64,000 nt of DNA from Bacilli bacterium (GTDB lineage: Bacteria > Bacillota_I > Bacilli_A > RFN20 > CAG-288), in contig JALCRV010000001.1 of assembly GCA_022652945.1 (NCBI GenBank), forward strand, positions 257,384-321,383, given 5' to 3'. Positions 1 to 64,000 of this stretch are shown in pieces. Made by a program: the position numbers and the translations under genes. Every line of letters starts with the position of its first letter. Position 1 is the stretch's first letter. The notes below the pieces were generated by a model, which was not told where the DNA came from, did no database searches, and was given only the letters and a program-made list of their open reading frames with translations.

Positions 1-388
1 ATTCACAGGTAAAGTTACGGATAGCGAGTATTCTTTCCCTTCCGGACACGCCACTTCAGCTGCCGCTTTCTGCATATGCTTTATCTGGTACTACGGATTC
101 AAGAAGTATTGGGGTATCATCTTTGTTCCTATTCTGATGGCTATCACTAGGCTTTATTTCGTTGTCCATTATCCGACCGATGTTATCGCCGGTTTACTGA
201 TTGGAACCCTAGCTTCCTTAGCGGCCTTCTACCTGACCAAACTGCTTAATAAAGCAAAATTCATGTCTAAGGTTTATGGCTTCCCCGGTTTAGAGAATCT
301 TTTCCGTAAGAAAGAAACTCAGCCTACTGAAGTGAAAACCGAAAACAAAGAAGAAAGCAATAAAGAAAGCCCGAAAGAAGAAAAATAA
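1..388 (+). CDS. PAP2-family phosphatase, 3' part (5' end outside window)
   Basis: This is the C-terminal part of a membrane PAP2/phosphatidylglycerophosphatase-B-like phosphatase, which typically removes phosphate from undecaprenyl pyrophosphate or lipid phosphates at the membrane. The reading frame is open from base 2, so the start lies outside the window. The visible frame contains the family motifs SFPSGHATS (motif 2) and RLYFVVHYPTDVIAG (motif 3, with the catalytic His and Asp), each next to a hydrophobic segment. An internal ATG at 137 lies after motif 2 and cannot be the real start. The last 35 or so residues form a Lys/Glu-rich hydrophilic tail after the final membrane segment. The family call is firm; the substrate is not determined. 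Confidence 0.85.
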   Translation, partial: FTGKVTDSEYSFPSGHATSAAAFCICFIWYYGFKKYWGIIFVPILMAITRLYFVVHYPTDVIAGLLIGTLASLAAFYLTKLLNKAKFMSKVYGFPGLENLFRKKETQPTEVKTENKEESNKESPKEEK

Positions 389-458
389 TTCTCCTTCAGT
401 TTTAATTCATTTGACTAAAAAGACAAGCAAAAAACGATATATTCAATCTGCTTTTGAG

Positions 459-1325
459 TTATAAATCTTGGATTAATTTATAGATCTGATTTTTAGGGAC
501 TTTATAAATAGCCGCTAATTCTTTAGAAATCTCCGTCTTCCTTTTACCGTCTTTAATCATTCTTTTGGCGGACTTTATGATTTCCTCTTCATTGAATTCC
601 ACATCTTTTTTCTGAAAGCCTTCAATGACGATGACAAATTCACCAAGCAAGGTCAAAGACTCGGATTCATAGACTTCCTTTAAAGTCCCGCGGGTGTATT
701 CTTCATGTATTTTTGTTAATTCACGAGCTAAACAGACATTTCTCTCTTCACCGAAAATCTCCTTCATATCCTGAAGAGCTTCCTTTAAGCGATGCGGAGC
801 TTCATAAAAGATCAAACTCTCCTCTCTTTCTTTTAAGTTAGAAAGGAAATCTTTTCTGGCGCTTTTCTTCACCGGAAGAAAACCATAGAAAGAAAAATCC
901 GCGGTATCAAAGCCCGACATAATAAGGGCTGAAGTAAAAGCGGTCGGCCCAGGAACGAAAGAAACAGGAATCCCCTGCTCAATCGCTGCTTTTACTAATA
1001 AAGCCCCCGGGTCAGAAATCCCCGGAGTCCCTGCGTCGGAAACAAAAGCTAAAAGCAGATGCCTTTCTTTCACTTCTTGGACTAAACGGATGCTTTCTTC
1101 TTTTTCTTTTTGAGAGTAACAGGAGACAAGCCTTTTAGCCTTGATGTCCTTTAAAGACAGCAAGGCGGAGGTGACACGGGTATCTTCGCAAGCGATAATA
1201 TCCGCGGTCTTTAAAATCTCCTCGGCTCTAGACGACATATCCCCCAGATTGCCGATCGGCGTAGCAACTAAGTAAATAATCGGCTTCCCATCACCTTGAA
1301 AAGGATGTTCAGTTATGAGAGCCAT
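459..1325 (-). CDS. rsmI: 16S rRNA (cytidine1402-2'-O)-methyltransferase RsmI
   Basis: RsmI 2'-O-methylates C1402 of 16S rRNA in the decoding centre, using SAM. The 288-residue protein has the usual family length. Visible motifs are YLVATPIGNLGDMSSRA at the N-terminus, CEDTR, SDAGTPGISDPG (SAM-binding tetrapyrrole-methylase fold), GPTAFTSALIMSGF, FYGFLPVKKSAR and YEAPHRL. It is the last gene of the dnaX-to-rsmI operon and overlaps the 3' end of ricT by 17 bp; an AGGCGG Shine-Dalgarno five bases before the ATG supports this start and overlap. The holB-ricT-rsmI order matches Bacillus, where rsmI closes the same cluster. Confidence 0.95.
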   Translation of the reverse strand: MALITEHPFQGDGKPIIYLVATPIGNLGDMSSRAEEILKTADIIACEDTRVTSALLSLKDIKAKRLVSCYSQKEKEESIRLVQEVKERHLLLAFVSDAGTPGISDPGALLVKAAIEQGIPVSFVPGPTAFTSALIMSGFDTADFSFYGFLPVKKSARKDFLSNLKEREESLIFYEAPHRLKEALQDMKEIFGEERNVCLARELTKIHEEYTRGTLKEVYESESLTLLGEFVIVIEGFQKKDVEFNEEEIIKSAKRMIKDGKRKTEISKELAAIYKVPKNQIYKLIQDL

Positions 1326-2526
1326 TGTTACCGCCTGAAGAGGAAGGATTATTATTGCCTACCGGGCGTTGGTTATTGTTATTGCTGTGTTGATTGTTAT
1401 TGTTATAGCCATGGTAATTGCCATTGCCGTGGTTATTGTTATGATGCTTATTATTGTTGCCATGATACATCCACTTCTCATCACCGTGATAATCATTATG
1501 CGGACGGCCATTTTGCTGATGGTTATCATGATGGTAATCATCTTTACGGCCTTGGTCATGGTAATTGCTAGAAGCAGAATGATCTCCCGTATTAGCTGGA
1601 GCAACCGGAGTCAATAAAGGCTTTTCCGGAATCACATCGGAGACCTTAACCGACGGCGGATTGACTATACCGAGATCTTTCGGAGTCAATTGAGCTTCGG
1701 AAGCCTTCTTCACAGGAACATAAACCTTCCCAGTCGAAATTGCATTATATTCATCCAAACTGATAGTAGCCATATTATCAGGAGAATATAAGCTGACAGT
1801 TCTCGCTAAGACGTTAAAAGAAGAGACCTTCATGGTATTCCCGCCATAAACAATCGGAGTACCTAAACGTGGGAATTCTTTTTTACCTTCTGAGTAGGCT
1901 TCATCTTCATACTTTAAGCAGCAGATAAGTTTTCCGCATTGTCCGGAAAGCTTAGGAATATTGATCGCTAACATCTGGTTTTTCGCCATCGCGATCGAGA
2001 TTCCTTCAAAGCCGTTTAAGAAAGTGGAGCAGCATAGAGGCAGTCCACAGATACCTAAACCTCCGACCATCTTAGCTTTATCTCTAGGCCCAACCTGTCT
2101 CATTTCCAACCTAGCATGGATCTGAGGAGCTAAAATCCTCAGCATATTGCGGAAATCTACCCTGTCATCTGAGGTGTACATAATCTTAACCTTCTGACAA
2201 TCAAGGGAAGAAGAAACACGGAAAACCTTCATCTGAAGATTCTCTTTATCGGCTTCTTGCTGAACTATTTTAATCAATTCAATATCGCGCTTAAGATTAT
2301 CTTGATAGAGGGCCTGATCCTGCTCAGTAGCTGTTCTGCTGATAGGCCAATAAACATTCAGCGCCTCATTTTCCCTAAGCTGACGGCAGGTTTCGACCGT
2401 ACCTAAATAATCGGTGCCATCGATTTCACTGATAACTTTCTGCCCAGCTTTTAAAGGCAGAGAGTAATAGCAGTAAGTCGGTCTAGCATCATCAAAACGA
2501 ACTCCGATAATATACGATTCACTCAT
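1309..2526 (-). CDS. ricT: RicT/YaaT PSP1-domain regulatory protein with Asn/His-rich tail
   Basis: The PSP1 C-terminal family includes Bacillus RicT (YaaT), part of the Ric complex that binds Fe-S clusters and affects RNase Y mRNA processing. The conserved core runs to about residue 270. It contains the cysteine-rich stretch GLGICGLPLCCSTFLNGFEG followed by SGQCGKLICCLKYE, which are the probable cluster ligands. Bacillus RicT is about 275 residues; this one is 405. The extra C-terminus (roughly residues 319-405) is almost entirely Asn, His, Gly, Gln, Ser and Asp, with runs such as HHNNNHGNGN and NNNNQHSNNNN. The gene overlaps holB by ATGA and rsmI by 17 bp, so the tail is translated up to the next start. 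The RicA and RicF partners are not in the window. Confidence 0.92.
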   Translation of the reverse strand: MSESYIIGVRFDDARPTYCYYSLPLKAGQKVISEIDGTDYLGTVETCRQLRENEALNVYWPISRTATEQDQALYQDNLKRDIELIKIVQQEADKENLQMKVFRVSSSLDCQKVKIMYTSDDRVDFRNMLRILAPQIHARLEMRQVGPRDKAKMVGGLGICGLPLCCSTFLNGFEGISIAMAKNQMLAINIPKLSGQCGKLICCLKYEDEAYSEGKKEFPRLGTPIVYGGNTMKVSSFNVLARTVSLYSPDNMATISLDEYNAISTGKVYVPVKKASEAQLTPKDLGIVNPPSVKVSDVIPEKPLLTPVAPANTGDHSASSNYHDQGRKDDYHHDNHQQNGRPHNDYHGDEKWMYHGNNNKHHNNNHGNGNYHGYNNNNQHSNNNNQRPVGNNNPSSSGGNNGSHN

Positions 2527-3485
2527 GCTCTTCCCTCCATAATCATCCCTAAACGCGCCAAGGCTAAGGTGAAGTTCATATTAGCCTGCGATTTTCCTTC
2601 TTCCTCGTCCAATAGTTTAATAGCTTTTGGCAGGACATCGCGGAAGCGTTCTAGCCCGGATGTAAGATCCTTCAGGACCGATTGATCATTCCCTAGCAAA
2701 GCCTTGGAAAAGACGGTCGAAAGGATACTGTAAAAGTAATTATAACACTTATTGCCACGCAGGTTTTCCGCCGCTTGATGCATCAAGACATAAGTGGCTT
2801 TCCCATCATCTTTTATTAAGGCATGAAGGTAATTTAAACTAGCCTCATAAGCGGATGTGAATTCTTTTGAGGAAATGATACTTGTCTTCTCTTCTTCATC
2901 GTAGACAAAAGAAGAGACAAGGTAATATTCCTTTAAGTCTTCCTCTCCGCGGTAAGCATTCAATAGTTTATCTAGATCAGGGCTTTTTACTTCAATCGGC
3001 TGAGCCCTGGATAAAATGGTCGGTAAGACTTTATCACGGTTATCCGTAGTTAAGAAAGCCACGGTATTCCCGGAAGGTTCCTCTAAAGTCTTCAACAATG
3101 CATTGATTGCTTCTTCAGTGATATTTTCTACGTGGTTAATCACATAAGCGGAAATGTGGTTTTTCTCTAAAGCGGTCATCGAGAAGAAATCATCCAAAGC
3201 ATCGATATCGGGCTTTCTGATAAGTTTGTCTTTCCCGTTAATCAAGATAAAATCCGGATGGATTCCATCGGAAAATCTTTTGCATGATGGACAATTCCCA
3301 CACGCTAGGACATCCTGTTCGCACTGCAGTGATTTAACTAAGAATAAAGCCGACTCCAAAAGCGGAGCCGAGGGTTCTCCATAAAGCAGATAAGCGTGAG
3401 AAAGGCGTTGAAACTTTCTGGCATTGATAAAAAGCTTGGCCAAGGTCGGCTGCTCTAACTGAAAACGCTCTTTATCGTAAGCCAT
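2523..3485 (-). CDS. holB: DNA polymerase III delta' subunit (HolB)
   Basis: HolB is the rigid delta-prime subunit of the clamp-loader complex that loads the beta sliding clamp at replication forks. The 320-residue protein shows the AAA+ clamp-loader layout: SHAYLLYGEP near residue 30, a zinc module with four cysteines (CEQDVLACGNCPSC), ALLKTLEEPSGNTVAFL and the SRAQ sensor. The Walker A position reads GEPSAPLLESA and is not a functional P-loop, as expected for delta-prime, which does not hydrolyse ATP. It lies between tmk and ricT as in Bacillus, six bases after tmk and overlapping ricT by ATGA. Confidence 0.93.
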   Translation of the reverse strand: MAYDKERFQLEQPTLAKLFINARKFQRLSHAYLLYGEPSAPLLESALFLVKSLQCEQDVLACGNCPSCKRFSDGIHPDFILINGKDKLIRKPDIDALDDFFSMTALEKNHISAYVINHVENITEEAINALLKTLEEPSGNTVAFLTTDNRDKVLPTILSRAQPIEVKSPDLDKLLNAYRGEEDLKEYYLVSSFVYDEEEKTSIISSKEFTSAYEASLNYLHALIKDDGKATYVLMHQAAENLRGNKCYNYFYSILSTVFSKALLGNDQSVLKDLTSGLERFRDVLPKAIKLLDEEEGKSQANMNFTLALARLGMIMEGRA

Positions 3486-3491
3486 CTTTAT

Positions 3492-4139
3492 TTACTTCCC
3501 TAAATAAGAATCGATCCGGGTCTTTAAGATGCCGTAAACTTCCTTTTCGACTTCCTCCAGAGGCTTAGAAGCATCAACAACCGAAAAGCGATCCTTGAAT
3601 CTTTCTTTGATAATCTGATAACCTTCGTGGACTTTCTGATGGAATTCCAGCTTTTCCCGATCTAGACGATCGGCATCCTGCCCACGATGAGCAGCGATCC
3701 TTTTTAGTCCTTCTTCCGGCTTAATATCGAAAAGAATTGTTAAATCCGGGAGTCTTCCATCGGTCGCGAACATATTGATTCCATAAACCTCATCGATACC
3801 GATGCCTCTAGCATACCCTTGATAGACCAAGGAAGAATCGATATAGCGATCAGAGATAACAATCTTTCCCGCATCAAGAAGCGGGAAAACCGTTTCGACC
3901 ATATGCTGCCTTCGAGAAGCTGCATAAAGAAGCGCTTCAGTCTTTTTATCTTCTTCCGTATTGTTCTTATCGAGAATTATCTTGCGGATTTGCTCGGAAA
4001 TTTTATTCCCGCCCGGTTCTCTAGTAAGAAAGAGATCGTAACCTTCCGCTCTGAGTTTTTCAATTACAAAAGAAAGAACGGTCGTCTTACCCGAGCCATC
4101 CCCGCCTTCCACGGTAATGAATAAACCTTTTTTATCCAT
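3492..4139 (-). CDS. tmk: Thymidylate kinase
   Basis: Tmk phosphorylates dTMP to dTDP for DNA synthesis. The 215-residue protein has the P-loop GGDGSGKTT at residues 12-20, the DR-containing loop TREPGG, and ISDRYIDSSLVYQGYARG with the catalytic DRY motif. A GAAGGGAG Shine-Dalgarno about ten bases before the ATG supports the start. It lies three bases after recR and just before holB, the usual arrangement in this replication and repair cluster. Confidence 0.96.
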   Translation of the reverse strand: MDKKGLFITVEGGDGSGKTTVLSFVIEKLRAEGYDLFLTREPGGNKISEQIRKIILDKNNTEEDKKTEALLYAASRRQHMVETVFPLLDAGKIVISDRYIDSSLVYQGYARGIGIDEVYGINMFATDGRLPDLTILFDIKPEEGLKRIAAHRGQDADRLDREKLEFHQKVHEGYQIIKERFKDRFSVVDASKPLEEVEKEVYGILKTRIDSYLGK

Positions 4140-4142
4140 CTT

Positions 4143-4748
4143 CTATTCTCCCTTCATATTCACACGCGCATTTAAAGAGCGCTCGATGGTCAGTTCATCA
4201 ACATATTCCAAATCGGCACCGACTGGCAGTCCATAAGCCAGATGAGTGATTTTAACTGATGTATCCTGCAGATAGTTATTGATATAATTCGCAGTTAGTT
4301 CTCCTTCCACGGTGGAAGAACAAGCCAAGATTACTTCTTCAATCTTTTCATCGATAACTAAACGTTTCAATTCCGGAATCCGGATATTCTCCGGCCCGAT
4401 GCCTTTTAAAGGGGAAAGCGCCCCGCCTAAAATAAAGTATTTTCCACGGTATTTGCCAGTCTTTTCAAAACTCAAGACATTTTTAGCATCGATTACCACC
4501 AGAAGCGTTTTATCATCTCTAGAGGTATCGTCGCAGATCGGACAAAAAGGCGTATCGATCTTCATGCCGCAACGCGGACAAGCGTGGACATTCTCTTCCA
4601 CGTTTTTTAATGAAGAGATAAAAGCCTCGATTTCTTCCGGGCTGAAAGAGAGCGTGGCGTAAGCCAGTCGCTCAGCAGTCTTATTCCCGATGCCGGGCAG
4701 TTTCTTATAAGAAGCTATCAGCCGAGAGATCGCGTCGATCTGCTCCAT
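4143..4748 (-). CDS. recR: Recombination protein RecR
   Basis: RecR acts with RecO (and RecF) to load RecA on SSB-coated single-stranded DNA. The 201-residue protein has the normal length. It shows an N-terminal helix-hairpin-helix (LPGIGNKTAERLAY), a four-cysteine zinc finger (CPRCGMKIDTPFCPIC), the Toprim segment beginning LLVVIDAKNVLSFEKTG, and the C-terminal signature LAYGLPVGADLEYVDE. AAGGGA precedes the ATG by nine bases. It follows ybaB by three bases, and the dnaX-ybaB-recR order is widespread in bacteria. Confidence 0.96.
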   Translation of the reverse strand: MEQIDAISRLIASYKKLPGIGNKTAERLAYATLSFSPEEIEAFISSLKNVEENVHACPRCGMKIDTPFCPICDDTSRDDKTLLVVIDAKNVLSFEKTGKYRGKYFILGGALSPLKGIGPENIRIPELKRLVIDEKIEEVILACSSTVEGELTANYINNYLQDTSVKITHLAYGLPVGADLEYVDELTIERSLNARVNMKGE

Positions 4749-4751
4749 AAA

Positions 4752-5051
4752 CTAAAATCCCTTGATAGATGACTGCATATCGGAAGCAATCTTATCGGAG
4801 GCAGCTTTGACTTTCTTAACGCATTCGTTAAAAGCAGCCTTGATCATATCTTCGAGCATTTCCTTATCGTTAGGATCAATCGCGTCCTTATCGATTTCGA
4901 TCTTATCGATCGTGTAATTGCCGTACATCCTCACCTTGCAGGCCCCGCCAGCGGCTTCCGCTTCAAAAACAGTGTTCTCTAACTCATCCTGTTTTTTCTT
5001 CATCTCGGCTTGCATCTTTTGAGCTTGCTGCATCAATTTATTTAAATCCAT
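4752..5051 (-). CDS. YbaB/EbfC nucleoid-associated protein
   Basis: This 99-residue protein belongs to the YbaB/EbfC family of small dimeric DNA-binding proteins. The N-terminus MDLNKLMQQAQKMQAEM forms the long first helix typical of the family. The middle has the Ala/Gly-rich strand EAEAAGGACKVRMYGNY and an acidic helix around DPNDKEMLEDMIKAAFNE. It lies between dnaX and recR, a conserved position that suggests a link to replication or recombination, although the molecular role in Firmicutes is not settled. A good GGGAAGG ribosome binding site precedes the start. Confidence 0.93.
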   Translation of the reverse strand: MDLNKLMQQAQKMQAEMKKKQDELENTVFEAEAAGGACKVRMYGNYTIDKIEIDKDAIDPNDKEMLEDMIKAAFNECVKKVKAASDKIASDMQSSIKGF

Positions 5052-5067
5052 AATCAGCCTTCCCTTT

Positions 5068-6834
5068 CTATTGCTTATTACCTGACGGATTAAGACCTAA
5101 AGAATCCATAAACTTCTCCGCATTAGTCGGACCAGCCGGTGCAACATCCTTCTTACTGCCATCGGGCAGATCGATCGGAGTCGGAGAAGGCAAATCATCA
5201 GCCTGCGAGAGATTCATAAAGGCATTGACGAAATCGATATAAGGACCGTTTTCAATCCCAACTACCCTTAATTCCATATTGAAAAGCTTCTTAGTCAGCT
5301 GCTTAGTCTTTTCAACGTTAGAGTAAAGATTGATCGTCCCGACAACACCTTTAAAGAAGGACTTAACAACCAAAACACCCGGAGCCGCAATACAGGGAGT
5401 ACAACGCATCAATTGAGAAGCTAAGTAAGAAAGCGAATCGGAATTAGGAACGCTCTTTAATTTAGTTTCCCAATCCTTCAAGATATCTTGCTTAATAGAC
5501 TTATTTCCCTGGACCATGATATTGATAATCTGGTCTTTAGTGATGGTCAGCCCTTCTCCTGACTCCGGCAGTTGATCAAAACGATCTAAAGAAGAAGTCG
5601 TAATCGTCGTCGGCTTACTCACTTCTTCCGCTTTTTTTTCTTCAACTACAACTGTAGACGGAGTTTGAACAGGAACACTCGGGGCAGGAGTCTTTATTTC
5701 CGAAAGAGGAATCGTCTTGATTTCCGGAGCTTTTTCAATTCTCTCAGGCTCATTTTCCTCGAACTGCTCCTTAATCGTCAAAGAAAGCAAAGTCAGTTCA
5801 AATTGATCGAAGGCATTAAGAGCTGTCTTATAATCCCTGCGCGCTTTAATCAGAACGGAAAGATTTCTTCTGATCTCGCTAGGAGTCACCAAAGTCTTCA
5901 AAGCTTCATCAGGTTTAAGATAGGTCAATAAAGACTGGTCTCTTGTTGTCCCGAAAACCAGAAGATCTTTATAAATATTCGTCAAATCGTCATGCAATTT
6001 CAGAACATCCGCCCCTTTAGCGTACTTATCCTTTAAGATTGCCATCGCTCCTTTAACATCGTTGAGGTGGATAGCCTTCACCAGTTCCAACTCATCAGAA
6101 ATCTTCATCAGACCAAAAAGAGTATCGACATCTTCCGCGGTGACTTTATCACCGCCATAAGAAATTGCCTGATCAAGCAAAGAAAGGGAGTCTCTGACTC
6201 CACCTTGAGCTAACCGAGCGATGATCTGCAGCGCTTCTTCTTCATAAGAAACGCCTTCCTTTTCAAGAATCTTCTCCATATTCATTATAAGGTCTTGTTC
6301 AGAAACCTTAGAAAAATCAAAACGCTGGACACGGGAAAGAATCGTCGGCAACACTTCATCCGGCTCGGTGGTCGCTAAAATAAACACCACGTTAGCGGGC
6401 GGTTCCTCCAAAGTCTTCAAAAGAGCATTGAAAGCCGCTCCGGTCATCGAATGGACCTCGTCGATAATATAAACCTTATAACGACCTAAAATCGGAGCGA
6501 ACGAAACCTGTTCAATCAGCTTACGGACATTATCGACTCCAGAGTTTGACGCCGCATCGATTTCATAGACATCAGGATGCTTCCCTTCAAGAATATCCAT
6601 GCAGTTCTCGCACTGATTGCATTCTTCACCGATACCCTTAGAGCAATTTAAAGCCTTGGCGAACAATCTCGCCATAGTAGTCTTCCCCGTCCCTCTTGGG
6701 CCACAGAAAAGATAGGCGTGAGCAATCTTGCCGTCCTTCAAGGCATTCTGTAATGTCGTGACGATCGGTTTCTGCCCAACCACCTCTTTAAAAGTCTTCG
6801 GACGATACGTTCGGTAAAGAGCTCGATATGCCAT
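5068..6834 (-). CDS. dnaX: DNA polymerase III gamma/tau subunit
   Basis: DnaX is the ATPase of the clamp loader and (as tau) links it to the polymerase. The frame is open to a TTG at 6870, but the ATG at 6834 is the better start: it begins MAYRALYRTYRPKTFKEVVGQ, the standard DnaX N-terminus, giving 588 residues. Motifs are the P-loop FCGPRGTGKTT, the four-cysteine zinc module in SKGIGEECNQCENC, IIDEVHSMTGAAFNALLKTLE (Walker B) and LSRVQRF (sensor/arginine region). Domain III follows, then a Pro/Val/Glu-rich linker and a C-terminal domain. A TATAAT at 6862-6867 upstream of the chosen start is a possible -10 box, without a clear -35. It is the first gene of the minus-strand operon ending at rsmI. 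Confidence 0.94.
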   Translation of the reverse strand: MAYRALYRTYRPKTFKEVVGQKPIVTTLQNALKDGKIAHAYLFCGPRGTGKTTMARLFAKALNCSKGIGEECNQCENCMDILEGKHPDVYEIDAASNSGVDNVRKLIEQVSFAPILGRYKVYIIDEVHSMTGAAFNALLKTLEEPPANVVFILATTEPDEVLPTILSRVQRFDFSKVSEQDLIMNMEKILEKEGVSYEEEALQIIARLAQGGVRDSLSLLDQAISYGGDKVTAEDVDTLFGLMKISDELELVKAIHLNDVKGAMAILKDKYAKGADVLKLHDDLTNIYKDLLVFGTTRDQSLLTYLKPDEALKTLVTPSEIRRNLSVLIKARRDYKTALNAFDQFELTLLSLTIKEQFEENEPERIEKAPEIKTIPLSEIKTPAPSVPVQTPSTVVVEEKKAEEVSKPTTITTSSLDRFDQLPESGEGLTITKDQIINIMVQGNKSIKQDILKDWETKLKSVPNSDSLSYLASQLMRCTPCIAAPGVLVVKSFFKGVVGTINLYSNVEKTKQLTKKLFNMELRVVGIENGPYIDFVNAFMNLSQADDLPSPTPIDLPDGSKKDVAPAGPTNAEKFMDSLGLNPSGNKQ

Positions 6835-6894
6835 TTTTATTCCGCTATTTTCCTCTAGTCCATTATACAATAAGGAACGGATTCTTAAAAGAAA

Positions 6895-6928
6895 AAGGAA
6901 GCCAAGAAAAGCGAATTCCGGCTTCCTT
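6895..6928 (-). terminator. Rho-independent terminator after prmC
   Basis: On the minus strand, AAGGAAGCC pairs with GGCTTCCTT across a 16-base loop and is followed by TTTTTCTTTT. It lies just past the prmC stop codon and before dnaX, separating the prfA-prmC unit from the dnaX operon. Confidence 0.8.
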
Positions 6929-6940
6929 TACTGAAACGTT

Positions 6941-7762
6941 TTAAAGATATTTTTTAGTCAGGCGGAGAAAACGGTCTTTATTCGAAAGGTCTTTAATCAA
7001 TTCGACATTGTAACCCGCTAACGTCTGATGAGCTAAATCAATTGTCATATCCGCATTAGCGGCTTCGATTTCTAAATAACAGACCCCGTGTTCATTTAAG
7101 ACCTGAGTTAAGGAAGCGAAGATCTTCCGATAACTGTCTAAGCCATCATCCCCAGCAAACAAGGCCTCCTGCGGCTCGAAGCCTAAAGAGCTATCGAGAA
7201 TCTCTCCGTTCTTGATATAAGGAGGATTGGAGACAATCAAATCGAATTTCAAACCTTTATAGACAAAATAATCAAGATAATCTGAAAGAGCGATATAGAC
7301 TTCAAGTTTATTCTCATCCGCATTCTTCTGAGTCATCTGCATAGCGTAAGGAGAGATATCTGAAGCGTAAACTGTCGCCTGCGGAAACATCTTCTTTAAA
7401 GCCAGGCCGATACAGCCGGAACCGCAGCAGAGATCCAAGGCGGAATTAATTAAAGTCCTGCCCTGTCTATTCTGGATAATTCCCATTAATTCCTCAGTCT
7501 CCGGACGAGGAATCAAGACCTTCGGAGTGACGTTAATCTTCAGATGGAAGAAATCCACAAACCCGATCAAATAAGCGGGCGGATAACCGGAAGCGAGGAC
7601 TTCGATATCATTGGAACACCTTTCCGGCATCATAAAAAGACGCCCGGTCTTGGTCTGGTCGTAATCGATATTGTAACGGAAGCGGAAAAGATCCCTGATA
7701 TCGGCTTCAGGAATTCCTAAAGCCTTCATCTGGCTGATTGCTTTTTCTGAATTGATGATCAT
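6941..7762 (-). CDS. prmC: Peptide chain release factor N5-glutamine methyltransferase
   Basis: PrmC methylates the Gln of the GGQ motif in release factors RF1 and RF2, using SAM. The 273-residue protein shows PRPETEELM in the family-specific region, the SAM motif ALDLCCGSGCIGLA, and the catalytic LIVSNPPYIKNGEI with NPPY. The ATG overlaps the prfA stop codon as ATGA, so the modifying enzyme is translationally coupled to its substrate, RF1, as in Bacillus. Confidence 0.96.
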   Translation of the reverse strand: MIINSEKAISQMKALGIPEADIRDLFRFRYNIDYDQTKTGRLFMMPERCSNDIEVLASGYPPAYLIGFVDFFHLKINVTPKVLIPRPETEELMGIIQNRQGRTLINSALDLCCGSGCIGLALKKMFPQATVYASDISPYAMQMTQKNADENKLEVYIALSDYLDYFVYKGLKFDLIVSNPPYIKNGEILDSSLGFEPQEALFAGDDGLDSYRKIFASLTQVLNEHGVCYLEIEAANADMTIDLAHQTLAGYNVELIKDLSNKDRFLRLTKKYL

Positions 7763-8847
7763 TTGCCTTGGCTCTCTTTAGCCTGCTGGAGAATCAAATC
7801 TTTCTGGTTAGCTTCCTGCAAAGCATCGAGAATCGCATCTAAATCGCCATCCATCACTCGATCAAGAGTATTGACCGTAAAGCCTATTCGGTGATCAGTG
7901 ACACGGTTTTGCGGATAGTTATAAGTCCTGATCTTTTCAGAACGTTCGCCGGTACCGACCTTAAGTTTTCTTTCCGCATCTAACTTCGAGTTCTTCTCTT
8001 CATCATTCTTCGCCTGGAGTCTAGCGCGGAGAAGTTCCATCGCTGTTTCCTTGTTGGAAAGCTGATCTCTTTCAATCTGACAGGTGACCACAATTCCGGA
8101 AGGGATATGGGTGATTCTGACAGCGGATTCCGTCTTATTGACGTTCTGCCCACCAGCGCCGGAAGAACGGTAAGTATCAATCTGCAGATCGGATTGGTTG
8201 ATCTTGATTTCTTCGTTCTTGATTTCCGGCATGACCAGAACCGTCGCGGTTGAGGTCTGCAGACGTCCGGACTTTTCCGTAACCGGGACTCTCTGGACTC
8301 GATGAGCGCCGGATTCGAATTTCAATCTGGAATAAGCTCCCTTGCCTTTGATTTTCAGTGAGACTAAGGAATAACCTCCTAACGAGGTCGGTTCCTCATC
8401 GATCGCTTGGTATTTCCAACCTTTTTTATCCGCGTATTTCATATACATACGGTAAAGATCGCCCGCGAAGATGTTCGCTTCGTCTCCACCGACTGCTCCG
8501 CGGATTTCCATGATGACGTTCTTATCGTCGTTGGCGTCTTTCGGAAGTAAGGATTCCTGGATTTTTGCTTCCATCTGATCCTGTAAGGCTCTGATGCGCG
8601 CCATCTCATCTAGGCCCATCTGAGCCATATCCTTATCCTGATCTTTCGAAGTCAGCTCAGCTTCTTTATAGTCTTCTTCGTTCTTCTTATATTCCTTATA
8701 AAGCTTAACGGAATCTTCCATACCCGTTCTTTCTTTATTCAGGATAATCGCTTTCGAAAAATCAATTCCGGAAGCCAGCTCAGCATCGATATCATCTAGA
8801 CGTTTACACATAGTCTCTAAACGAGCGATTACATATTCATTTAACAT
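7759..8847 (-). CDS. prfA: Peptide chain release factor 1
   Basis: RF1 terminates translation at UAA and UAG. The 362-residue protein has the RF1 discriminator PVT at residues 188-190 (RVPVTEKSGR) and the peptidyl-tRNA hydrolysis motif GGQ at 232-234 (RSSGAGGQNVNKTESAV). The first 110 residues are charged and helical as usual. RF1 does not read UGA, and several genes here end in TGA, so an RF2 gene should exist elsewhere in the genome. AAAGGGGA precedes the ATG by about 13 bases. Translation continues into prmC. Confidence 0.96.
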   Translation of the reverse strand: MLNEYVIARLETMCKRLDDIDAELASGIDFSKAIILNKERTGMEDSVKLYKEYKKNEEDYKEAELTSKDQDKDMAQMGLDEMARIRALQDQMEAKIQESLLPKDANDDKNVIMEIRGAVGGDEANIFAGDLYRMYMKYADKKGWKYQAIDEEPTSLGGYSLVSLKIKGKGAYSRLKFESGAHRVQRVPVTEKSGRLQTSTATVLVMPEIKNEEIKINQSDLQIDTYRSSGAGGQNVNKTESAVRITHIPSGIVVTCQIERDQLSNKETAMELLRARLQAKNDEEKNSKLDAERKLKVGTGERSEKIRTYNYPQNRVTDHRIGFTVNTLDRVMDGDLDAILDALQEANQKDLILQQAKESQGK

Positions 8848-8886
8848 ATTTTTTATATTTCCCCTTTTATTAGATTTTAGACTGCT

Positions 8887-8917
8887 GCCGTATTCTGATT
8901 AAGCAAAGAATACCGGC
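8887..8917 (-). terminator. Weak hairpin at the yfhO stop codon
   Basis: On the minus strand GCCGGTATTC pairs with GAATACGGC (one bulge) across a 12-base loop, starting at the yfhO stop codon. The following bases are not U-rich (AGCAGTCTAAAA), so termination would be inefficient and yfhO transcription may continue into prfA. Confidence 0.35.
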
Positions 8918-11900
8918 TACAGCTTCTTTAAGGAGACCATCTTATTCATTCTCTCGTAATCCATTCTTAATTTGTTCTTGGAAAGCCAGAGCAGATAAAT
9001 AGCGCCTTGAAGCGTAAAGCCGACCGTCGTTAAAGCCAACCCGGCTTTTAAACCCTGGGTATAGTAAGACAAAGTGTAATTCTCTTCTCCCGCTCCGGCG
9101 ATATAACCGATAAAGCCGCCGTTGGCTTTAAAGATCGGGACGTTCTCCGTCTTTTCTTTTCCGCTGCTGTCTTTCGTGGTCTTCTTTAAAGAGAAGCCCG
9201 TGGAGTAAAGAGTATTCAAAACCACGATCTTCTTCTTAGCATAATTAGAAGTATATCTAAGGGTATTGACGGTGGAATCATCATAATGGACCATCACCTG
9301 ATTAGCCTTTAAGGCATTGATATCAGCCTGATATTCATCGTTGTACTCATAAGATAAGGAAGACACGCTGAGACTCTTGAAATTGCTGGTTTTAATTAAA
9401 CCTACAATTCTATAGACCGGCTCATCGACATAGAAACCACGAGCCCGTTTCTGCGTCGACTGTTTAATATAGTTATTATCATCGTGAGTTAAGTACTTAT
9501 AACTCTTAGTAGCGGTATCGTAGCCATAAATATAGTAATCGATATTGTAAGAAGAAGAACTATCACCCGGAGTGGAACCGATTGAAACGTAAGCCCCACC
9601 TCTACTAGAAGCGTCCTGAGCCATAATCGGCAGAGGATTCCCTGAAGAATCATTCTTATCCAAGACCACCTTGGAATAATAAGCCCCGACCGCATTAAGC
9701 GCAGACGCCGCTCTGCTCCCCGTCTTAATAACATCCCCTTCCGCAAAGAAACAATTCTCCGGGGTCAAGGCCTTCTGATAAACCGTCTTTCCGTCCTGGG
9801 TCGTATGGTTATTATTGACGATATATTGGGTATTAGGATTATTCTGAATGTCTTTTTCAATCTCTTCACGGTGGGCATCCGAATACTCCGCATCCGACAT
9901 ATCGGAAGCTAAAGTACGAAGGATACCTGAATTAGTCGGCAGCACATCATAGTCCCATTTAGCGTAGCGGTAAGTGGAAATACCGTTCAAAGCGGAATCA
10001 GAAGTGACATTGAAATCAGAATCGGACTTCCCATCGCTAGAAGAGACCAAATAATCTTTGAAATTGAAATCCGCAAAGGCCGCTTGGTTATCCTTATAAT
10101 AAGTGCTATCCACGATGGCCTTCTTTAGATAGTTAATCTCGTTAATGTTTTCTCCATCGATCATCGAATACATCGAAGAAGAGGACATAAAGTCATCGAA
10201 AGCGAAAGCACGATCGATGAAGTTCGTATTCTTATATAGTTTGAAATTGGCCTTAGGATTGCTGGCGGAATATAAGCAGTTCTTCAAAGAGTCCGAACAA
10301 GTAGGATCGGTGGTGACATCGATAAAACCATACGGGACATTTACATCTTCTTTCGGCAGTAAGTAATACTTAACCCCAAGGAAGGTATCAAGGTTATACC
10401 GTTTTTCCTTGTAGGCCAGCATATAGGAATTGTTATTGAAGTCGATACGAGACCAACGGAAGAAATACTCAGAATCAAAATTGTACATGGAATTAAAAGT
10501 ACCTAATCCGTTATACCCTTCCGCCATCGCTAAGTTAGGATCAAAGTTACTAGAAGAGGAAGTATTAGCATTCATGAGACGGAAGAAAGAAGGATCCCAG
10601 GAATTTAGATTCTGGACGATCTTCGTCTGTTCGTTATAAGCGGAGCGACCGGAGAAAACAGATGAATAATAACTAGCGATACCTTGTCCGACCACTCCGA
10701 CATTGCCGGAAATGATCGACTCGATGGCGATAATATAGAACAGCTGCTTACGGAAGACTCTTTGACGACAAGTGAAACGGATGAACAAATAACAAGCCAC
10801 ATCCCAGATACCCTGGAACCATAAGGCGGCGTGATACATGTTAACGTTCATACCTAAAATCGTCGTTTGAGTATTCAATAACATCAAGCTGGAATAATCG
10901 CCGGAGTTAGCAAAATCAAAGCAGGACTTCGCCACAAAGAAAGTAAGCAAAGCAACCGCCCCAGCCGAGACATCGATATACCATTTAGGCATAAAGCGTA
11001 AGTCATCAAGATGGGAGCAGACGAAGACAATTAACATCGCGGTAACAAAGACTTCCCATCTGCCGTAAGGGACCGAGGAGAACATGCCGGCTGCATAATA
11101 AGTTACCGGAATCTCTAGGGCGATAGTCAGAAGAACAAAAGCAATCGTCTGACTCCATTGTTTATTCTTCCAGGAATCTAACAAAGAAGGAATGATCATT
11201 AAAAGAATCGGAGCGGAAACATAAATTGAAGAACCGGCGTTATCGTATCCGCCGCCGGGCAGATGAGTTAAAGGCTCTTGGAAACAGCTATTAGTAATAA
11301 AAAGGAGAGACTCCAACGGATACATATGGCGGTAAGAATAATTAGTCGGCCATTTGAAGCATAAAGTTAACTTAGCTCCCAGTCCGTCAGCTGCCTGCAA
11401 CTGAGCCAGAAAAGAGTTTGTCGAGGAAGCGATACGCGGCATGGATTTAATGCTTAAAAAGCAAGGAATGATAATAAAGGCACAGACCATAACCCCGGTC
11501 AAGAAAGCCACAAAGCCTAGACCTAGCACCTGCCAACCTTCTTCTGCGTTCCTTTCTTTCATTGTCTGGAAGAAACGGAACATCGCATAAAAGAAACAGA
11601 AAACAGTGAAGATCGCTAAGTATTGATAGTTAGTCGCCCCCATCAGGAACATAGCGACAATCATCAGACGTGGATCTTTCTTCTTAATGATCTTTTCTAC
11701 GCCTAAAAGCATCAGCGGAAGGAAGGTTGCCGCTTCCATCATGTGGAAAAACCACAGATAGAACCAACCCCAGCCGCAGAAAGCATAAGCGATGGCGCCA
11801 ATTTTTCTTGTTGCTTTAGTAATATGGAAAGAACCTAAATACTGGTAGAAGAAGACACCAGCTAAGACAATCTTCGCTATCATCAAGATGGCTTGAATCT

Positions 11901-12357
11901 GATTAAGCCAAGCCCGAGGCCAGATCAGCAAAGCTAAAAAGAACGGATCGAAAAGATAGTAGAAGGAATAACCGGTGATGTTATCTAAGCCGAGAGCTCC
12001 GGAAGTATCCCACATCGGGAAAATCCCTGTCCGGAAGAAATAATGCCAATCATCGTAGCCGTTATAAATAAAGGCCATGCCTTGAAGACGGAAGTCTCCG
12101 CCAACAGGGACGGTGAATCCATTAGTCAATAATGTATTAGCAAAACAAAGGAAAGCCACGAGAGTCAACACTCCGACCAGATGCCACATATCGGACTTTT
12201 TGATTTTCTCCCATTCGTTTTTAGTCACTTCTTTAAAGTGGCTGAAAAAATAAGTGGTTCCGGAAGCGACATCCCTGCCAAAATCCACGAAAGCCAACTT
12301 GGCTTCTGTAATCGGATTATCGCCGTTAGACGGAGTATAGTGTCCCTGTGTTTCCAT
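8917..12357 (-). CDS. YfhO-family polytopic membrane protein (GT-C-like glycosyltransferase)
   Basis: This large protein of about 1146 residues matches the YfhO family. In Bacillus and Listeria, members act with a CsbB-type partner to put sugars on lipoteichoic acid or related polymers; the polymer here is unknown. After a cytosolic N-terminus and first membrane helix comes an acidic loop with GGDFRLQG, then WDTSGALGLDN and a YYLFDPFFLALL segment, as in GT-C enzymes. A dozen or more hydrophobic segments fill roughly residues 50-560. They are followed by a long extracytoplasmic region rich in Ser, Asn and Tyr and a last helix near the C-terminus. The frame extends to a GTG at 12366, but AAGGTG sits six bases before the ATG at 12357, which is the preferred start. 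No CsbB-like gene is in the window. Confidence 0.8.
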   Translation of the reverse strand: METQGHYTPSNGDNPITEAKLAFVDFGRDVASGTTYFFSHFKEVTKNEWEKIKKSDMWHLVGVLTLVAFLCFANTLLTNGFTVPVGGDFRLQGMAFIYNGYDDWHYFFRTGIFPMWDTSGALGLDNITGYSFYYLFDPFFLALLIWPRAWLNQIQAILMIAKIVLAGVFFYQYLGSFHITKATRKIGAIAYAFCGWGWFYLWFFHMMEAATFLPLMLLGVEKIIKKKDPRLMIVAMFLMGATNYQYLAIFTVFCFFYAMFRFFQTMKERNAEEGWQVLGLGFVAFLTGVMVCAFIIIPCFLSIKSMPRIASSTNSFLAQLQAADGLGAKLTLCFKWPTNYSYRHMYPLESLLFITNSCFQEPLTHLPGGGYDNAGSSIYVSAPILLMIIPSLLDSWKNKQWSQTIAFVLLTIALEIPVTYYAAGMFSSVPYGRWEVFVTAMLIVFVCSHLDDLRFMPKWYIDVSAGAVALLTFFVAKSCFDFANSGDYSSLMLLNTQTTILGMNVNMYHAALWFQGIWDVACYLFIRFTCRQRVFRKQLFYIIAIESIISGNVGVVGQGIASYYSSVFSGRSAYNEQTKIVQNLNSWDPSFFRLMNANTSSSSNFDPNLAMAEGYNGLGTFNSMYNFDSEYFFRWSRIDFNNNSYMLAYKEKRYNLDTFLGVKYYLLPKEDVNVPYGFIDVTTDPTCSDSLKNCLYSASNPKANFKLYKNTNFIDRAFAFDDFMSSSSMYSMIDGENINEINYLKKAIVDSTYYKDNQAAFADFNFKDYLVSSSDGKSDSDFNVTSDSALNGISTYRYAKWDYDVLPTNSGILRTLASDMSDAEYSDAHREEIEKDIQNNPNTQYIVNNNHTTQDGKTVYQKALTPENCFFAEGDVIKTGSRAASALNAVGAYYSKVVLDKNDSSGNPLPIMAQDASSRGGAYVSIGSTPGDSSSSYNIDYYIYGYDTATKSYKYLTHDDNNYIKQSTQKRARGFYVDEPVYRIVGLIKTSNFKSLSVSSLSYEYNDEYQADINALKANQVMVHYDDSTVNTLRYTSNYAKKKIVVLNTLYSTGFSLKKTTKDSSGKEKTENVPIFKANGGFIGYIAGAGEENYTLSYYTQGLKAGLALTTVGFTLQGAIYLLWLSKNKLRMDYERMNKMVSLKKL

Positions 12358-12790
12358 GTTTTTCACCTTATGTAAAATAGTGTCCTTCAGGCCTCTGATT
12401 TGTCGTTAACTACTTTGTTTGAAAGAAGAGATCAATGATAGAGATTCTCTTTTTCCTTTTCAATCCGGAAGCATATCATCTCTTTCGACCCGTCTCTTTA
12501 AGTGGCGGGAGAAAGGGTGAGCAACACGATTAATAATAAACAACTTTTAATGCATTAATAGGTTGTCTATGTTAACTATGCCGGATAATAGATCTGCTTT
12601 TCTTACTGTGATGTACCTATAATCAGTCTGATTTAACTGACTGATTATCCTTATAAATTAAGGGGGCTTCACCAAGGTGATATCACCTTTGATAAAGGCT
12701 AATTACATCTGACCAGCTTAGAAAAACAGATACGTTATATATAATAACTGTTAAAGAAGTTAATTTAAATAGATGGGTTTTAGCTGAAAA
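12358..12790. other. Gene-free intergenic region with palindromes and a structured yfhO leader
   Basis: No convincing coding frame was seen here. The right half holds three inverted repeats: TTAATGCATTAA (12547-12558), ATAATCAGTC...GACTGATTAT with a ten-base loop (12619-12648), and the perfect palindrome AAGGTGATATCACCTT (12674-12689). The left half, read on the minus strand, can fold into nested stems before yfhO. None matches a riboswitch that I can recognise by eye. Confidence 0.5.
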
Positions 12791-12821
12791 GAAAAAACCT
12801 CCGCCTCTTTTCAAAGGCGGA
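12791..12821 (-). terminator. Rho-independent terminator after tldE
   Basis: On the minus strand TCCGCCT pairs with AGGCGGA and is followed by GGTTTTTTC. It begins 16 bases after the tldE stop codon and closes the tldD-tldE transcript. Confidence 0.88.
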
Positions 12822-12836
12822 AGCTTAACAAAGCAA

Positions 12837-14156
12837 CTATTTCCCGGAGATGGCCATTTTGCGGATGGCGATCGAAGGAGCTTCAACTGAGTAATAAGTC
12901 AGACGGCTATTATCAGCAACCGCGATAATCTTTCCTAAGTCGAGAAGCAGGTTGCCAGCTACTGTAATCAAGCAGACCGGTTTACCTAACTTGCCATTTT
13001 CGATGAGGAAGCCTGAAGCCTGTAAAGAATAATCTCCAGACTGAGGATTTAACCCCGTCCCAATTCCTTCAAGTTCATCGATATAAAGACCTTGTCCAAC
13101 TGTTTCTAAAAGCTGGTCGAGACTCTTATGTCCGTTCTTGACTTTAACAAAGCCTAGAGACGGCTTGATATTTCCGTTAGACAGATAACCGTTGCCGGTC
13201 GATTGCTTCCCTTCTTTCTTGGCCATTTCTAAGTCATAAAGGAAAGTCTTGATTACACCTTTATCAACTAAGGTCTTCCTTTGAGTCGGAATTCCTTCAT
13301 CATCGAAAGAGGAAGAGAAAGGATTCCCCGCCCACGGATCTTCTTTAACCGTTAATTTCTTCGATAAGACCTGCTGATCAAGTTTACCTTCAAATAGCGA
13401 AAGATGCTGGCTGACAGAAAATGAAGATAGTTGCTCAAGTAAGACAGCCAGATAGATCGCGGTGCAGTCCGGAGAAAGAACAACATTGTACTTTCCGGAT
13501 TTAATGGTCTCAGCACCAAGCTTTTTAGCTGCCTCTTCCGCAATATGCTTAATAAACGTCTCTTTATCAAACTCACCGAGATCGTTAATTAAGACATAAT
13601 CGAAATAGGATTGGACACCTTTTCCTTCTTCAATCTTCACTGTGCAAGACAGTGAAAGGTAATTGCCTTTATCTTTCAGTTTCAGCCCGTTAGAGTTCTC
13701 CTTCACTCTGATAGAGGAAGAACGGCTGATATTAACTTCAGACATGGAGATCCTCTTCTCAGCCGCTCTAACGCCCTTAGAAATCTCCAGGCCCAATTTA
13801 ACTAAATCAGCAGCCGGGGTCTCATCGAGGGCTTTAGAATAGGCTTTCACATGATGATATTTCATCCCGGTAGAAATAAAGTTAGTCGGATCTCCTGTTC
13901 TGCCATAAGCAGCGGAAGATTTAATTGCCTCCATCATCGGCCCGATGACTTTAGAATCAACTCTATCAGTGGAAAAAGCTCCGCTCTTTCCCTGATAAAT
14001 ACCTCTGCCGCCCAAAGAAATATCCTCAGCGGATGTGTATTCTTCAACTTCGTCCATATAGACTTTAATACTCAGTTCAGCGGATTTGCTATAAGAAATC
14101 TCAAAGGGAGCAATTTGCTCTTTTTCCGCCGCTACGAAGAACTTTTTAAAATTCAT
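12837..14156 (-). CDS. tldE: TldE/PmbA-type metalloprotease subunit
   Basis: This protein is the non-catalytic partner of TldD; the two form a heterodimeric zinc protease known to process certain modified peptides and to degrade unfolded peptides. The frame is open to 14255, but the ATG at 14156 (MNFKKFFVAAEKE), preceded by GGAGG, gives the normal length of 439 residues and avoids overlap with tldD. Family features are RGIYQGKSGAF, the VLSPDCTAIYLAVLLEQLSS segment, GIPTQRKTLVDKGVIKTFLY and GLYIDELEGIGTGLNPQSGD. The HExxxH zinc motif is absent, as expected for the E subunit. The gene starts three bases after the tldD stop codon. Confidence 0.9.
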   Translation of the reverse strand: MNFKKFFVAAEKEQIAPFEISYSKSAELSIKVYMDEVEEYTSAEDISLGGRGIYQGKSGAFSTDRVDSKVIGPMMEAIKSSAAYGRTGDPTNFISTGMKYHHVKAYSKALDETPAADLVKLGLEISKGVRAAEKRISMSEVNISRSSSIRVKENSNGLKLKDKGNYLSLSCTVKIEEGKGVQSYFDYVLINDLGEFDKETFIKHIAEEAAKKLGAETIKSGKYNVVLSPDCTAIYLAVLLEQLSSFSVSQHLSLFEGKLDQQVLSKKLTVKEDPWAGNPFSSSFDDEGIPTQRKTLVDKGVIKTFLYDLEMAKKEGKQSTGNGYLSNGNIKPSLGFVKVKNGHKSLDQLLETVGQGLYIDELEGIGTGLNPQSGDYSLQASGFLIENGKLGKPVCLITVAGNLLLDLGKIIAVADNSRLTYYSVEAPSIAIRKMAISGK

Positions 14157-14158
14157 AA

Positions 14159-15553
14159 TCAGATATTTCCTCCTCTTCCGCCAACCGTGACATTCAAGAC
14201 TCTGACAGTCGGTTGCCCGACATCCGCAGGAATCGAGCCGGAAGAAGCTCCGCACATTCCCTCCCCACGATCACAATCATTAGCTACCATATCGATATTA
14301 GGCAGGATTTCATACCCGTATCCGATTAAGCTGGCTCCTTTTACCAAATGATCGATCTTGCCATCTTTGATGATATAAGCTTCGGAAGCGGTGAAATTGA
14401 ACTGATCGGTAGCCGGATCGACCGAACCGCCGTTAAAGGAAACGCAATAAAGCCCGAAAGGAGTAGCTTTAATAATCTCCTCCGGAGTAGATTTTCCGTT
14501 ATCGATGAAGGTATTGGTCATTCTAGTGGTCGCCAGATACTTATAAGACTCACGACGGCAAGCGCCGGTGGATTTCATATTTAGTCTAGCGCCGTTATAG
14601 TTATCGACCATGTAATTAACAAGGACACCATCCTTAATCAAAACGTTTCTGGTGGTCTTTTCTCCTTCATCATCGAAGTTAGAAGAACCCCAGCCATTAG
14701 GAATCGTTCCATCATCGATCGCCGTCACGACGTCGGAAGCGATCTTTTGTCCAAGTTTCCCGGTGAAAACCGAGGAACGATGGGAAATAGCTACACCCTC
14801 AAGAGGATGACCGCAGGATTCATGGAAAAGCACCCCACCGAACTTGTTACCGATGATTACCGTCATCTTTCCGGACGGACATTCAGGGGCTGAAAGCAAA
14901 TCCACTGAAGTTTTAGCTGCTTTTTTAGCTAATTTAACTAAATCATACATCTGGAAAATCTCATCGCCGATCGAGGCACCAGGTGCTTCGCTTCCTACCT
15001 GGAACTGACCATCTTTGCTAGCGATAGAGGTGATTCTTAATCTGGTGCGGATTCTATCATCGCTGACAGCCCGACCGTTAGTGTTATAAATCTCCACATG
15101 GCTATCATCTTCTAATAAGCCGACTTCTGCGTTGACGATAAGCGGAGAGTAAGCATAAATTGCTTCTTCTCCCTTCTTCAACTCAGCAATCTTTGCTTCA
15201 TCAGTCATCTGAGTATGAGGAATCTTCGGTTGATGTTTATGAGGATTATGTACAGTTTTTAATGCGGCAGCATTTTTCACTCTCTCCCCCTGGAATGAAC
15301 TTGAAAGCGTATCCGCTAGATTCAGCAGGGATTTTTTAGATAAATCAGAAGAATAGCCATAGACAACTTGACCTTTCTTAATGATTCTTAATCCAGCTCC
15401 GAAGATTTCCTTAAAGACATCGGCATCGACTCTTTTATGCGAAAGACTAATGTTGTGCTTTAATTCATCCTGAACAAAAAGGTCGGCGAACTCAGCACCG
15501 GTCTTCAATGCTTCATCGAGAATGATAAAAGCCAATTTCTTACTGATTATCAT
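14159..15553 (-). CDS. tldD: TldD-type metalloprotease, catalytic subunit
   Basis: TldD is the catalytic half of the TldD/TldE zinc protease. The 464-residue protein carries the zinc motif HESCGH at residues 244-249 (GVLFHESCGHPLEGVA). It also has GWGSSNFDDEGEKTTRNVLI and the C-terminal metal-binding region MCGASSGSIPADVGQP. The start codon is an ATG with only a distant AAGGAA upstream, so a slightly different start is possible. In some genomes this pair matures microcin-like or other ribosomal peptides, but no precursor gene is visible nearby and a general role is more likely. Confidence 0.92.
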   Translation of the reverse strand: MIISKKLAFIILDEALKTGAEFADLFVQDELKHNISLSHKRVDADVFKEIFGAGLRIIKKGQVVYGYSSDLSKKSLLNLADTLSSSFQGERVKNAAALKTVHNPHKHQPKIPHTQMTDEAKIAELKKGEEAIYAYSPLIVNAEVGLLEDDSHVEIYNTNGRAVSDDRIRTRLRITSIASKDGQFQVGSEAPGASIGDEIFQMYDLVKLAKKAAKTSVDLLSAPECPSGKMTVIIGNKFGGVLFHESCGHPLEGVAISHRSSVFTGKLGQKIASDVVTAIDDGTIPNGWGSSNFDDEGEKTTRNVLIKDGVLVNYMVDNYNGARLNMKSTGACRRESYKYLATTRMTNTFIDNGKSTPEEIIKATPFGLYCVSFNGGSVDPATDQFNFTASEAYIIKDGKIDHLVKGASLIGYGYEILPNIDMVANDCDRGEGMCGASSGSIPADVGQPTVRVLNVTVGGRGGNI

Positions 15554-15702
15554 GCTATATTGGTTTTTCCTTTCTTGAAAACTGCATAAATCATAACATT
15601 TCGAGGGTTTACTGTAAAGAAAATATAGGTCTCATTTCAGCAATTATCAGTTGCTTTTCGCATCGCTAAGCGCTTTCAGTGATTATTTCCATAAAGAATT
15701 TA

Positions 15703-15731
15703 TTTACAATCCCTTCAATATCTGATATTTT
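15703..15731 (+). promoter_or_regulatory. Candidate promoter of the lysine-riboswitch transcript
   Basis: TTTACA (15703-15708) and TATTTT (15726-15731) are separated by 17 bases and lie about 40 bases before the aptamer. The -10 box is a weak match. A 12-base element, AAGCGCTTTCAG (15668-15679), lies just upstream. Confidence 0.4.
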
Positions 15732-15769
15732 TTAATCATCTTAGGTGCGAGCCTAGGAAATATATTTGT

Positions 15770-15950
15770 CACAAAGTAGAGGCGCGGTGCGTCAAAAGTA
15801 AATTCAGCCAGCCAGAAGCAAGGCGTTCAACTGAATTGAAAGGGGCGTGCTGCCGAAGGGCTCGTTTTCTTCTTCAAAACGAGTGCTTGGGCGGAATCAT
15901 AAAATGGTTCCGACTGTCACCGTCTGTAACGACGGTGGAGAGCTATTGTG
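15770..15950 (+). ncRNA. Lysine riboswitch (L-box) aptamer
   Basis: The sequence has the conserved L-box blocks in order: AGAGGCGCGGTGC, AAAAGTAA, AAGGGGCGTGCTGCCGAAG, GGGCGGAATCAT, GGTTCCGACTGTCACC and GACGGTGGAGAGCTATTG. The closing P1 helix can form between CACAAAGTAG at 15770-15779 and CTATTGTG at 15943-15950. The loop helix CTCGTTTT...AAAACGAG is also present. Lysine binding stabilises P1 and favours the terminator that follows, so the downstream transporter should be made only when lysine is scarce. Confidence 0.93.
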
Positions 15951-15986
15951 TGTTGGACCTGAAAAACTTTATTTTTTTGGACCAAT

Positions 15987-16026
15987 GAGCGGTAGCTTTT
16001 TCATAAAGCTGCCGCTCTTTTTCTTC
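15987..16026 (+). terminator. Riboswitch-controlled terminator
   Basis: GAGCGGTAGCTTT (15987-15999) pairs with AAAGCTGCCGCTC (16005-16017), with one G-U pair and a five-base loop, followed by TTTTTCTTCTT. It lies between the lysine aptamer and the first gene, the arrangement of a transcription-attenuation expression platform. Confidence 0.93.
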
Positions 16027-16077
16027 TTATGGCAAATATAAGAGCTTTTCATATTTGCGCAAAGGAGGAAAATCTAA

Positions 16078-16935
16078 ATGAAAAACGCAAGAAAGCCTAT
16101 TCTTTTGTCTTTAGCCTTATCTTTTTCGTTTCTATTGACTAGCTGCGGTGCTAAGGGGTTTGATAACTCGAAGCTTGTCATCGGCTTAGAGTGCGGATAC
16201 CCGCCGTTCAACTGGACCGAAAAGAAAGCCAATGACTTCACTCTGCCGATTTATAATCACGCGGGAAGTTTCGCTGATGGTTACGATATTCAAATCGCCA
16301 AACGTCTTTCCACAGAGATGGGCAAGGAAGTCCAGATTGTCCAAACGGTCTGGGATTCCTTAATCGCAGATCTTCAAACCGGCACGATTAACTGCATTAT
16401 CGCCGGTATGACAGATACTGAAGAAAGAGAAAAATCCATCAGTTTTACTGAGGAATACTATCATTCTGAACTGGTTTTAATTGTTAAAAAGGATATTGCG
16501 GATCAATACACTACCCCGCTTTCCAGCGAAGAATTCGGGACTTTAATAAACGGAAAATATCTCGAGTCTCAGACTCAGACGGTCACCGATGAAATCCTGG
16601 AGACTTTCGCTACCAAATATGGAGCCATCCATAATACTCCGGTCTCCTCTTTTGCCTTAGCAGCTCAAGATGTGGTCACCGGTTCAGCTTTCGCCATGAC
16701 CGCCGAGCTTCCGGTCGCTAATTCCATCGTCGGAACTAACTCCCAATTAGGAATCATCCATATCGATCAGACGATCCTGGGGGATGAAGAGTCTTCCTTA
16801 GGGGTCTCAATCGGCATTCAGCAAGGCAATATAGAACTACAGTCAGCCATCAATGAAGTCTTAAAGAAAATCTCGACCGATGAAAGAACTTCGCTTATGC
16901 AGGCAGCTATCGAAAGGAGCGGTAATCTACAGTGA
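16078..16935 (+). CDS. Amino-acid ABC transporter substrate-binding lipoprotein (predicted lysine)
   Basis: This 285-residue protein is a family 3 periplasmic-type solute-binding protein, made as a lipoprotein: a signal sequence ending LLTSC at about residue 22 gives the lipid-modified Cys. The mature protein begins with the family pattern LVIGLECGYPPFNW, then GYDIQIAKRLSTEMGK and a conserved MTDTEEREKSISFTEEYY block. Family members bind polar amino acids; the lysine riboswitch upstream makes lysine the predicted ligand. AAAGGAGG precedes the ATG. The gene is followed by the permease with a GTGA overlap. Confidence 0.9.
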   Translation: MKNARKPILLSLALSFSFLLTSCGAKGFDNSKLVIGLECGYPPFNWTEKKANDFTLPIYNHAGSFADGYDIQIAKRLSTEMGKEVQIVQTVWDSLIADLQTGTINCIIAGMTDTEEREKSISFTEEYYHSELVLIVKKDIADQYTTPLSSEEFGTLINGKYLESQTQTVTDEILETFATKYGAIHNTPVSSFALAAQDVVTGSAFAMTAELPVANSIVGTNSQLGIIHIDQTILGDEESSLGVSIGIQQGNIELQSAINEVLKKISTDERTSLMQAAIERSGNLQ

Positions 16936-17720
16936 GTTTTCTAATGGATAGCACCGAGGGTGTTTTTTACCTTCTCTCAAATTACTGGGACTTCTTCCTT
17001 AAAGGCATCGCTTCCACCATCATTCTTTCGATCGTCGGAACGGTCGGTGGTTTATTCCTCGGAGTCTTTTTAGCCTTCGGTGAAAATATCCATATCAGGA
17101 AACATTCCCCGTGGTACGAAAAAGCCTGGAAAGGTTTTATCGTCGGTTTCTGCCATGTTTATTCGACTTTGGTCAGAGGTACCCCGATGATGGTCCAAGC
17201 GATGATTTTCAAATATTCTTGCCAGGCTCTAGGGGTCAACTGGAACGCCATCCTGCCGCAGATCGATGTCTTTAATGGCTGGATGATCGCCGGTCTTATT
17301 ATCATCACCTTTAACACTGCAGCCTATATGAGTGAAATTGTGAAGAGCGGTCTGAACGGAGTTGATAAAGGACAGTTAGAAGGAGCTAGAAGCTTAGGCC
17401 TGAGCCGCTTCCAGGCTCTTTCTTTAGTCGCCTTACCACAAGCGATCAGGAATTCCATTCCAACGATCGGTAACGAATGGATTGTTAATATCAAGGATTC
17501 CTCGGTCTTAAATGTCATCGGGGTCAGCGAATTGTATTTTATGTCCGGACAGGCAGCGAATAAGTCTTATCAATATATCGCCGCTTATATCATCCTCGCT
17601 ATTATCTATTTGCTTTTGACTTTAGGGACCAACGGAATTCTCTACTTAGCGGAAAGAAAGATGGATGGGAAGAAATTAGGCTTTAACTTCTCTCACTTCC
17701 GTCCGAAGAAAGGAGCCTAA
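16932..17720 (+). CDS. Polar amino-acid ABC transporter permease (predicted lysine)
   Basis: This is an inner-membrane permease of the His/Glu/Arg type with about five hydrophobic segments in 262 residues. The cytosolic EAA loop that docks the ATPase reads [20 protein letters not shown]. Translation probably starts at GTG 16932, which overlaps the TGA of the binding-protein gene; an in-frame ATG at 16944 is the alternative. A single permease gene suggests a homodimer. Its place in the riboswitch operon points to lysine uptake. Confidence 0.9.
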
Positions 17721-17725
17721 CCTTA

Positions 17726-18475
17726 ATGAATCCGGTAAATAACAATGTCATCTCAGTTAGACACCTCGCTAAATCCTTCGAGACCAACGATGTCTTAAAA
17801 GACATCTCTGTCGATGTCCAAAAAGGCGAATGTTTAGTTATCCTCGGCCCTTCGGGCTCTGGTAAATCGACTTTTCTAAGATGTTTAAATCGTCTGGAGA
17901 AACCCTCCTCAGGAGAAATCTACTTTAACGGAATCAACATCCTCGATCCGAGAGTGAACGCCAACTTAATCAGAACCAAGTTAGGGATGGTCTTTCAGTC
18001 CTTCAATCTATTTATGAATATGGATGTTCTGGCTAATTGTACTTTAGCTCAGATTCATGTCCTCCACCGCAAGAAAGCCGAAGCTGAAAAGATTGCCTAC
18101 CTTAACCTCACCAAAGTAGGCATGGCAAATAAAGCCCATGCGAAAATATCGGAAATCTCCGGTGGCCAGAAGCAAAGAGTTGCCATCGCTAGAGCACTAT
18201 CGATGAATCCGGAAGCTCTGCTATTTGATGAACCTACTTCCGCTCTAGATCCAGAGATGGTCGGCGAAGTCCTCTTAGTTATGAGAAAACTGGCGGAAGA
18301 TGGGATGACGATGATTGTCGTAACCCACGAAATGTCCTTCGCTAAAGACGTGGCGGATAAGGTAATCTTCATGGATCAGGGCTTAATTGTCGAGCAAGGA
18401 ACCCCTAAGCATATCTTTGAAGAATCCACAAATCCTAGGCTTTTGGCCTTCTTAGGCAAGAGCGTAAAAGCTTAA
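17726..18475 (+). CDS. Polar amino-acid ABC transporter ATPase (predicted lysine)
   Basis: The 249-residue GlnQ/HisP-like ATPase energises the importer. It has Walker [11 protein letters not shown]-loop VFQSFNLF, signature [14 protein letters not shown], Walker [16 protein letters not shown] and switch histidine VTHEM. It starts six bases after the permease gene and ends just before a strong terminator, so the operon has three genes. No accessory genes for lysine metabolism are nearby. Confidence 0.94.
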
Positions 18476-18485
18476 TAAGAAAAGA

Positions 18486-18509
18486 CCGAGGATCGCTCCT
18501 CGGCCTTTT
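18486..18509. terminator. Bidirectional terminator between the transporter operon and lemA
   Basis: CCGAGGA (18486-18492) pairs with TCCTCGG (18497-18503) around TCGC, with CCTTTT on the plus side and TCTTTTCTT on the minus side. It serves two convergent units. Confidence 0.9.
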
Positions 18510-18534
18510 AAAATCAGTTGTGGATAGACGACGA

Positions 18535-19131
18535 CTAGAATTCCATCTTGACGTCGGCTCTCTTCGCCTCTTCCGCTTCGAAGAATTCAGATTTCTCAAA
18601 GCGATAGTGATTGGCAATGATCGAGGACGGGAAGACGAGAAGCAAAGAGTTGTACTCTTTGACATTCGAATTATAAATACGACGAGAAGCCTGCAGATGC
18701 TCTTCAGCATCGCGGGAGGAAGCCTGAAGCTCAAGGAATAAAGTATTGGCTTTCAGATCCGGATACTTTTCAAAGATGATATCGATGTTCTTAGCAGCCT
18801 GATCAAGTTTGGCATTGATAGCCGAGAGATCCTTGACCGAAGTGCCAGCCGGAATCCCTGAACGGAGTCCGATTACATCGGATAACGTCTCTTTTTCATG
18901 CTTAGCATAACCTTTGGTGATATCGAACATCTTGGTGAGGAGATCGAATCTCTTTTCCAAGGCGATATCGATGCCGGATTTGGCATCTTCAATGGAAACC
19001 TGCAGACGGCGGAACATATTGTAAACACGAATCCACCAGCTGACGATGATGATAACTAAAAGAACAACAACAGCGATAACGACAATCAAGGCGATCATTC
19101 CGCCCGAGAGACCTTCTAATACTGGTAACAT
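18535..19131 (-). CDS. lemA: LemA family membrane protein
   Basis: LemA proteins have one N-terminal membrane helix and a long cytosolic helical bundle; their function is not established. Here residues 11-33 are strongly hydrophobic (ALIVVIAVVVLLVIIIVSWW), followed by the family pattern RVYNMFRRLQVSIEDAKSGI and KRFDLLTKMFDITKGYAKHE. The length of 198 is typical. It lies 17 bases downstream of the DUF3137 gene; the two families are commonly neighbours, so a shared membrane role is likely. Confidence 0.9.
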   Translation of the reverse strand: MLPVLEGLSGGMIALIVVIAVVVLLVIIIVSWWIRVYNMFRRLQVSIEDAKSGIDIALEKRFDLLTKMFDITKGYAKHEKETLSDVIGLRSGIPAGTSVKDLSAINAKLDQAAKNIDIIFEKYPDLKANTLFLELQASSRDAEEHLQASRRIYNSNVKEYNSLLLVFPSSIIANHYRFEKSEFFEAEEAKRADVKMEF

Positions 19132-19148
19132 GTTTCTTTACCCCCTAT

Positions 19149-20342
19149 TTATTTATCAGCCACAGACTCGATTTCTTCTCCCGCTTTTTGTACTACATCC
19201 TTACTAGAGGTTGTAGCCATGGCTGTAACAGCCTGTTCAGCGGAAGCGGAATCTAAGCCTGATATTTTCTCCGACTCGCCTTCGATCTTATTCTCAACCT
19301 GGGAAGCGACATCATCGCCGGCCTGCTCTCTTAAAGCGGCGGCTTTAGCGGCTTCCTGATAAGCTTTCTCGACCGCTTTCTTTCCGAAAGAGTCATCGAG
19401 ATTAAACATTTCTACGAACCATTGGAACGGGAGAATTTCACTTACAAGTTTCTTGATCAGCTCTTCATTATCCTTGATAGAAAGCGCATAATCGAAGCGG
19501 TTTTTTGCCCCGTTAATGGCTATGATTAATCTATCAGATTGAATACAGAAAATCAACGTTCCAGGAACCCTGGCTTTTATTTCTTTAAAGGCTTCAATAA
19601 ACTGCGGAGTGATGACATAAAACGCTGCTTCTTTATCGTTGGCATAGACGTTAAATTGCTTATTGAAAACGACATCTTCGAAGTCGATTCTGGTCGAATG
19701 AGCGAAGTTCCTTGACCAACCCGCTCCGTTCTCCTCTTCCCTGATTTCCAAAGAGCCCGGGAACTCTTTATTGAACTGATAGACCGCAATAAGCCCGTTA
19801 AAATAATAGACCGTTGAGGAGTGTCCTTTCGAGTCGGTGGTTTGGTTTCCGGAGACCACATTAGCCACCGAGAAACGGACATCTTTATAAGAGCCGTTAA
19901 TCTGTCCATCGGTCTTATAAATATTACCGAACTCAAACAGATTAAGATTCTCTAAGAATTGTCTGGCCCAGCCTTGACTGGGCACGTAAGAAGCATCATC
20001 TCCATAAACCAACTTAATCAAACCGGGGACCACATCATTCTGGAACTTCTTTAAAGCGTTAGCCCTCGCTCCGGCGTACGCCCCGATTCCAAGGAAGATA
20101 GTAACCATAGAAGCGGCGACCAGAATCATGAAATTATGGCCTTCGCTAAAAATGAACATCAAAATCCCAATCAGAAAGCCCACCGGGAATATCAGCCATC
20201 CAAACTTTTTAAAATGAGCGTACTGCGCTCTGGATTCGTTAGCTAATTCACTGATTTTTTTCTTTTGCTCTTCCGTGATGGAAGTCATCATCCTGGTCAG
20301 AAACAAGTTCTGATCGGCATCTTCCCCCTTGAATTTAGCCAT
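19149..20342 (-). CDS. DUF3137 membrane protein
   Basis: This 397-residue protein fits the DUF3137 family, usually encoded next to lemA. Two hydrophobic segments (about residues 50-67 and 72-90) follow a charged N-terminal helix. A mixed alpha/beta region follows, with the pattern GSYKDVRFSVANVV and, later, FNKQFNVYANDKEAAFYVITPQF. The last 60 or so residues are Ala/Glu/Lys-rich and probably disordered. GGGGGA precedes the ATG. The biochemical function is unknown. Confidence 0.8.
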   Translation of the reverse strand: MAKFKGEDADQNLFLTRMMTSITEEQKKKISELANESRAQYAHFKKFGWLIFPVGFLIGILMFIFSEGHNFMILVAASMVTIFLGIGAYAGARANALKKFQNDVVPGLIKLVYGDDASYVPSQGWARQFLENLNLFEFGNIYKTDGQINGSYKDVRFSVANVVSGNQTTDSKGHSSTVYYFNGLIAVYQFNKEFPGSLEIREEENGAGWSRNFAHSTRIDFEDVVFNKQFNVYANDKEAAFYVITPQFIEAFKEIKARVPGTLIFCIQSDRLIIAINGAKNRFDYALSIKDNEELIKKLVSEILPFQWFVEMFNLDDSFGKKAVEKAYQEAAKAAALREQAGDDVASQVENKIEGESEKISGLDSASAEQAVTAMATTSSKDVVQKAGEEIESVADK

Positions 20343-20435
20343 TGCTTGTTCCCCCTAACAATATAGAAGTTTTCTATCAAGGAAAATTATATACTAAATA
20401 AAGTGAAAGATTAAAAATGTTTATAAGGAGGAGCA

Positions 20436-21359
20436 ATGAAAAATCCCTTAAAAGACGAAAGGCTGATTCAAGGCTTGATGGGCTTATGGAAATTTGACGA
20501 TATCAAGGACATCTCATCCTTAATCTCTTTCGATTTAGAGCACGGAATCCATTTCTTTGATATCTCCGATATTTATTCTTCCGGCCGCTGCGAAGAAAAA
20601 CTCGGCGCGGTCTTAAAAGAAAATCCATTCTTTAGAGAAAAGATGATCATCCAAACCAAAGTGGGGCTAAGAAGGGTGTCTTCAGGTGAACATATGAATT
20701 ATTACGACCTTTCTTATGACCATATTATGGAAGGAGCTGAAGCCTCTTTAAAAAGAATGGGCATTTCCTACATCGATTATTACTTATTACATCGTCCGGA
20801 TATCCTGATGGACAACAAAGAAATCGCCAAAGCTTTTAAAGAACTGAAGGCCTCGGGTAAGGTCAGGCATTTTGGAGTCTCTAACTTCTCCCCGGAAGCG
20901 ATTGAATACTTACTCTCCGCCACCGATATTCCTTTAGAAGTCAATCAACTTCAGTTGGGCCTAGGTCATCTTGACTTAGTCTCCGAAGTCGTCAATACGA
21001 ACGTGGAGAATAAAGAAGGCACACCTTTCGGGCTGGATCTTTTCTTCTATACCAAGAGGAAAAACATGGCCTTGCAGTGCTGGTCTCCTAATCTATATGG
21101 CAGTCAACGTACTTCGATCTATACAGAACCCGCTCTTTTAAACCTGCAGAACAAAATGAAAGAGTTAGCTGCTAAGTATTCCGTTTCCTCCCCCGCTATC
21201 GCTAACGCCTTCCTTTTCCAGCTTGGTGATAATGTCCAAGTCGTCACTGGAGCCACCAGCCAAGAACACATCCTCGAAGCTTTAGATGGCTTAAAAGTCC
21301 ATCTAAGCAAGGAAGAGTTTTATAGCCTTTATACCTCCAGCGGAAACTTGCTGCCCTAA
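20436..21359 (+). CDS. Aldo/keto reductase
   Basis: The 307-residue protein is an NAD(P)H-dependent oxidoreductase with a TIM-barrel fold. The catalytic tetrad can be read: Asp and Tyr in FDISDIYSSGRCEEKLG, Lys in IIQTKVGLRR and His in YYLLHRPDILMD. Cofactor-binding and barrel features include GKVRHFGVSNFS, VNQLQLGLGH and the C-terminal VVTGATSQEHILEAL. It most resembles the YdhF-like branch. The substrate cannot be read from sequence. TAAGGAGG sits six bases before the ATG, and the gene is probably monocistronic. Confidence 0.93.
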   Translation: MKNPLKDERLIQGLMGLWKFDDIKDISSLISFDLEHGIHFFDISDIYSSGRCEEKLGAVLKENPFFREKMIIQTKVGLRRVSSGEHMNYYDLSYDHIMEGAEASLKRMGISYIDYYLLHRPDILMDNKEIAKAFKELKASGKVRHFGVSNFSPEAIEYLLSATDIPLEVNQLQLGLGHLDLVSEVVNTNVENKEGTPFGLDLFFYTKRKNMALQCWSPNLYGSQRTSIYTEPALLNLQNKMKELAAKYSVSSPAIANAFLFQLGDNVQVVTGATSQEHILEALDGLKVHLSKEEFYSLYTSSGNLLP

Positions 21360-21419
21360 CATTGCACAAAGGGAAGTTAATCTTTATAATTAAAAAGACA
21401 AAACAAGGAGAAAACATCA

Positions 21420-21665
21420 ATGAAAGATGATAAAGTCGACTGGGGGCTGTTCTTCATCCTCCTCTTCCTCGGATGGCTAGGCATCGATAAGTTCTATAAG
21501 CTTAAAGGCCCGGGCTGGAAACTATTCTGCATTAAGTTTTTAGCTTCCTGCATCGGCATCGGCGAATTATGGAATCTGCTCGATATCGTCATGTGCCTCG
21601 CTCGCTTATATCGCGCGGATCCGAGAGAATATCTGGATCTGTTAGAAAAGAAGCAGTCATATTAA
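21420..21665 (+). CDS. Small TM2-domain membrane protein
   Basis: This 81-residue protein fits the TM2 family: two hydrophobic segments joined by a short polar turn with a conserved Asp and the pattern FLGWLGIDKFYKLK, followed by a second helix ending near LLDIVMCLARLY. TM2 proteins are of poorly defined function. AAGGAG precedes the ATG and a strong terminator follows, so it is probably expressed alone or with the upstream reductase gene. Confidence 0.75.
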   Translation: MKDDKVDWGLFFILLFLGWLGIDKFYKLKGPGWKLFCIKFLASCIGIGELWNLLDIVMCLARLYRADPREYLDLLEKKQSY

Positions 21666-21672
21666 TTAAAAG

Positions 21673-21697
21673 AGCCAGCTGAGCGCTGGCTTTTTTC
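21673..21697 (+). terminator. Terminator after the TM2 gene
   Basis: AGCCAGC (21673-21679) pairs with GCTGGCT (21685-21691) around TGAGC, followed by TTTTTC. The T-tract overlaps the stop region of the convergent minus-strand gene at 21696. Confidence 0.88.
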
Positions 21698-24600
21698 ATC
21701 TCTTCAGAGCTAACCTAGCTCCATCGGTCTTGATCTGATCAGACCCGAGGAGCAGATTTTCAGCTTTCTGGAATAGCAGGCGGAAATCGACATCTTTTTC
21801 ATCGGTCCCGACGACTCCAGCTAACTGCCCTACTAAGACTTCACGGTTTAAATAAGTAAAGCGGGAGAGGAAAGCTAAAATGCCTAAAGCGATTTCTTCC
21901 GGAGCGATATTTCGAATCGGACGAGTCTCTTTTTTTGACCTCATCATCTTCGGATAACTGTTCTTTTCTTCCGGATGATAAAGCGGGAAGGAATAAGAGA
22001 TATCTTTTAAGGTCTTAAAGTATTCAGCTTTTTTCTTTTCTTCATAAGAAAGTTTCTCATCCGAATCACCGATCTTTTGAATACCCTCCACTACGACTTT
22101 CACATCGCGCCAGCAGGACATCACGGAAAGATCCGGATAGACCAAGAAAGGCAAAGCGTAAAGATTCACCGTCTTAATCCCGTAATTCAGATAAAGGAAA
22201 GCTGGTAAGGCATAAGATTGGGCGTAAGAAAGCGGATCATCTTGATCAAAGAACCTCAAAGCGAAACGTTCCCCTTCTTTTTCAAAGTAATAAGGAATTA
22301 AGATGCCTGGAGCGATATCTTTAAATTTCTCTAAGGCGATACCTTGCTTTTGCAAGGCCAAGTTAACACTCTTTTGGAACGAAGACGGGAAATGGCTTAA
22401 ATAGGCGTAACTCTTCATATCTTCATCCAGAGAGAGATCCAAGCTCGGGACCTGCTTAGCAAGCGGGAAACTATCCCCGAGGATAATCACCCTTTTCGCC
22501 AGCATTAAGGAAGAAAATAAATCCATCAAGGAATCGTCTTCCCTTAGATCCACAATCGCCAGATCGAATTTATAAGGTTGGAGATATTCGCATTGTTTTA
22601 AAGAAGCCACATGCAAGGGATAGATATGGAAGAAAACATCCCCGGCGGTCGTCAAAGCCTCTTTAGCGGAAAGCATCCTTTGAGAGTGGTAACGCTCCTT
22701 TAAAGCGCTGATCGCTTGGCGGAAAGAAGGACGGCCAAACAAGACAGATTTAATAGCATCGAAGGATTTGATGATGTCTTTACTGAGCAATTCCCCGTTA
22801 GCTTCTAACAGGCGGTACATCTCAAAAAGATCAGCGGATTCGGCTTGGATTGCTTCGTTGCCTTTTTCTTCCTCGAAAACTTTTAACAACATATGCTTAT
22901 AAACGGAAGAAAGGAAATCCTCGTTGAAGGTAGCTAAGGTACCATTCTCTTTTTCCACTTCATCTAAAGCGCTTCTTAGTTCTTTAGAGGAAGCATCTGC
23001 TTTCTTGGAGAATTCTAAATATGATTCGAACAATTCCTTCGAACCAGCTATCTTCTCAGCCAGCCTCTTTCTGATTTCTACAAATGAGCTCTGGGAGAAA
23101 TCAAACTTATCTTCATTAAAGTATTCTCGGTATTTATCTAAATCATGTTCAAGAAGCGTCCTTCCCTCCATTAAAGCCGGATAAAAGGTGCTCTTATACT
23201 TATCGGAGAAGGATTGATCTTTAAAGATCTCTTCGGTGAAAGGATTGGAAAAATCCAGATGATCATAAAGTTTCTTATGTCGGTTATACATCTGGATAAA
23301 GTCGTACGCTTTGTTAACACCTAATAAACCATCCAAGGTATCAGCGGCCTTTCCGAAGACTCTTTCAAGTTTAGGACGAATCGCTAAGATTTTCTTATGG
23401 TTATCTTGATATTTATCAACGAAGACAATCAAAGTCTTATACGCTCTTCTGAACGGAGTGATCTTGATGACTTCTTTCAGTTCTTTCTTTAATTCTCTTT
23501 CTCTTTTATGATCCTTGAAGTCTTCGATGATCTTGTCGAAATCCATGTTCCAGATCAAAGGACGGCAAAGAACATCTAAAGACAAAGTCAAAGAAGCTTC
23601 GGTTCGATAATACCCTTCTGCTAAAGTGATACTATCGATAATATCCTGGCTGAAATCAGCGGAAAAGTAACTTAACGGGAAGCCATCATATTTTGAATAA
23701 ATGGAGAAGATCTTTACCGCTTCGTCATAATCCTTTAAGGAATTGAAGTCAGACCAACGGGACGTACGGACACGGGAATCCTCGATAGCCTTTTCAAATT
23801 TAGCGATATCGGAAACCATGTTCTTTAAGAAACTGATTATTTCTTCATACTGGTCTTTCTTAACTAAGGAGTTCAGGCCGTAAAAAGGATGCTTAGTAAA
23901 AGGATTGGCGGAATACCAAGGATTCAACTTAAGAAAAGCGATAAAATCCCCATCATCAAGCCAATTATCAAAATCGTAATCGGAAAAAGCGGAGAAATCA
24001 TAAGTTTTTTTGCTTAATAAAGCGGCATCGTGGAGATTATTATAAATATCAAAATCATTCTCCCCGGTCGGAATCGTGATGGTCTTTAATCTTATATCAT
24101 CACTTCTCTGTCTGTCCTCCGCTTCCCTTAAGTTTTCTTTAGCGATGATTAAGGAAGCATCGAGAAGATACTGAGGATGATTCTTCGCTTTCTCAAGCAA
24201 AGTGAACAAAGCAACCCCCGGTTCTGTAATATCCTGGTAAGGCATAAAGGCATCATAATAATCATTAATCAGTTTACTGTTCCATTCGTTTTCGCTCTTT
24301 TTATCTGGGCAAACGATAAGGATGGAGTTCTTATGAAGGATATATTCTTCAATCGCGCTTTTTAAGAAAGACGAATTCATCGGATCGAGTTGATCGATCT
24401 TCATCACCGGATAAGAAGCTAAAGTATTAAGCCCATCAACGATATATGAGGGATGTTCCTTCTTAGAAGCGTATGAGGTTGTCTTCTCATTGGGTAAACG
24501 CTCTTCAAAGCAGCGGAACAAAGGATCGGAAGCCATACTCGGAAAATAACTGACTAAGGCTTCCAGTCTGATTTCTTTCATGACATCTAGTTCCATAAGG

Positions 24601-25259
24601 TGAAGAGAATCATCAGCGGCGAAAGAATACGGAGTGACTTTAGCCGTGATTTGCCGACTTAATTCCTGCGAATCAAACCCCTGGCCTTGATAGGAGATAT
24701 CTAGGTTATATTCCTGTTTCAGTTTCCAAATAAGCGGAGTGTTGAATAAAGGAGAGTTATAGTTCAATCTCATCGTATACTCTCCCTCGCTCTCTCCAAT
24801 CTCAACTTTAAAGAAAACCAAAGGAGCAATCAGAATGCTCTTTTTACCTTTTTCCGCATAAAAGAGATTACCGAAAGATAAATAAATATCATCCTTGCCT
24901 TTAAAAGACTCCAAGGTCTGATCTTGAATCAAAGGCAGGGAGCAGGAAACCAGACGATCAAGTCCGAGCAAGCTCTTATCGAGCAAAGGTTCGATCTCGT
25001 CTTTGGAGTACGTGTCTTTTTTAATGATTTCTTTTCCGTTCAGAACAATCTTTTCGGCCGTCAGAGAAATGGACTTATCAAAAAAGGAAGTGAACTTAAA
25101 TGGCCTGCCGAAAGAAAAATACTCGAAAAAGGCATTCAAATCAGCGGAAATAAGTTCCAAGGAAGCCACATTGCTTAAAGCCGTATTCAATAGAGGAGAG
25201 GAAGATAATTCCTTCCTGAACTCTTCGATAGCTTCCTTATTCCCGACCTTTTTTTCCAT
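21696..25259 (-). CDS. Large DUF4011-helicase-like protein with degenerate ATPase and nuclease motifs
   Basis: I read this 1187-residue protein as a decayed relative of the DUF4011/SF1-helicase/DUF3320 family. Residues 125-190 match the DUF4011 pattern: DDIYLSFGNLFYAE, ILIAPLVFFKVE, then NTPLIWKLKQEYNLDI. At residues 290-330, where relatives have GPPGTGKS, the text runs from SSFLKSAIEEYILHK straight to SILIVCPDKKSENEW, so Walker A is missing. A helical middle follows. FDLAIVDLRED (about 898-908) and LGDSFPLAKQ (about 927-936) replace the DEAS Walker B and GDxxQLPP motifs. The second RecA-like domain appears absent. SSFQKSVNLALQKQGIAL (about 959) resembles the start of the C-terminal nuclease domain, whose acidic residues are not evident. 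The last 70 residues resemble the DUF3320 winged helix. The frame is intact, so it looks selected rather than broken. The family match is by eye. Confidence 0.55.
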   Translation of the reverse strand: MEKKVGNKEAIEEFRKELSSSPLLNTALSNVASLELISADLNAFFEYFSFGRPFKFTSFFDKSISLTAEKIVLNGKEIIKKDTYSKDEIEPLLDKSLLGLDRLVSCSLPLIQDQTLESFKGKDDIYLSFGNLFYAEKGKKSILIAPLVFFKVEIGESEGEYTMRLNYNSPLFNTPLIWKLKQEYNLDISYQGQGFDSQELSRQITAKVTPYSFAADDSLHLMELDVMKEIRLEALVSYFPSMASDPLFRCFEERLPNEKTTSYASKKEHPSYIVDGLNTLASYPVMKIDQLDPMNSSFLKSAIEEYILHKNSILIVCPDKKSENEWNSKLINDYYDAFMPYQDITEPGVALFTLLEKAKNHPQYLLDASLIIAKENLREAEDRQRSDDIRLKTITIPTGENDFDIYNNLHDAALLSKKTYDFSAFSDYDFDNWLDDGDFIAFLKLNPWYSANPFTKHPFYGLNSLVKKDQYEEIISFLKNMVSDIAKFEKAIEDSRVRTSRWSDFNSLKDYDEAVKIFSIYSKYDGFPLSYFSADFSQDIIDSITLAEGYYRTEASLTLSLDVLCRPLIWNMDFDKIIEDFKDHKRERELKKELKEVIKITPFRRAYKTLIVFVDKYQDNHKKILAIRPKLERVFGKAADTLDGLLGVNKAYDFIQMYNRHKKLYDHLDFSNPFTEEIFKDQSFSDKYKSTFYPALMEGRTLLEHDLDKYREYFNEDKFDFSQSSFVEIRKRLAEKIAGSKELFESYLEFSKKADASSKELRSALDEVEKENGTLATFNEDFLSSVYKHMLLKVFEEEKGNEAIQAESADLFEMYRLLEANGELLSKDIIKSFDAIKSVLFGRPSFRQAISALKERYHSQRMLSAKEALTTAGDVFFHIYPLHVASLKQCEYLQPYKFDLAIVDLREDDSLMDLFSSLMLAKRVIILGDSFPLAKQVPSLDLSLDEDMKSYAYLSHFPSSFQKSVNLALQKQGIALEKFKDIAPGILIPYYFEKEGERFALRFFDQDDPLSYAQSYALPAFLYLNYGIKTVNLYALPFLVYPDLSVMSCWRDVKVVVEGIQKIGDSDEKLSYEEKKKAEYFKTLKDISYSFPLYHPEEKNSYPKMMRSKKETRPIRNIAPEEIALGILAFLSRFTYLNREVLVGQLAGVVGTDEKDVDFRLLFQKAENLLLGSDQIKTDGARLALKR

Positions 25260-25311
25260 ATATATGATTTTATCATATTCCTTCGGCCCTTAAAGGACTT
25301 CTCCTCCCTCC

Positions 25312-25342
25312 TTGACCCTTTTATAAGTCTCCATGATATAAT
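25312..25342 (+). promoter_or_regulatory. Promoter of tsaC-rpiB
   Basis: TTGACC (25312-25317) and a perfect TATAAT (25337-25342) preceded by TGA (extended -10) are 19 bases apart. The predicted start of transcription near 25349 excludes the ATG at 25347 and supports the ATG at 25383 as the tsaC start. Confidence 0.7.
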
Positions 25343-25382
25343 TTATATGTCTTTTAAAAAAACGAGGGGAAATAAGCTAAAA

Positions 25383-25994
25383 ATGAAGACTGAAATCGTC
25401 AGTTTCGATTCTAAGGAAGCTATCAAAGCCCTGCAGGATGGCGAAGTAATCGCCTTTCCGACTGAAACAGTTTACGGTTTAGGTTGCATCTATAATTCTA
25501 AAGCGGCTTTCGATCGTTTAGTCGCCGCTAAAAGAAGACCTCCGGATAAGCCTTTTACTTTAATGGGTGGCAACAATTTTAATTTCGCTGATTTCGCTAT
25601 CCTTGATGAAGGAGCAAAACGAGTAATCGCCAAGTTCGTCCCGGGTCCTTTAACTCTCTTATTAAAACCCCGTCCTGGACTGCCCTTCCACGTAACTTTG
25701 AATAGTCCAGCTATCGGAATCAGAATCGCTGGAATGGAAAAGCTCCGCTCATTCATCGATAAAGTCGGCTCTCCGCTTCTTGTCCCTTCCGCCAATAAAT
25801 CCGGTGAGCCTCCTCTGATGGAAGCGAAAGCTGTGAAAGAAGTCTTCGAAGGTGAGATTCCTTACGTTATCGATTATCCTTCGGGTAAATCGCTCCCTTC
25901 GACGATCGTCGACCTTTCCAATGGCGAACCTAAATTGATCCGTCAAGGCGAATTGGATTTCCAAGCCGTCTTAAAAGCATATAAAGGAGAATAA
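25383..25994 (+). CDS. tsaC: Threonylcarbamoyl-AMP synthase (Sua5/YciO/YrdC/YwlC family)
   Basis: TsaC makes threonylcarbamoyl-AMP from threonine, bicarbonate and ATP, the first step of t6A37 modification of ANN-decoding tRNAs. The frame opens at 25347, but the ATG at 25383, preceded by GAGGGG and lying downstream of the predicted transcription start, is preferred; this gives 203 residues. Motifs are VIAFPTETVYGLGC, the KRRPPDKPFTLM substrate loop, FVPGPLTLLLKPR, AIGIRIAG and VPSANKSGEPP. It lacks the C-terminal Sua5 domain. In Bacillus the equivalent gene is near prfA-prmC; here it is about 16 kb away, ahead of rpiB. Confidence 0.93.
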   Translation: MKTEIVSFDSKEAIKALQDGEVIAFPTETVYGLGCIYNSKAAFDRLVAAKRRPPDKPFTLMGGNNFNFADFAILDEGAKRVIAKFVPGPLTLLLKPRPGLPFHVTLNSPAIGIRIAGMEKLRSFIDKVGSPLLVPSANKSGEPPLMEAKAVKEVFEGEIPYVIDYPSGKSLPSTIVDLSNGEPKLIRQGELDFQAVLKAYKGE

Positions 25995-25996
25995 AA

Positions 25997-26452
25997 ATGG
26001 TGAAAATTGCTATCGGTTGTGATCACGGCGGTGTCGAATTGAAGAAATACCTGCTGGATAACCTTTTAAAGGAAGGCTACGAAGTAACTGACTGCGGGAC
26101 TTACACCACCGACTCAGTAAACTATCCTTATTACGCCTTTGCCGTCGCTAATAAAGTAGCCTCGGGAGAAGTTAATTACGGAGTGGTCATCTGCCGAAGC
26201 GGAGAAGGTGTCTCAATCGCCGCTAATAAAGTCAAAGGCATCCGCTGCGGAATCGGTTATAACGAAGAAGTCTCCCACCTGATGAAGGAACATAACGACG
26301 CCAATATGATCGCATTCGGAGCCGATTTCATCACTAAAGAAGATGCTTTAAGAAATCTTCATACCTTCTTAGCAGCTACCTTCCTTCAAGGTCATCATCA
26401 GATCAGAGTCGATATGATCAAAGACTACGAGAACGAACATTCTAAAGATTAA
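25997..26452 (+). CDS. rpiB: Ribose-5-phosphate isomerase B / RpiB-LacAB family
   Basis: RpiB interconverts ribose-5-phosphate and ribulose-5-phosphate in the pentose phosphate pathway. The 151-residue protein has IGCDHGGVELKKYLL at the N-terminus and the active-site loop VVICRSGEGVSIAANKVKGIRC, with the catalytic Cys of this family. The loop reads CRSGEG where many RpiB proteins have CGTGxG, so related sugar-phosphate isomerases cannot be fully excluded. AAAGGAG, overlapping the tsaC end, places it in the same operon. A terminator follows. Confidence 0.9.
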   Translation: MVKIAIGCDHGGVELKKYLLDNLLKEGYEVTDCGTYTTDSVNYPYYAFAVANKVASGEVNYGVVICRSGEGVSIAANKVKGIRCGIGYNEEVSHLMKEHNDANMIAFGADFITKEDALRNLHTFLAATFLQGHHQIRVDMIKDYENEHSKD

Positions 26453-26467
26453 TCAAGAGTAAAAAAG

Positions 26468-26498
26468 AAGGCCTCCGGATCCAGTCCGGAGGCCTTTT
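26468..26498. terminator. Bidirectional terminator between rpiB and the DUF4097 gene
   Basis: AAGGCCTCCGGA pairs with TCCGGAGGCCTT around a five-base loop, with T-tracts on both strands. It serves convergent rpiB and the minus-strand gene at 26535. Confidence 0.92.
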
Positions 26499-26534
26499 GG
26501 AAAGGGGATAATTAAGATTGGTTTTCAGTTCTAG

Positions 26535-27359
26535 TTACTTATGAGACTCGCCGTTAATGATGATCTTCCCGTATAGAGCGGTAACTGAATTAGTCTCGAC
26601 GTGACCCGAAGCAATCTTTACATTGCCGGTAACTGTCGAGAGACGCAACTTTTTAATTTCGGCGTAGTCGATATCGGTATCACCGGAAACCGTAGAAATC
26701 TTCATCTCGTCAGCTGTCACGCTCTTTAAAAACAGATGACCGGAGACATTAGATATTTTTAAAGTAGCAGCGCGGACATCATCGGTGGTTAACTTACCGG
26801 AAACGACGCTGTAATTGAATTCCTTGCTCTTAATATAAGGAATATTAACGTTAGCGGAAGCGTTGCTGATTCTAAAAGAATCGATATCCTCTCCCGAGGG
26901 AAGGATAATCTTTAAAGTATAAGCGTGCATATTAGCTATAAATTTCGCCAGCGGAATAAACTCCAATTTGAAGAAATGCGCATCTTGAGTAATTCGGTAA
27001 TTATCCGGATCCGCCCCGTTAAAATCAACGTAAGGCTTATCGACATTTCCATAGGAGAATTCGACATTATCAGCGACTAAAGAGAAGATGAACGTCCAAG
27101 GCTTTTTCGTATCCTTAAAATCGTTCCCGTTCTTTTCTTCGATGCTCATTTCCGCCTTAGCCTTATCTTGTTCCGCCTTTAAAGCATCGACAATCGCTTT
27201 CGGTTGGCCGAATTTCTCGATGGCTTCTTCTTCGCTGAAGCCGGCTTCTTTTGCTAATTCGAAACGGGATTCGTATTTCTTGGCGATTTCATCCGCCCCT
27301 TCGATTCCCTGATTCTTCAACTCACCTTTTAAGGCATTTAAATATTCATCTTTTGTCAT
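26535..27359 (-). CDS. DUF1700/DUF4097-type protein
   Basis: The N-terminal 60 residues form a helical module like that of DUF1700 proteins (TKDEYLNALKGELKNQGIEG and EEEAIEKFGQPKAIVDAL). From about residue 95 on, the protein is made of short repeated strands such as RISNASANVNIP, KISNVSGHLFLKS and LSTVTGNVKIASG, the beta-helix pattern of DUF4097 proteins. There is no signal peptide or membrane segment, so it is probably cytosolic. It lies 15 bases after the DUF2089 gene, a partnership also seen around Bacillus yvlB-like loci. A role in envelope stress response is possible but unproven. Confidence 0.8.
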   Translation of the reverse strand: MTKDEYLNALKGELKNQGIEGADEIAKKYESRFELAKEAGFSEEEAIEKFGQPKAIVDALKAEQDKAKAEMSIEEKNGNDFKDTKKPWTFIFSLVADNVEFSYGNVDKPYVDFNGADPDNYRITQDAHFFKLEFIPLAKFIANMHAYTLKIILPSGEDIDSFRISNASANVNIPYIKSKEFNYSVVSGKLTTDDVRAATLKISNVSGHLFLKSVTADEMKISTVSGDTDIDYAEIKKLRLSTVTGNVKIASGHVETNSVTALYGKIIINGESHK

Positions 27360-27374
27360 AACTTTCTCTCCCTT

Positions 27375-27764
27375 CTATTTAATGCTTTCGCCGATGCGCG
27401 CTAAGCGCTTCTCGGCTTCATCAAAATCAATATGCCCCGCTTTCAGACTCGCGAGGATTTCTTCTTTTGTCTCTTCCTGCTGCAGCGGAATGGTGCTAGC
27501 GGTGAGCCCTAAAGCGGCGACGACTTCTTCGATCATCTTCTTTACGGTCGGATAGGAAATATTCAGATCCTTTTCGACCAGTTTGATGTTGCCGCCATCT
27601 TTTAAAAAGACTTCAGCGAACTTCATCTGCGGCTCTGTTAAACGATCGAAATCAGAAAGGATAAAATCACCTTTAATAACCGTTCCGCATTTAGGGCACT
27701 TAAGCTCGCTGACATGAAGTTCTCCTTCGCAGACCGGGCAACGTCCCAAGACTTGATTTGCCAT
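27375..27764 (-). CDS. DUF2089 zinc-ribbon/HTH protein
   Basis: The 129-residue protein starts with a zinc ribbon (CPVCEGELHVSELKCPKCG) and continues with a sigma-like helix-turn-helix: LTEPQMKFAEVFLKDGGNIK and DLNISYPTVKKMIEEVVAAL. This is the DUF2089 family, a presumed DNA-binding regulator. AGGAGG precedes the ATG and a strong promoter lies immediately upstream. It probably controls its own operon with the DUF4097 protein; no operator could be identified. Confidence 0.85.
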   Translation of the reverse strand: MANQVLGRCPVCEGELHVSELKCPKCGTVIKGDFILSDFDRLTEPQMKFAEVFLKDGGNIKLVEKDLNISYPTVKKMIEEVVAALGLTASTIPLQQEETKEEILASLKAGHIDFDEAEKRLARIGESIK

Positions 27765-27791
27765 ATAATTATTTCTTCCTCCTACAACGAC

Positions 27792-27820
27792 AATATAAAT
27801 CCATTATTGATGTTTGTCAA
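27792..27820 (-). promoter_or_regulatory. Promoter of the DUF2089-DUF4097 operon
   Basis: On the minus strand TTGACA (27815-27820) and TATATT (27792-27797) are separated by 17 bases, about 28 bases before the start codon. This is a near-consensus sigma-A promoter. Confidence 0.85.
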
Positions 27821-27982
27821 CTATTATTTTAACTTTTAATTAACTTTTTTATATTTGCGATTAATTTTGTTAATCTATTAATTAACGCTAACCCGCAGAC
27901 GACATTCCTTCTCCGCCTAGCAAGGATAGAAGAAAGAATATAGAATACAATATATAAAAAGAAACACAGGAAACCCCAAAAT

Positions 27983-28237
27983 ATGAGAATCGATAAATAC
28001 ATGAAAGTCACCCGTCTCATCAAAAGAAGAGAGATGGCTAAAGAAATGCTTGATAAAGGGATGATAACCATCAACGGCAAGGTCGCCAAACCCGCCTCTG
28101 AGATAAAAGAAGGAGATGAAGTAGTCTTAACAACTCCCGCCGGTAAGAAACTGACTTTCACCGTTAAAGCTATAAAAAACTACGCCACCATCCAAGAAGC
28201 CGGAAACCTATACGAAATGAAAGAAGGAGATGAATAA
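27983..28237 (+). CDS. rqcP: S4-domain RNA-binding protein RqcP
   Basis: This 84-residue S4 protein matches RqcP (YabO), which supports Ala-tailing of stalled nascent chains on 50S subunits with RqcH in Firmicutes. The S4 helix pair reads MRIDKYMKVTRLIKRREMAK and LDKGMITINGKVAKPASEI, then EGDEVVLTT. It is followed by a tiny membrane-protein ORF and tilS, as in the Bacillus yabO-divIC-tilS neighbourhood. AGGAAA lies nine bases before the ATG. Confidence 0.87.
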   Translation: MRIDKYMKVTRLIKRREMAKEMLDKGMITINGKVAKPASEIKEGDEVVLTTPAGKKLTFTVKAIKNYATIQEAGNLYEMKEGDE

Positions 28238-28240
28238 ATT

Positions 28241-28420
28241 ATGATGACCCCCGAAAAGAGAAATCGTTTAAAGTCTATTATGTACATCCTCATCACCGTA
28301 ATCTGCATTGCGGTTATTGTCTTTTTGCTGATCCGTTATATCCAAGTCAGCAATAAACTGAATTCTTATAAAACCAGTTCCACCGGGTTGCTCCCTTTAG
28401 TGGAAGCTTTCTTAATCTGA
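28241..28420 (+). CDS. 59-residue single-pass membrane protein, possible minimal DivIC/FtsL-like
   Basis: This short gene begins three bases after the rqcP stop codon with AAGGAG upstream. Translation gives a basic N-terminus (MMTPEKRNRLKS), one hydrophobic helix (IMYILITVICIAVIVFLLI) and a short outside segment ending in LLPLVEAFLI before TGA. The topology (short cytosolic N-terminus, single helix) and its position between rqcP and tilS match divIC in Bacillus. DivIC is about 125 residues with a long extracytoplasmic coiled coil, which is absent here. The division-protein link is only positional. Confidence 0.6.
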   Translation: MMTPEKRNRLKSIMYILITVICIAVIVFLLIRYIQVSNKLNSYKTSSTGLLPLVEAFLI

Positions 28421-28431
28421 TTTAGGTTTAT

Positions 28432-29700
28432 ATGCCTGAATTGCTTCTTAACCGAATCCAACGTTCCTTCGATGCCTTGGAATTAAAGCCGGAAAACAAA
28501 TACGCTGTGGCGTATTCTGGCGGCCCTGATTCCACCTTTCTTTTGGCGGTCTTAAAAAAGCTCGGCTTTAAGGAAATCTACGCCATCTACGTCAATTACC
28601 ACGATTCCCCTTTCGTCGCCGAGGAAGAAAGCATCGTTAGAAAGAACGTCCATAATTTCGGTTATCATCTAGTTCAAGCTGATGTCCGCCCTCCGCTATC
28701 CAAAGCGGACGGAAACTTTGAAGCCAAGGCCAGGATCATCCGTTATTCTTTCTTTAAAGATGTCCAAAAGAAAATCAACTTTCTGGCTATTCTTACCGCT
28801 CATCAGGAAGACGATTACTTAGTTACATATTTAATGCAGAAAACCAGAGGTGGTCTTGTTACCACCTGGGGTATCGCTTCAAAAACCAAATTATACGGAA
28901 CGATGAATGTCTTACGTCCGCTTTTAGATGTCTCCAAAGAAGAAATCATCGGATATTTAAAATACAACAATATTCCTTATTACGATGATGAAACCAACAA
29001 AAATCTCTCGCGGACCCGAAACTGGTTTCGCGAAACCGTCCTTCCCTCGATAGATCGAGAAAAGACCAAAGAAGAGATTGAAAAATTAAACCAAGAACTC
29101 TCCAAGCGTAAGGAAATCATCGCTTCAGCCAAACAATTCCCAACTCCTTATGTTTCTTACCAAGCGATGCCGGAAGATATCAAAATGTTCCTTTTATATT
29201 CCTTAATCAAGGACCAAGCCCCGCTGGGAGCGGAAGAAAGAAAAATAATTGCGGCCAGAAATCTCTGTTACCAGAACCTTAAAGGTATAGGGACCACGGA
29301 GGCCACCGAGCTTCCTCTCGGTCTTTGTCTTTTTAGAAACTACGATGATTTCTATATCGTTTCCCAGCTGATTCAAATCCCGTATTCAAGAAAAATCGAA
29401 CGCAAAGGTTTTTATGACTTCAAGGAATTCTCGATCGATCTGAGCAATCTGTCTTTATTCAATCTGAAAGAAGATTCTTTTCCGATTAATATCAGGACCG
29501 CTCGTCCGGATGATGTCTTCGGAACCGACATCATCAATAATTCGGTCCTTTCCTTTTTGAAATCGCATAAAGTACCCATGTATCTTAGGCGTTTTTATCC
29601 GGTGATTGAGGATAAGGACGGAAAGATTGTCTGCGTGCCTTTTTTTGAAGACATCAAAAACAAGACGCTTCCTTTAGTCTTAAAGGGTTACCTTCTCTAA
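28432..29700 (+). CDS. tilS: tRNA(Ile)-lysidine synthase
   Basis: TilS converts C34 of the CAU-anticodon tRNA-Ile to lysidine, so that it reads AUA. The 422-residue protein has the N-type ATP-pyrophosphatase motif AYSGGPDSTFLL near residue 28, the family segment FEAKARIIRYSFF, ILTAHQEDDYLVTYL and NKNLSRTRNWFRETVLP, then a smaller C-terminal domain (TARPDDVFG, VPMYLRRFYPVIEDK). The Shine-Dalgarno is weak, so translation may be coupled to the small ORF 11 bases upstream. Its stop codon overlaps the mfd stop codon on the other strand. Confidence 0.93.
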   Translation: MPELLLNRIQRSFDALELKPENKYAVAYSGGPDSTFLLAVLKKLGFKEIYAIYVNYHDSPFVAEEESIVRKNVHNFGYHLVQADVRPPLSKADGNFEAKARIIRYSFFKDVQKKINFLAILTAHQEDDYLVTYLMQKTRGGLVTTWGIASKTKLYGTMNVLRPLLDVSKEEIIGYLKYNNIPYYDDETNKNLSRTRNWFRETVLPSIDREKTKEEIEKLNQELSKRKEIIASAKQFPTPYVSYQAMPEDIKMFLLYSLIKDQAPLGAEERKIIAARNLCYQNLKGIGTTEATELPLGLCLFRNYDDFYIVSQLIQIPYSRKIERKGFYDFKEFSIDLSNLSLFNLKEDSFPINIRTARPDDVFGTDIINNSVLSFLKSHKVPMYLRRFYPVIEDKDGKIVCVPFFEDIKNKTLPLVLKGYLL

Positions 29701-32700
29701 TCCGGCTTGATGCTTAAAAGGGTCTTTACTAAATCGTAAAGATCTAAAAGATAATCAGAAGTCTTATAAAGGGTTAATGAAAAGCCCCCTTCCGTATAAC
29801 GGGTGGTGACTTTTCGCCAGTCGTATTTTCCCATCGCTCTAGACAATTTTAAGGCCATACTCTTAGCGGAAGAATATTCTTTTGACATCTTAATATCGTA
29901 ATGGTCGATGTATTCCTTAAAGGAAGCGAATTCAGGTTCAGAAAGCTTAATCTCGATATCCTTCTTCAAGAAAAGATTGTTCATTTCATCGTTGAAATGT
30001 CCGTAAACATCTTTGACCTTCTTCTCATAAGCTTTTAAATCGTCTTCCGTAACGATATCAAAAAGCTCGCGGTAAATATTAATACGGTCGGCTTCGGAAG
30101 CATAGGAAGAAGGAATGTGGGAATCAAGCGAGAAGGAAAGCTCAAAGCGAGTCTGAGTCGGCTTAGCGGGCTTGGCTTTATCCTGCAAAGTCTTCTCCGC
30201 CATGACTTCCTTTAACAGACTCATATACGCATCGTAACCGATTGAATCGATAAATCCAGCCTGCTCTTTACCTAAAATATCCCCGGCTCCACGGATATTT
30301 AAATCCTCGGTCGCAATCTTATAACCGCTGCCTAATTCGGTGAAATCCTTTAAGGCTTTCAGGCGTTTTCTGGAATCTTCATCAAGGACGTTATAATCGG
30401 GGTAAGTAAGATAGGCATAAGCCAGACGGGAGGAACGACCGACTCTACCTTTAATCTGATAAAGCTGAGCTAATCCGAAATTCTCCGCCTTTTCAATGAT
30501 AATTGTGTTGCAGTTAGGAACATCCAAGCCAGTTTCGATAATCGTCGTACAAACCAAGATATCAATCTTATGACCATAAAAGTCCTCCATGACCTGACTC
30601 ATTGTCTCCGGATCTAACTGTCCATGGACGACTCCGATATGCGCATAAGGGAAAAGCTTCTGCAATTCATCAGCCTTTTTATAAATAGTTTGGATTCTGT
30701 TATGCAGATAGTAGACCTGACCCTGCCTACCTAATTCACGAGCGATGACTTCCCTGACCATTCCGATATCGTAGCGGACGACATAAGTCTTAATCGGCAG
30801 ACGGTTGATCGGAGGATCGGAAAGCAAAGACAATTGACGGACATTTAATAAGGACATCTGAAGCGTACGAGGAATCGGAGTAGCCGTTAAGGTTAAAACA
30901 TCTACATCGGAAAAGATTTCCTTGATCTTTTCCTTATGGGTAACTCCAAAGCGTTGTTCTTCGTCGACCACCAATAAACCGAGGTCCTTAAAGGAAATAT
31001 CGGCGGACAGAAGTCGGTGAGTGCCGATAACTAAATCAACCGTCCCACCTTTTAAGGCCTCAACGATTTTCTTTTGTTCTTTTTCATCAACGTTACGTGA
31101 AAGCATCGCGATCTTGACCCCGAAACCATCGAAGCGATTCAAGGCCACTTCGAAATGTTGCTTGGCCAAAACCGTCGTCGGGCAAAGCAAGGCGGCTTGC
31201 TTACCGGATAAGACGGCTTTAAAGATCGCTCTGAAAGCTACTTCTGTTTTGCCAAAACCCACATCTCCTGCTAAGAGACGATCCATCGGATGGGGTTTTA
31301 GCATATCTTTTTGAATTTCTTCCCACGCTTTAGCCTGCGCTAAAGTCAATTGATACGGAAAGGCATTGCCGAATAGTTGCTCTAGTTCGTTATCGCCTTC
31401 AAAAGAAAAACCAGGTAAGGCGGCTCTTTTCGCTTCAATCTCCAAAAGCTTATCTGCTAAATAAGCGACTCTTCCCCGGATTTTAGCTTTTCTTCTAGCC
31501 CAGGTGGTCCCACCCATATGGTCAAGCTTAGGCTTTAAACCATCTTTGCCGGAGTATTTTCTGATCAGCTTATATTTATCCAGCGGAACGTAAAGCTTCG
31601 GATGGTTTTCCCCATCATATTCGATTGTCAGATATTCTAAACCGTCGATTTCTTTAATGCCTTGATAAAGCCCGATGCCTTGTTCTTCATGGACTACATA
31701 ATCTCCCGGGGTCAGATCTTGGTATTTCGTAAGGATCTTAGCTTCTTTGAATCTCTTTAAGAAGAAGGAAGAGCCTTCGGGAGTCCCGAAGATTTCTTTC
31801 TCCGAAAGAATAATCTCCTTATAGAATGGCAACATAAAGCCCTTGGTCAGATTCTTGCCTTGGACGATATGCAGATAATCCAGATTAGAAAGATTATCCC
31901 CTTGAGTTGAACTGACTTCTTTAAATCTTTCCAGCTTTTCCGGAGAAATGAATAAATATAAAGAATATCCTTGGGAAGCGAAGGACTGAATCATCTTAAA
32001 GGCATCCATCACCGAAACGAAATGATAAGGGATATCGCTGACACTTAAAGAAGAAGACTCATCGATAACATTCTCGAAAGACGGATTATCGATTATTCCC
32101 TCCGGGCTAAAGCAGGTCATCTCATTATCCAGAGCTAATTTAGCTCCCCTTAGTTCTTCAAAATACTCTTGAGCTTCTTTAAAATAATTCTCCATCGAAG
32201 AATAGATATCTTCACGTCGGTATAGAAGGACTCTAAAAGAAGACAGATACTCGAGAACTGAATTATGTGATTTTTTAAAATACGGCAGGTATCTGACTTG
32301 GTTTTCATCGATACCTTCAGCATCTACCTGAGCGATAAAGTTAGAGATTCTTTCAGCTAAAGCATCCGAATCCTGCTTATACTTACTAACCAGAAGTTTC
32401 AGTTCGTTCTGGATGGCTTCAATTCCTTGATCAAGTTCTTCACGGGTAAAAAGATTCTCCTGCCCCGGGATAATCAAGATCCGTTCAGCCGTCTTATATG
32501 AAATCTCATCGGCCGCACTGAAAAGGCGGATTTCCTCGATTTGATCATCGAAATACTCCAAACGGTAAGGATCCTCGCTAGTCGGGGTAAAAATATCTAA
32601 AATCTCCCCTCGGTAAGCATACTGGAAAACCTCTTCAACTTTACTGACTCGGACATAACCGAGACTATCGAGTTTTCTAACTAATTTATCCGGAGAATAA

Positions 32701-33128
32701 GTGTCCCCTAATTTCAGTTCCAGATAAGCATCCTTAAATCTCTCCTTCGGGCTGACTTCATGGATTAAAGAGATGGCGTTAAGGATGAAAATGTGCTTCT
32801 TATCGCTGTTTAAGGCTGTAGATAAAGAGAACAGTCTTTCTTTAAGCATTTCCTTAGAAGAGGAAATCGCTTCAATCCTTAAAACCTCATCGTAAGGAAA
32901 GAATAAAATATCGTCCTGACTGATAAACTGCCCCAGATAGTCCATGAGGACATGCGCATCAAAAAGCGTCGGCAGAATGACGGCTAAATTCTCTTTCTTC
33001 TTCTGAAAGGACAAGGTCAGGCTTAAAGCCAAGGATTCTAAAGAGTCGGCTTTTAATTCCCCGCCACTTTGGAATTCTTTTATCGTCTTGTCGTCTTTCA
33101 AGACATCCAAGAGATTATTTACTGCCAT
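29697..33128 (-). CDS. mfd: Transcription-repair coupling factor Mfd
   Basis: Mfd removes stalled RNA polymerase at lesions and recruits UvrA. The 1143-residue protein has the full domain set. The N-terminal UvrB-like module is followed by the RNA-polymerase-interacting domain around LTPGDYVVHEEQGIGLYQG. Translocase motifs are Walker A GDVGFGKTEVAFRA, DEEQRFGVTHKEKIK, TATPIPRTLQMS, TTIIETGLDVPNCNTIII and QIKGRVGRSSRLAYAYL. The C-terminal inhibitory domain closes it. It overlaps pth by 14 bp upstream, the same pth-mfd order as in Bacillus. Confidence 0.96.
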   Translation of the reverse strand: MAVNNLLDVLKDDKTIKEFQSGGELKADSLESLALSLTLSFQKKKENLAVILPTLFDAHVLMDYLGQFISQDDILFFPYDEVLRIEAISSSKEMLKERLFSLSTALNSDKKHIFILNAISLIHEVSPKERFKDAYLELKLGDTYSPDKLVRKLDSLGYVRVSKVEEVFQYAYRGEILDIFTPTSEDPYRLEYFDDQIEEIRLFSAADEISYKTAERILIIPGQENLFTREELDQGIEAIQNELKLLVSKYKQDSDALAERISNFIAQVDAEGIDENQVRYLPYFKKSHNSVLEYLSSFRVLLYRREDIYSSMENYFKEAQEYFEELRGAKLALDNEMTCFSPEGIIDNPSFENVIDESSSLSVSDIPYHFVSVMDAFKMIQSFASQGYSLYLFISPEKLERFKEVSSTQGDNLSNLDYLHIVQGKNLTKGFMLPFYKEIILSEKEIFGTPEGSSFFLKRFKEAKILTKYQDLTPGDYVVHEEQGIGLYQGIKEIDGLEYLTIEYDGENHPKLYVPLDKYKLIRKYSGKDGLKPKLDHMGGTTWARRKAKIRGRVAYLADKLLEIEAKRAALPGFSFEGDNELEQLFGNAFPYQLTLAQAKAWEEIQKDMLKPHPMDRLLAGDVGFGKTEVAFRAIFKAVLSGKQAALLCPTTVLAKQHFEVALNRFDGFGVKIAMLSRNVDEKEQKKIVEALKGGTVDLVIGTHRLLSADISFKDLGLLVVDEEQRFGVTHKEKIKEIFSDVDVLTLTATPIPRTLQMSLLNVRQLSLLSDPPINRLPIKTYVVRYDIGMVREVIARELGRQGQVYYLHNRIQTIYKKADELQKLFPYAHIGVVHGQLDPETMSQVMEDFYGHKIDILVCTTIIETGLDVPNCNTIIIEKAENFGLAQLYQIKGRVGRSSRLAYAYLTYPDYNVLDEDSRKRLKALKDFTELGSGYKIATEDLNIRGAGDILGKEQAGFIDSIGYDAYMSLLKEVMAEKTLQDKAKPAKPTQTRFELSFSLDSHIPSSYASEADRINIYRELFDIVTEDDLKAYEKKVKDVYGHFNDEMNNLFLKKDIEIKLSEPEFASFKEYIDHYDIKMSKEYSSAKSMALKLSRAMGKYDWRKVTTRYTEGGFSLTLYKTSDYLLDLYDLVKTLLSIKPD

Positions 33129-33705
33129 TTAATTCCACCGGTTTATTCGTACCAAACTTTGACATAGCCCTCTCAAAATCATCGGAGGCTAAGTAATACT
33201 TCAAAGCCATCAAGGCCTGATCTAAAGCGGGGGAGATTCTCTCCTCCTCTTCTGGAGTCGGAGCGGATAAGACATAATCGACAATCGAGCGGTCAGCCGG
33301 CTCCCCTGTCCCGATTCTGATTCTTTTAATCGCCTCAGTCCCCATCAGATCGATGATATTTCCTAAGCCCTTCTGTCCGCCGGAAGATCCGGAGGCTCTT
33401 AAGCGAAAACGCCCGGGCTCTAAAGCCAGGTCATCGCAAAGGACGATAATATCTTCCGTCGGGATTTTAAAGTAAGAAGCGAACTCTTTAACTGAAGTCC
33501 CTGAAAGATTCATATAAGTCAAAGGCTTAAGCATGTAAAAGCTTTGTCCTTCGATTTCCGCTTTGACGTATTCGCCCTTAAATCCTTTTTTAAATTCTCC
33601 AGCCTGGACATCATTAGCGAGCATATCTAAAAGGCGGAAGCCCATGTTATGCCTCGTATTTTCATATTCCAGACCCGGATTACCTAAACCCACAACCAGT
33701 TTCAT
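33115..33705 (-). CDS. pth: Peptidyl-tRNA hydrolase
   Basis: Pth cleaves the ester link of peptidyl-tRNAs released from stalled ribosomes. The ATG at 33705 is preferred over a GTG at 33714 because AGAGGTG lies six to seven bases before it; this gives 196 residues. Visible motifs are VGLGNPGLEYENTRHNMGF (Asn and catalytic His), PLTYMNLSG and LCDDLALEPGRFRLR (catalytic Asp). In the next conserved loop, GGHNG of most family members is GGQKG (Q111-K112), replacing two residues that contact substrate in E. coli. The gene is first in a pth-mfd operon. Confidence 0.93.
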   Translation of the reverse strand: MKLVVGLGNPGLEYENTRHNMGFRLLDMLANDVQAGEFKKGFKGEYVKAEIEGQSFYMLKPLTYMNLSGTSVKEFASYFKIPTEDIIVLCDDLALEPGRFRLRASGSSGGQKGLGNIIDLMGTEAIKRIRIGTGEPADRSIVDYVLSAPTPEEEERISPALDQALMALKYYLASDDFERAMSKFGTNKPVELNGSK

Positions 33706-33788
33706 AAAGCTCACCTCTTGATACCCTTAAAAATTTATATGCTTTCAATACAATTATCAAACGAAAACACGTTTATAATAATACCATA

Positions 33789-35210
33789 ATGGATAGAATA
33801 GGTCTGCTGAAAAGGCAAAAGAAGACATCTCCGCTCGGGTTTGCTTTTTTCTTGTTCGGCTTAACGCTGATCACGCAGCTTTTCCACGCTTACAATTATC
33901 CTTATTACAACTTAAACGGCCTAATCGATATCGCCTGGGCCTCGGTCGCTAAGATAATTTTTGTCATCGCCGACTGGCTTAACGACCTTATTTTCGGAGC
34001 CTTATCCGAAAAGACTAAATCAAAATACGGGAAGCGAATCCCTTGGCTGATCTGGGGCTCCTTCTTTATTCCTTTAACAGTTATTTTGACTTATGTAGTT
34101 AATCAAGGTACTCCATTCTCCCCGGTCGGATTTGCTATTTATTACATCATTATCTCCGTCGCTTTTGAAAATGCCTCCACCGTCATGTTCACTAATTACG
34201 TCGCTTTATATCCGACGCTTTTTGTTACTAACAATGAACGCAGCAAAACCTCCGCTTATAAGCACATCTTCGAAGCGCTCGCCATGGCGGGCTGCTATAT
34301 GCTGACTCCGCTATTAAGAGATGATCTTAAGCTTTCTTACGTCAGCATCGGATTTATCTACTCGGCAGTCTTCTTTATCTCCTTATTCATCATGTTAAAA
34401 TCCTCTCGTATTTCCGATGATGTCAAAGCTGAAAAAGACGATATCAACAACTTCAATATCAAAGACACTTTAAAAGACGCTTTCACCGATAAAGGCTTCA
34501 TCTTCTTTAATCTGGCCCAGTCCTGTTTCTCCGCAGTTTTAGCTCTCGTCGTCACGCTTTATAAGATGTACTTTACCTACGTCCTAGGCGGAGTCCAAGG
34601 TATTCAGGAATCGATTATTTTCGGCTGTTTATTCGGTTCAGTCTTAATTTTCATTCCTTTCTGGAAATTCATCATCGGCAAGATCGGCTTCTTAAAAGTC
34701 TGGGTCTTAGCTTATTGCTTGCTTCCTATCTTCCTATTGACCTTCCTTTTACCAAATTCCTACGCTACGGCTTTACCGGTATTCTCCTTAGTCGGAGTCG
34801 TCTACGGGGCTTTGATGATTTCCCCGGATATGATCTACGCCGAGATCATCGATATCGACCGTATCAAACACCATATGTCACGTGAAGCCGCTTTAGGATC
34901 CATCGCTAATTTAATCGGTCGTTTCTCAGTCATTTTATCTACGATCGCTACGATTATCCTCACGCAGTTTACCGGATATGAGTCGGGGGAAAATCCCGGG
35001 ACTAACCCGGCTTTAACCTTCCGTCTGGCTTTCGGAGTCATGATGCCGATTATCGCCTTAATCGGGACAATCTTCGCCTTCCTTTATGTTAAAGCATCCC
35101 GTCGGGATCGAATTGTCCTTCACGAATTAAAGAGAACTTCCTTGGAGAATACAACTGAAGTCGATATCTCGGAGATCATAAGCAGCGATGCCAGCAAGAA
35201 AAACAGATAA
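33789..35210 (+). CDS. MFS transporter of the GPH (sugar-cation symporter) type
   Basis: The 473-residue protein has about twelve hydrophobic segments. It shows the GPH signature between helices 2 and 3: DWLNDLIFGALSEKTKSKYG then KRIPWLIWG. Family members import glycosides, pentoses or hexuronides with protons or sodium ions; the substrate is unknown. The start ATG has no Shine-Dalgarno sequence, and a TATAAT lies only nine bases upstream, so the transcript may be leaderless or the promoter may lie elsewhere. Its 3' end overlaps the DUF523 gene by 23 bp. Confidence 0.85.
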   Translation: MDRIGLLKRQKKTSPLGFAFFLFGLTLITQLFHAYNYPYYNLNGLIDIAWASVAKIIFVIADWLNDLIFGALSEKTKSKYGKRIPWLIWGSFFIPLTVILTYVVNQGTPFSPVGFAIYYIIISVAFENASTVMFTNYVALYPTLFVTNNERSKTSAYKHIFEALAMAGCYMLTPLLRDDLKLSYVSIGFIYSAVFFISLFIMLKSSRISDDVKAEKDDINNFNIKDTLKDAFTDKGFIFFNLAQSCFSAVLALVVTLYKMYFTYVLGGVQGIQESIIFGCLFGSVLIFIPFWKFIIGKIGFLKVWVLAYCLLPIFLLTFLLPNSYATALPVFSLVGVVYGALMISPDMIYAEIIDIDRIKHHMSREAALGSIANLIGRFSVILSTIATIILTQFTGYESGENPGTNPALTFRLAFGVMMPIIALIGTIFAFLYVKASRRDRIVLHELKRTSLENTTEVDISEIISSDASKKNR

Positions 35211-35670
35211 AGAAACCATCCTGATCAGCGCCTGTCTGCTCGGAAACAAGGTAAGATACGACGGCAAAGGCCAGGAAGCGATGTACGCTAAAATGCTGGC
35301 CGAGTATTTTAACGTGATTCCTATCTGCCCTGAAGTCGATGGTGGCCTGCCGATTCCTCGCCCGAAAGCGGAAATCAAAGACGGCAAAGTCATCAACGAA
35401 AAAGGCAAGGATGTCACCTCCTTTTACGAAAAAGGAGCTGAAGCAGCCTTAAGTATCGCTAAACGTTTTAATGTCAGCTTAGCTATCTTAAAAGAGCGCT
35501 CCCCCTCCTGTGGCTCTTCTTTGATCCATAATGGTCTGTTCGATGGAGATCTGCTTCCCGGTCAAGGAATCACGACCGCCTTATTAAGAAAAAACGGCAT
35601 CGATGTTATCTCTGAAAACCAGATTAAAGATTTAATTGAACGTAAAGCTAAAGAGCAAGGGGATTTATAA
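35188..35670 (+). CDS. DUF523 protein
   Basis: This 160-residue protein is a DUF523 member, of unknown function. The conserved Cys-containing motifs are all present: ISACLLGNKVRYDG, VIPICPEVDGGLPIPRPKAE and LKERSPSCGSS, which suggest a metal or thiol site. It overlaps the end of the MFS gene, so the two are co-transcribed; the overlap may be chance rather than functional linkage. A terminator follows. Confidence 0.85.
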   Translation: MPARKTDKETILISACLLGNKVRYDGKGQEAMYAKMLAEYFNVIPICPEVDGGLPIPRPKAEIKDGKVINEKGKDVTSFYEKGAEAALSIAKRFNVSLAILKERSPSCGSSLIHNGLFDGDLLPGQGITTALLRKNGIDVISENQIKDLIERKAKEQGDL

Positions 35671-35696
35671 TTCTTAGGACGAAACAAGAAAGTATA

Positions 35697-35722
35697 AAAC
35701 GCCTTGAAAAATCAAGGCGTTT
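35697..35722. terminator. Bidirectional terminator between DUF523 and the S41 protease gene
   Basis: AACGCCTTGA pairs with TCAAGGCGTT around AAAA, flanked by A and T runs on both sides, between convergent genes. Confidence 0.87.
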
Positions 35723-35777
35723 TATAGTCCCTTCTTGATAAGAGAATGCTCGTTTTGCTTTTAAAAGATAATCAGTA

Positions 35778-37562
35778 TTACTTCAAAGTAGCAAGATAAG
35801 AAGCTAAGTTCGCACGATCATAGAAATTGGCGATATCAGTAATCGGATAATCTGGGACCACGCCTTGGTCAACATCATAGTAGACACCGTTTTTCACCGT
35901 GCAGATCGCATGGCTGCCGGAGAAGGCAAAACCCGTACCATCGGCAAGGCAGGTGCTATCAACAGCACAAGCACCACCCCCGGAAGTTTGACCTACCATC
36001 GTGACCTTGCCCGAGCTCTTAAGCACGGAGGGCACAAGGTTACCGCTCGAGAAACTAATCGAGGAAGTCAGACAATAAAGCTTCTTACCATCGAGGCCAT
36101 CATCGCTGTTAAACTGCTTATCAAGATTTACATCAGCGCTCATCGGGAAGGAAGCCTTCGCCCCATCGAGCGGAGCGCTTAAATGCAAAGTTGAAGAACC
36201 GCCGAGCATCCAGCTGGTGACATAGGCGGCCGCCGTCGCGGCTCCTCCGCGATTGCAGGTCAGATCAAGTACAACGCTTGAAATACCATCTTCCTTAATC
36301 TTTTTATGGGCGTATTCAATTAAAGCGAAAGTATCTTTCGCAGCATCATCGACAGTCGGGAAAGTCGTATAATAATCCCCCGAAATACCAATGAATCGAT
36401 CAAAGGTGATAAAGGCGGTCGTGCCGACTTCTTGATACGGCGTAATCGGGGTGGAAGCATCATTTCTGGCTTTCTCAAGCGCAGCTTCAGCTGTATCCCA
36501 ATACGTATTGGAAGTGCCTTTATATTTTGTATCGCTGAGATCGAAATCGGAGCCGGCGAAATAAGAAGGGGTTTCCGCCACCGAATGGTTATCGTCTAAA
36601 TCCGTTTCGAGAACATAGGCTAAAGTCGCATCAGCGATCTGGGGATCGGTGGACATGAGCCCTTCTTTTCGACCCGTCCGGGTTAAGAAATCATCAAATG
36701 TGGTAATACCATGCTTTTCTTTAAGGGCATAGTTAAAGTCCCCATTAAGGCAGAACTCATGATAAGTAAAATCAGCCAAAGCCTGGCTGCGCGGACCTTT
36801 CGGAGCAGAATAATAGAGATCCTGGAGAGGACTGGGATCGTTGGCGATAAAGACATTGATGCCGTTATAGTAAAACTTAGCTCCCAAAGCATTGCCGAAG
36901 ATATCAGAGAAAGTCGCTACAGGGATATAGCCTATGCCATTTTCGAGAATCATCGGAATCTCGTCTTGGCCAAGATCGGCTACCATTTCGTGTCCTGCAA
37001 CAGTATAAGTGGCTTTATCTTCTTTTAAATAGGTCGGGGCTCCGCTTTCATCGGTTGGCAGTAAGCCAAAGGGATCCAAGCTCGTGGCTTGGAACGAACG
37101 AGCAAAAAACTTCTCGGCGTTAGGGAAAGTGATGGTCTTAGCCGCAAAATCAAAGATGGCTTGCTGACCATCTTCAACAGTCATCGTAAGGACATTTCCC
37201 TTCACGACATTGGAGCTATGATCGCTGGTACTGAACATTTTGAGTTGGTTCAGAGAAGTTAACATCGTCGTTGTATCGACAAAGAGCACATCGGTGTTGC
37301 CTTTTTGGAAGTAAAAGGACATCACCTGTTTACTCTTAGGGTCTCCAATATATGCTGTAAGATCGACTTTGGTCATAACGGTGGCGCTAAGAGAAGATGA
37401 GGAGTTAGAAGAAACGACACTCGAAGAAGAGGATATAGAAGAGCTTGCGGAAGAGGAGTTAGAGGAACTAATAGATATCGAACTGCTCCCGCCATTTCCG
37501 CAGGAGTCTAGCAAAGCAATAAGCAAAACAACACCACAAGTAAGAACAAAAGGTTTTTTCAT
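35778..37562 (-). CDS. S41-family (C-terminal processing-like) protease lipoprotein
   Basis: The frame opens at 37634, but the ATG at 37562 (MKKPFVL, with AAAGGGA upstream) gives a proper lipoprotein signal ending LLDSC at about residue 21. A linker of about 40 nearly pure Ser residues follows. The C-terminal half fits peptidase family S41: SVVLDLTCNRGGAATAAAY (the VVLDLRxNxGG strand), SISFSSGNLVPS with the probable nucleophile Ser, and VGQTSGGGACAVDS. No PDZ domain is evident. Before the catalytic part is a beta-rich region with a copper-amine-oxidase-N-like pattern (EMVADLGQDEIPMILENGIG). It is probably a surface-anchored protease. Total 594 residues. Confidence 0.82.
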   Translation of the reverse strand: MKKPFVLTCGVVLLIALLDSCGNGGSSSISISSSNSSSASSSISSSSSVVSSNSSSSLSATVMTKVDLTAYIGDPKSKQVMSFYFQKGNTDVLFVDTTTMLTSLNQLKMFSTSDHSSNVVKGNVLTMTVEDGQQAIFDFAAKTITFPNAEKFFARSFQATSLDPFGLLPTDESGAPTYLKEDKATYTVAGHEMVADLGQDEIPMILENGIGYIPVATFSDIFGNALGAKFYYNGINVFIANDPSPLQDLYYSAPKGPRSQALADFTYHEFCLNGDFNYALKEKHGITTFDDFLTRTGRKEGLMSTDPQIADATLAYVLETDLDDNHSVAETPSYFAGSDFDLSDTKYKGTSNTYWDTAEAALEKARNDASTPITPYQEVGTTAFITFDRFIGISGDYYTTFPTVDDAAKDTFALIEYAHKKIKEDGISSVVLDLTCNRGGAATAAAYVTSWMLGGSSTLHLSAPLDGAKASFPMSADVNLDKQFNSDDGLDGKKLYCLTSSISFSSGNLVPSVLKSSGKVTMVGQTSGGGACAVDSTCLADGTGFAFSGSHAICTVKNGVYYDVDQGVVPDYPITDIANFYDRANLASYLATLK

Positions 37563-37593
37563 AATGAATAAGTCCCTTTCTAAAGACACCGTT

Positions 37594-37602
37594 ATTTTAG
37601 CA
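37594..37602 (-). promoter_or_regulatory. Candidate extended -10 promoter of the S41 protease gene
   Basis: On the minus strand TGCTAAAAT forms an extended -10 about 32 bases before the start codon. No good -35 is seen. Confidence 0.35.
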
Positions 37603-37766
37603 CTCCCACTCTCAGTAAAAGCAGAACGTCTCATCGCTTTAATAAAAGATATCTTCGTGACGATGGTTAGAAAGCATTTAAAAAAGCGCCCTTTAATTCT
37701 GAGAGCCAGAAAATATAAGACGTGAAAAAGATGTCATGAATATAAAAGACAAGAGCAAGAAAAGTC

Positions 37767-38240
37767 TTAATTTAAATCAATCTTATAAACCCTTTGACGT
37801 GCCATATCCGGGGAATAAGCGTAATATTCCTTATCTGGGAAACCGATCGTGACAAGTTTCCCGCCGAGTTTTTCAATCGTTTTAAAAGAAGCGCAGTTAT
37901 CTTCATCGCAGGAAAAATAAAGACTTGTCATTCCGTGAAGTCTCGCTAAAGGAAATAAAAGTCTCACTGCCTCATAAGCGTAATGATGTCCACGGAACTC
38001 TTCATCGACTTCGTAACCGACGTTTCCTCCCCAGTAAGCCTGTAACCCAGCGCCGATCTTTAAAGAAACTTTTCCGACTTCTTTTAAAGTCTTAGTTAAG
38101 ACAATCGAATACCAGTAAAAAGGCAGGCCTTTTCCTTCCTGAGAATACTTTTCAAAAATCTTCAAGGAAATGACCGGACCCTGGATAAAATCAAAACCAT
38201 CTAAGAATATGAAGCCTTCCTTTTTCGTTTCTTTGTCCAT
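37767..38240 (-). CDS. GNAT-family N-acetyltransferase
   Basis: The 157-residue protein has the GNAT pattern: GYEVDEEFRGHHYAYEAVRL, where the pyrophosphate-binding loop RGHHYA replaces the usual RxxGxG/A, and YFSCDEDNCASFKTIEKLGG, the C-terminal part resembling RimJ/RimL-type enzymes. The acceptor is unknown. It starts one base after the dusB stop codon and is probably translated with it. Confidence 0.8.
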   Translation of the reverse strand: MDKETKKEGFIFLDGFDFIQGPVISLKIFEKYSQEGKGLPFYWYSIVLTKTLKEVGKVSLKIGAGLQAYWGGNVGYEVDEEFRGHHYAYEAVRLLFPLARLHGMTSLYFSCDEDNCASFKTIEKLGGKLVTIGFPDKEYYAYSPDMARQRVYKIDLN

Positions 38241-38241
38241 C

Positions 38242-39219
38242 TTATTTGTCTTCCTCCGCTTTAAGGGAAAGCAAAGGGAACAAAAGATTGTAATATTCCG
38301 ATCTAGACGAACAATGGACTAACTGATTCTTCAAAGCTCGCATGTTATCCATGCCTTTAAGGTAAAGGCAAGAAACCCCGCGGAGCACATCGCAGGCATT
38401 CTTCTCACCTTTTTCAGCAATCTCTAAATCCAAGTGCCTTAAGATGCAGGTTACTTGCTCCTGTAAAATCTTTTCCCGGATTTCCTTACCTTCTTCGTGA
38501 TTGATCAAATCCTCGAACAGTTTCGGATTGCCGATTGCTTCTCTTCCAAACATAAAAGCATCCGCCCCGGTGATTCTTTCAACCTCATCGATATTCTCTA
38601 CATTGATATTCCCGTTCGCGATTACCGGAATTTGCACCATTTTCTTCGCTTCACCGATTTGATCGTAATGCACCGGCCCAACAAAGCCCTCTAAGGTCGT
38701 CCGCCCGTGAATAGCGATTAAACACACGCCAGCGGCCTCTAGAGCCTTCACATTCTCTTTCACATTGACTTTATCGTACCCGAGTCTAATCTTCGCCGTG
38801 ACCGGATGAGAAGAGGTTAAAACAATCTTGCGCATCAGCTCATAAAGATGATCGGGGTCTTTTAAAAGATACGACCCGGATTTCTGTCTTAAGACCTTGC
38901 GAGCCGGACAGCCGAGATTAAAATCCAAAAAATCAAAAACTGCGTGATCGTTAATATACTTAATCGCTTCGAGAATCACATCTTCCTGACTGCCGAACAG
39001 CTGTAAAGCGACAGGTCCTCTTTCTTTTTGATGCGGCAGCATCTCATCGGTCTTTTTATTCTTGTAATTAATAGCGTTCGCCGAGGTCATCTCCGTATAA
39101 GTCAGCCCCGCTCCATAGAAACGAGCTAATTCGCGCATCGCAAAAGATGAATAGCCCGCTAACGGAGCCTGGACATAACGATTCTTAATCTCTAAACCAG
39201 CTACGGTAAATGTCTTCAT
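38242..39219 (-). CDS. dusB: tRNA-dihydrouridine synthase (DusB-like)
   Basis: This FMN enzyme reduces specific uridines in tRNA. The 325-residue protein has the TIM-barrel start KNRYVQAPLAGYSSFAMREL and the active-site motif LGCPARKVLRQKSGSYLL, with the catalytic Cys. FMN-binding patterns TAKIRLGYDK, AIHGRTTLEGFVGPVHYDQI and VIANGNINVENIDEV follow, and the C-terminal helical domain is present. In many Firmicutes dusB lies near ftsH and tilS, as here. The start codon lacks a close Shine-Dalgarno sequence. Confidence 0.92.
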   Translation of the reverse strand: MKTFTVAGLEIKNRYVQAPLAGYSSFAMRELARFYGAGLTYTEMTSANAINYKNKKTDEMLPHQKERGPVALQLFGSQEDVILEAIKYINDHAVFDFLDFNLGCPARKVLRQKSGSYLLKDPDHLYELMRKIVLTSSHPVTAKIRLGYDKVNVKENVKALEAAGVCLIAIHGRTTLEGFVGPVHYDQIGEAKKMVQIPVIANGNINVENIDEVERITGADAFMFGREAIGNPKLFEDLINHEEGKEIREKILQEQVTCILRHLDLEIAEKGEKNACDVLRGVSCLYLKGMDNMRALKNQLVHCSSRSEYYNLLFPLLSLKAEEDK

Positions 39220-39258
39220 ACTTCAAGAAGTATATCACGTCCTTCCTCTTCTTCCACG

Positions 39259-39285
39259 AAAAAGGCCCCCGAAAATCAGGGGCCT
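39259..39285 (-). terminator. Terminator after ftsH
   Basis: On the minus strand AGGCCCC pairs with GGGGCCT, followed by TTTTT. It separates ftsH from dusB. Confidence 0.85.
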
Positions 39286-39289
39286 AATT

Positions 39290-41887
39290 TTACTTCTCGT
39301 CTTTCTTGTCGTCAGTCTTCTCGTCCGTCTTGCCATCCACGAGGTTTTTAAGATCCTCAGCGGTGTTCTTGGCTTTTTTATTCAGCGGAGAAACATCGGG
39401 GCGGTTCTTTTCCCCTTCGGCTTTTAAAGCGGCGAAGGAAACCGGCTCAACTTTGACGAGGACTACTTCAACTCCTGTTTCATCTTCTACGTATTGTCCG
39501 AATTCCTCCGGAGTCTTTCCCATTGCGCTCCAAAGGGTCTTTTCGATTACCAAGGAAACGGAAGCGGTAAGTTTATCCGAAACAGTCTCACCTAAGCCGG
39601 AAACACGATTAATGACCGACTTAGTCGAATCCTTCATAATCTTCTTAGCTTGTCGAGGAGTGATTTCTTTCCCGCCTTCAACTTCTAAGAAAAGACAGAT
39701 CAAGGAAGCGTGACCACGGATGCTGCTCATCGTCTCTTTAAAATCATCGATATCCTTTTGAAGTCTCGGATCGGTGACTTTAGAAGTCTCTTCTTTCACG
39801 ACCGGAACCGGATTATCGGCCTTTTCTTCCGCGGGTTTAGCGGTAACGGCCGGCGTAATCGGAGCGTTAGTAGTCGTAACGGCCGGCTTTTCAGCCTTCG
39901 GAGGCATCTTGCGATTAGTTAACAGATAATCAATCTGCTCAGCGGTGATCGTTTCTCTATCGATCAAGGTTGAAGCGATTAAATCGACATCGTCCTTATA
40001 TTTAGTAAGTAAGTCAGTCGCCTGTTTATGGGCTTCATCGATAATCTGCCTGACCGCCTTATCAATCTGTAAAGCGATCTCGGAAGAATAGCGGGCCTGG
40101 GAGGAAGTGTAATCACGCCCTAAGAAGACCGAGCCGGAATTCTTTTCATACTGAATCGGGCCTAAATCGGACATGCCGTATTCAGTCACCATCTCTCTAG
40201 CAATCGCCGTCGCCTGCTCAATATCATTAGAGGCTCCGGTCGAGATATCCCCAAAGAAGATTTCCTCGGAAGTTCTCCCGCCTAAAAGGCCGGTAATCTG
40301 TGCGAGCAATTCAGCTTTAGTCAGAAGATAACGATCGTTTTCCGGAGTCATCAAGACATGGCCACCAGTCCGCCCACGCGGAATGATGGTAATACGTTGG
40401 ACTTTCTCGGAATGCTGCAACCGGATGCCGATGACGGCGTGCCCGGCTTCATGGTAAGCGACTCTCTTCTTCTCTTCTTCAGACATCCCGCGATTAGTCT
40501 TGGCGGGGCCAGCGATCGAACGATCGATAGCTTCATCGATGTCGTCCATATCGACCGCGTTCTTTTTCTCTCGGACCGCTAAGATAGCTGCATCGTTAAG
40601 GATGTTAGCTAAATCAGCTCCGGAGAAGCCGACCGTACGGGAAGCAATCGCGCCGAAATCAACGCTCGGCGCCATGATCTTATTGCGGGAATGGACTTTC
40701 AGAATCGCTTCTCTTCCTTCTTTATCCGGAAGATCGACGGTGATAGTCCTATCAAAACGCCCGGCTCTAAGCAAGGCCGGATCGAGGACATCGGAGCGGT
40801 TAGTAGCCGCCATGACGATGACGCCTGAATTTTCTTCAAACCCATCCATCTCAACCAAGAGTTGGTTCAGAGTCTGCTCTCTTTCATCGTTGCCACCGCC
40901 AAGCCCAGCGCCTCTTTGACGCCCGACCGCATCGATTTCATCGATGAAGATCAAGCACGGCGCATTCTGCTTAGCGATACGGAACATATCTCTGACACGT
41001 CCGGCCCCGACGCCGACGTACATTTCGACAAAGTCGGAACCAGAAATCGAATAGAAGGGGACATCCGCTTCCCCGGCGACCGCCTTGGCCAGTAAAGTCT
41101 TACCAGTGCCCGGAGGCCCTTGAAGAAGGATACCTTTCGGAAGCTTAGCTCCTAAACGGGTATATTTTCTGCCGTTATGGAAGTAATCGACCATTTCGGA
41201 TAGCTCAGCTTTGACTTCATCGCAGCCGGCGACATCCTTGAAACGGACTTTGGAGTGCGTTTCTCTTTTCGCTCTCGAGGAATTGAAATTGAACTGCTGG
41301 GCATTCATCGAACCCATGGACTTAGAGAGTTTGTTGACCAGATAGATCGCTCCGATGATGATAAAAGCCCAGAGAAGGATATTGGGCAGGTAATCAAGGA
41401 AGGACACCCTGGTGGTGTAGTCGATAAAGGTATAACGTTCGGAATTGTAGTATCTAGTAGCGGTCGTTCCGCTGCCGTAAGTTCTAGTATTGATGATGGT
41501 ATAGAACTGATTGATGGCTTCATCGTTAGAAAGCATCAGCTGACCAGCGAAATAATTAGTGGTCTCTTTCTGATTAATCGTCGCTTTATAGGAGCCTTCC
41601 ATATAAAGGTAACCAGCCTGAGTATGGACCTCGACATTAAGGTAAACGATGTTGCCGTCATTCAAGATAGTATAAAGCTCACCATCCTGGACTTGGGCGG
41701 TCGAATCATGATAGATATCGGCATCGTAGTATTTCTTAACTGATTTAGTGTTGTACTGGCTGATCACATAGTAAACAAAGACGCCGATTAAAATCAGCGC
41801 AACAATGTAAAGCCAGCTGACATGAAAACGACGTCTGCCGCCGTTTTCCTCTTCGGGATTTTCGTTATTATCGTCTTGATCCTGCAT
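39290..41887 (-). CDS. ftsH: ATP-dependent zinc metalloprotease FtsH, with extended C-terminus
   Basis: FtsH is a hexameric membrane protease for misfolded and regulatory proteins. The order is an acidic N-terminus, a membrane helix ([17 protein letters not shown]), an extracytoplasmic domain, a second helix near residue 170, and the AAA+ module with Walker A GPPGTGKT and Walker [14 protein letters not shown]. The zinc site is HEAGHAV. The conserved part ends around residue 661 ([12 protein letters not shown]). Family members are usually 600-700 residues; this one has 865. The extra 204 residues include a Pro/Glu/Lys linker and a predicted folded segment (about 706-810), followed by a charged tail. 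AAGGAGG lies eight bases before the ATG. Confidence 0.95.
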
Positions 41888-42055
41888 GGTTTAACCTCCT
41901 TGCTGCTCCCGGGAAAAGTCTTCTTTCATCCGGTCTACATGACACGGCTTCCCCTTTTTAGACTCCCGGAGGGACACTTATCAATAGATTAACATTTTCC
42001 GGGTCTTATTATCACAAATTTGCAACGGATATTTTCTCTTCTCTTTTCTTACAAT

Positions 42056-42080
42056 AAAAGGCCGGATTAAACCCGGCCTT
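42056..42080 (-). terminator. Terminator after nusG
   Basis: On the minus strand AAGGCCGG pairs with CCGGCCTT around a short loop, followed by TTATT. It closes the rpmG-secE-nusG transcript before ftsH. Confidence 0.82.
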
Positions 42081-42088
42081 CAATAGGA

Positions 42089-42826
42089 TTAATCAGCCTT
42101 CTCTAAGGAAGAGAACGGGATAGTGACCGTTGTCGGACGGCCGAAGAAAGTAACGGAAACATCGGCCTGGGCGTTATTCTGATCGACGGAGATAATCTCC
42201 CCTTCTTCCTCAGCGAACGCACCTTCGATGATCCTGACCTTCTCACCGACAACATAGTCTCCTCTGACTTCGGGTACGATAAGTTTCATCTGCTTCAAAA
42301 TCGGAATCATATCTTCTTTCGGAATCGGGAACGGCTTAGTGCCGGAACCCGAAGAGCCGACCAGACCGGTGACGCCCGGAGTATTACGAATGATATACCA
42401 GGCCAGATCGGACATGATGGCTTGGACAAAAATATAGCCCGGGTAAAGGTTAATCGTCTTCTTTTTGATTTCCCCGTTCTTTTTCATCATCGGCTTGCCG
42501 GTCTTTTTATCGATCACGGCTTCTTCCTGCTCGGCGACTACCACCTGATTGATGTATTCTTCCATGTGCATGGAGATTCTTCTCTTCAGAAGATAATCAG
42601 CGACGATTCTTTCGTGGCCGGAATAAGTGTTGGCGACATACCACTGCATCTCGGAAGAATGATCAACCCCATCAGCCATGACATCGAGGTTTCTTTCTTC
42701 AGCCGGAGCTTCGGTCTTAATAGTATCCGCTTCCGGAGCCTTAACCGGTTCAACCGGTTTAGTCTCTTCCTTCGGCTCTTCTTCTTGCGCTGTCTCGAAG
42801 ACAGATTCTTCTTTTTCCTCTATCAT
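42089..42826 (-). CDS. nusG: Transcription antitermination/elongation factor NusG
   Basis: NusG binds RNA polymerase and modulates pausing and termination. The core begins near residue 62 with QWYVANTYSGHERIVADYLL and includes LYPGYIFVQAIM, NTPGVTGLVGSSG and the KOW domain (VVGEKVRIIEGAFAEEEGEI). A charged insert (KKTGKPMMKKNGEIKKK) lies in the NGN domain. Total length is 245 residues against about 180 in Bacillus, because of a roughly 60-residue Glu/Pro/Ala-rich N-terminal extension. An internal ATG at QWYVAN is an alternative start, but the coupling ATGA to secE supports the long form. Confidence 0.94.
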   Translation of the reverse strand: MIEEKEESVFETAQEEEPKEETKPVEPVKAPEADTIKTEAPAEERNLDVMADGVDHSSEMQWYVANTYSGHERIVADYLLKRRISMHMEEYINQVVVAEQEEAVIDKKTGKPMMKKNGEIKKKTINLYPGYIFVQAIMSDLAWYIIRNTPGVTGLVGSSGSGTKPFPIPKEDMIPILKQMKLIVPEVRGDYVVGEKVRIIEGAFAEEEGEIISVDQNNAQADVSVTFFGRPTTVTIPFSSLEKAD

Positions 42827-43107
42827 CTGAATAACCCTCCAATAAATGTGGTGACGATACGAATGGCCGGAGTAATAGACTCTCCACCGCCTCCACCGGA
42901 ACTATTCGTGGTGGAAGAAGGCATATTGGTCTCGAAGCTCTTTAAGATCTGGACGGTAATCCAATCTTCAAAGAGAATAACCAAGGCGGAGATAATCGTA
43001 ATGACGCAGACGACGCCAACCGCGGTCCATAATTGCTTCTTATGAGGCCAGCGAACCCGTCGCGCTTCTTGATTGACTCCTTTGAAGTAACTGCGAATTC
43101 TTTTCAT
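42823..43107 (-). CDS. secE: Preprotein translocase subunit SecE
   Basis: SecE stabilises SecY. The 94-residue protein shows the conserved amphipathic segment YFKGVNQEARRVRWPHKKQL and one membrane helix (WTAVGVVCVITIISALVIL). Unlike compact Gram-positive SecE (about 60 residues), it continues with a Ser/Thr/Gly-rich linker (SSTTNSSGGGGGES) and a short hydrophobic end. AGGAGG overlaps the rpmG stop codon, and the gene overlaps nusG by ATGA. Confidence 0.92.
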   Translation of the reverse strand: MKRIRSYFKGVNQEARRVRWPHKKQLWTAVGVVCVITIISALVILFEDWITVQILKSFETNMPSSTTNSSGGGGGESITPAIRIVTTFIGGLFR

Positions 43108-43118
43108 TCTTTTTCCTC

Positions 43119-43265
43119 CTAGCGCGTTTCCTTATGCAGCGTACGGCAATTGCAGTGCGGGCAGTATTTCATGACCTCAATCCTTTTGTCGTCTCCCTGC
43201 TTCTTGGTAACCGTGTAATTGCGGGATAAGCATTTAGTACAAACCAGAATCACCTTTTCTCGCAT
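43119..43265 (-). CDS. rpmG: 50S ribosomal protein L33
   Basis: This 48-residue gene reads [17 protein letters not shown] at the N-terminus and [14 protein letters not shown] at the end. The paired CxxC motifs (CTKC and CPHC) mark the zinc-binding form of L33. It is the first gene of rpmG-secE-nusG, the standard Firmicute order, and ends 11 bases before secE with a GAAGGGG ribosome binding site upstream. Confidence 0.95.
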
Positions 43266-43310
43266 TTTAAAGACCCCTTCTCAGATTCAACTAAGTTAAT
43301 ATACGTATTT

Positions 43311-43338
43311 ATTATATGCATAAATCAAGGAATGTCAA
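43311..43338 (-). promoter_or_regulatory. Strong promoter of rpmG-secE-nusG
   Basis: On the minus strand a perfect TTGACA (43333-43338) and a perfect TATAAT (43311-43316) are separated by 16 bases. The leader to the rpmG start is about 40 bases. Confidence 0.9.
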
Positions 43339-43414
43339 AGAATATCTAACCGCCCTTAATTGAAATGACTAAAGAGTAATTTAAAGAGCCAAAGAGAACC
43401 GTATTCTTCCTTTT

Positions 43415-44224
43415 TTAAGCGCTCAATAAATCCAGTTGCTCATCTTCATTAGGAATAAACCCGCAAGACTTATAAAGATGCTTCGCCTGCTCATTAAGTT
43501 CATCAGCGCTTAAGAAAGCTCTCTTCGCACCCTTTTTATTTCCGTACGTCAAAGCCTGGTTCAGCAGTCTTCTTCCAATCCCCCGGTTCTGTTTATCTTG
43601 TCTGACCGCTAATTCCCTAATCCAGCAGACTTCCCCATGAGGCAATTCTTTTCCGTATAAAGCCATAAATAAGGCACCGACGATTTCGTTATTTTCTTTC
43701 ATGAGGAAAATCTTCGCCTCTTCGCTTTTCGCCTCTAATAAATTCGCTTCATCATTATGAAGCCAACTTAAGACAAAATCTTTATCTTCCCCTCTGAACT
43801 CTCGGGACTGATAAGCGACATTCCTTGTCAGGTTGGAGATTTCCTCCGCTTCTTCTTCCGTCCCGAAAAGCGGTTTTTCAGTATCCTTAAAACCATCTAA
43901 ACCATAAATCCAGTAATCTTTCATCTCGCCGAAAATCTGGAAGCCTCTTTTTAAAAGATCGGCTTTCCAATGTTCAGAGATAAACTGAACTAAGACATCC
44001 TTACGTCCTTTAAGCCCGCGGAGCAGTTCCTCTTCCTCATTGCAGCTATAAAGCAGTTCAGGTCTGTTATACCCTTTATTAATCCCAAATAAAGCGATTA
44101 ACGAAGAAGAATTCTCTTCCAAAGTAAAGTCCTGATAATCCTCGTAGACCGTATAAGTAAATCCGGAATGATCAAACTTCAAAGCATCGTGGCATAATTG
44201 CCTGTATTCTTCTAAACTGATCAT
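43415..44224 (-). CDS. GNAT-family acetyltransferase, long form
   Basis: The C-terminal 140 residues are a GNAT domain: IREFAVRQDKQNRGIGRR appears as IRELAVRQDKQNRGIGRRLL, with the acetyl-CoA loop QNRGIG, then GAKRAFLSADELNEQAKHLY. The N-terminal 130 residues (YEDYQDFTLEENSSSLIAL, FQIFGEMKDYWIYGLD) resemble a second, degenerate GNAT half. The acceptor is unknown. AAGGAG lies seven bases before the ATG. Confidence 0.85.
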   Translation of the reverse strand: MISLEEYRQLCHDALKFDHSGFTYTVYEDYQDFTLEENSSSLIALFGINKGYNRPELLYSCNEEEELLRGLKGRKDVLVQFISEHWKADLLKRGFQIFGEMKDYWIYGLDGFKDTEKPLFGTEEEAEEISNLTRNVAYQSREFRGEDKDFVLSWLHNDEANLLEAKSEEAKIFLMKENNEIVGALFMALYGKELPHGEVCWIRELAVRQDKQNRGIGRRLLNQALTYGNKKGAKRAFLSADELNEQAKHLYKSCGFIPNEDEQLDLLSA

Positions 44225-44254
44225 CCTTTTTCTCCTTGATCTTTAATGTTTAAA

Positions 44255-45862
44255 TTAGGCGTGCTCGCCAGTATGGACATCGATTAAATCAGCTAGATAA
44301 GCCATTTCCTTATCTTTATCTAAACGCGGGAAGAGTTGACTCATAGTCCCGATCTGAATCCCGCTTAACTTCCCATAAGTCCTGATCGACTGATACTGTC
44401 TTTCTTCAAAGGGGACATTAAGCTGATTCAAAGCTTCTTCCGCTTTAGTAACCAGGAACGGACGGAGCATAATCGAACCCACTCTTAAGACCTCAGTTAA
44501 GACGTACATCGTCTCCGCTAATTCATCCTTCTTTAAAGGATCCTTAGCTAAGACCCAAGGAGCCTCAACCTCAATTAATTTATTGCCGATATTGATTAAG
44601 TTAATAGCGGAATCCGCACCTTTAGTGACGTTATAAGCATCCATCTCTGTCTCGTACTGATTAAGGTATAAGTTAATATCCTGATAAGCCTGTTTAACCG
44701 CGGGTGCTAAAGGTTCCTTATAAGAAGGAATCACCCCATCAAAGTACTTAGCGATCATCGATAAAGTGCGGTTAAGCAAATTCCCGTAAGAATTAACCAA
44801 ATCCATATTGATCCGGTCGACAAACTGCTTCGGAGTAAACGTCCCATCTTCTCCGATCGGGACTTCTCTAACCATGTAATACCTTAAAGAATCCAAGCCG
44901 TAACGCTCAATTAAAGGCAGAGGAGAAGGAGCGTTACCTAAAGACTTAGAAAGCTTAACTCCTGAACGGGTCAGTAAAAGACCGTGGACATAAACATGGT
45001 CAGGTAAACGCAGACCTAAAGCCATCAAAAGAATCGGCCAATAAATTGTATGGAAACGGTTGATCTCTCTGCCGACAAAGTGCACGATCTCCGCATTTTT
45101 GCCCCAGTACTTCTGGAAGCGGGTGTCATCGTTAGAAAGATACCCTAAAGCGGAAATATAGTTCAGCAAAGCATCGATCCAAACATAAACCACGTGCTTC
45201 GGATTTTCCTTGATCGGCACGCCCCAGGAAAAGGAGGTGCGGGTAATGCAGAGATCTTCCAGCCCCGGCTTAATGAAAGTATTGATCATTTCGTTAAGCT
45301 TTCCATCCGGGACGAAATCCGGATGCTCTTCATAAAACTTCAAAAGCTGCGGGATATATTTCTTGCAGTTAAGGAAATAAGCCTCTTCGGTTTCCTTATG
45401 GACTTCTCTTCCACAGGTCGGGCAGACATGTTTTTCCCCGACTTGGGAATCGGTCCAGAAAGCTTCATCGGAAGTGCAATACCAGCCCTCGTATTTGCCG
45501 AGGTAAATATCGCCCTGGTTTAAAAGCTTCGTAAAGACCTTCTGCACGACCTCCACGTGGCGCGGATCGGTCGTACGGATAAAATCATCGTTAGTGATAT
45601 CCATAGCCTTCCAGGTGTCTTTAAAAGTCTTGGCGACCTCATCGACAAAAGCCTGGGGCTCCTTACCAGCCGCTAAAGCGTTCTTCGCGATTTTCTGGCC
45701 GTGCTCATCAGCCCCGGTCAAAAAGAACACATCGAAACCTCTCTCCCTCTTATAACGAGCGATCGAGTCGGTGATAACCTCGCAGTAAGAGTGGCCGATG
45801 TGCAGATTAGCGGATGCGTAATAAATCGGAGTGGTGATATAAAAGCATTTCTTCTCGGGCAT
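44255..45862 (-). CDS. metG: Methionyl-tRNA synthetase
   Basis: MetG charges tRNA-Met and initiator tRNA. The frame opens at 45967, but the ATG at 45862 (MPEKKCFYITTPIYYASANL), with AAGGAGG upstream, is the real start; this gives 535 residues. It has the HIGH motif (ANLHIGHSYCEV), a zinc pair (CPTCGREVHK), and the KMSKS variant GVKLSKSLGNAPSPLP. The C-terminal Trbp111-like tRNA-binding domain common in Bacillus MetG is absent. Confidence 0.96.
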   Translation of the reverse strand: MPEKKCFYITTPIYYASANLHIGHSYCEVITDSIARYKRERGFDVFFLTGADEHGQKIAKNALAAGKEPQAFVDEVAKTFKDTWKAMDITNDDFIRTTDPRHVEVVQKVFTKLLNQGDIYLGKYEGWYCTSDEAFWTDSQVGEKHVCPTCGREVHKETEEAYFLNCKKYIPQLLKFYEEHPDFVPDGKLNEMINTFIKPGLEDLCITRTSFSWGVPIKENPKHVVYVWIDALLNYISALGYLSNDDTRFQKYWGKNAEIVHFVGREINRFHTIYWPILLMALGLRLPDHVYVHGLLLTRSGVKLSKSLGNAPSPLPLIERYGLDSLRYYMVREVPIGEDGTFTPKQFVDRINMDLVNSYGNLLNRTLSMIAKYFDGVIPSYKEPLAPAVKQAYQDINLYLNQYETEMDAYNVTKGADSAINLINIGNKLIEVEAPWVLAKDPLKKDELAETMYVLTEVLRVGSIMLRPFLVTKAEEALNQLNVPFEERQYQSIRTYGKLSGIQIGTMSQLFPRLDKDKEMAYLADLIDVHTGEHA

Positions 45863-45984
45863 ATATGATGCCTCCTTTAGATAGGCTAAAAGCCTTAACG
45901 TAAACATTATACAAAGAAAACAAAAGAAAACCGAATATCTGGTGAAAGAATGATAAACATTCTTCACATCGCCTTTTTTCTTTC

Positions 45985-46016
45985 AAAACAAAACCCCTCG
46001 CCTTAATAGCGAGGGG
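45985..46016 (-). terminator. Terminator after rpmE
   Basis: On the minus strand CCCCTCGC pairs with GCGAGGGG, followed by TTTTGTTTTG, between rpmE and metG. Confidence 0.88.
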
Positions 46017-46037
46017 CTCAGTTTACCTTTCGGAAGC

Positions 46038-46286
46038 TTATTTGGCTTCTTCAGTCTTAGGCGCTTCAGTCTTAGCTTCAGCAGCCGGGGCCTGATACTT
46101 CTTGTTGAAGCGATCAATACGGCCATCGGAAACGATCGTGCCGGCCTTGCCAGTGTAGAACGAATGGCACTTAGAGCAAGTATCGACTCTGATTTCCTTT
46201 AAAACCGAACCGGTCTCAAAGGTGTTTCCACAGCTGATGCAAGTGACCTTGCAGCGGTGATACTCCGGATGGATTCCCTTTTTCAT
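46038..46286 (-). CDS. rpmE: 50S ribosomal protein L31
   Basis: The frame opens at 46364, but the ATG at 46286 ([20 protein letters not shown]), with AAGGAG nine bases upstream, is the start. The 82-residue protein has the zinc cysteines [10 protein letters not shown] and [14 protein letters not shown], the zinc-binding form of L31. The last 15 residues are an Ala/Glu/Lys-rich tail ([14 protein letters not shown]) beyond the normal end. Confidence 0.94.
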
Positions 46287-46335
46287 GAAACATTTCTCCT
46301 TTCGTCTTGGATTTTGCCAAGCGATTGACTTAGTA

Positions 46336-46364
46336 AGTATAACGGATAAGAAAGAGAAATTCAA
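46336..46364 (-). promoter_or_regulatory. Promoter of rpmE
   Basis: On the minus strand TTGAAT (46359-46364) and TATACT (46336-46341) are 17 bases apart, about 50 bases before the start codon. Confidence 0.75.
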
Positions 46365-46436
46365 TAAAAACCCGAACGGGCCAAATTTAATTCATAACTA
46401 AAACAGTTAAGTTAAGTAAAATTCTTTTCTTTCTTA

Positions 46437-47228
46437 TCAGGCTTTATAGAGAACCAAGCCATTGACGGAAGACCAGACCAGCATAATTGCCAAGGCCAGA
46501 AGATAAAAGCCAACGGAGACTGAATAGAGCCCAGCAACCCAAGTTACACCGACTACCGAAATGATAGCCAGGATTCTGATCGGCATCTTTTCCTGATCCG
46601 AATACTCATTAATTCGTTTCAGGTACTTCTGATAGAACACGATGCCTGCTAAAATAGCGACTATCGCCAACACCGGTTTAATGACATAAGCCAAATCGAA
46701 AGAAGAGGAGACGTGGGAATTAATCCCGATTGCCCAGAAAGGAACGAGAGTAAAGAAAGCGGAGGCTAAGAATAAAGGATAAGCAATCCCGGACAGGATG
46801 ATATCCTTGTTGTTCTCCTTCCAGTGGCTTTCCTTGGTCTTTTCTTTCTTTAAAGAAAGGAAGATGACAGAAGGATAGATAATAGCGGAGATAACTAAGG
46901 CACAGATAAAAGGAATGTATTCAATATTTCCGATAAAGATGCCAGCGGAAGAAATACCCAGAAGTGAAATGATAAGTAAGACCAAGCGGGAGATTTTTTC
47001 ATCCTTATCTTCTAAAGTCGGATAGACATGAAGAACAAAGCGAGCGGAAAAGAAACCGCAGATAAATAAAGGAAGTAGCATGACCCCTAGGAAGATAAAT
47101 CCTTCCGTGGTGTACTTGCCCCCGCCTAAAGACGGGATAAAGAAGTTCAACGGAGCGGAGATAAAAAATAAAGACAAGGCGAAGCCTAGATAACTCAGCA
47201 GATAATAAATAGTCGATGTTTTCTTCAT
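46437..47228 (-). CDS. Polytopic membrane protein of unknown function
   Basis: I do not recognise a family. The frame opens at 47294; the ATG at 47228 (MKKTSTIYYLLSYLG), with AGGGAGG eight bases upstream, is preferred and gives 263 residues. There are seven or eight hydrophobic segments separated by short loops, one holding a basic stretch (SLKKEKTKESHWKENNKD). No catalytic motif is visible. It lies alone between the opp terminator and rpmE. Confidence 0.75.
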   Translation of the reverse strand: MKKTSTIYYLLSYLGFALSLFFISAPLNFFIPSLGGGKYTTEGFIFLGVMLLPLFICGFFSARFVLHVYPTLEDKDEKISRLVLLIISLLGISSAGIFIGNIEYIPFICALVISAIIYPSVIFLSLKKEKTKESHWKENNKDIILSGIAYPLFLASAFFTLVPFWAIGINSHVSSSFDLAYVIKPVLAIVAILAGIVFYQKYLKRINEYSDQEKMPIRILAIISVVGVTWVAGLYSVSVGFYLLALAIMLVWSSVNGLVLYKA

Positions 47229-47462
47229 GATCGATTCCTCCCTGCTCATTAAGCAAACAAAACTGAAAACAATAAACAAAAGAAAGGCGGGCACACTATT
47301 AGACCGTTTTTACAGGTCTTTTCTCGTCGCGGAAGAAGAATAAAATAAACCGAGGCTGACTTAATAAAATTTCTATATTCGCTTCTATTTCAATCTTACC
47401 ATATAAAAGGCCGGGCAGGAAGCAGTTATTTTATTAAATATCTTTCAATATAAAAGGAAAAT

Positions 47463-47486
47463 AAAAATCCGCGCCGAAGCGCGGAT
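47463..47486 (-). terminator. Terminator after oppF
   Basis: On the minus strand ATCCGCGC pairs with GCGCGGAT around a UUCG tetraloop, followed by TTTTAT. It closes the opp operon. Confidence 0.92.
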
Positions 47487-47491
47487 TATGG

Positions 47492-49099
47492 CTACTTTTT
47501 CTTCCCGGTCTTAGTCGCAACTTTCTTAACGGGTTTTGTTTCCTTCTTGGCCGGTTCAGCTTTCTTTGCTTTCTTAGCTTCAGGAACTTTCTCTTCAGTC
47601 TTTTCTTCAACTTTTTCTTCGGTCTTCTCTTCCATGCTGACCCCGTCTTTAACTTCCTGACCGTGCAGGAACTTAACTTCGCCGTTATCAATCTCGGAGA
47701 TTTCTTCTTTGTACTTAGCGATTTCTGCATCGTTAGCTAAGATGAAATGCCCCGGGAGGATCTCGTGAAGCGTCGGCTTCTGTTTGGAGTAATCGTGGGC
47801 GGTCATCGGATTATAGACGATTCTCTTTCTTCTCTTTTCGCTCAGCGGGTTAGGTTGAGGGATAGCGGAGAGCAAAGACTTAGTGTACGGATGAAGCGGA
47901 TGCTTAAATAATTCATCGGAAGTGGTTAATTCCACCAACTCACCGAAATACATAACGGCGATTCTCTGGCAGAAATACTTAACCGTGGAAAGGTCGTGAG
48001 CGATGAAAATCATCGTCAAGCCCATATCCTTCTTCAGGTCGTTAAGCAAGTTAATGATCTGCGCACGGATGGAGACATCCAAAGCGGAGATCGGTTCATC
48101 GCAGATCAACAGTTTCGGATTCATAATCAGAGCTCGAGCGATACCGATTCTCTGTCTTTGTCCGCCGGAGAATTCATGAGGGTAACGCGAAGCGTGCTCA
48201 GGCACCAGACCGACTTTCTTCAAAATATCAACCGTCTTCTGATGGTTCTCAACTCTGTTATGATGGCCTTGGATTCTTAAGCCTTCCTGAATAATATCCT
48301 CGACGGTCATACGAGGATCGAGGGAATCAACCGGATCCTGGAAGATCATCTGAATCTCATTCATCAGTTTTCTGGAGACATGGCGATTATCGTAATGAAT
48401 CTGTCTGATTTTCTTCTTCTGTTCTTCAACGACGACCTTATTGCGTTCTTTAACCGAAGCAATCTGATCTTTATAATCTTTCTTGATCTTTTCAAGTTCG
48501 GCTTCAGAAACTTTCTTTTCTACCGCTTCTTTCAGCTTCTTAGACATCTCGATTCTTAAAGCCTTGCATTTTTCCGACGCGTGGATGCGGGAATATTTAA
48601 TTTCCTTTTGATTCCAACGATCGCCAGCGGAAATACGTTGGCCTTTATAGTAAATCGAGCCGGAAGTGATGTCGTAAAGACGGATGATGCAACGTCCGGT
48701 CGTCGTCTTGCCGCAGCCGGATTCACCGACGATACCGAAAGTCTCCCCTTCATAAACATCGAAGGAGACATCGTGGACCGCCTTTAACTTCACCTGATTA
48801 GGCCAGGTGCCTAACTTAAAATACTGCTTCAGGTGACGGACCGAAAGCAGAATATGCTTATCGACCAGTTCCTGCTTGAATTTGACCTTGGAGCGGAAGG
48901 CTTTGTTGTCATTCAAAACCTCTTTAGACATCAAGGGAGGTTCGCCCTCTACATGCTCATCGCGGTCATGACGATCGACTATCTTTTTATCCATCTGCTC
49001 CGATTGTGATAATAATTCGTCGCTATTCTGAGCCGTCTTCGCGTCCGAATCAAGATCTCCGGTCACCGAGGGAGTTTCATCTTCATCTCTTGGCAGCAT
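47492..49099 (-). CDS. oppF: Oligopeptide ABC transporter ATPase OppF
   Basis: OppF is one of two ATPases of the oligopeptide importer. The 535-residue protein has Walker A GESGCGKTT (about 125-133), Q-loop MIFQDPVDSL, signature HEFSGGQRQRIGIARAL, Walker B LLICDEPISALDVS and FIAHDLSTV. Three things are unusual for a family of about 310-330 residues: an acidic N-terminal extension of about 80 residues, a charged helical insert (about 160-245, rich in Lys and Glu) between the Walker A strand and the Q-loop, and a Lys/Glu/Pro C-terminal tail ending KKVATKTGKKK. It overlaps oppD by 17 bp. Confidence 0.9.
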   Translation of the reverse strand: MLPRDEDETPSVTGDLDSDAKTAQNSDELLSQSEQMDKKIVDRHDRDEHVEGEPPLMSKEVLNDNKAFRSKVKFKQELVDKHILLSVRHLKQYFKLGTWPNQVKLKAVHDVSFDVYEGETFGIVGESGCGKTTTGRCIIRLYDITSGSIYYKGQRISAGDRWNQKEIKYSRIHASEKCKALRIEMSKKLKEAVEKKVSEAELEKIKKDYKDQIASVKERNKVVVEEQKKKIRQIHYDNRHVSRKLMNEIQMIFQDPVDSLDPRMTVEDIIQEGLRIQGHHNRVENHQKTVDILKKVGLVPEHASRYPHEFSGGQRQRIGIARALIMNPKLLICDEPISALDVSIRAQIINLLNDLKKDMGLTMIFIAHDLSTVKYFCQRIAVMYFGELVELTTSDELFKHPLHPYTKSLLSAIPQPNPLSEKRRKRIVYNPMTAHDYSKQKPTLHEILPGHFILANDAEIAKYKEEISEIDNGEVKFLHGQEVKDGVSMEEKTEEKVEEKTEEKVPEAKKAKKAEPAKKETKPVKKVATKTGKKK

Positions 49100-50906
49100 A
49101 ACTTGATTCCTCCTCTAAGGCTTTCTTGATTCTCGTCGACACAATCTTCGGCATCTCAACTTCCGGAGCACCCGGATATAAAAGCCAGGTCGCAGCGTAG
49201 TGAGTCTCAGTAATCTTGAAGAACGGCGGCTGATACTTAAAGTCGACACCCATCGCATAACGGTTACGTTGAGCGAAGGCATCGCCAAGCGGCGGATAAA
49301 TCATATCCGGAGGGGTCCCAGGGATCGCTTCGAGTTTTTCCTTCGAATCGATATCAGGAATAGAAGAAAGCAAAGCCCAAGTATAAGGGTGACGAGGATC
49401 AAAGAAGATTTCCTTATCGGTCCCGTATTCGCAAATCTTGCCCGCGTACATAACAGCTACACGATCCGCCATATTAGCGACGACACCCAGATCGTGAGTG
49501 ATGAAAATGCAGGAAAGATGTCTAGTAGCCTTCAGATTATTGATCAACTCGAGAATCTGCGCCTGGATGGTGACATCCAAAGCGGTGGTCGGCTCATCGC
49601 AGATCAGAATATCCGGAGCCGCCGTCAAAGCGATGGCGATAACGATTCTCTGTCTCATGCCACCGGAGAACTGGAACGGATACTGATAATAACGTTTTTC
49701 CGGCTGCGGGATTCCGACTTCCCTCATAACCTCCAAAGCCTGTCTCTTCGCTTCAGCCTTGGTGATCTTTACAGCGTTCTGATAATTCCTGATGATCTCT
49801 TCTTCCTCGCCGTTCACTTCATCTAGCGGCTTAGTGATCTCTTTACGCTTAGCTAAAAGCTCAGCAATCTTAGTATCGCGGTCAGCAGCTAACTGATGAC
49901 GGAGATGTTTCTTCGTTTTGAAGTAATCGAGATAATACTTGATCTTGACTTCTTTGATCTGCTTATCGATGGCGGCGACCGCTTGATCATCGATCTTCAC
50001 TAAAGCCTTCTTGGCGCGGACGACTTTTAAGTCCTCATCGCGTTTTTTCTCCAAGCCGGCTTTATAGGTTGCATTATCCGCCTTGGCCTTGATCTTGGCC
50101 TCTTTCAAAGCAGCCTTTAATTTAGGCTTGCTCTCTTTATAAAGAAGGTCTGCATCAGCTTTCTTTTTCTCGCAATCAGCTTTCGCCTGGTTCTTGATAG
50201 CCTCGGAAGCCTTGGTGATCTCTTGCTCTTTTTCAGTAAGTTCTTTCAATTCCTCTTCCGCTTCAGTCTTCAGCTTAACATCGGTCGAGTCTTTTAAAGA
50301 CTCGACATGAGCCTTGGCGGCTTCGGTCTTCTTCTTCGCATCTTGGATCTTATCATCCTCATTATGGCAAATATGCTCATAATCGGATTCCGCATAAGTC
50401 ATAGAAGTAGCGCGGATGACCTTGTTATTCTTATAGGCGGTCAACTGCGGGGCGATAAGTTCGTTATAACGGTTCTTCAATTGATCCTTGTTAATCATCA
50501 TCGTCTCGGTAATCTGCTTGCCGATTTTGACAATCGGGTTAAGCGAAGAAAGCGGATCCTGGAAGATCATGCCGATCTTATGGCCTCTGATCCGGTGGAA
50601 TTCGTTTTCGGAGACTTTCAGAAGATCTTCACCTTGATAAATAATCTGCCCGCCTTCAACTAAAGCGTTGGCGGAAAGAATCCCCATGATGGCTTTCGAA
50701 GTAACTGATTTGCCAGAGCCGGATTCGCCGACGATGCAGAGGGTCTCACCTTTATAAAGGTCAAAAGACACGCCTCTGACCGCTTGGACTTTACCGTTAT
50801 CGGTCTTGAAGGAAATGGTGAGGTCTTTTACTTCCAACACCTTCTCTTTGCCTTCGTTGGTGTTGTTTTCTTCAATGATATTTTTATATTGATCTTGGAA
50901 GCTCAT
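49083..50906 (-). CDS. oppD: Oligopeptide ABC transporter ATPase OppD with a long coiled-coil insert
   Basis: This is the second Opp ATPase. It has Walker A GESGSGKSV (60-68), Q-loop MIFQDPLSSLNPI (113-125), signature FSGGMRQRIVIA (about 413-424), Walker B ILICDEPTTALDVT and FITHDLGVV, then the C-terminal peptide-transporter cap with DAFAQRNRYAMG. OppD is normally about 330-360 residues; this one has 607. The excess is a block of about 245 residues (about 140-385) in the helical subdomain between Q-loop and signature, with heptad-like Lys/Glu/Ala sequence predicted to be a coiled coil. All ATPase motifs are intact, so the enzyme should be active. AGGAG is ten bases before the ATG. Confidence 0.92.
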   Translation of the reverse strand: MSFQDQYKNIIEENNTNEGKEKVLEVKDLTISFKTDNGKVQAVRGVSFDLYKGETLCIVGESGSGKSVTSKAIMGILSANALVEGGQIIYQGEDLLKVSENEFHRIRGHKIGMIFQDPLSSLNPIVKIGKQITETMMINKDQLKNRYNELIAPQLTAYKNNKVIRATSMTYAESDYEHICHNEDDKIQDAKKKTEAAKAHVESLKDSTDVKLKTEAEEELKELTEKEQEITKASEAIKNQAKADCEKKKADADLLYKESKPKLKAALKEAKIKAKADNATYKAGLEKKRDEDLKVVRAKKALVKIDDQAVAAIDKQIKEVKIKYYLDYFKTKKHLRHQLAADRDTKIAELLAKRKEITKPLDEVNGEEEEIIRNYQNAVKITKAEAKRQALEVMREVGIPQPEKRYYQYPFQFSGGMRQRIVIAIALTAAPDILICDEPTTALDVTIQAQILELINNLKATRHLSCIFITHDLGVVANMADRVAVMYAGKICEYGTDKEIFFDPRHPYTWALLSSIPDIDSKEKLEAIPGTPPDMIYPPLGDAFAQRNRYAMGVDFKYQPPFFKITETHYAATWLLYPGAPEVEMPKIVSTRIKKALEEESSYAAKR

Positions 50907-50911
50907 AAGTT

Positions 50912-52909
50912 TTACTCCTCTCCTTTCAAGGACGGGTTAAAGGCATCTCTAAGCCCGTTGCCGAAGAGGTTAAAGGAAATCATGATTAATGACATAACCG
51001 CGGAAGGGAACATAATCAGATGCGGCAAGGTAGAAATATAAATTTGGTTATCGGACAAAGTGACACCGAGGGAAGAAAGCCCCTGGAGACCTAAGCCGAG
51101 ATAAGAAATGGTCGCTTCTGAGAAAATCGTCGAAGGAATCATCAGGACGGTCGAGGTGATGATCGTTCCGACCGCGTTAGGAAGAATATGGCGGAAAATC
51201 AATCTGAAATCCGAAGCCCCCAAAGTACGGGCGGCGAAAATATATTCCCTGTCCTTATATCGGTAGAACTGGGTACGGGTAATTGAAGAGGTCCCCATCC
51301 ATCCGGTTAAGCACAAAGCGAGAGCGAACGTAACGAAGTTCGAGCCAAACTTTAAAATGCAGATAGTCATGACGACAATCCAAGGCAGACCGCCTAAGAT
51401 TTCGGTGAAGCGTTCCATCAGGATATCAGCCCAGCCGCCGAAGTAGCCGGAGATAGCGCCCCAGAACAGACCGAAGATAAAGCAGACGGCGGAAGTGATG
51501 ATACCTAAGAGCAAGGAAGTTCTTAAGCCGGCAAAGGTCAGATTAACAATATCTTTGCCCGAAGCATCGGTGCCGAACAGATACTTAGGCATCTTGGAAT
51601 AGCCGAGCCAGCGATAGATAGAGACATCGCCGTTGACTTCGAGGATGTACTTACTAGCATCTCCAGTGAAGGAAACCGTGTCGATAGATCTTAACGGGCA
51701 TCTTTCATCATTAAGAATCTTGAAAGAGCTGATTAACGCTGCCTTATCGGTATCAGCGTGAGCAGAATTCAGGAAAGTATCAAAATCCCAGGACATCCAC
51801 CCATTGGAAATATAGGTGTTGATGTTAGTGTTGGAAAGGGCTCTCTTTTGAATGCCGAGTCTATCAGCGTAGGAATCCCAACGGAAGTCGCAGTAGATGA
51901 TATTGGCGCGATAAAGGTTGGTCTGCCCGCCGTAAACGCCCCAGTTCAACTTTGTCTTATCCGACTGTAACAAACTGGCGTTGGCATCGTTGAAAGACAT
52001 CGCCTTCATCGTCTCCGCTTCATCGGTTGAAGAAGAAGCCATCGAAGCGCTGGAAATCAGAAGGTTTTCCGCATTGTCAGCGTTAGGCTTTAAGACAAAG
52101 ACAATCGAAGGTTTCTGACTCTTTTTAAAAACAGTCGTATTGGGCAGTCCGGCGTTAATAAGAGCCGGGGTAAGATCGACTGTGTAGGTGCCGATATCTT
52201 TGCTGTAGTCTTTGATATTGATATGCTGGACATCGCCATTATCATCCTTATAACGGAATTGGACAGCATATTCGCCTAATTCCCCGTACTTAGTGCCGAC
52301 ATCGAAGAAAGAGGCATCCGGATTGACCGTGGTGTAAGTCAATTGATAATCGTTTGCTAGATTGTAACCGTAGACCGGGGTGCCGAATTCACCGCTCTTG
52401 GTGGATTCAGCCGCAATGGAGATTCTGATGGAACCGCCGTAAGCGTATTTGTTAACCGCATCGGTGAAGTTCTCGCCCTCTTTAGTCTTGACAATCGAGC
52501 CTTCCACAACCGAGCGGGCTTCAAAATCAGCCGGCAGATTATTAATCGTATCATAAGTGATGTGAGTCTTGGTCTGGCAGCCATCCCACCAGCCGGTTCC
52601 CGCTTCGTTGATCTTCGGCAGCAGCTTTACTTCATAAGGATGCTCGCTTTTAATATCGGAAGGCAAAGAGACGGGCAAGATAAAAGCCAAAATGACAAGG
52701 ATACCTAAAATAATAGCTCCCACGACCGAGGACTTATTCTTTGAGAAGCGTTTTAAAGCATCCTTGAAGAAAGTGGTCGGCTTAGACTGGAACTTGGCAT
52801 CTGAAATATGGACATCCTTCTGAGTGAACTGGAAATCTTCCGGAGTAAGATCGACTTCATGCTTCAGCCTTTGGCTGTCTTCGTATTCGAAGTGTTCTTT
52901 CTTTTCCAT
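50912..52909 (-). CDS. oppC: Oligopeptide ABC transporter permease OppC with large extracytoplasmic insert
   Basis: OppC forms half of the transport channel. A cytosolic N-terminus and first helix (VVGAIILGILVILAFILPV) are followed by about 355 residues (about 84-440) without membrane segments before the standard OppC block starts at LFGTDASGKDIVNLTFAGL. The remaining helices and EAA loop (IFAARTLGASDFRLIFRHIL) are normal. Ordinary OppC has about 300 residues with a short loop at this place; this one has 665. The insert is beta-rich, with conserved-looking Tyr/Trp/Asp residues, and must lie outside the cell. It begins two bases after oppB. Confidence 0.9.
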   Translation of the reverse strand: MEKKEHFEYEDSQRLKHEVDLTPEDFQFTQKDVHISDAKFQSKPTTFFKDALKRFSKNKSSVVGAIILGILVILAFILPVSLPSDIKSEHPYEVKLLPKINEAGTGWWDGCQTKTHITYDTINNLPADFEARSVVEGSIVKTKEGENFTDAVNKYAYGGSIRISIAAESTKSGEFGTPVYGYNLANDYQLTYTTVNPDASFFDVGTKYGELGEYAVQFRYKDDNGDVQHINIKDYSKDIGTYTVDLTPALINAGLPNTTVFKKSQKPSIVFVLKPNADNAENLLISSASMASSSTDEAETMKAMSFNDANASLLQSDKTKLNWGVYGGQTNLYRANIIYCDFRWDSYADRLGIQKRALSNTNINTYISNGWMSWDFDTFLNSAHADTDKAALISSFKILNDERCPLRSIDTVSFTGDASKYILEVNGDVSIYRWLGYSKMPKYLFGTDASGKDIVNLTFAGLRTSLLLGIITSAVCFIFGLFWGAISGYFGGWADILMERFTEILGGLPWIVVMTICILKFGSNFVTFALALCLTGWMGTSSITRTQFYRYKDREYIFAARTLGASDFRLIFRHILPNAVGTIITSTVLMIPSTIFSEATISYLGLGLQGLSSLGVTLSDNQIYISTLPHLIMFPSAVMSLIMISFNLFGNGLRDAFNPSLKGEE

Positions 52910-52911
52910 AG

Positions 52912-53949
52912 TTACTTCTTGGCCCCCATTCTAATACGCGGGTCGATGAATCCATAAGAAAGATCAAGGAAAACACCGGCAGTTAAGCCAATTATCGTGT
53001 AGAAAGACATATCGGCAAGCAGGACGTTATAGTCAGCTCTTTGAATTGCGGTCACATATAAAGAACCGACACCCGGGATTCCGTAAAGGGATTCCAGAAT
53101 CATCGAGCCACCTAAGACACCGATGATTTCCGCTAAGATAGAAGGCAGGATCGGGACCATGGCGTTCTTTAAGGCGTGACGGATAATCGTTTGATTTTTC
53201 GTTAAGCCTTTCGTACGAGCTAACAGAAGGAAGTCGGAGGACATTACTTCGGTCAGTTCCGCTCTGGTGAAACGGCAATAGCCGCAAATAGAGCCGAAAG
53301 ACAAAGATAAGACAGGAAGAATATAGCCTAAGGCTCTTCTAGATGCCGGATCAGAATCAGCCGGCCACTGAGAAGGCAGGATATTGTTCTTATAGCAGAA
53401 AATCAGCATGAAGAAAGTAATGATAATAAAGGAAGGCAAGGAGATGAAGATCATAACCAATGTGGAGATGATATGATCGGTCATCTTATTCTTTTTCAAA
53501 GCGGCCCAGATACCTAAAGCGATACCCAGAGGTACCGAGAGAACGACTTCCCAGACATTAACCTTGATAGTGTACGGAAGACGATCACGAATAAGAACCA
53601 GAGAATCGACGTTAGCTTGAATGAAAGTCGAAGGGCCCCAATTGAAGCCATTAAAAATCCCAGTGACCCAAGCGATATACTGCTCACCGGACGGTCTAAG
53701 GTAGAAATAGTGCCAAGCGCCGCTGGTATCCTGATAGTTCCAAAGCAATTCCCCAAGGCCACCGGTTTCCCCTTTAAAATCAAGGACGTAACCTAAAGAG
53801 ACCTGATTCAGATAGTAAGTAAACTTAGCTGAATCTTCACCGATAGGCTTAGAAAACGGTAATAATTTCATCAAAAAGAATGTCATGGTGAGGATTATGC
53901 AGGTTGTGAGGATGGCGAGCAATAATCGCTCTATCGTGTATTTAACCAT
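52912..53949 (-). CDS. oppB: Oligopeptide ABC transporter permease OppB
   Basis: This is the partner permease, 345 residues, with an N-terminal helix (LLLAILTTCIILTMTFFLM), an outside loop of about 90 residues, and five more helices. The EAA docking loop reads LLARTKGLTKNQTIIRHALK, and the IPGVGSLYVTAIQRADY segment near the end is typical of OppB. It is separated from oppA by a strong hairpin at 54052-54084. GGGGAG is some distance before the ATG. Confidence 0.92.
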   Translation of the reverse strand: MVKYTIERLLLAILTTCIILTMTFFLMKLLPFSKPIGEDSAKFTYYLNQVSLGYVLDFKGETGGLGELLWNYQDTSGAWHYFYLRPSGEQYIAWVTGIFNGFNWGPSTFIQANVDSLVLIRDRLPYTIKVNVWEVVLSVPLGIALGIWAALKKNKMTDHIISTLVMIFISLPSFIIITFFMLIFCYKNNILPSQWPADSDPASRRALGYILPVLSLSFGSICGYCRFTRAELTEVMSSDFLLLARTKGLTKNQTIIRHALKNAMVPILPSILAEIIGVLGGSMILESLYGIPGVGSLYVTAIQRADYNVLLADMSFYTIIGLTAGVFLDLSYGFIDPRIRMGAKK

Positions 53950-54051
53950 TTTGTTTTTTTATTTTCTCCCCTAATTAAAAAACTAGCGTGCTTTTAATCT
54001 ACCACATATGTCTTTCTCTAACAACATTTCAAGGTATGTTATTAGACAAAG

Positions 54052-54084
54052 AAGCAGCACCAACCTTATAGATTGGTGCTGCTT
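54052..54084 (-). terminator. Intercistronic hairpin between oppA and oppB
   Basis: On the minus strand AAGCAGCACCAA pairs perfectly with TTGGTGCTGCTT across a nine-base loop. The following bases (CTTTGTC) are only weakly U-rich. It may partly terminate or protect the oppA message, giving more binding protein than permease. Confidence 0.75.
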
Positions 54085-54125
54085 TCATCAGACAGAGTAA
54101 TCGAAATTCAGCTAATCAGCTAAGC

Positions 54126-56825
54126 TTATTCTCCGAGGACAACGTAAGCCGAGCAGTAGCCGGAAACTGAAACACCAGCGATGGTGAGAGTGTAGTCAGC
54201 GCCAACAACAACATAACCGTAAGCGTTGCCGCAAGCCTGGACAAGCTCAGGAATCATCGTGAAGGTGATAGTCTTAGCGGTCTCATCAACTTTGCAACCG
54301 GTGAGATAGGAAGCGTTGTCATCGATGGTCTCAGAGTAAGAAGAATCATCGGAGACATAGAAATCATCGATAGTGATAGCAAGATCAGTAGCATCACCGA
54401 TGCCAGTCAACGAAGAGAAGTGAGACTTAGCATCATCGTAGGAGAAGGTCAGAGTCAAGCTCAGATCATCACCCCATTCGCTCTTGCCATAAGACAAGAC
54501 GACCGGAGGCAACTCAACGCCACCTTTGATGACGACGCCCTGATCAGCAGCTTTCCACAAAGTATCGAAGGACCAAGTCTTGTTATCGAAGGTCAGCGCA
54601 TTTGCGCCAGTGTCGATAGCAGAAGTATCCGGGCCCCAGTTAAGAGTGAAGCCGGAAGAGTTGTTGGACTTAAGGACTTCCATGAAGTTAAGCGGATCGA
54701 GGGCGTTGCCCGAGATGGAGCCGAAGCCCAAGTCGAACTGACCAACCATCAAATGCTTATAGTAGACATCGGTCCAAACGGTGACAGCGTGCTGATTGAC
54801 CGTGAGCTTAACGCCCTTATCAAGACCAGCAGCATTGAAGGCATCTTCGATGTACTTGCCAATTTCGGTGCCCGATTTCTTAATCTGGGATTCAGTCATC
54901 CACCAGATATCGATGGAGATCGGAGTCGGAGCATCTTTGGTGCCCGGGACAATGTCCTTGGAAGCAATCAATTGATCGATAGCTTCACCGAAGGCCGCTT
55001 CTGCTTTAGAGACAGAATAGCCGAAGGTATCGGCATAATCATCGCCCCAGTAGGACTTCATAGCGGCAATATGCTCAGCCGTATTATCGTAAGCGACACC
55101 ATTTTCAGGATCGGACATATAGTTAGTGGAGAAGTAGTTAGCAGAAGGAATGACACCTCTGTTAGCAGCGTAGGTCTTACGATCGATAGAGAACATCAAG
55201 CCCTTAACAAAGTCATCGTTGGACATCCAAGGCTTGACATCCCAATAATCGCTTTCCTGAGTACGAGCGATGGTGCCCTTCTTACCGAAGAGTTCAACCC
55301 AACGATCTTTCGTGCAGGAGTTGATATTTAACTTAAAGACGGAATCGCCCGGAACCGTAGTAGCTCTGGCATCATTCTTATAATCCTTCAGATAATCATC
55401 CGGCAGACCGGCAGCATCGAGGTTGCCCTTAAGGAATTCCTGGAACGGAACAGTGTTATCAGTGGTATAAGCAGAAAGAATGACAGTGTGAATACCAGGG
55501 ATACGATAGAGGTTAGCATCCTCTTTGATTTCGTACCAATCAGCATTTCTCTTATAAGTGATAAGCTTCTGATCCTGCCAGGTATCGAGATAGTACGGCC
55601 CAACGGAGAGAATGTTATCGATAGGAGTAGTGGTCTTATCTTTATTGTAGTTGCCGTAGTTTTCAGCGCCAACCAAATTGAAGAACTTAGCAGGAATAGG
55701 TTCATAGTTCGATTCAGCTAAGTTATACATCGCATAGAATCTGTTGGTCGGAGCTAAGAAGGTGAAATCGATATAATCACCGTTAGCATCATCATGTCCG
55801 CCTTTAATGCCGACATTATCCCAAGCAGCCTTAGCCGCATCGGTCGTATCGCCTTTGGCGGTGGCATTATAGTAAGCAGCAGCGCCAACAATGCCGGATT
55901 TGCCGGTCTTGCCCGCTAATTCGCCGCCTCTGTAATAACCGTTGCTCTTGTTGAGCAGGACCTTCCAAGCGTTGACGTAATCATCCAAAGTGGCATAAGT
56001 GCCATCGAAAGCCTTACGATCAGTAAGTTTGGAAGCTGTACGATAAGCAACACCACCATCTGCGCCAGTTCTGAGGTAAACTCTCCAAGTATCATGGAGT
56101 TCGTTAGAAGTGACGCCGGTAAGTTTAGGAGCACCGCCGACGACCGGAACCGGATGATCCTTGGAAGCAAGGACACCGTACCATTCATAGCCATCTTTGG
56201 ATTCGTTCATCTTCGTGCCGAAGTAACCGGACGAGATGTTAGCATACATATCAGCGATCTGGGAGCCATCAGTATCCAAAGCGTTGATGGAGCCCGGATC
56301 GGACTGATCCCAGCCGTGATAATAGCCGACGTAAGCAGGGTTAGGTTCATTGGTCGCGCTCATATCAGCGGACAGATAGCCATCTCTCACGATGGAGAAG
56401 CCGTAGCCGGTGATGTAGTTGTTGGTCCCTTTAACGACACGATCGTTATAGAGGACGTAGCCGCCGTTCTCGTAAAGAGGAAGGCCAGCGAGTTTATGGG
56501 AAATCGCGTATTTTTCGAGGCTTCCCAAGATCGTTGTACGATCCTGATAATTCGAACCGACGTAAGAGAAAGCTCCGGTGCCACCACCAGCGATATCGGT
56601 GGATTCAAACGAACCGGAATCCTGAGTACCAGCAACTGTCTTATAGACAGTCGCACTGGAAGCTTCTTCCGAAGAGGCGGCTTCCGAAGAAGCGACCTGA
56701 GACGAAGCAGCAGCAGCGGAAGACGAAGTTGCACTAGAGGTGACAACAGTCGCACCGCACGCAGAGAGAGAAGTAGCTAAAAATCCAACGATTCCTAGCT
56801 GTAATAAAAAAGCGTTTTTCTTCAT
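54126..56825 (-). CDS. oppA: Oligopeptide-binding lipoprotein OppA, enlarged
   Basis: OppA captures peptides outside the cell and delivers them to OppBC. The frame opens at a GTG at 56846 that lies inside the ribosome binding site (GAAAGGAG); the ATG at 56825 is the start, giving 899 residues. The lipobox is SLSAC, followed by a Ser/Ala/Glu-rich linker of about 45 residues. The family 5 binding fold shows GPYYLDTWQDQKLITYKRN, VKPWMSNDDFVKGLMFSIDR and FDLGFGSISGNALDPLNF. OppA is usually 540-600 residues; much of the excess is a beta-rich C-terminal region of about 130 residues. This is the first gene of oppABCDF, and its promoter is nearly consensus. Confidence 0.92.
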   Translation of the reverse strand: MKKNAFLLQLGIVGFLATSLSACGATVVTSSATSSSAAAASSQVASSEAASSEEASSATVYKTVAGTQDSGSFESTDIAGGGTGAFSYVGSNYQDRTTILGSLEKYAISHKLAGLPLYENGGYVLYNDRVVKGTNNYITGYGFSIVRDGYLSADMSATNEPNPAYVGYYHGWDQSDPGSINALDTDGSQIADMYANISSGYFGTKMNESKDGYEWYGVLASKDHPVPVVGGAPKLTGVTSNELHDTWRVYLRTGADGGVAYRTASKLTDRKAFDGTYATLDDYVNAWKVLLNKSNGYYRGGELAGKTGKSGIVGAAAYYNATAKGDTTDAAKAAWDNVGIKGGHDDANGDYIDFTFLAPTNRFYAMYNLAESNYEPIPAKFFNLVGAENYGNYNKDKTTTPIDNILSVGPYYLDTWQDQKLITYKRNADWYEIKEDANLYRIPGIHTVILSAYTTDNTVPFQEFLKGNLDAAGLPDDYLKDYKNDARATTVPGDSVFKLNINSCTKDRWVELFGKKGTIARTQESDYWDVKPWMSNDDFVKGLMFSIDRKTYAANRGVIPSANYFSTNYMSDPENGVAYDNTAEHIAAMKSYWGDDYADTFGYSVSKAEAAFGEAIDQLIASKDIVPGTKDAPTPISIDIWWMTESQIKKSGTEIGKYIEDAFNAAGLDKGVKLTVNQHAVTVWTDVYYKHLMVGQFDLGFGSISGNALDPLNFMEVLKSNNSSGFTLNWGPDTSAIDTGANALTFDNKTWSFDTLWKAADQGVVIKGGVELPPVVLSYGKSEWGDDLSLTLTFSYDDAKSHFSSLTGIGDATDLAITIDDFYVSDDSSYSETIDDNASYLTGCKVDETAKTITFTMIPELVQACGNAYGYVVVGADYTLTIAGVSVSGYCSAYVVLGE

Positions 56826-56861
56826 GTGATAAATTTCTCCTTTCACAATCGTATGTTTATA

Positions 56862-56889
56862 ATTTTATCTTTTTTGAGTTTGTTGTCAA
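56862..56889 (-). promoter_or_regulatory. Promoter of the opp operon
   Basis: On the minus strand TTGACA (56884-56889) and TAAAAT (56862-56867) are 16 bases apart. A palindromic AAAGCGCTTT, resembling a catabolite-control (cre) half motif, lies upstream at 56924-56933. Confidence 0.8.
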
Positions 56890-56966
56890 GAAAAACATCA
56901 TTTTCAAGGCATTTTTAACTAAAAAAGCGCTTTCAGCAACTTTCAAGCCCTAAATTCATAATCTGT

Positions 56967-56998
56967 AAAAAGAGGAAAACGCACTATTTGCATTTTCC
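56967..56998 (-). terminator. Terminator after the DUF3899-like gene
   Basis: On the minus strand GGAAAATGC pairs with GCGTTTTCC (one G-U) followed by TCTTTTT. It is positioned between the small membrane-protein gene and the opp promoter. Confidence 0.7.
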
Positions 56999-57013
56999 TT
57001 GCTTCCTCTATTA

Positions 57014-57427
57014 TTAAACGACAGCTTTCCGCATAATAATCATCATAATGATAGCCGCCAAGAGGAATAAGCCACCCACAACAAAGAAAGGCAGCAAGGG
57101 AGGTTTAGAATATTGTCTTTGCGTTCTCTTCTCTTGGACATACTGGGTATAGTCGGCATATTTATCGACATGATTAGGATCCGGGTTCATATGGGAGAAA
57201 ACGGAGCGGAAGCCATAAACAAACATATCGAAGGCTCCCCAGGAAGCCACCAAAACCAAAAGCCCGGACAGGATCAAAAGAATCCCCGGGTAAAAACAAG
57301 CTTCCTCAAATCCGTAAAGACCGTAATTACCCTTCCCGAAAAGGACGCCCATAAAAATAGCAGCCGCCAACACAAAGGCGACTAACCAGACGATCAGCAT
57401 CTTTCTTTGATGTTCTGAATCTAACAT
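57014..57427 (-). CDS. Small membrane protein, DUF3899-like
   Basis: The 137-residue protein has three hydrophobic segments, one at the N-terminus, one around residues 46-64 and one near the C-terminus. The sequence WGAFDMFVYGFRSVF after the second segment resembles the FDxxxYxFR pattern of DUF3899 proteins. The function of that family is unknown. It lies alone between the M6 protease gene and opp, with its own terminator. Confidence 0.55.
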   Translation of the reverse strand: MLDSEHQRKMLIVWLVAFVLAAAIFMGVLFGKGNYGLYGFEEACFYPGILLILSGLLVLVASWGAFDMFVYGFRSVFSHMNPDPNHVDKYADYTQYVQEKRTQRQYSKPPLLPFFVVGGLFLLAAIIMMIIMRKAVV

Positions 57428-57512
57428 AGCAAGTAGATTCTACTATATCCTCTCTTATTTTGTCAGCCTTCCCGCTTTCCGCTTCCCTTTATATATAAGT
57501 ATATAAGGATAT

Positions 57513-57547
57513 AAGAAAAGCCGGGGTCATCAACCCAAACCCCGGCT
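57513..57547 (-). terminator. Terminator after the M6 protease gene
   Basis: On the minus strand AGCCGGGGT pairs with ACCCCGGCT across an eleven-base loop, followed by TTTCTTAT. Confidence 0.88.
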
Positions 57548-57578
57548 GACAAATAATCCAAAGAACCTTACTTCTAGA

Positions 57579-59189
57579 CTAGGCCTTCTTAGTAAAGACA
57601 ATCTTCGCCGTATCCCCGACCGACTCGACCTTAAAGGAATAAGGCAGAGCCGCCTTGGTCGCAGCCTTATATTCCGCCTCATCGCAATCGTAAGAAAGTT
57701 TGGTGGTTGTGGAATAGAAAGCAAAATCGGAGAACTTATCATCAGCGGTCCCGAAAGTCGCTCCCTCTTTAAATAAGTCAGCTGCGGTAGCCGCCGAAGT
57801 AATATCGTAAGCATCCGTGCCGTAAGTGGAACGCACCATCTGCAGTTCCGCATGGGACATAAAGTTAGAAGAATAATTCTTGGAGCTGTTGGTCGCAATC
57901 TCGGTGGCAAAATCAACCACAGGGGTCGAAGTATCCAAATCAGCAGCGAAGACCGGATCCATTTCATTAGGATCATAAGAAATCTGTTCGTTAGCGGTAT
58001 CCATATAAGCCTGATAGACTCTCTTATCGCAGTGCCAGAGACGGATACCGGAACCGTTGATGCCTAAAATCGATTCGTACTTGCTCTCCGCATCTTTCTT
58101 ATTTAAGCCGGTCGGAGTGTAATACTCCAAAAGCAGGTATTCATCCAAAGCGGAACCGTTGAACTTCGAAGCTAAGACAACACAATCGCCTGAATCCTCC
58201 ATCGGCTTCAAATTGACGGTGATTGAAGCATCGGTATTTTCTTCCGTGATGACGGTCGGATTAGCCCAACCCCAAAGATACTTAGAATAAGGATCGTGAT
58301 CGCAGATGTTGAAATCCTGCATGTTGGCGCCACCAGCGACCGAATTATAGCTGTTGAAAGTATCGTAATAATCGTTCAAGCCTAAAACATGGCCCATTTC
58401 ATGGATGTAAGTATGCGCATCAGGGCTGGCAACTGTATAGCCGTTGCCGCGTGAAGCGAAATCAATCGAGGACCAAGAATAAGCACCGATCGGATACTTC
58501 AAAATGGACTTGATATACCAAGTGGTAAACGCCCAGCCCAGACCCTGACCTTTCGGATCGATCGGAGCTTCGTTAACCATGTAGATGCCATCGACGATGC
58601 CATCTCCATTATTATCGTAATCCTCAGCTTTATAAGTGCCGTTAACAAATAGATCCTTATAGACCTGAGCCACAATGATATTAATGTTCGCGGTGGCCTT
58701 GGCGTTATAGTTGGCAAAAGTCTTCGGCAGCGTAACGCATTCAGAAACCTTGCCCTGAATGTTCAGTTTGCCATAAGAAGATTTCTTGTAATAAGAAGAG
58801 ACCGATTCCCAGCCGGTATCAGAAGCCTCACCGAAGAATACTTTCTGAAGTTCCGTCTGCATCTCCGATTTTTCGGAATCGGTTTTTGTGGTATCTGAGA
58901 ACAGAACGGGGACAACTAGAAGCTTCGAATTGCCGATTGACGGCATAAAGTATTTGCCCTGCGTTCCTTTTAAGGCCTCTGTGAAGTCCTCTTCCTGAGC
59001 CATGTACTTTTGGAAGATATCCGGTCCGTATTTATAAGCCTTTTCGTTATAGGTATATTCCGAGGAAGCGGCCTGGGAGGAGCCAGTCTCAGAAGATAAG
59101 ACTGAAGCGACAATCGACTGATTGTCTCCGCAGGAAACCAGCAATGTCACAACCATCAATGAAGTAAAAAGCAATCCTTTGTTTTTCAT
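57579..59189 (-). CDS. M6-type metalloprotease lipoprotein
   Basis: The 536-residue protein is probably a surface zinc protease. The signal sequence ends LLVSC at about residue 20, followed by a Ser-rich stretch (SSETGSSQAASSE). The zinc motif is HTYIHEMGHVLGLNDYYD, an HExxHxxGxxD signature. The upstream pattern FFGEASDTGWESVSSYYKKS and the calcium-like loop YDNNGDGIVDGI fit the M6 (immune inhibitor A-like) family. It ends with a region lacking the long repeats of larger members. A good ribosome binding site (AAGGAG) precedes the ATG. Confidence 0.85.
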   Translation of the reverse strand: MKNKGLLFTSLMVVTLLVSCGDNQSIVASVLSSETGSSQAASSEYTYNEKAYKYGPDIFQKYMAQEEDFTEALKGTQGKYFMPSIGNSKLLVVPVLFSDTTKTDSEKSEMQTELQKVFFGEASDTGWESVSSYYKKSSYGKLNIQGKVSECVTLPKTFANYNAKATANINIIVAQVYKDLFVNGTYKAEDYDNNGDGIVDGIYMVNEAPIDPKGQGLGWAFTTWYIKSILKYPIGAYSWSSIDFASRGNGYTVASPDAHTYIHEMGHVLGLNDYYDTFNSYNSVAGGANMQDFNICDHDPYSKYLWGWANPTVITEENTDASITVNLKPMEDSGDCVVLASKFNGSALDEYLLLEYYTPTGLNKKDAESKYESILGINGSGIRLWHCDKRVYQAYMDTANEQISYDPNEMDPVFAADLDTSTPVVDFATEIATNSSKNYSSNFMSHAELQMVRSTYGTDAYDITSAATAADLFKEGATFGTADDKFSDFAFYSTTTKLSYDCDEAEYKAATKAALPYSFKVESVGDTAKIVFTKKA

Positions 59190-59304
59190 ATTTCGTTTTC
59201 TCCTTTTTCGCCTTGAGCGTTCGTATAGTTATTAGTTATACTCAAAAATCAGAAAGATTTCCACAAAATTAATAAAAAACGCTTAAAGATTTAAAAATAT
59301 AGCT

Positions 59305-60915
59305 CTATTGGGCCGCTGCCGCTTCTTCCAGACTCTGCTGTCTGGCATAAGCGATGCTCTTGGTATATTCGTAAGACTCCAAAAGGATCTTATATAACTC
59401 TTCGTAGGTCTTATACGTATCATCAAGGGTCAGACGATACCAGTCTTCCTCGATTCCGTTATGGACGTGGATGATATTCGGATGCTCTTTAGCCATCTGT
59501 TGGATATAGGAGTCATCCATCTTCAGATTGATCCGATAAGTCAACTTGCCTTTCATGATCAAAGCGAAATAGGAAGAAAGGAACTTCATGGTCGTCGGAG
59601 TCTTCTTCATATTGTTCGAAAGATCGATGGTCAAAGAAACCATATCCTTATGTTCCATGATATAGTCGATCAGCTTTTCAATCGAAAGGGCGGAAGGACG
59701 GACCGGACGTAAATCAGAAAGTTCGTCGTTAATATCCGGCAAGCCCTTCTTAACGACAACTTCCGGCTCTTCTTTCTTTTCTTCTTCCACATAAGGGCCA
59801 TCGATGAAGTCATCGTGGATCTTAAAGACATCATCCTGGACTTCAGCCAGTTCTTCTTTCGACTTCTCCAGTTCTTCGTAGACTAAACTTCTTTCGGTGA
59901 TAATCTCCGCATCGAGTTCTTTCTCTCTCTGGAAAATCTTCATCAAAGCCTGACGATACTTTCTCGCTTCTTCGATTGAACGATCGTAGACCGGATCGAA
60001 TTCACGCGAGATCTTTTCGTTGAAGGCCAGGATCGAAGAATTGGCTTTCTCCCCTTGAGACTTATTAAGGATATAGTGTCCTTCTTCAAAGGTGTAATCA
60101 GTTAAGAGGACATAAGCGTAAGCGTGGTCGAGGATGGAAAAATATCTCTGGATCGAGCCGAAGGTCGAATCCAGAATCAAGGAATAGACATCTCCGGAAA
60201 TATGAGCTAGAGAATCGATATCGCTAAGTTTATCTTTGACGAAGGCGGAATCTAGGCGGATCAGAGTCTTAAAGACAGCTTCCGAGGAAACAGCGATCGC
60301 GTAGATCTGTTCTCCGCCCTTTAAGATCATGACTTCTTTTTCATCGAGGATCGTATAACGGTAACTGTTAAGCAGAGGGAAGCTCTCTAAGGAATTCGTT
60401 TCTTCAAGATGTTTCTCCACATCTAAGACGGAAAGAAGAAGCAAAGGACGAAGCAGTTCGTCCGAGGTCTTCTGAATTGAAGGAGGAAGAGGAAGAACCG
60501 GCTTAGAGGTGCTTGCTGAAGCAGCTTCAGGTGCTTTCTTTTCCGCATATCCGAAGACAACTCTGACATCGCCGTGCGGCATCAGGAAGGCTTCAAGGTT
60601 GCCCTGTTCGATTTCGGAATCGGATGAAATCGTAATAGGCTTTATGCCAGGGTACTTCTTCGCCAGCTTCATATTCTTCGTCTGGATGATTTCCCCGTGA
60701 CGGCAATACGTCACTTTCTTATGGACACCGTCTTTATCCTTATATATTTCTATAACAGCATGGCAGGTGAAAAAACGACGAGCGAAATGAATGGTGACCA
60801 CAAAGGCAAAGGTGGCAACTAAAAAGATGGCTGTCCAGATGATCACGTAAGTGACATATCTTGAATCAGTATTTTCTTCCGCCAGGAGTTTCAATAAATC
60901 AGTAAATAAAACCAT
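59305..60915 (-). CDS. Membrane-anchored coiled-coil protein of unknown function
   Basis: I do not recognise a family. The 536-residue protein has a single N-terminal helix (YVIIWTAIFLVATFAFVVTI) after about 24 residues. Then comes a basic region, a low-complexity linker (EAASASTSKPVLPLPPS), and a region of about 150 residues resembling a small alpha/beta domain. A long helical coiled-coil stretch (around 310-365, with EELEKSKEELAEVQ) and an acidic linker follow. The last 110 residues form another compact domain (SIEKLIDYIMEHKDMVSLTI). AAGGAT is upstream of the ATG. It sits between the M6 protease and the HD-GYP gene, both of unknown relation. Confidence 0.6.
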   Translation of the reverse strand: MVLFTDLLKLLAEENTDSRYVTYVIIWTAIFLVATFAFVVTIHFARRFFTCHAVIEIYKDKDGVHKKVTYCRHGEIIQTKNMKLAKKYPGIKPITISSDSEIEQGNLEAFLMPHGDVRVVFGYAEKKAPEAASASTSKPVLPLPPSIQKTSDELLRPLLLLSVLDVEKHLEETNSLESFPLLNSYRYTILDEKEVMILKGGEQIYAIAVSSEAVFKTLIRLDSAFVKDKLSDIDSLAHISGDVYSLILDSTFGSIQRYFSILDHAYAYVLLTDYTFEEGHYILNKSQGEKANSSILAFNEKISREFDPVYDRSIEEARKYRQALMKIFQREKELDAEIITERSLVYEELEKSKEELAEVQDDVFKIHDDFIDGPYVEEEKKEEPEVVVKKGLPDINDELSDLRPVRPSALSIEKLIDYIMEHKDMVSLTIDLSNNMKKTPTTMKFLSSYFALIMKGKLTYRINLKMDDSYIQQMAKEHPNIIHVHNGIEEDWYRLTLDDTYKTYEELYKILLESYEYTKSIAYARQQSLEEAAAAQ

Positions 60916-61146
60916 TAAAGGGCTAATCCTTATATTTACTTATTATACACTTTTAGAATATTAGATAAGCGGGAGATATATTGCCATCTTTAGCATTTTA
61001 ATAGGTAAAGATTTAAGAGAAATCGCTTTGTTTCTCTTAACATCGGAAATCAATTCCCGTTCAGATAACATTTTTAAAAACGTATTATGGAAAAGGACTT
61101 GATAGATTATTTTAGAGTCATCTTTAACATTCCATTATTACTTCTT

Positions 61147-61386
61147 TTAATAATTACCGTCGCCCAGTTTTCTTCTAAAGTTCTTAATGTCCTTATGATC
61201 TCCACCGATATACTCGGTCTCATACGGATAAGGGTAGACCGGTCTTTTATAATCCAAGTCTTTTTTAACGTCCACGTCTTTAAAGGCGAAAGGAAGCAAT
61301 CTTTCAGGAATCTTTTTTTCCTTTAAACAATCAAAGCCCCTTAAATTCCTCGTATTTTCAAATTTTCTCCATCCGTAATTGTTTCC
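61147..61386 (-). pseudogene. Start-less small coding frame, probable remnant or ATT-start gene
   Basis: Within a 529-bp gap (60916-61444) one minus-strand frame looks protein-like but has no ATG or GTG start. It ends GGDHKDIKNFRRKLGDGNY before TAA at 61147-61149, with codons like those of neighbours. Open sequence extends to 61386. An ATT at 61309-61311 has an AGGA seven bases upstream, which would give a 54-residue protein beginning IPERLLPFAF. It may be a gene whose ATG was lost. The rest of the gap shows no other convincing feature. The plus-strand frame at 61087-61326 is its hydrophobic shadow. Confidence 0.4.
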
Positions 61387-61402
61387 TTATTTGTTTTAAA
61401 CT

Positions 61403-61411
61403 TGGTACAAT
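61403..61411 (+). promoter_or_regulatory. Extended -10 promoter of the HD-GYP gene
   Basis: TGGTACAAT forms an extended -10 about 33 bases before the start codon; the -35 (TTCCTT at 61383-61388) is weak. Confidence 0.5.
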
Positions 61412-61444
61412 TATAAAAACAAAATCTCTAGAGAGGTTTAACTT

Positions 61445-63559
61445 ATGAAATCCAGCACAATGCCTGAAAAAGCAAAATATCTATTTTCTTGGTGGATGGC
61501 TGCCCTTTTATTCCTCGGAATAGGTTTAAATGTGGGACTTAGCCGTTTAATGATAGCCTTAAAAGCCCCCTTATTTTTCGATGCTCTCGGCACCAGTATC
61601 GCCTCTGCTGTCTCCGGGCCAATCGGTGGGATGTTAACTGCGCTTTTAACTCAAAGCATCGAGATGGCCTTCGACTTAACTAGCATCTATTACGCTCTCG
61701 CTTTTATCATCTTTGCCGCACTTATCTCTTTTGCGGTCCGCCTTGGTCTTTTTAATAAGCTCTGGGGACTTCCTATCGTTATTTTTGCTTCTTCTTTTAT
61801 CCTTTCACTTTTTCAGTCCTTAATCTTTTTCTTCCTTTCAAATGGAAGCGTTGACTACGCCTTTATCGGAGGTCTTTCTGAAATTTTTGTTAATCAGGGA
61901 TTCCCTTCTTTTTTAGCCTTATGGCTAGCCGCCTGGCTTTACCAGCTTCTAGATAAAACCATCTCGGTCGTCTTAGTCTACCTTCTCGTCCGTTTCCTTC
62001 CAGATAAAATCCTTGCCCATTATCTGCAGGGTGGTTGCTTTTATAAAAAGGAGCCGATCAAGAATTTTAGCAAAAAAATCCGTTGGCATTCCATCCAAGG
62101 CAAGGCCACCATCATGGTCTCGATTATCAGCATCGCTTTAGTTGCAATTATCTCTGTAGTTTCCTCCACGATCTATCAGAATAAATGCATCTCTTACTAT
62201 TCAGAAATCGGTCAGGATTATACGAAAGCTATGTGCGAGATAATCCCTGGGGATGATGTGGATAGTTTCCTGATTGCCGGCCAGAAAGACAGCGAATACG
62301 CCTTAGCGGAAAAAAGCCTTTACGGTCTTTTTAATTCCTGCGATAAAATCGAATACATGTACGTCTATAAAATCGAAGAGGATGGTTGCCACGTGGTCTT
62401 CGATTTAGATACCCCGGAAGTTAAAGGAGCAGAAAGAGGAGAAGTTGTTCCTTTCGATGAAGGTTTCACCGAGTATCTTCCTGCTTTAAAGGCCGGAGAG
62501 GAAATTCAGCCGATTATTTCTTCCGATCAATACGGCTGGCTTTGCTCTGTTTATACCCCGCTTCACGATTCGAACAACAAAACTGTCGCCTACGCTTGCA
62601 CAGATATCGATATGCGCGATATCACTGCGGATATCAATTCCTTCTTAATGAAACTGCTCGGTTTAGTCTTTAGCTTTATTATCCTTTCTCTTTGCTTGGC
62701 TTATTATTACATCGATAATCTCTTGATTCAGCCGCTTAATACCTTGGTCAAAAGAACCAGAGACTATAAAGAAGTCGGTATTGAGAATTGGAGCGTAAGC
62801 CCTATTAGAAACCAGCAAAAAGAGATCACCACCAAGGACGAACTAGAAGAATTATTCGTCTCCTTAAAAGAGTCCGAAGATGCCGCCAGCGAAGATTATC
62901 GGACTATCGAAGAACAGACCGCCAAGATGCTACGGATGGAAAGAAATATCGTCCTGGCGATGGCTAACATGGTTGAATTAAGAGATAAAAATACCGGGGA
63001 GCATATTAAGAGAACCTCTTTCTACGTCGAGCTGATCGCTAATCAGTTATATAAGGAAAAGGCTTTCCCCGATATCCTTACTGATGATTACCGTAAGGAT
63101 GTCATCCTCGCCGCTCCTCTTCACGATGTCGGCAAAATCAAAATCTCCGATACAGTCTTAAATAAGCCCGGTAAATTAACCGACGAAGAATTCGCCATTA
63201 TGAAGACCCACACCAGCGAAGGCAAAAGAATTATCGATATGGCCTTGGAAGGCATCACCGGCAACACTTACTTAGAGGTGGCTAGAGATATGGCAGCTTA
63301 CCATCATGAGAAATGGGATGGCAGCGGATATATGGAAGGACTAAAAGGCGAACAGATTCCCCTTTCCGCTCGTATTATGGCGGTCGCCGATGTCTTTGAT
63401 GCCTTGGTCTCTAAGCGTTCTTATAAGGAACCATTCCCTTATCCGACCGCGATCGATATCATCAAAAAAGAATCGGGAACCCATTTTGATCCGGAAGTAG
63501 TTAAGGCCTTTTTAGAAGTTCAAGAAGATGTGAAAAAAGAACTGAATATCAAAGAGTAA
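61445..63559 (+). CDS. Membrane receptor with ECF-S-like domain, Cache-like sensor and HD-GYP phosphodiesterase
   Basis: The 704-residue protein appears to be a sensor-controlled phosphohydrolase. Residues 1-195 contain about six hydrophobic segments. The text FFDALGTSIASAVSGPIGGM resembles the DxxGTxxAxxxxGPxxG motif of ECF-transporter S components. A second anchored sensor follows: helix 222-243, an outside domain 245-395 with CxVY-like beta strands, helix 402-423, then a HAMP-like linker. The HD-GYP domain (about 495-700) has TGEHIKR, LHDVGKIKISDTVLNKPGKL, KTHTSEGKRI, HHEKWDGSGYMEGL and AVADVFDAL. The Pro of GYP is Met. HD-GYP enzymes hydrolyse c-di-GMP or related dinucleotides; activity here is likely but unproven. 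GAGAGG precedes the ATG. Confidence 0.87.
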   Translation: MKSSTMPEKAKYLFSWWMAALLFLGIGLNVGLSRLMIALKAPLFFDALGTSIASAVSGPIGGMLTALLTQSIEMAFDLTSIYYALAFIIFAALISFAVRLGLFNKLWGLPIVIFASSFILSLFQSLIFFFLSNGSVDYAFIGGLSEIFVNQGFPSFLALWLAAWLYQLLDKTISVVLVYLLVRFLPDKILAHYLQGGCFYKKEPIKNFSKKIRWHSIQGKATIMVSIISIALVAIISVVSSTIYQNKCISYYSEIGQDYTKAMCEIIPGDDVDSFLIAGQKDSEYALAEKSLYGLFNSCDKIEYMYVYKIEEDGCHVVFDLDTPEVKGAERGEVVPFDEGFTEYLPALKAGEEIQPIISSDQYGWLCSVYTPLHDSNNKTVAYACTDIDMRDITADINSFLMKLLGLVFSFIILSLCLAYYYIDNLLIQPLNTLVKRTRDYKEVGIENWSVSPIRNQQKEITTKDELEELFVSLKESEDAASEDYRTIEEQTAKMLRMERNIVLAMANMVELRDKNTGEHIKRTSFYVELIANQLYKEKAFPDILTDDYRKDVILAAPLHDVGKIKISDTVLNKPGKLTDEEFAIMKTHTSEGKRIIDMALEGITGNTYLEVARDMAAYHHEKWDGSGYMEGLKGEQIPLSARIMAVADVFDALVSKRSYKEPFPYPTAIDIIKKESGTHFDPEVVKAFLEVQEDVKKELNIKE

Positions 63560-63597
63560 CAAAAGAGACTTCCTTTTAAAGACAATCCAGAAGACTT

Positions 63598-63642
63598 AAA
63601 AACCCCTATCTTAGGCTTTTTATAATGCCAAAGATGAGGGGT
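63598..63642 (-). terminator. Terminator of the gene at the right edge
   Basis: On the minus strand ACCCCTCATCTT pairs with AAGATAGGGGT (one bulge), with an inner GGC/GCC stem, followed by TTTTTAAG. It lies between convergent genes. Confidence 0.7.
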
Positions 63643-63672
63643 AAACATCTCTAGATCAAAGAGCTTTTAAAA

Positions 63673-64000
63673 TTAGTTGGTCGGCAGAATGAAGTCCCAC
63701 GCAACCATGCCGGAAGCGCCCATGCCGGCGATAGCGATTGAAAGAGTCAACGCTGGAATTTCGTCTTCCTTATCAGCGACCGATAAGGAATAAGCGGTGC
63801 CGACTGAGATCATCTTCGGGACCATCGTCGCCACATATCTGTCTTTCTGATAAAGCTTAAAATTGAAACCCAGGACATCGCCTTCGATCCGATAGCCCAT
63901 AAAATCAACTTTATAACGCGGATGCATGAAAGATATCTTACCAACGATTCTGCCTTTCAGTTCCCCGTTGATAATCAGATCATATTTACCTATCAAGTTA
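63673..64000 (-). CDS. LURP-one-like (LOR/YxjI-type) protein, 5' part outside window
   Basis: The frame is open to the edge of the window; the first possible start inside is a TTG at 63996, so the beginning is likely missing. About 108 residues are visible. They show the alternating beta-strand pattern of LURP-one-related proteins: GKISFMHPRYKVDFMGYRIE, GDVLGFNFKLYQKDRYVATM and ADKEDEIPALTLSIAIAGM near the end. The fold resembles tubby and phospholipid scramblases; the role in bacteria is not known. The identification is by pattern only. Confidence 0.6.
   Translation of the reverse strand, partial: NLIGKYDLIINGELKGRIVGKISFMHPRYKVDFMGYRIEGDVLGFNFKLYQKDRYVATMVPKMISVGTAYSLSVADKEDEIPALTLSIAIAGMGASGMVAWDFILPTN

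Follow-up and report, generated by a model that had tools for sequence, protein, structure and literature searches.

A protein of 1187 amino acids encoded in the window (the whole stretch of 64,000 nucleotides of a Bacilli contig that was analyzed) is, with high confidence, a conserved pseudo-helicase-nuclease. Profile comparisons identify it as a relative of the DUF4011 helicase-nucleases (PDC-S37 and Hhe in PADLOC, ProA in NCBIfam), structure models retain the folds of RecA domain 1 and of the nuclease core, and the gene is vertically inherited under purifying selection. Catalysis by this protein appears very unlikely. Few large bacterial pseudoenzymes have lost both the ATPase and the nuclease yet kept the folds, RecC and AddB being the best known, and the few papers found on DUF4011 describe no dead form. 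The case resembles a natural experiment, in which the ancestral type is a patchy candidate anti-phage enzyme and the dead form is near-universal and vertical in one bacterial family.

The original prediction described a giant DUF4011-type pseudo-helicase with its motifs erased and its frame intact, and this description held: the open reading frame (21696-25259, reverse strand) runs through 1187 codons uninterrupted by stops, and a profile of the family aligns with seven intact DUF4011 helicases of the same bacterial family at an hhalign E value of 3.7e-16. The source genome (2.09 Mb, 20 contigs, 92.7% complete) carries a single copy. Relatives of the same genus that bear names are MAGs of uncultured Bacilli, including Candidatus Scatoplasma merdavium, and the record names suggest that the carriers are gut or rumen bacteria.

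Table 1. Features of the pseudo-helicase-nuclease locus, in window positions.
Feature	Positions	Strand	Basis
Pseudo-helicase-nuclease gene, 1187 aa	21699..25259	-	ORF call and translation; stop codon 21696-21698
DUF4011 domain, residues 21-191	24687..25199	-	Pfam PF13195, 26.4 bits; hhalign E 2.6e-9 against intact relatives
RecA domain 1 remnant, residues ~280-350	24210..24422	-	hhalign E 1.6e-5 and predicted model
Helical insert, residues ~429-880	22620..23975	-	hhalign E 2.6e-5; block conservation; model
Strands of Walker B and motif III, catalytic residues lost (residues 895-931)	22467..22577	-	hhalign E 5e-4; columns across relatives
Predicted PD-(D/E)XK nuclease fold (Vsr-like), catalytic acids lost (residues 936-1062)	22074..22454	-	hhalign E 0.0011; own model and structure matches
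Predicted C-terminal winged helix, DUF3320-like, residues 1111-1187	21699..21929	-	hhalign E 9e-6; RPA2 winged helix matched at Z 9.4 (68 residues)
TM2-type small membrane protein, convergent neighbor	21420..21662	+	Neighborhood comparison and profile searches

Domain architecture and lost motifs

Aligned segment by segment with hhalign, the protein is collinear with its intact relatives, running from DUF4011 through RecA domain 1, the insert, Walker B and the nuclease to the winged helix (Table 1, where segment E values are the better of those from two family profiles). The DUF4011 match lies above the Pfam cut-off of 22.2 bits and spans residues 22-180, a block that the original prediction had recognized but confined to residues ~125-190. 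For the nuclease, the E value comes from a separate alignment with ten intact nucleases over 95 columns. The PADLOC PDC-S37 profile matches the protein weakly (43 bits) and NCBIfam ProA (NF058533) scores 48.5 bits, below its cut-off of 1500; intact full-length DUF4011 helicases of the same family or class reach 970-1130 bits for PDC-S37 and 400-460 bits for Hhe. Searched against PDB sequences, the family profile matched only de novo proteins, at an E value of 0.2.

The RecA domain 1 remnant consists, in order, of a strand, the place of the lost P-loop (around IDQLDPMNSS, residues 288-297), a helix and the strand ILIVCPDKK, and its match to intact relatives covers the part after the P-loop. As originally predicted, the stretch around IDQLDPMNSS, which aligns opposite GPPGTGKS of intact helicases, contains no GxxxxGK[ST]. 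Further along, FDLAIVDLREDDSLMDLFSSLMLAKRVIILGDSF aligns with FDTVIFDEASQIFPWDALTSIYRGKQAIVVGDPK of the intact helicases, and GDSFPLAK occupies the place of motif III (GDxxQLPP), just where LGDSFPLAKQ had been proposed to replace it. For Walker B the proposal was partly right: DLRE stands at the place of DEAS and the catalytic glutamate is lost, but the source copy retains the Walker B aspartate (IVDLRE). RecA domain 2 is missing as well, as had been suspected, since the aligned segments skip from column 1325 to column 1661 of the intact profile (~335 columns), no hhalign segment maps there, and the protein has no Pfam match to AAA_12. The expectation of a nuclease-like start without clear catalytic acids was borne out in the source copy, where DLAI reads IPYY and GIESDG reads ALRFFD, placing P at the aspartate of DLAI and R at the glutamate of IESDG. 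Among the relatives of the protein, Walker A is absent from every copy, and column comparison indicates that the Walker B glutamate and the nuclease acids are lost throughout; these shared losses are ancestral to the family rather than an accident of the source copy.

Altered nuclease acids (VMIEG or IMLDG for IECDG) are also seen in DUF4011 helicases that have the ATPase motifs (L047:5558-11338, L084:4440-10235, L085:5618-11410, L086:4917-10697, L105:7333-11760 and L106:6880-11379), so a seemingly intact motor is commonly paired with a lost nuclease. In one further genome (G017, L091:6860-12305) an intact-type DUF4011 helicase-nuclease is spread over two ORFs, one containing Walker A and the other DEAS and IECDG, and a third ORF carrying DEAS and GDLKQLP comes after them; the pair may result from gene breakage or represent a genuine division of the protein.

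The AlphaFold2 model of the whole protein, built from 20 sequences, has a pLDDT of 83, and the RecA fold sought in it was recovered over domain 1. The best 22 structure matches for this domain are all to UPF1, IGHMBP2, Sen1/senataxin, Dna2 or ZNFX1 (Z 11.9-14.3), and superposition on the UPF1/IGHMBP2/Sen1 group gives Z ~14 with an rmsd of 4.5-7 over 240-320 residues. A mostly helical model may score as high as Z 14 simply because its arrangement of helices is a common one, which makes Z alone weak here, and we count these values because they agree with the sequence map. RecD2 also aligned to the model (2.9 A over 129 residues). A Foldseek search with the full model gave no E value under 0.001 and was dominated by coiled-coil proteins, its long helices confusing the search, and for this reason we turned to a second structure comparison and modeled the nuclease part separately. 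The nuclease part modeled by itself (pLDDT 89) matches mostly PD-(D/E)XK enzymes, among them I-Bth0305I, Vsr and Holliday junction resolvases, at Z 5-7.5. A survey of HEPN proteins has DUF3320 overlapping a wHTH and counts MTES_1575 among the Vsr-type nucleases (PMC3710099); the DUF3320-like end foreseen in the original prediction is likewise modeled as a winged helix.

With PDC-S37, Hhe and ProA (PDLC05009, PDLC02194; NF058533) the protein thus has in common, in the same order, DUF4011, the topology of RecA domain 1 including its long helical insert, a Vsr-like nuclease fold and a C-terminal winged helix, but unlike them it lacks Walker A, DEAS, RecA domain 2 and the nuclease acids. It shares a predicted domain 1A/1B fold with the SF1B helicases UPF1, IGHMBP2 and Sen1, and differs from these in the absence of catalytic motifs and domain 2 and in its additional long insert. 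RecC and AddB are similar in that an SF1 helicase fold without motifs is retained for a non-motor task (PMC4824097); they are, however, UvrD-like, contain two RecA folds and act in complex with RecB or AddA, whereas the present protein has a single, UPF1-like RecA fold and AddAB is encoded separately. Utp25 of the SSU processome is also a pseudohelicase kept as part of a larger machine, but it belongs to another helicase group and to eukaryotic ribosome assembly (PMC9539457).

Distribution and selection

Among the 23 genomes from a single GTDB family, 21 carry the pseudo-helicase gene, whereas none of the 256 other genomes of the same order does. A class-wide sample of 395 genomes added three distant matches, all of which keep GPPGSGKS and are intact relatives. 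Since a profile of 20 relatives was too variable for scanning genome contigs, contigs were searched with a five-member genus profile, which matched only the four known relatives in the genus. Intact-type DUF4011 helicases with Walker A are present in ~10 genomes of the family and are patchily distributed. The apparent split of one copy (G004) falls at a stretch of N in its contig sequence.

In the closest pair of copies (G005 and G012), dN is 0.114 and dS 1.58, a dN/dS of ~0.07 that is approximate with dS near saturation; other pairs are saturated or undefined. This pair aligns without gaps over 984 codons, and dN is 0.08-0.14 in every segment, well below dS even in the dead domains. The gene evolves faster than its neighbors, with 42% identity to the copy in G003 against 64-66% for Mfd, Sua5 and RpiB. 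In the gene tree, genera g1 and g2 are each monophyletic, and the members of each genus stay together with the fewest possible changes. Purifying selection and vertical inheritance agree with the original view of a selected, non-enzymatic role rather than a dying gene, and the suggested check by dN/dS across related genomes gave no sign of neutral evolution.

Genomic setting and the TM2-type neighbor

The loci lie among core genes: in genus g1 beside Sua5 and RpiB, with TilS and Mfd further out in two genomes, and in genus g2 near desulfoferrodoxin, a metallo-beta-lactamase fold protein and MetRS. The compared neighborhoods contain no recurring defense or mobile genes and no recurrently linked helicase or nuclease gene. 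AddA and AddB are both encoded elsewhere in the source genome, where an ORF a few genes from addAB (L101:14992-16227, starting MDKTVAELFAGVGGFRVG) looks by eye like a C5 DNA methyltransferase.

The sole constant neighbor is a small TM2-type protein (~82 residues, motif GWxGxDKF), a divergent form that scores 17.7 and 24.9 bits against Pfam PF05154, below the cut-off of 27.9. Its gene is convergent with the pseudo-helicase gene in 13 of 15 informative loci across three genera whose other flanks differ, an orientation that gives the two genes no common transcript. A profile of the TM2-type protein matches 20 of 23 genomes of the family and 0 of 256 others of the order, although this profile was made from the clade and TM2 proteins outside the family may fall under its threshold. 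Both family genomes that lack the pseudo-helicase also lack the TM2-type protein (hypergeometric p 3/253 = 0.012 within the family, uncorrected for phylogeny). The two genes are therefore co-distributed, through few independent events in one clade. In G009 the joint loss is perhaps a single deletion, a third linked gene being missing too, and an empty-site search for the metallo-beta-lactamase-fold neighbor in G007 and G009 did not find it. In G011 both genes are kept, on different contigs. A LemA and DUF3137 gene pair (18538-20342, reverse strand) lies beside the TM2 region of the window and, likewise, by the TM2 gene in G004 (L033).

Possible roles

Conservation is highest in the helical insert, which has a mean pair identity of 23-28% over residues 450-800 (24-28% within 500-750) and many conserved aromatic columns, compared with 13-23% in the RecA and nuclease parts. 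Conserved basic columns are few across the family, and most copies in genus g2 have lost the winged helix. Nearly all members carry a negative net charge; since intact relatives and the other proteins of the window are acidic too, this is weak evidence. The comparatively high conservation of the insert, the greater variability of the RecA and nuclease parts and the loss of the winged helix in most of g2 together favor a protein-binding adaptor, which we regard, at about even confidence, as the best explanation, bearing in mind that the winged helix leaves nucleic-acid binding a possibility. A DUF4011-type helicase-nuclease, combining a UPF1-like superfamily 1 helicase with a Vsr-like nuclease, would have joined the core chromosomal genes of a single gut Bacilli family, losing its second RecA domain along with the residues for ATPase and nuclease activity and keeping the domain 1 fold, the insert and the nuclease core. 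Its present role may be that of a structural adaptor without catalysis, in which a protein partner would be bound chiefly through conserved contacts of the insert and the dead helicase and nuclease domains would serve as platforms. The TM2-type neighbor would be the first candidate partner and would put the pseudo-helicase at the membrane; this pairing is possible but tentative, and the wider proposal of a new two-part, membrane-bound, ATP-independent machine, with a core function drawn from a defense-type enzyme in one gut Bacilli family, is somewhat more doubtful still. If the adaptor reading is right, a defense-type enzyme has been recruited into core biology, and the helical insert stands out as an element with a function of its own.

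Among the roles originally put forward (sensor, scaffold or regulator), the scaffold thus fits best. A non-catalytic nucleic-acid scanner, complexed with an active helicase or nuclease, would follow the precedent of AddB and RecC, whose inactivated SF1 helicase domains have lost most or all motifs and recognize Chi, a specific ssDNA sequence (PMC4824097), and the pseudo-nuclease and winged helix are kept here as well. We nevertheless consider it improbable: RecC and AddB retain both RecA folds and domain 2 is missing here, the presence of AddA and AddB leaves no vacant seat, no helicase or nuclease gene is recurrently linked, and basic columns and the winged helix are poorly kept. The nucleic-acid sensor fares similarly, the RecA and nuclease parts that would face nucleic acid being less conserved than the insert. 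That the protein is itself a missing AddB was rejected, AddB being present in the source genome. A phage-defense component, acting as a sensor or adaptor derived from a defense helicase, would account for the nearest profiles being defense candidates and for the high scores of intact relatives against them, but its near-universal, vertical presence at core positions makes this reading slightly less probable again. Intact DUF4011 helicases are patchy in the same genomes, unlike the pseudo-form, and the anti-phage context of intact relatives raised in the original prediction does not carry over to a gene inherited with its genera.

Control of an active DUF4011 paralogue, for instance as a dominant-negative partner, is conceivable in the family genomes that also hold an intact-type helicase, but the search for such a paralogue, recommended from the outset, found no second DUF4011 protein, intact or otherwise, in the source genome at its 92.7% completeness; because of this we think such control quite unlikely, and across genomes the pseudo-form does not track the intact form. 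Very unlikely indeed is an unrelated helical protein that resembles helicases by chance: the Foldseek result would suit it, but the Pfam cut-off is passed, the family-level alignment is strong, the segments are collinear, and the fold matches are UPF1-like and PD-(D/E)XK. Least probable is a decaying gene left open by chance, to which the complete loss of catalytic motifs and the fast evolution might have pointed; it is refuted for the family as a whole by the low dN/dS, by full-length frames despite saturated synonymous divergence, and by presence in nearly all genomes of the family.

Elsewhere in the window, a Toastrack DUF4097/HAAS protein (26538-27764, reverse strand) adjoins a DUF2089 zinc-ribbon HTH protein.
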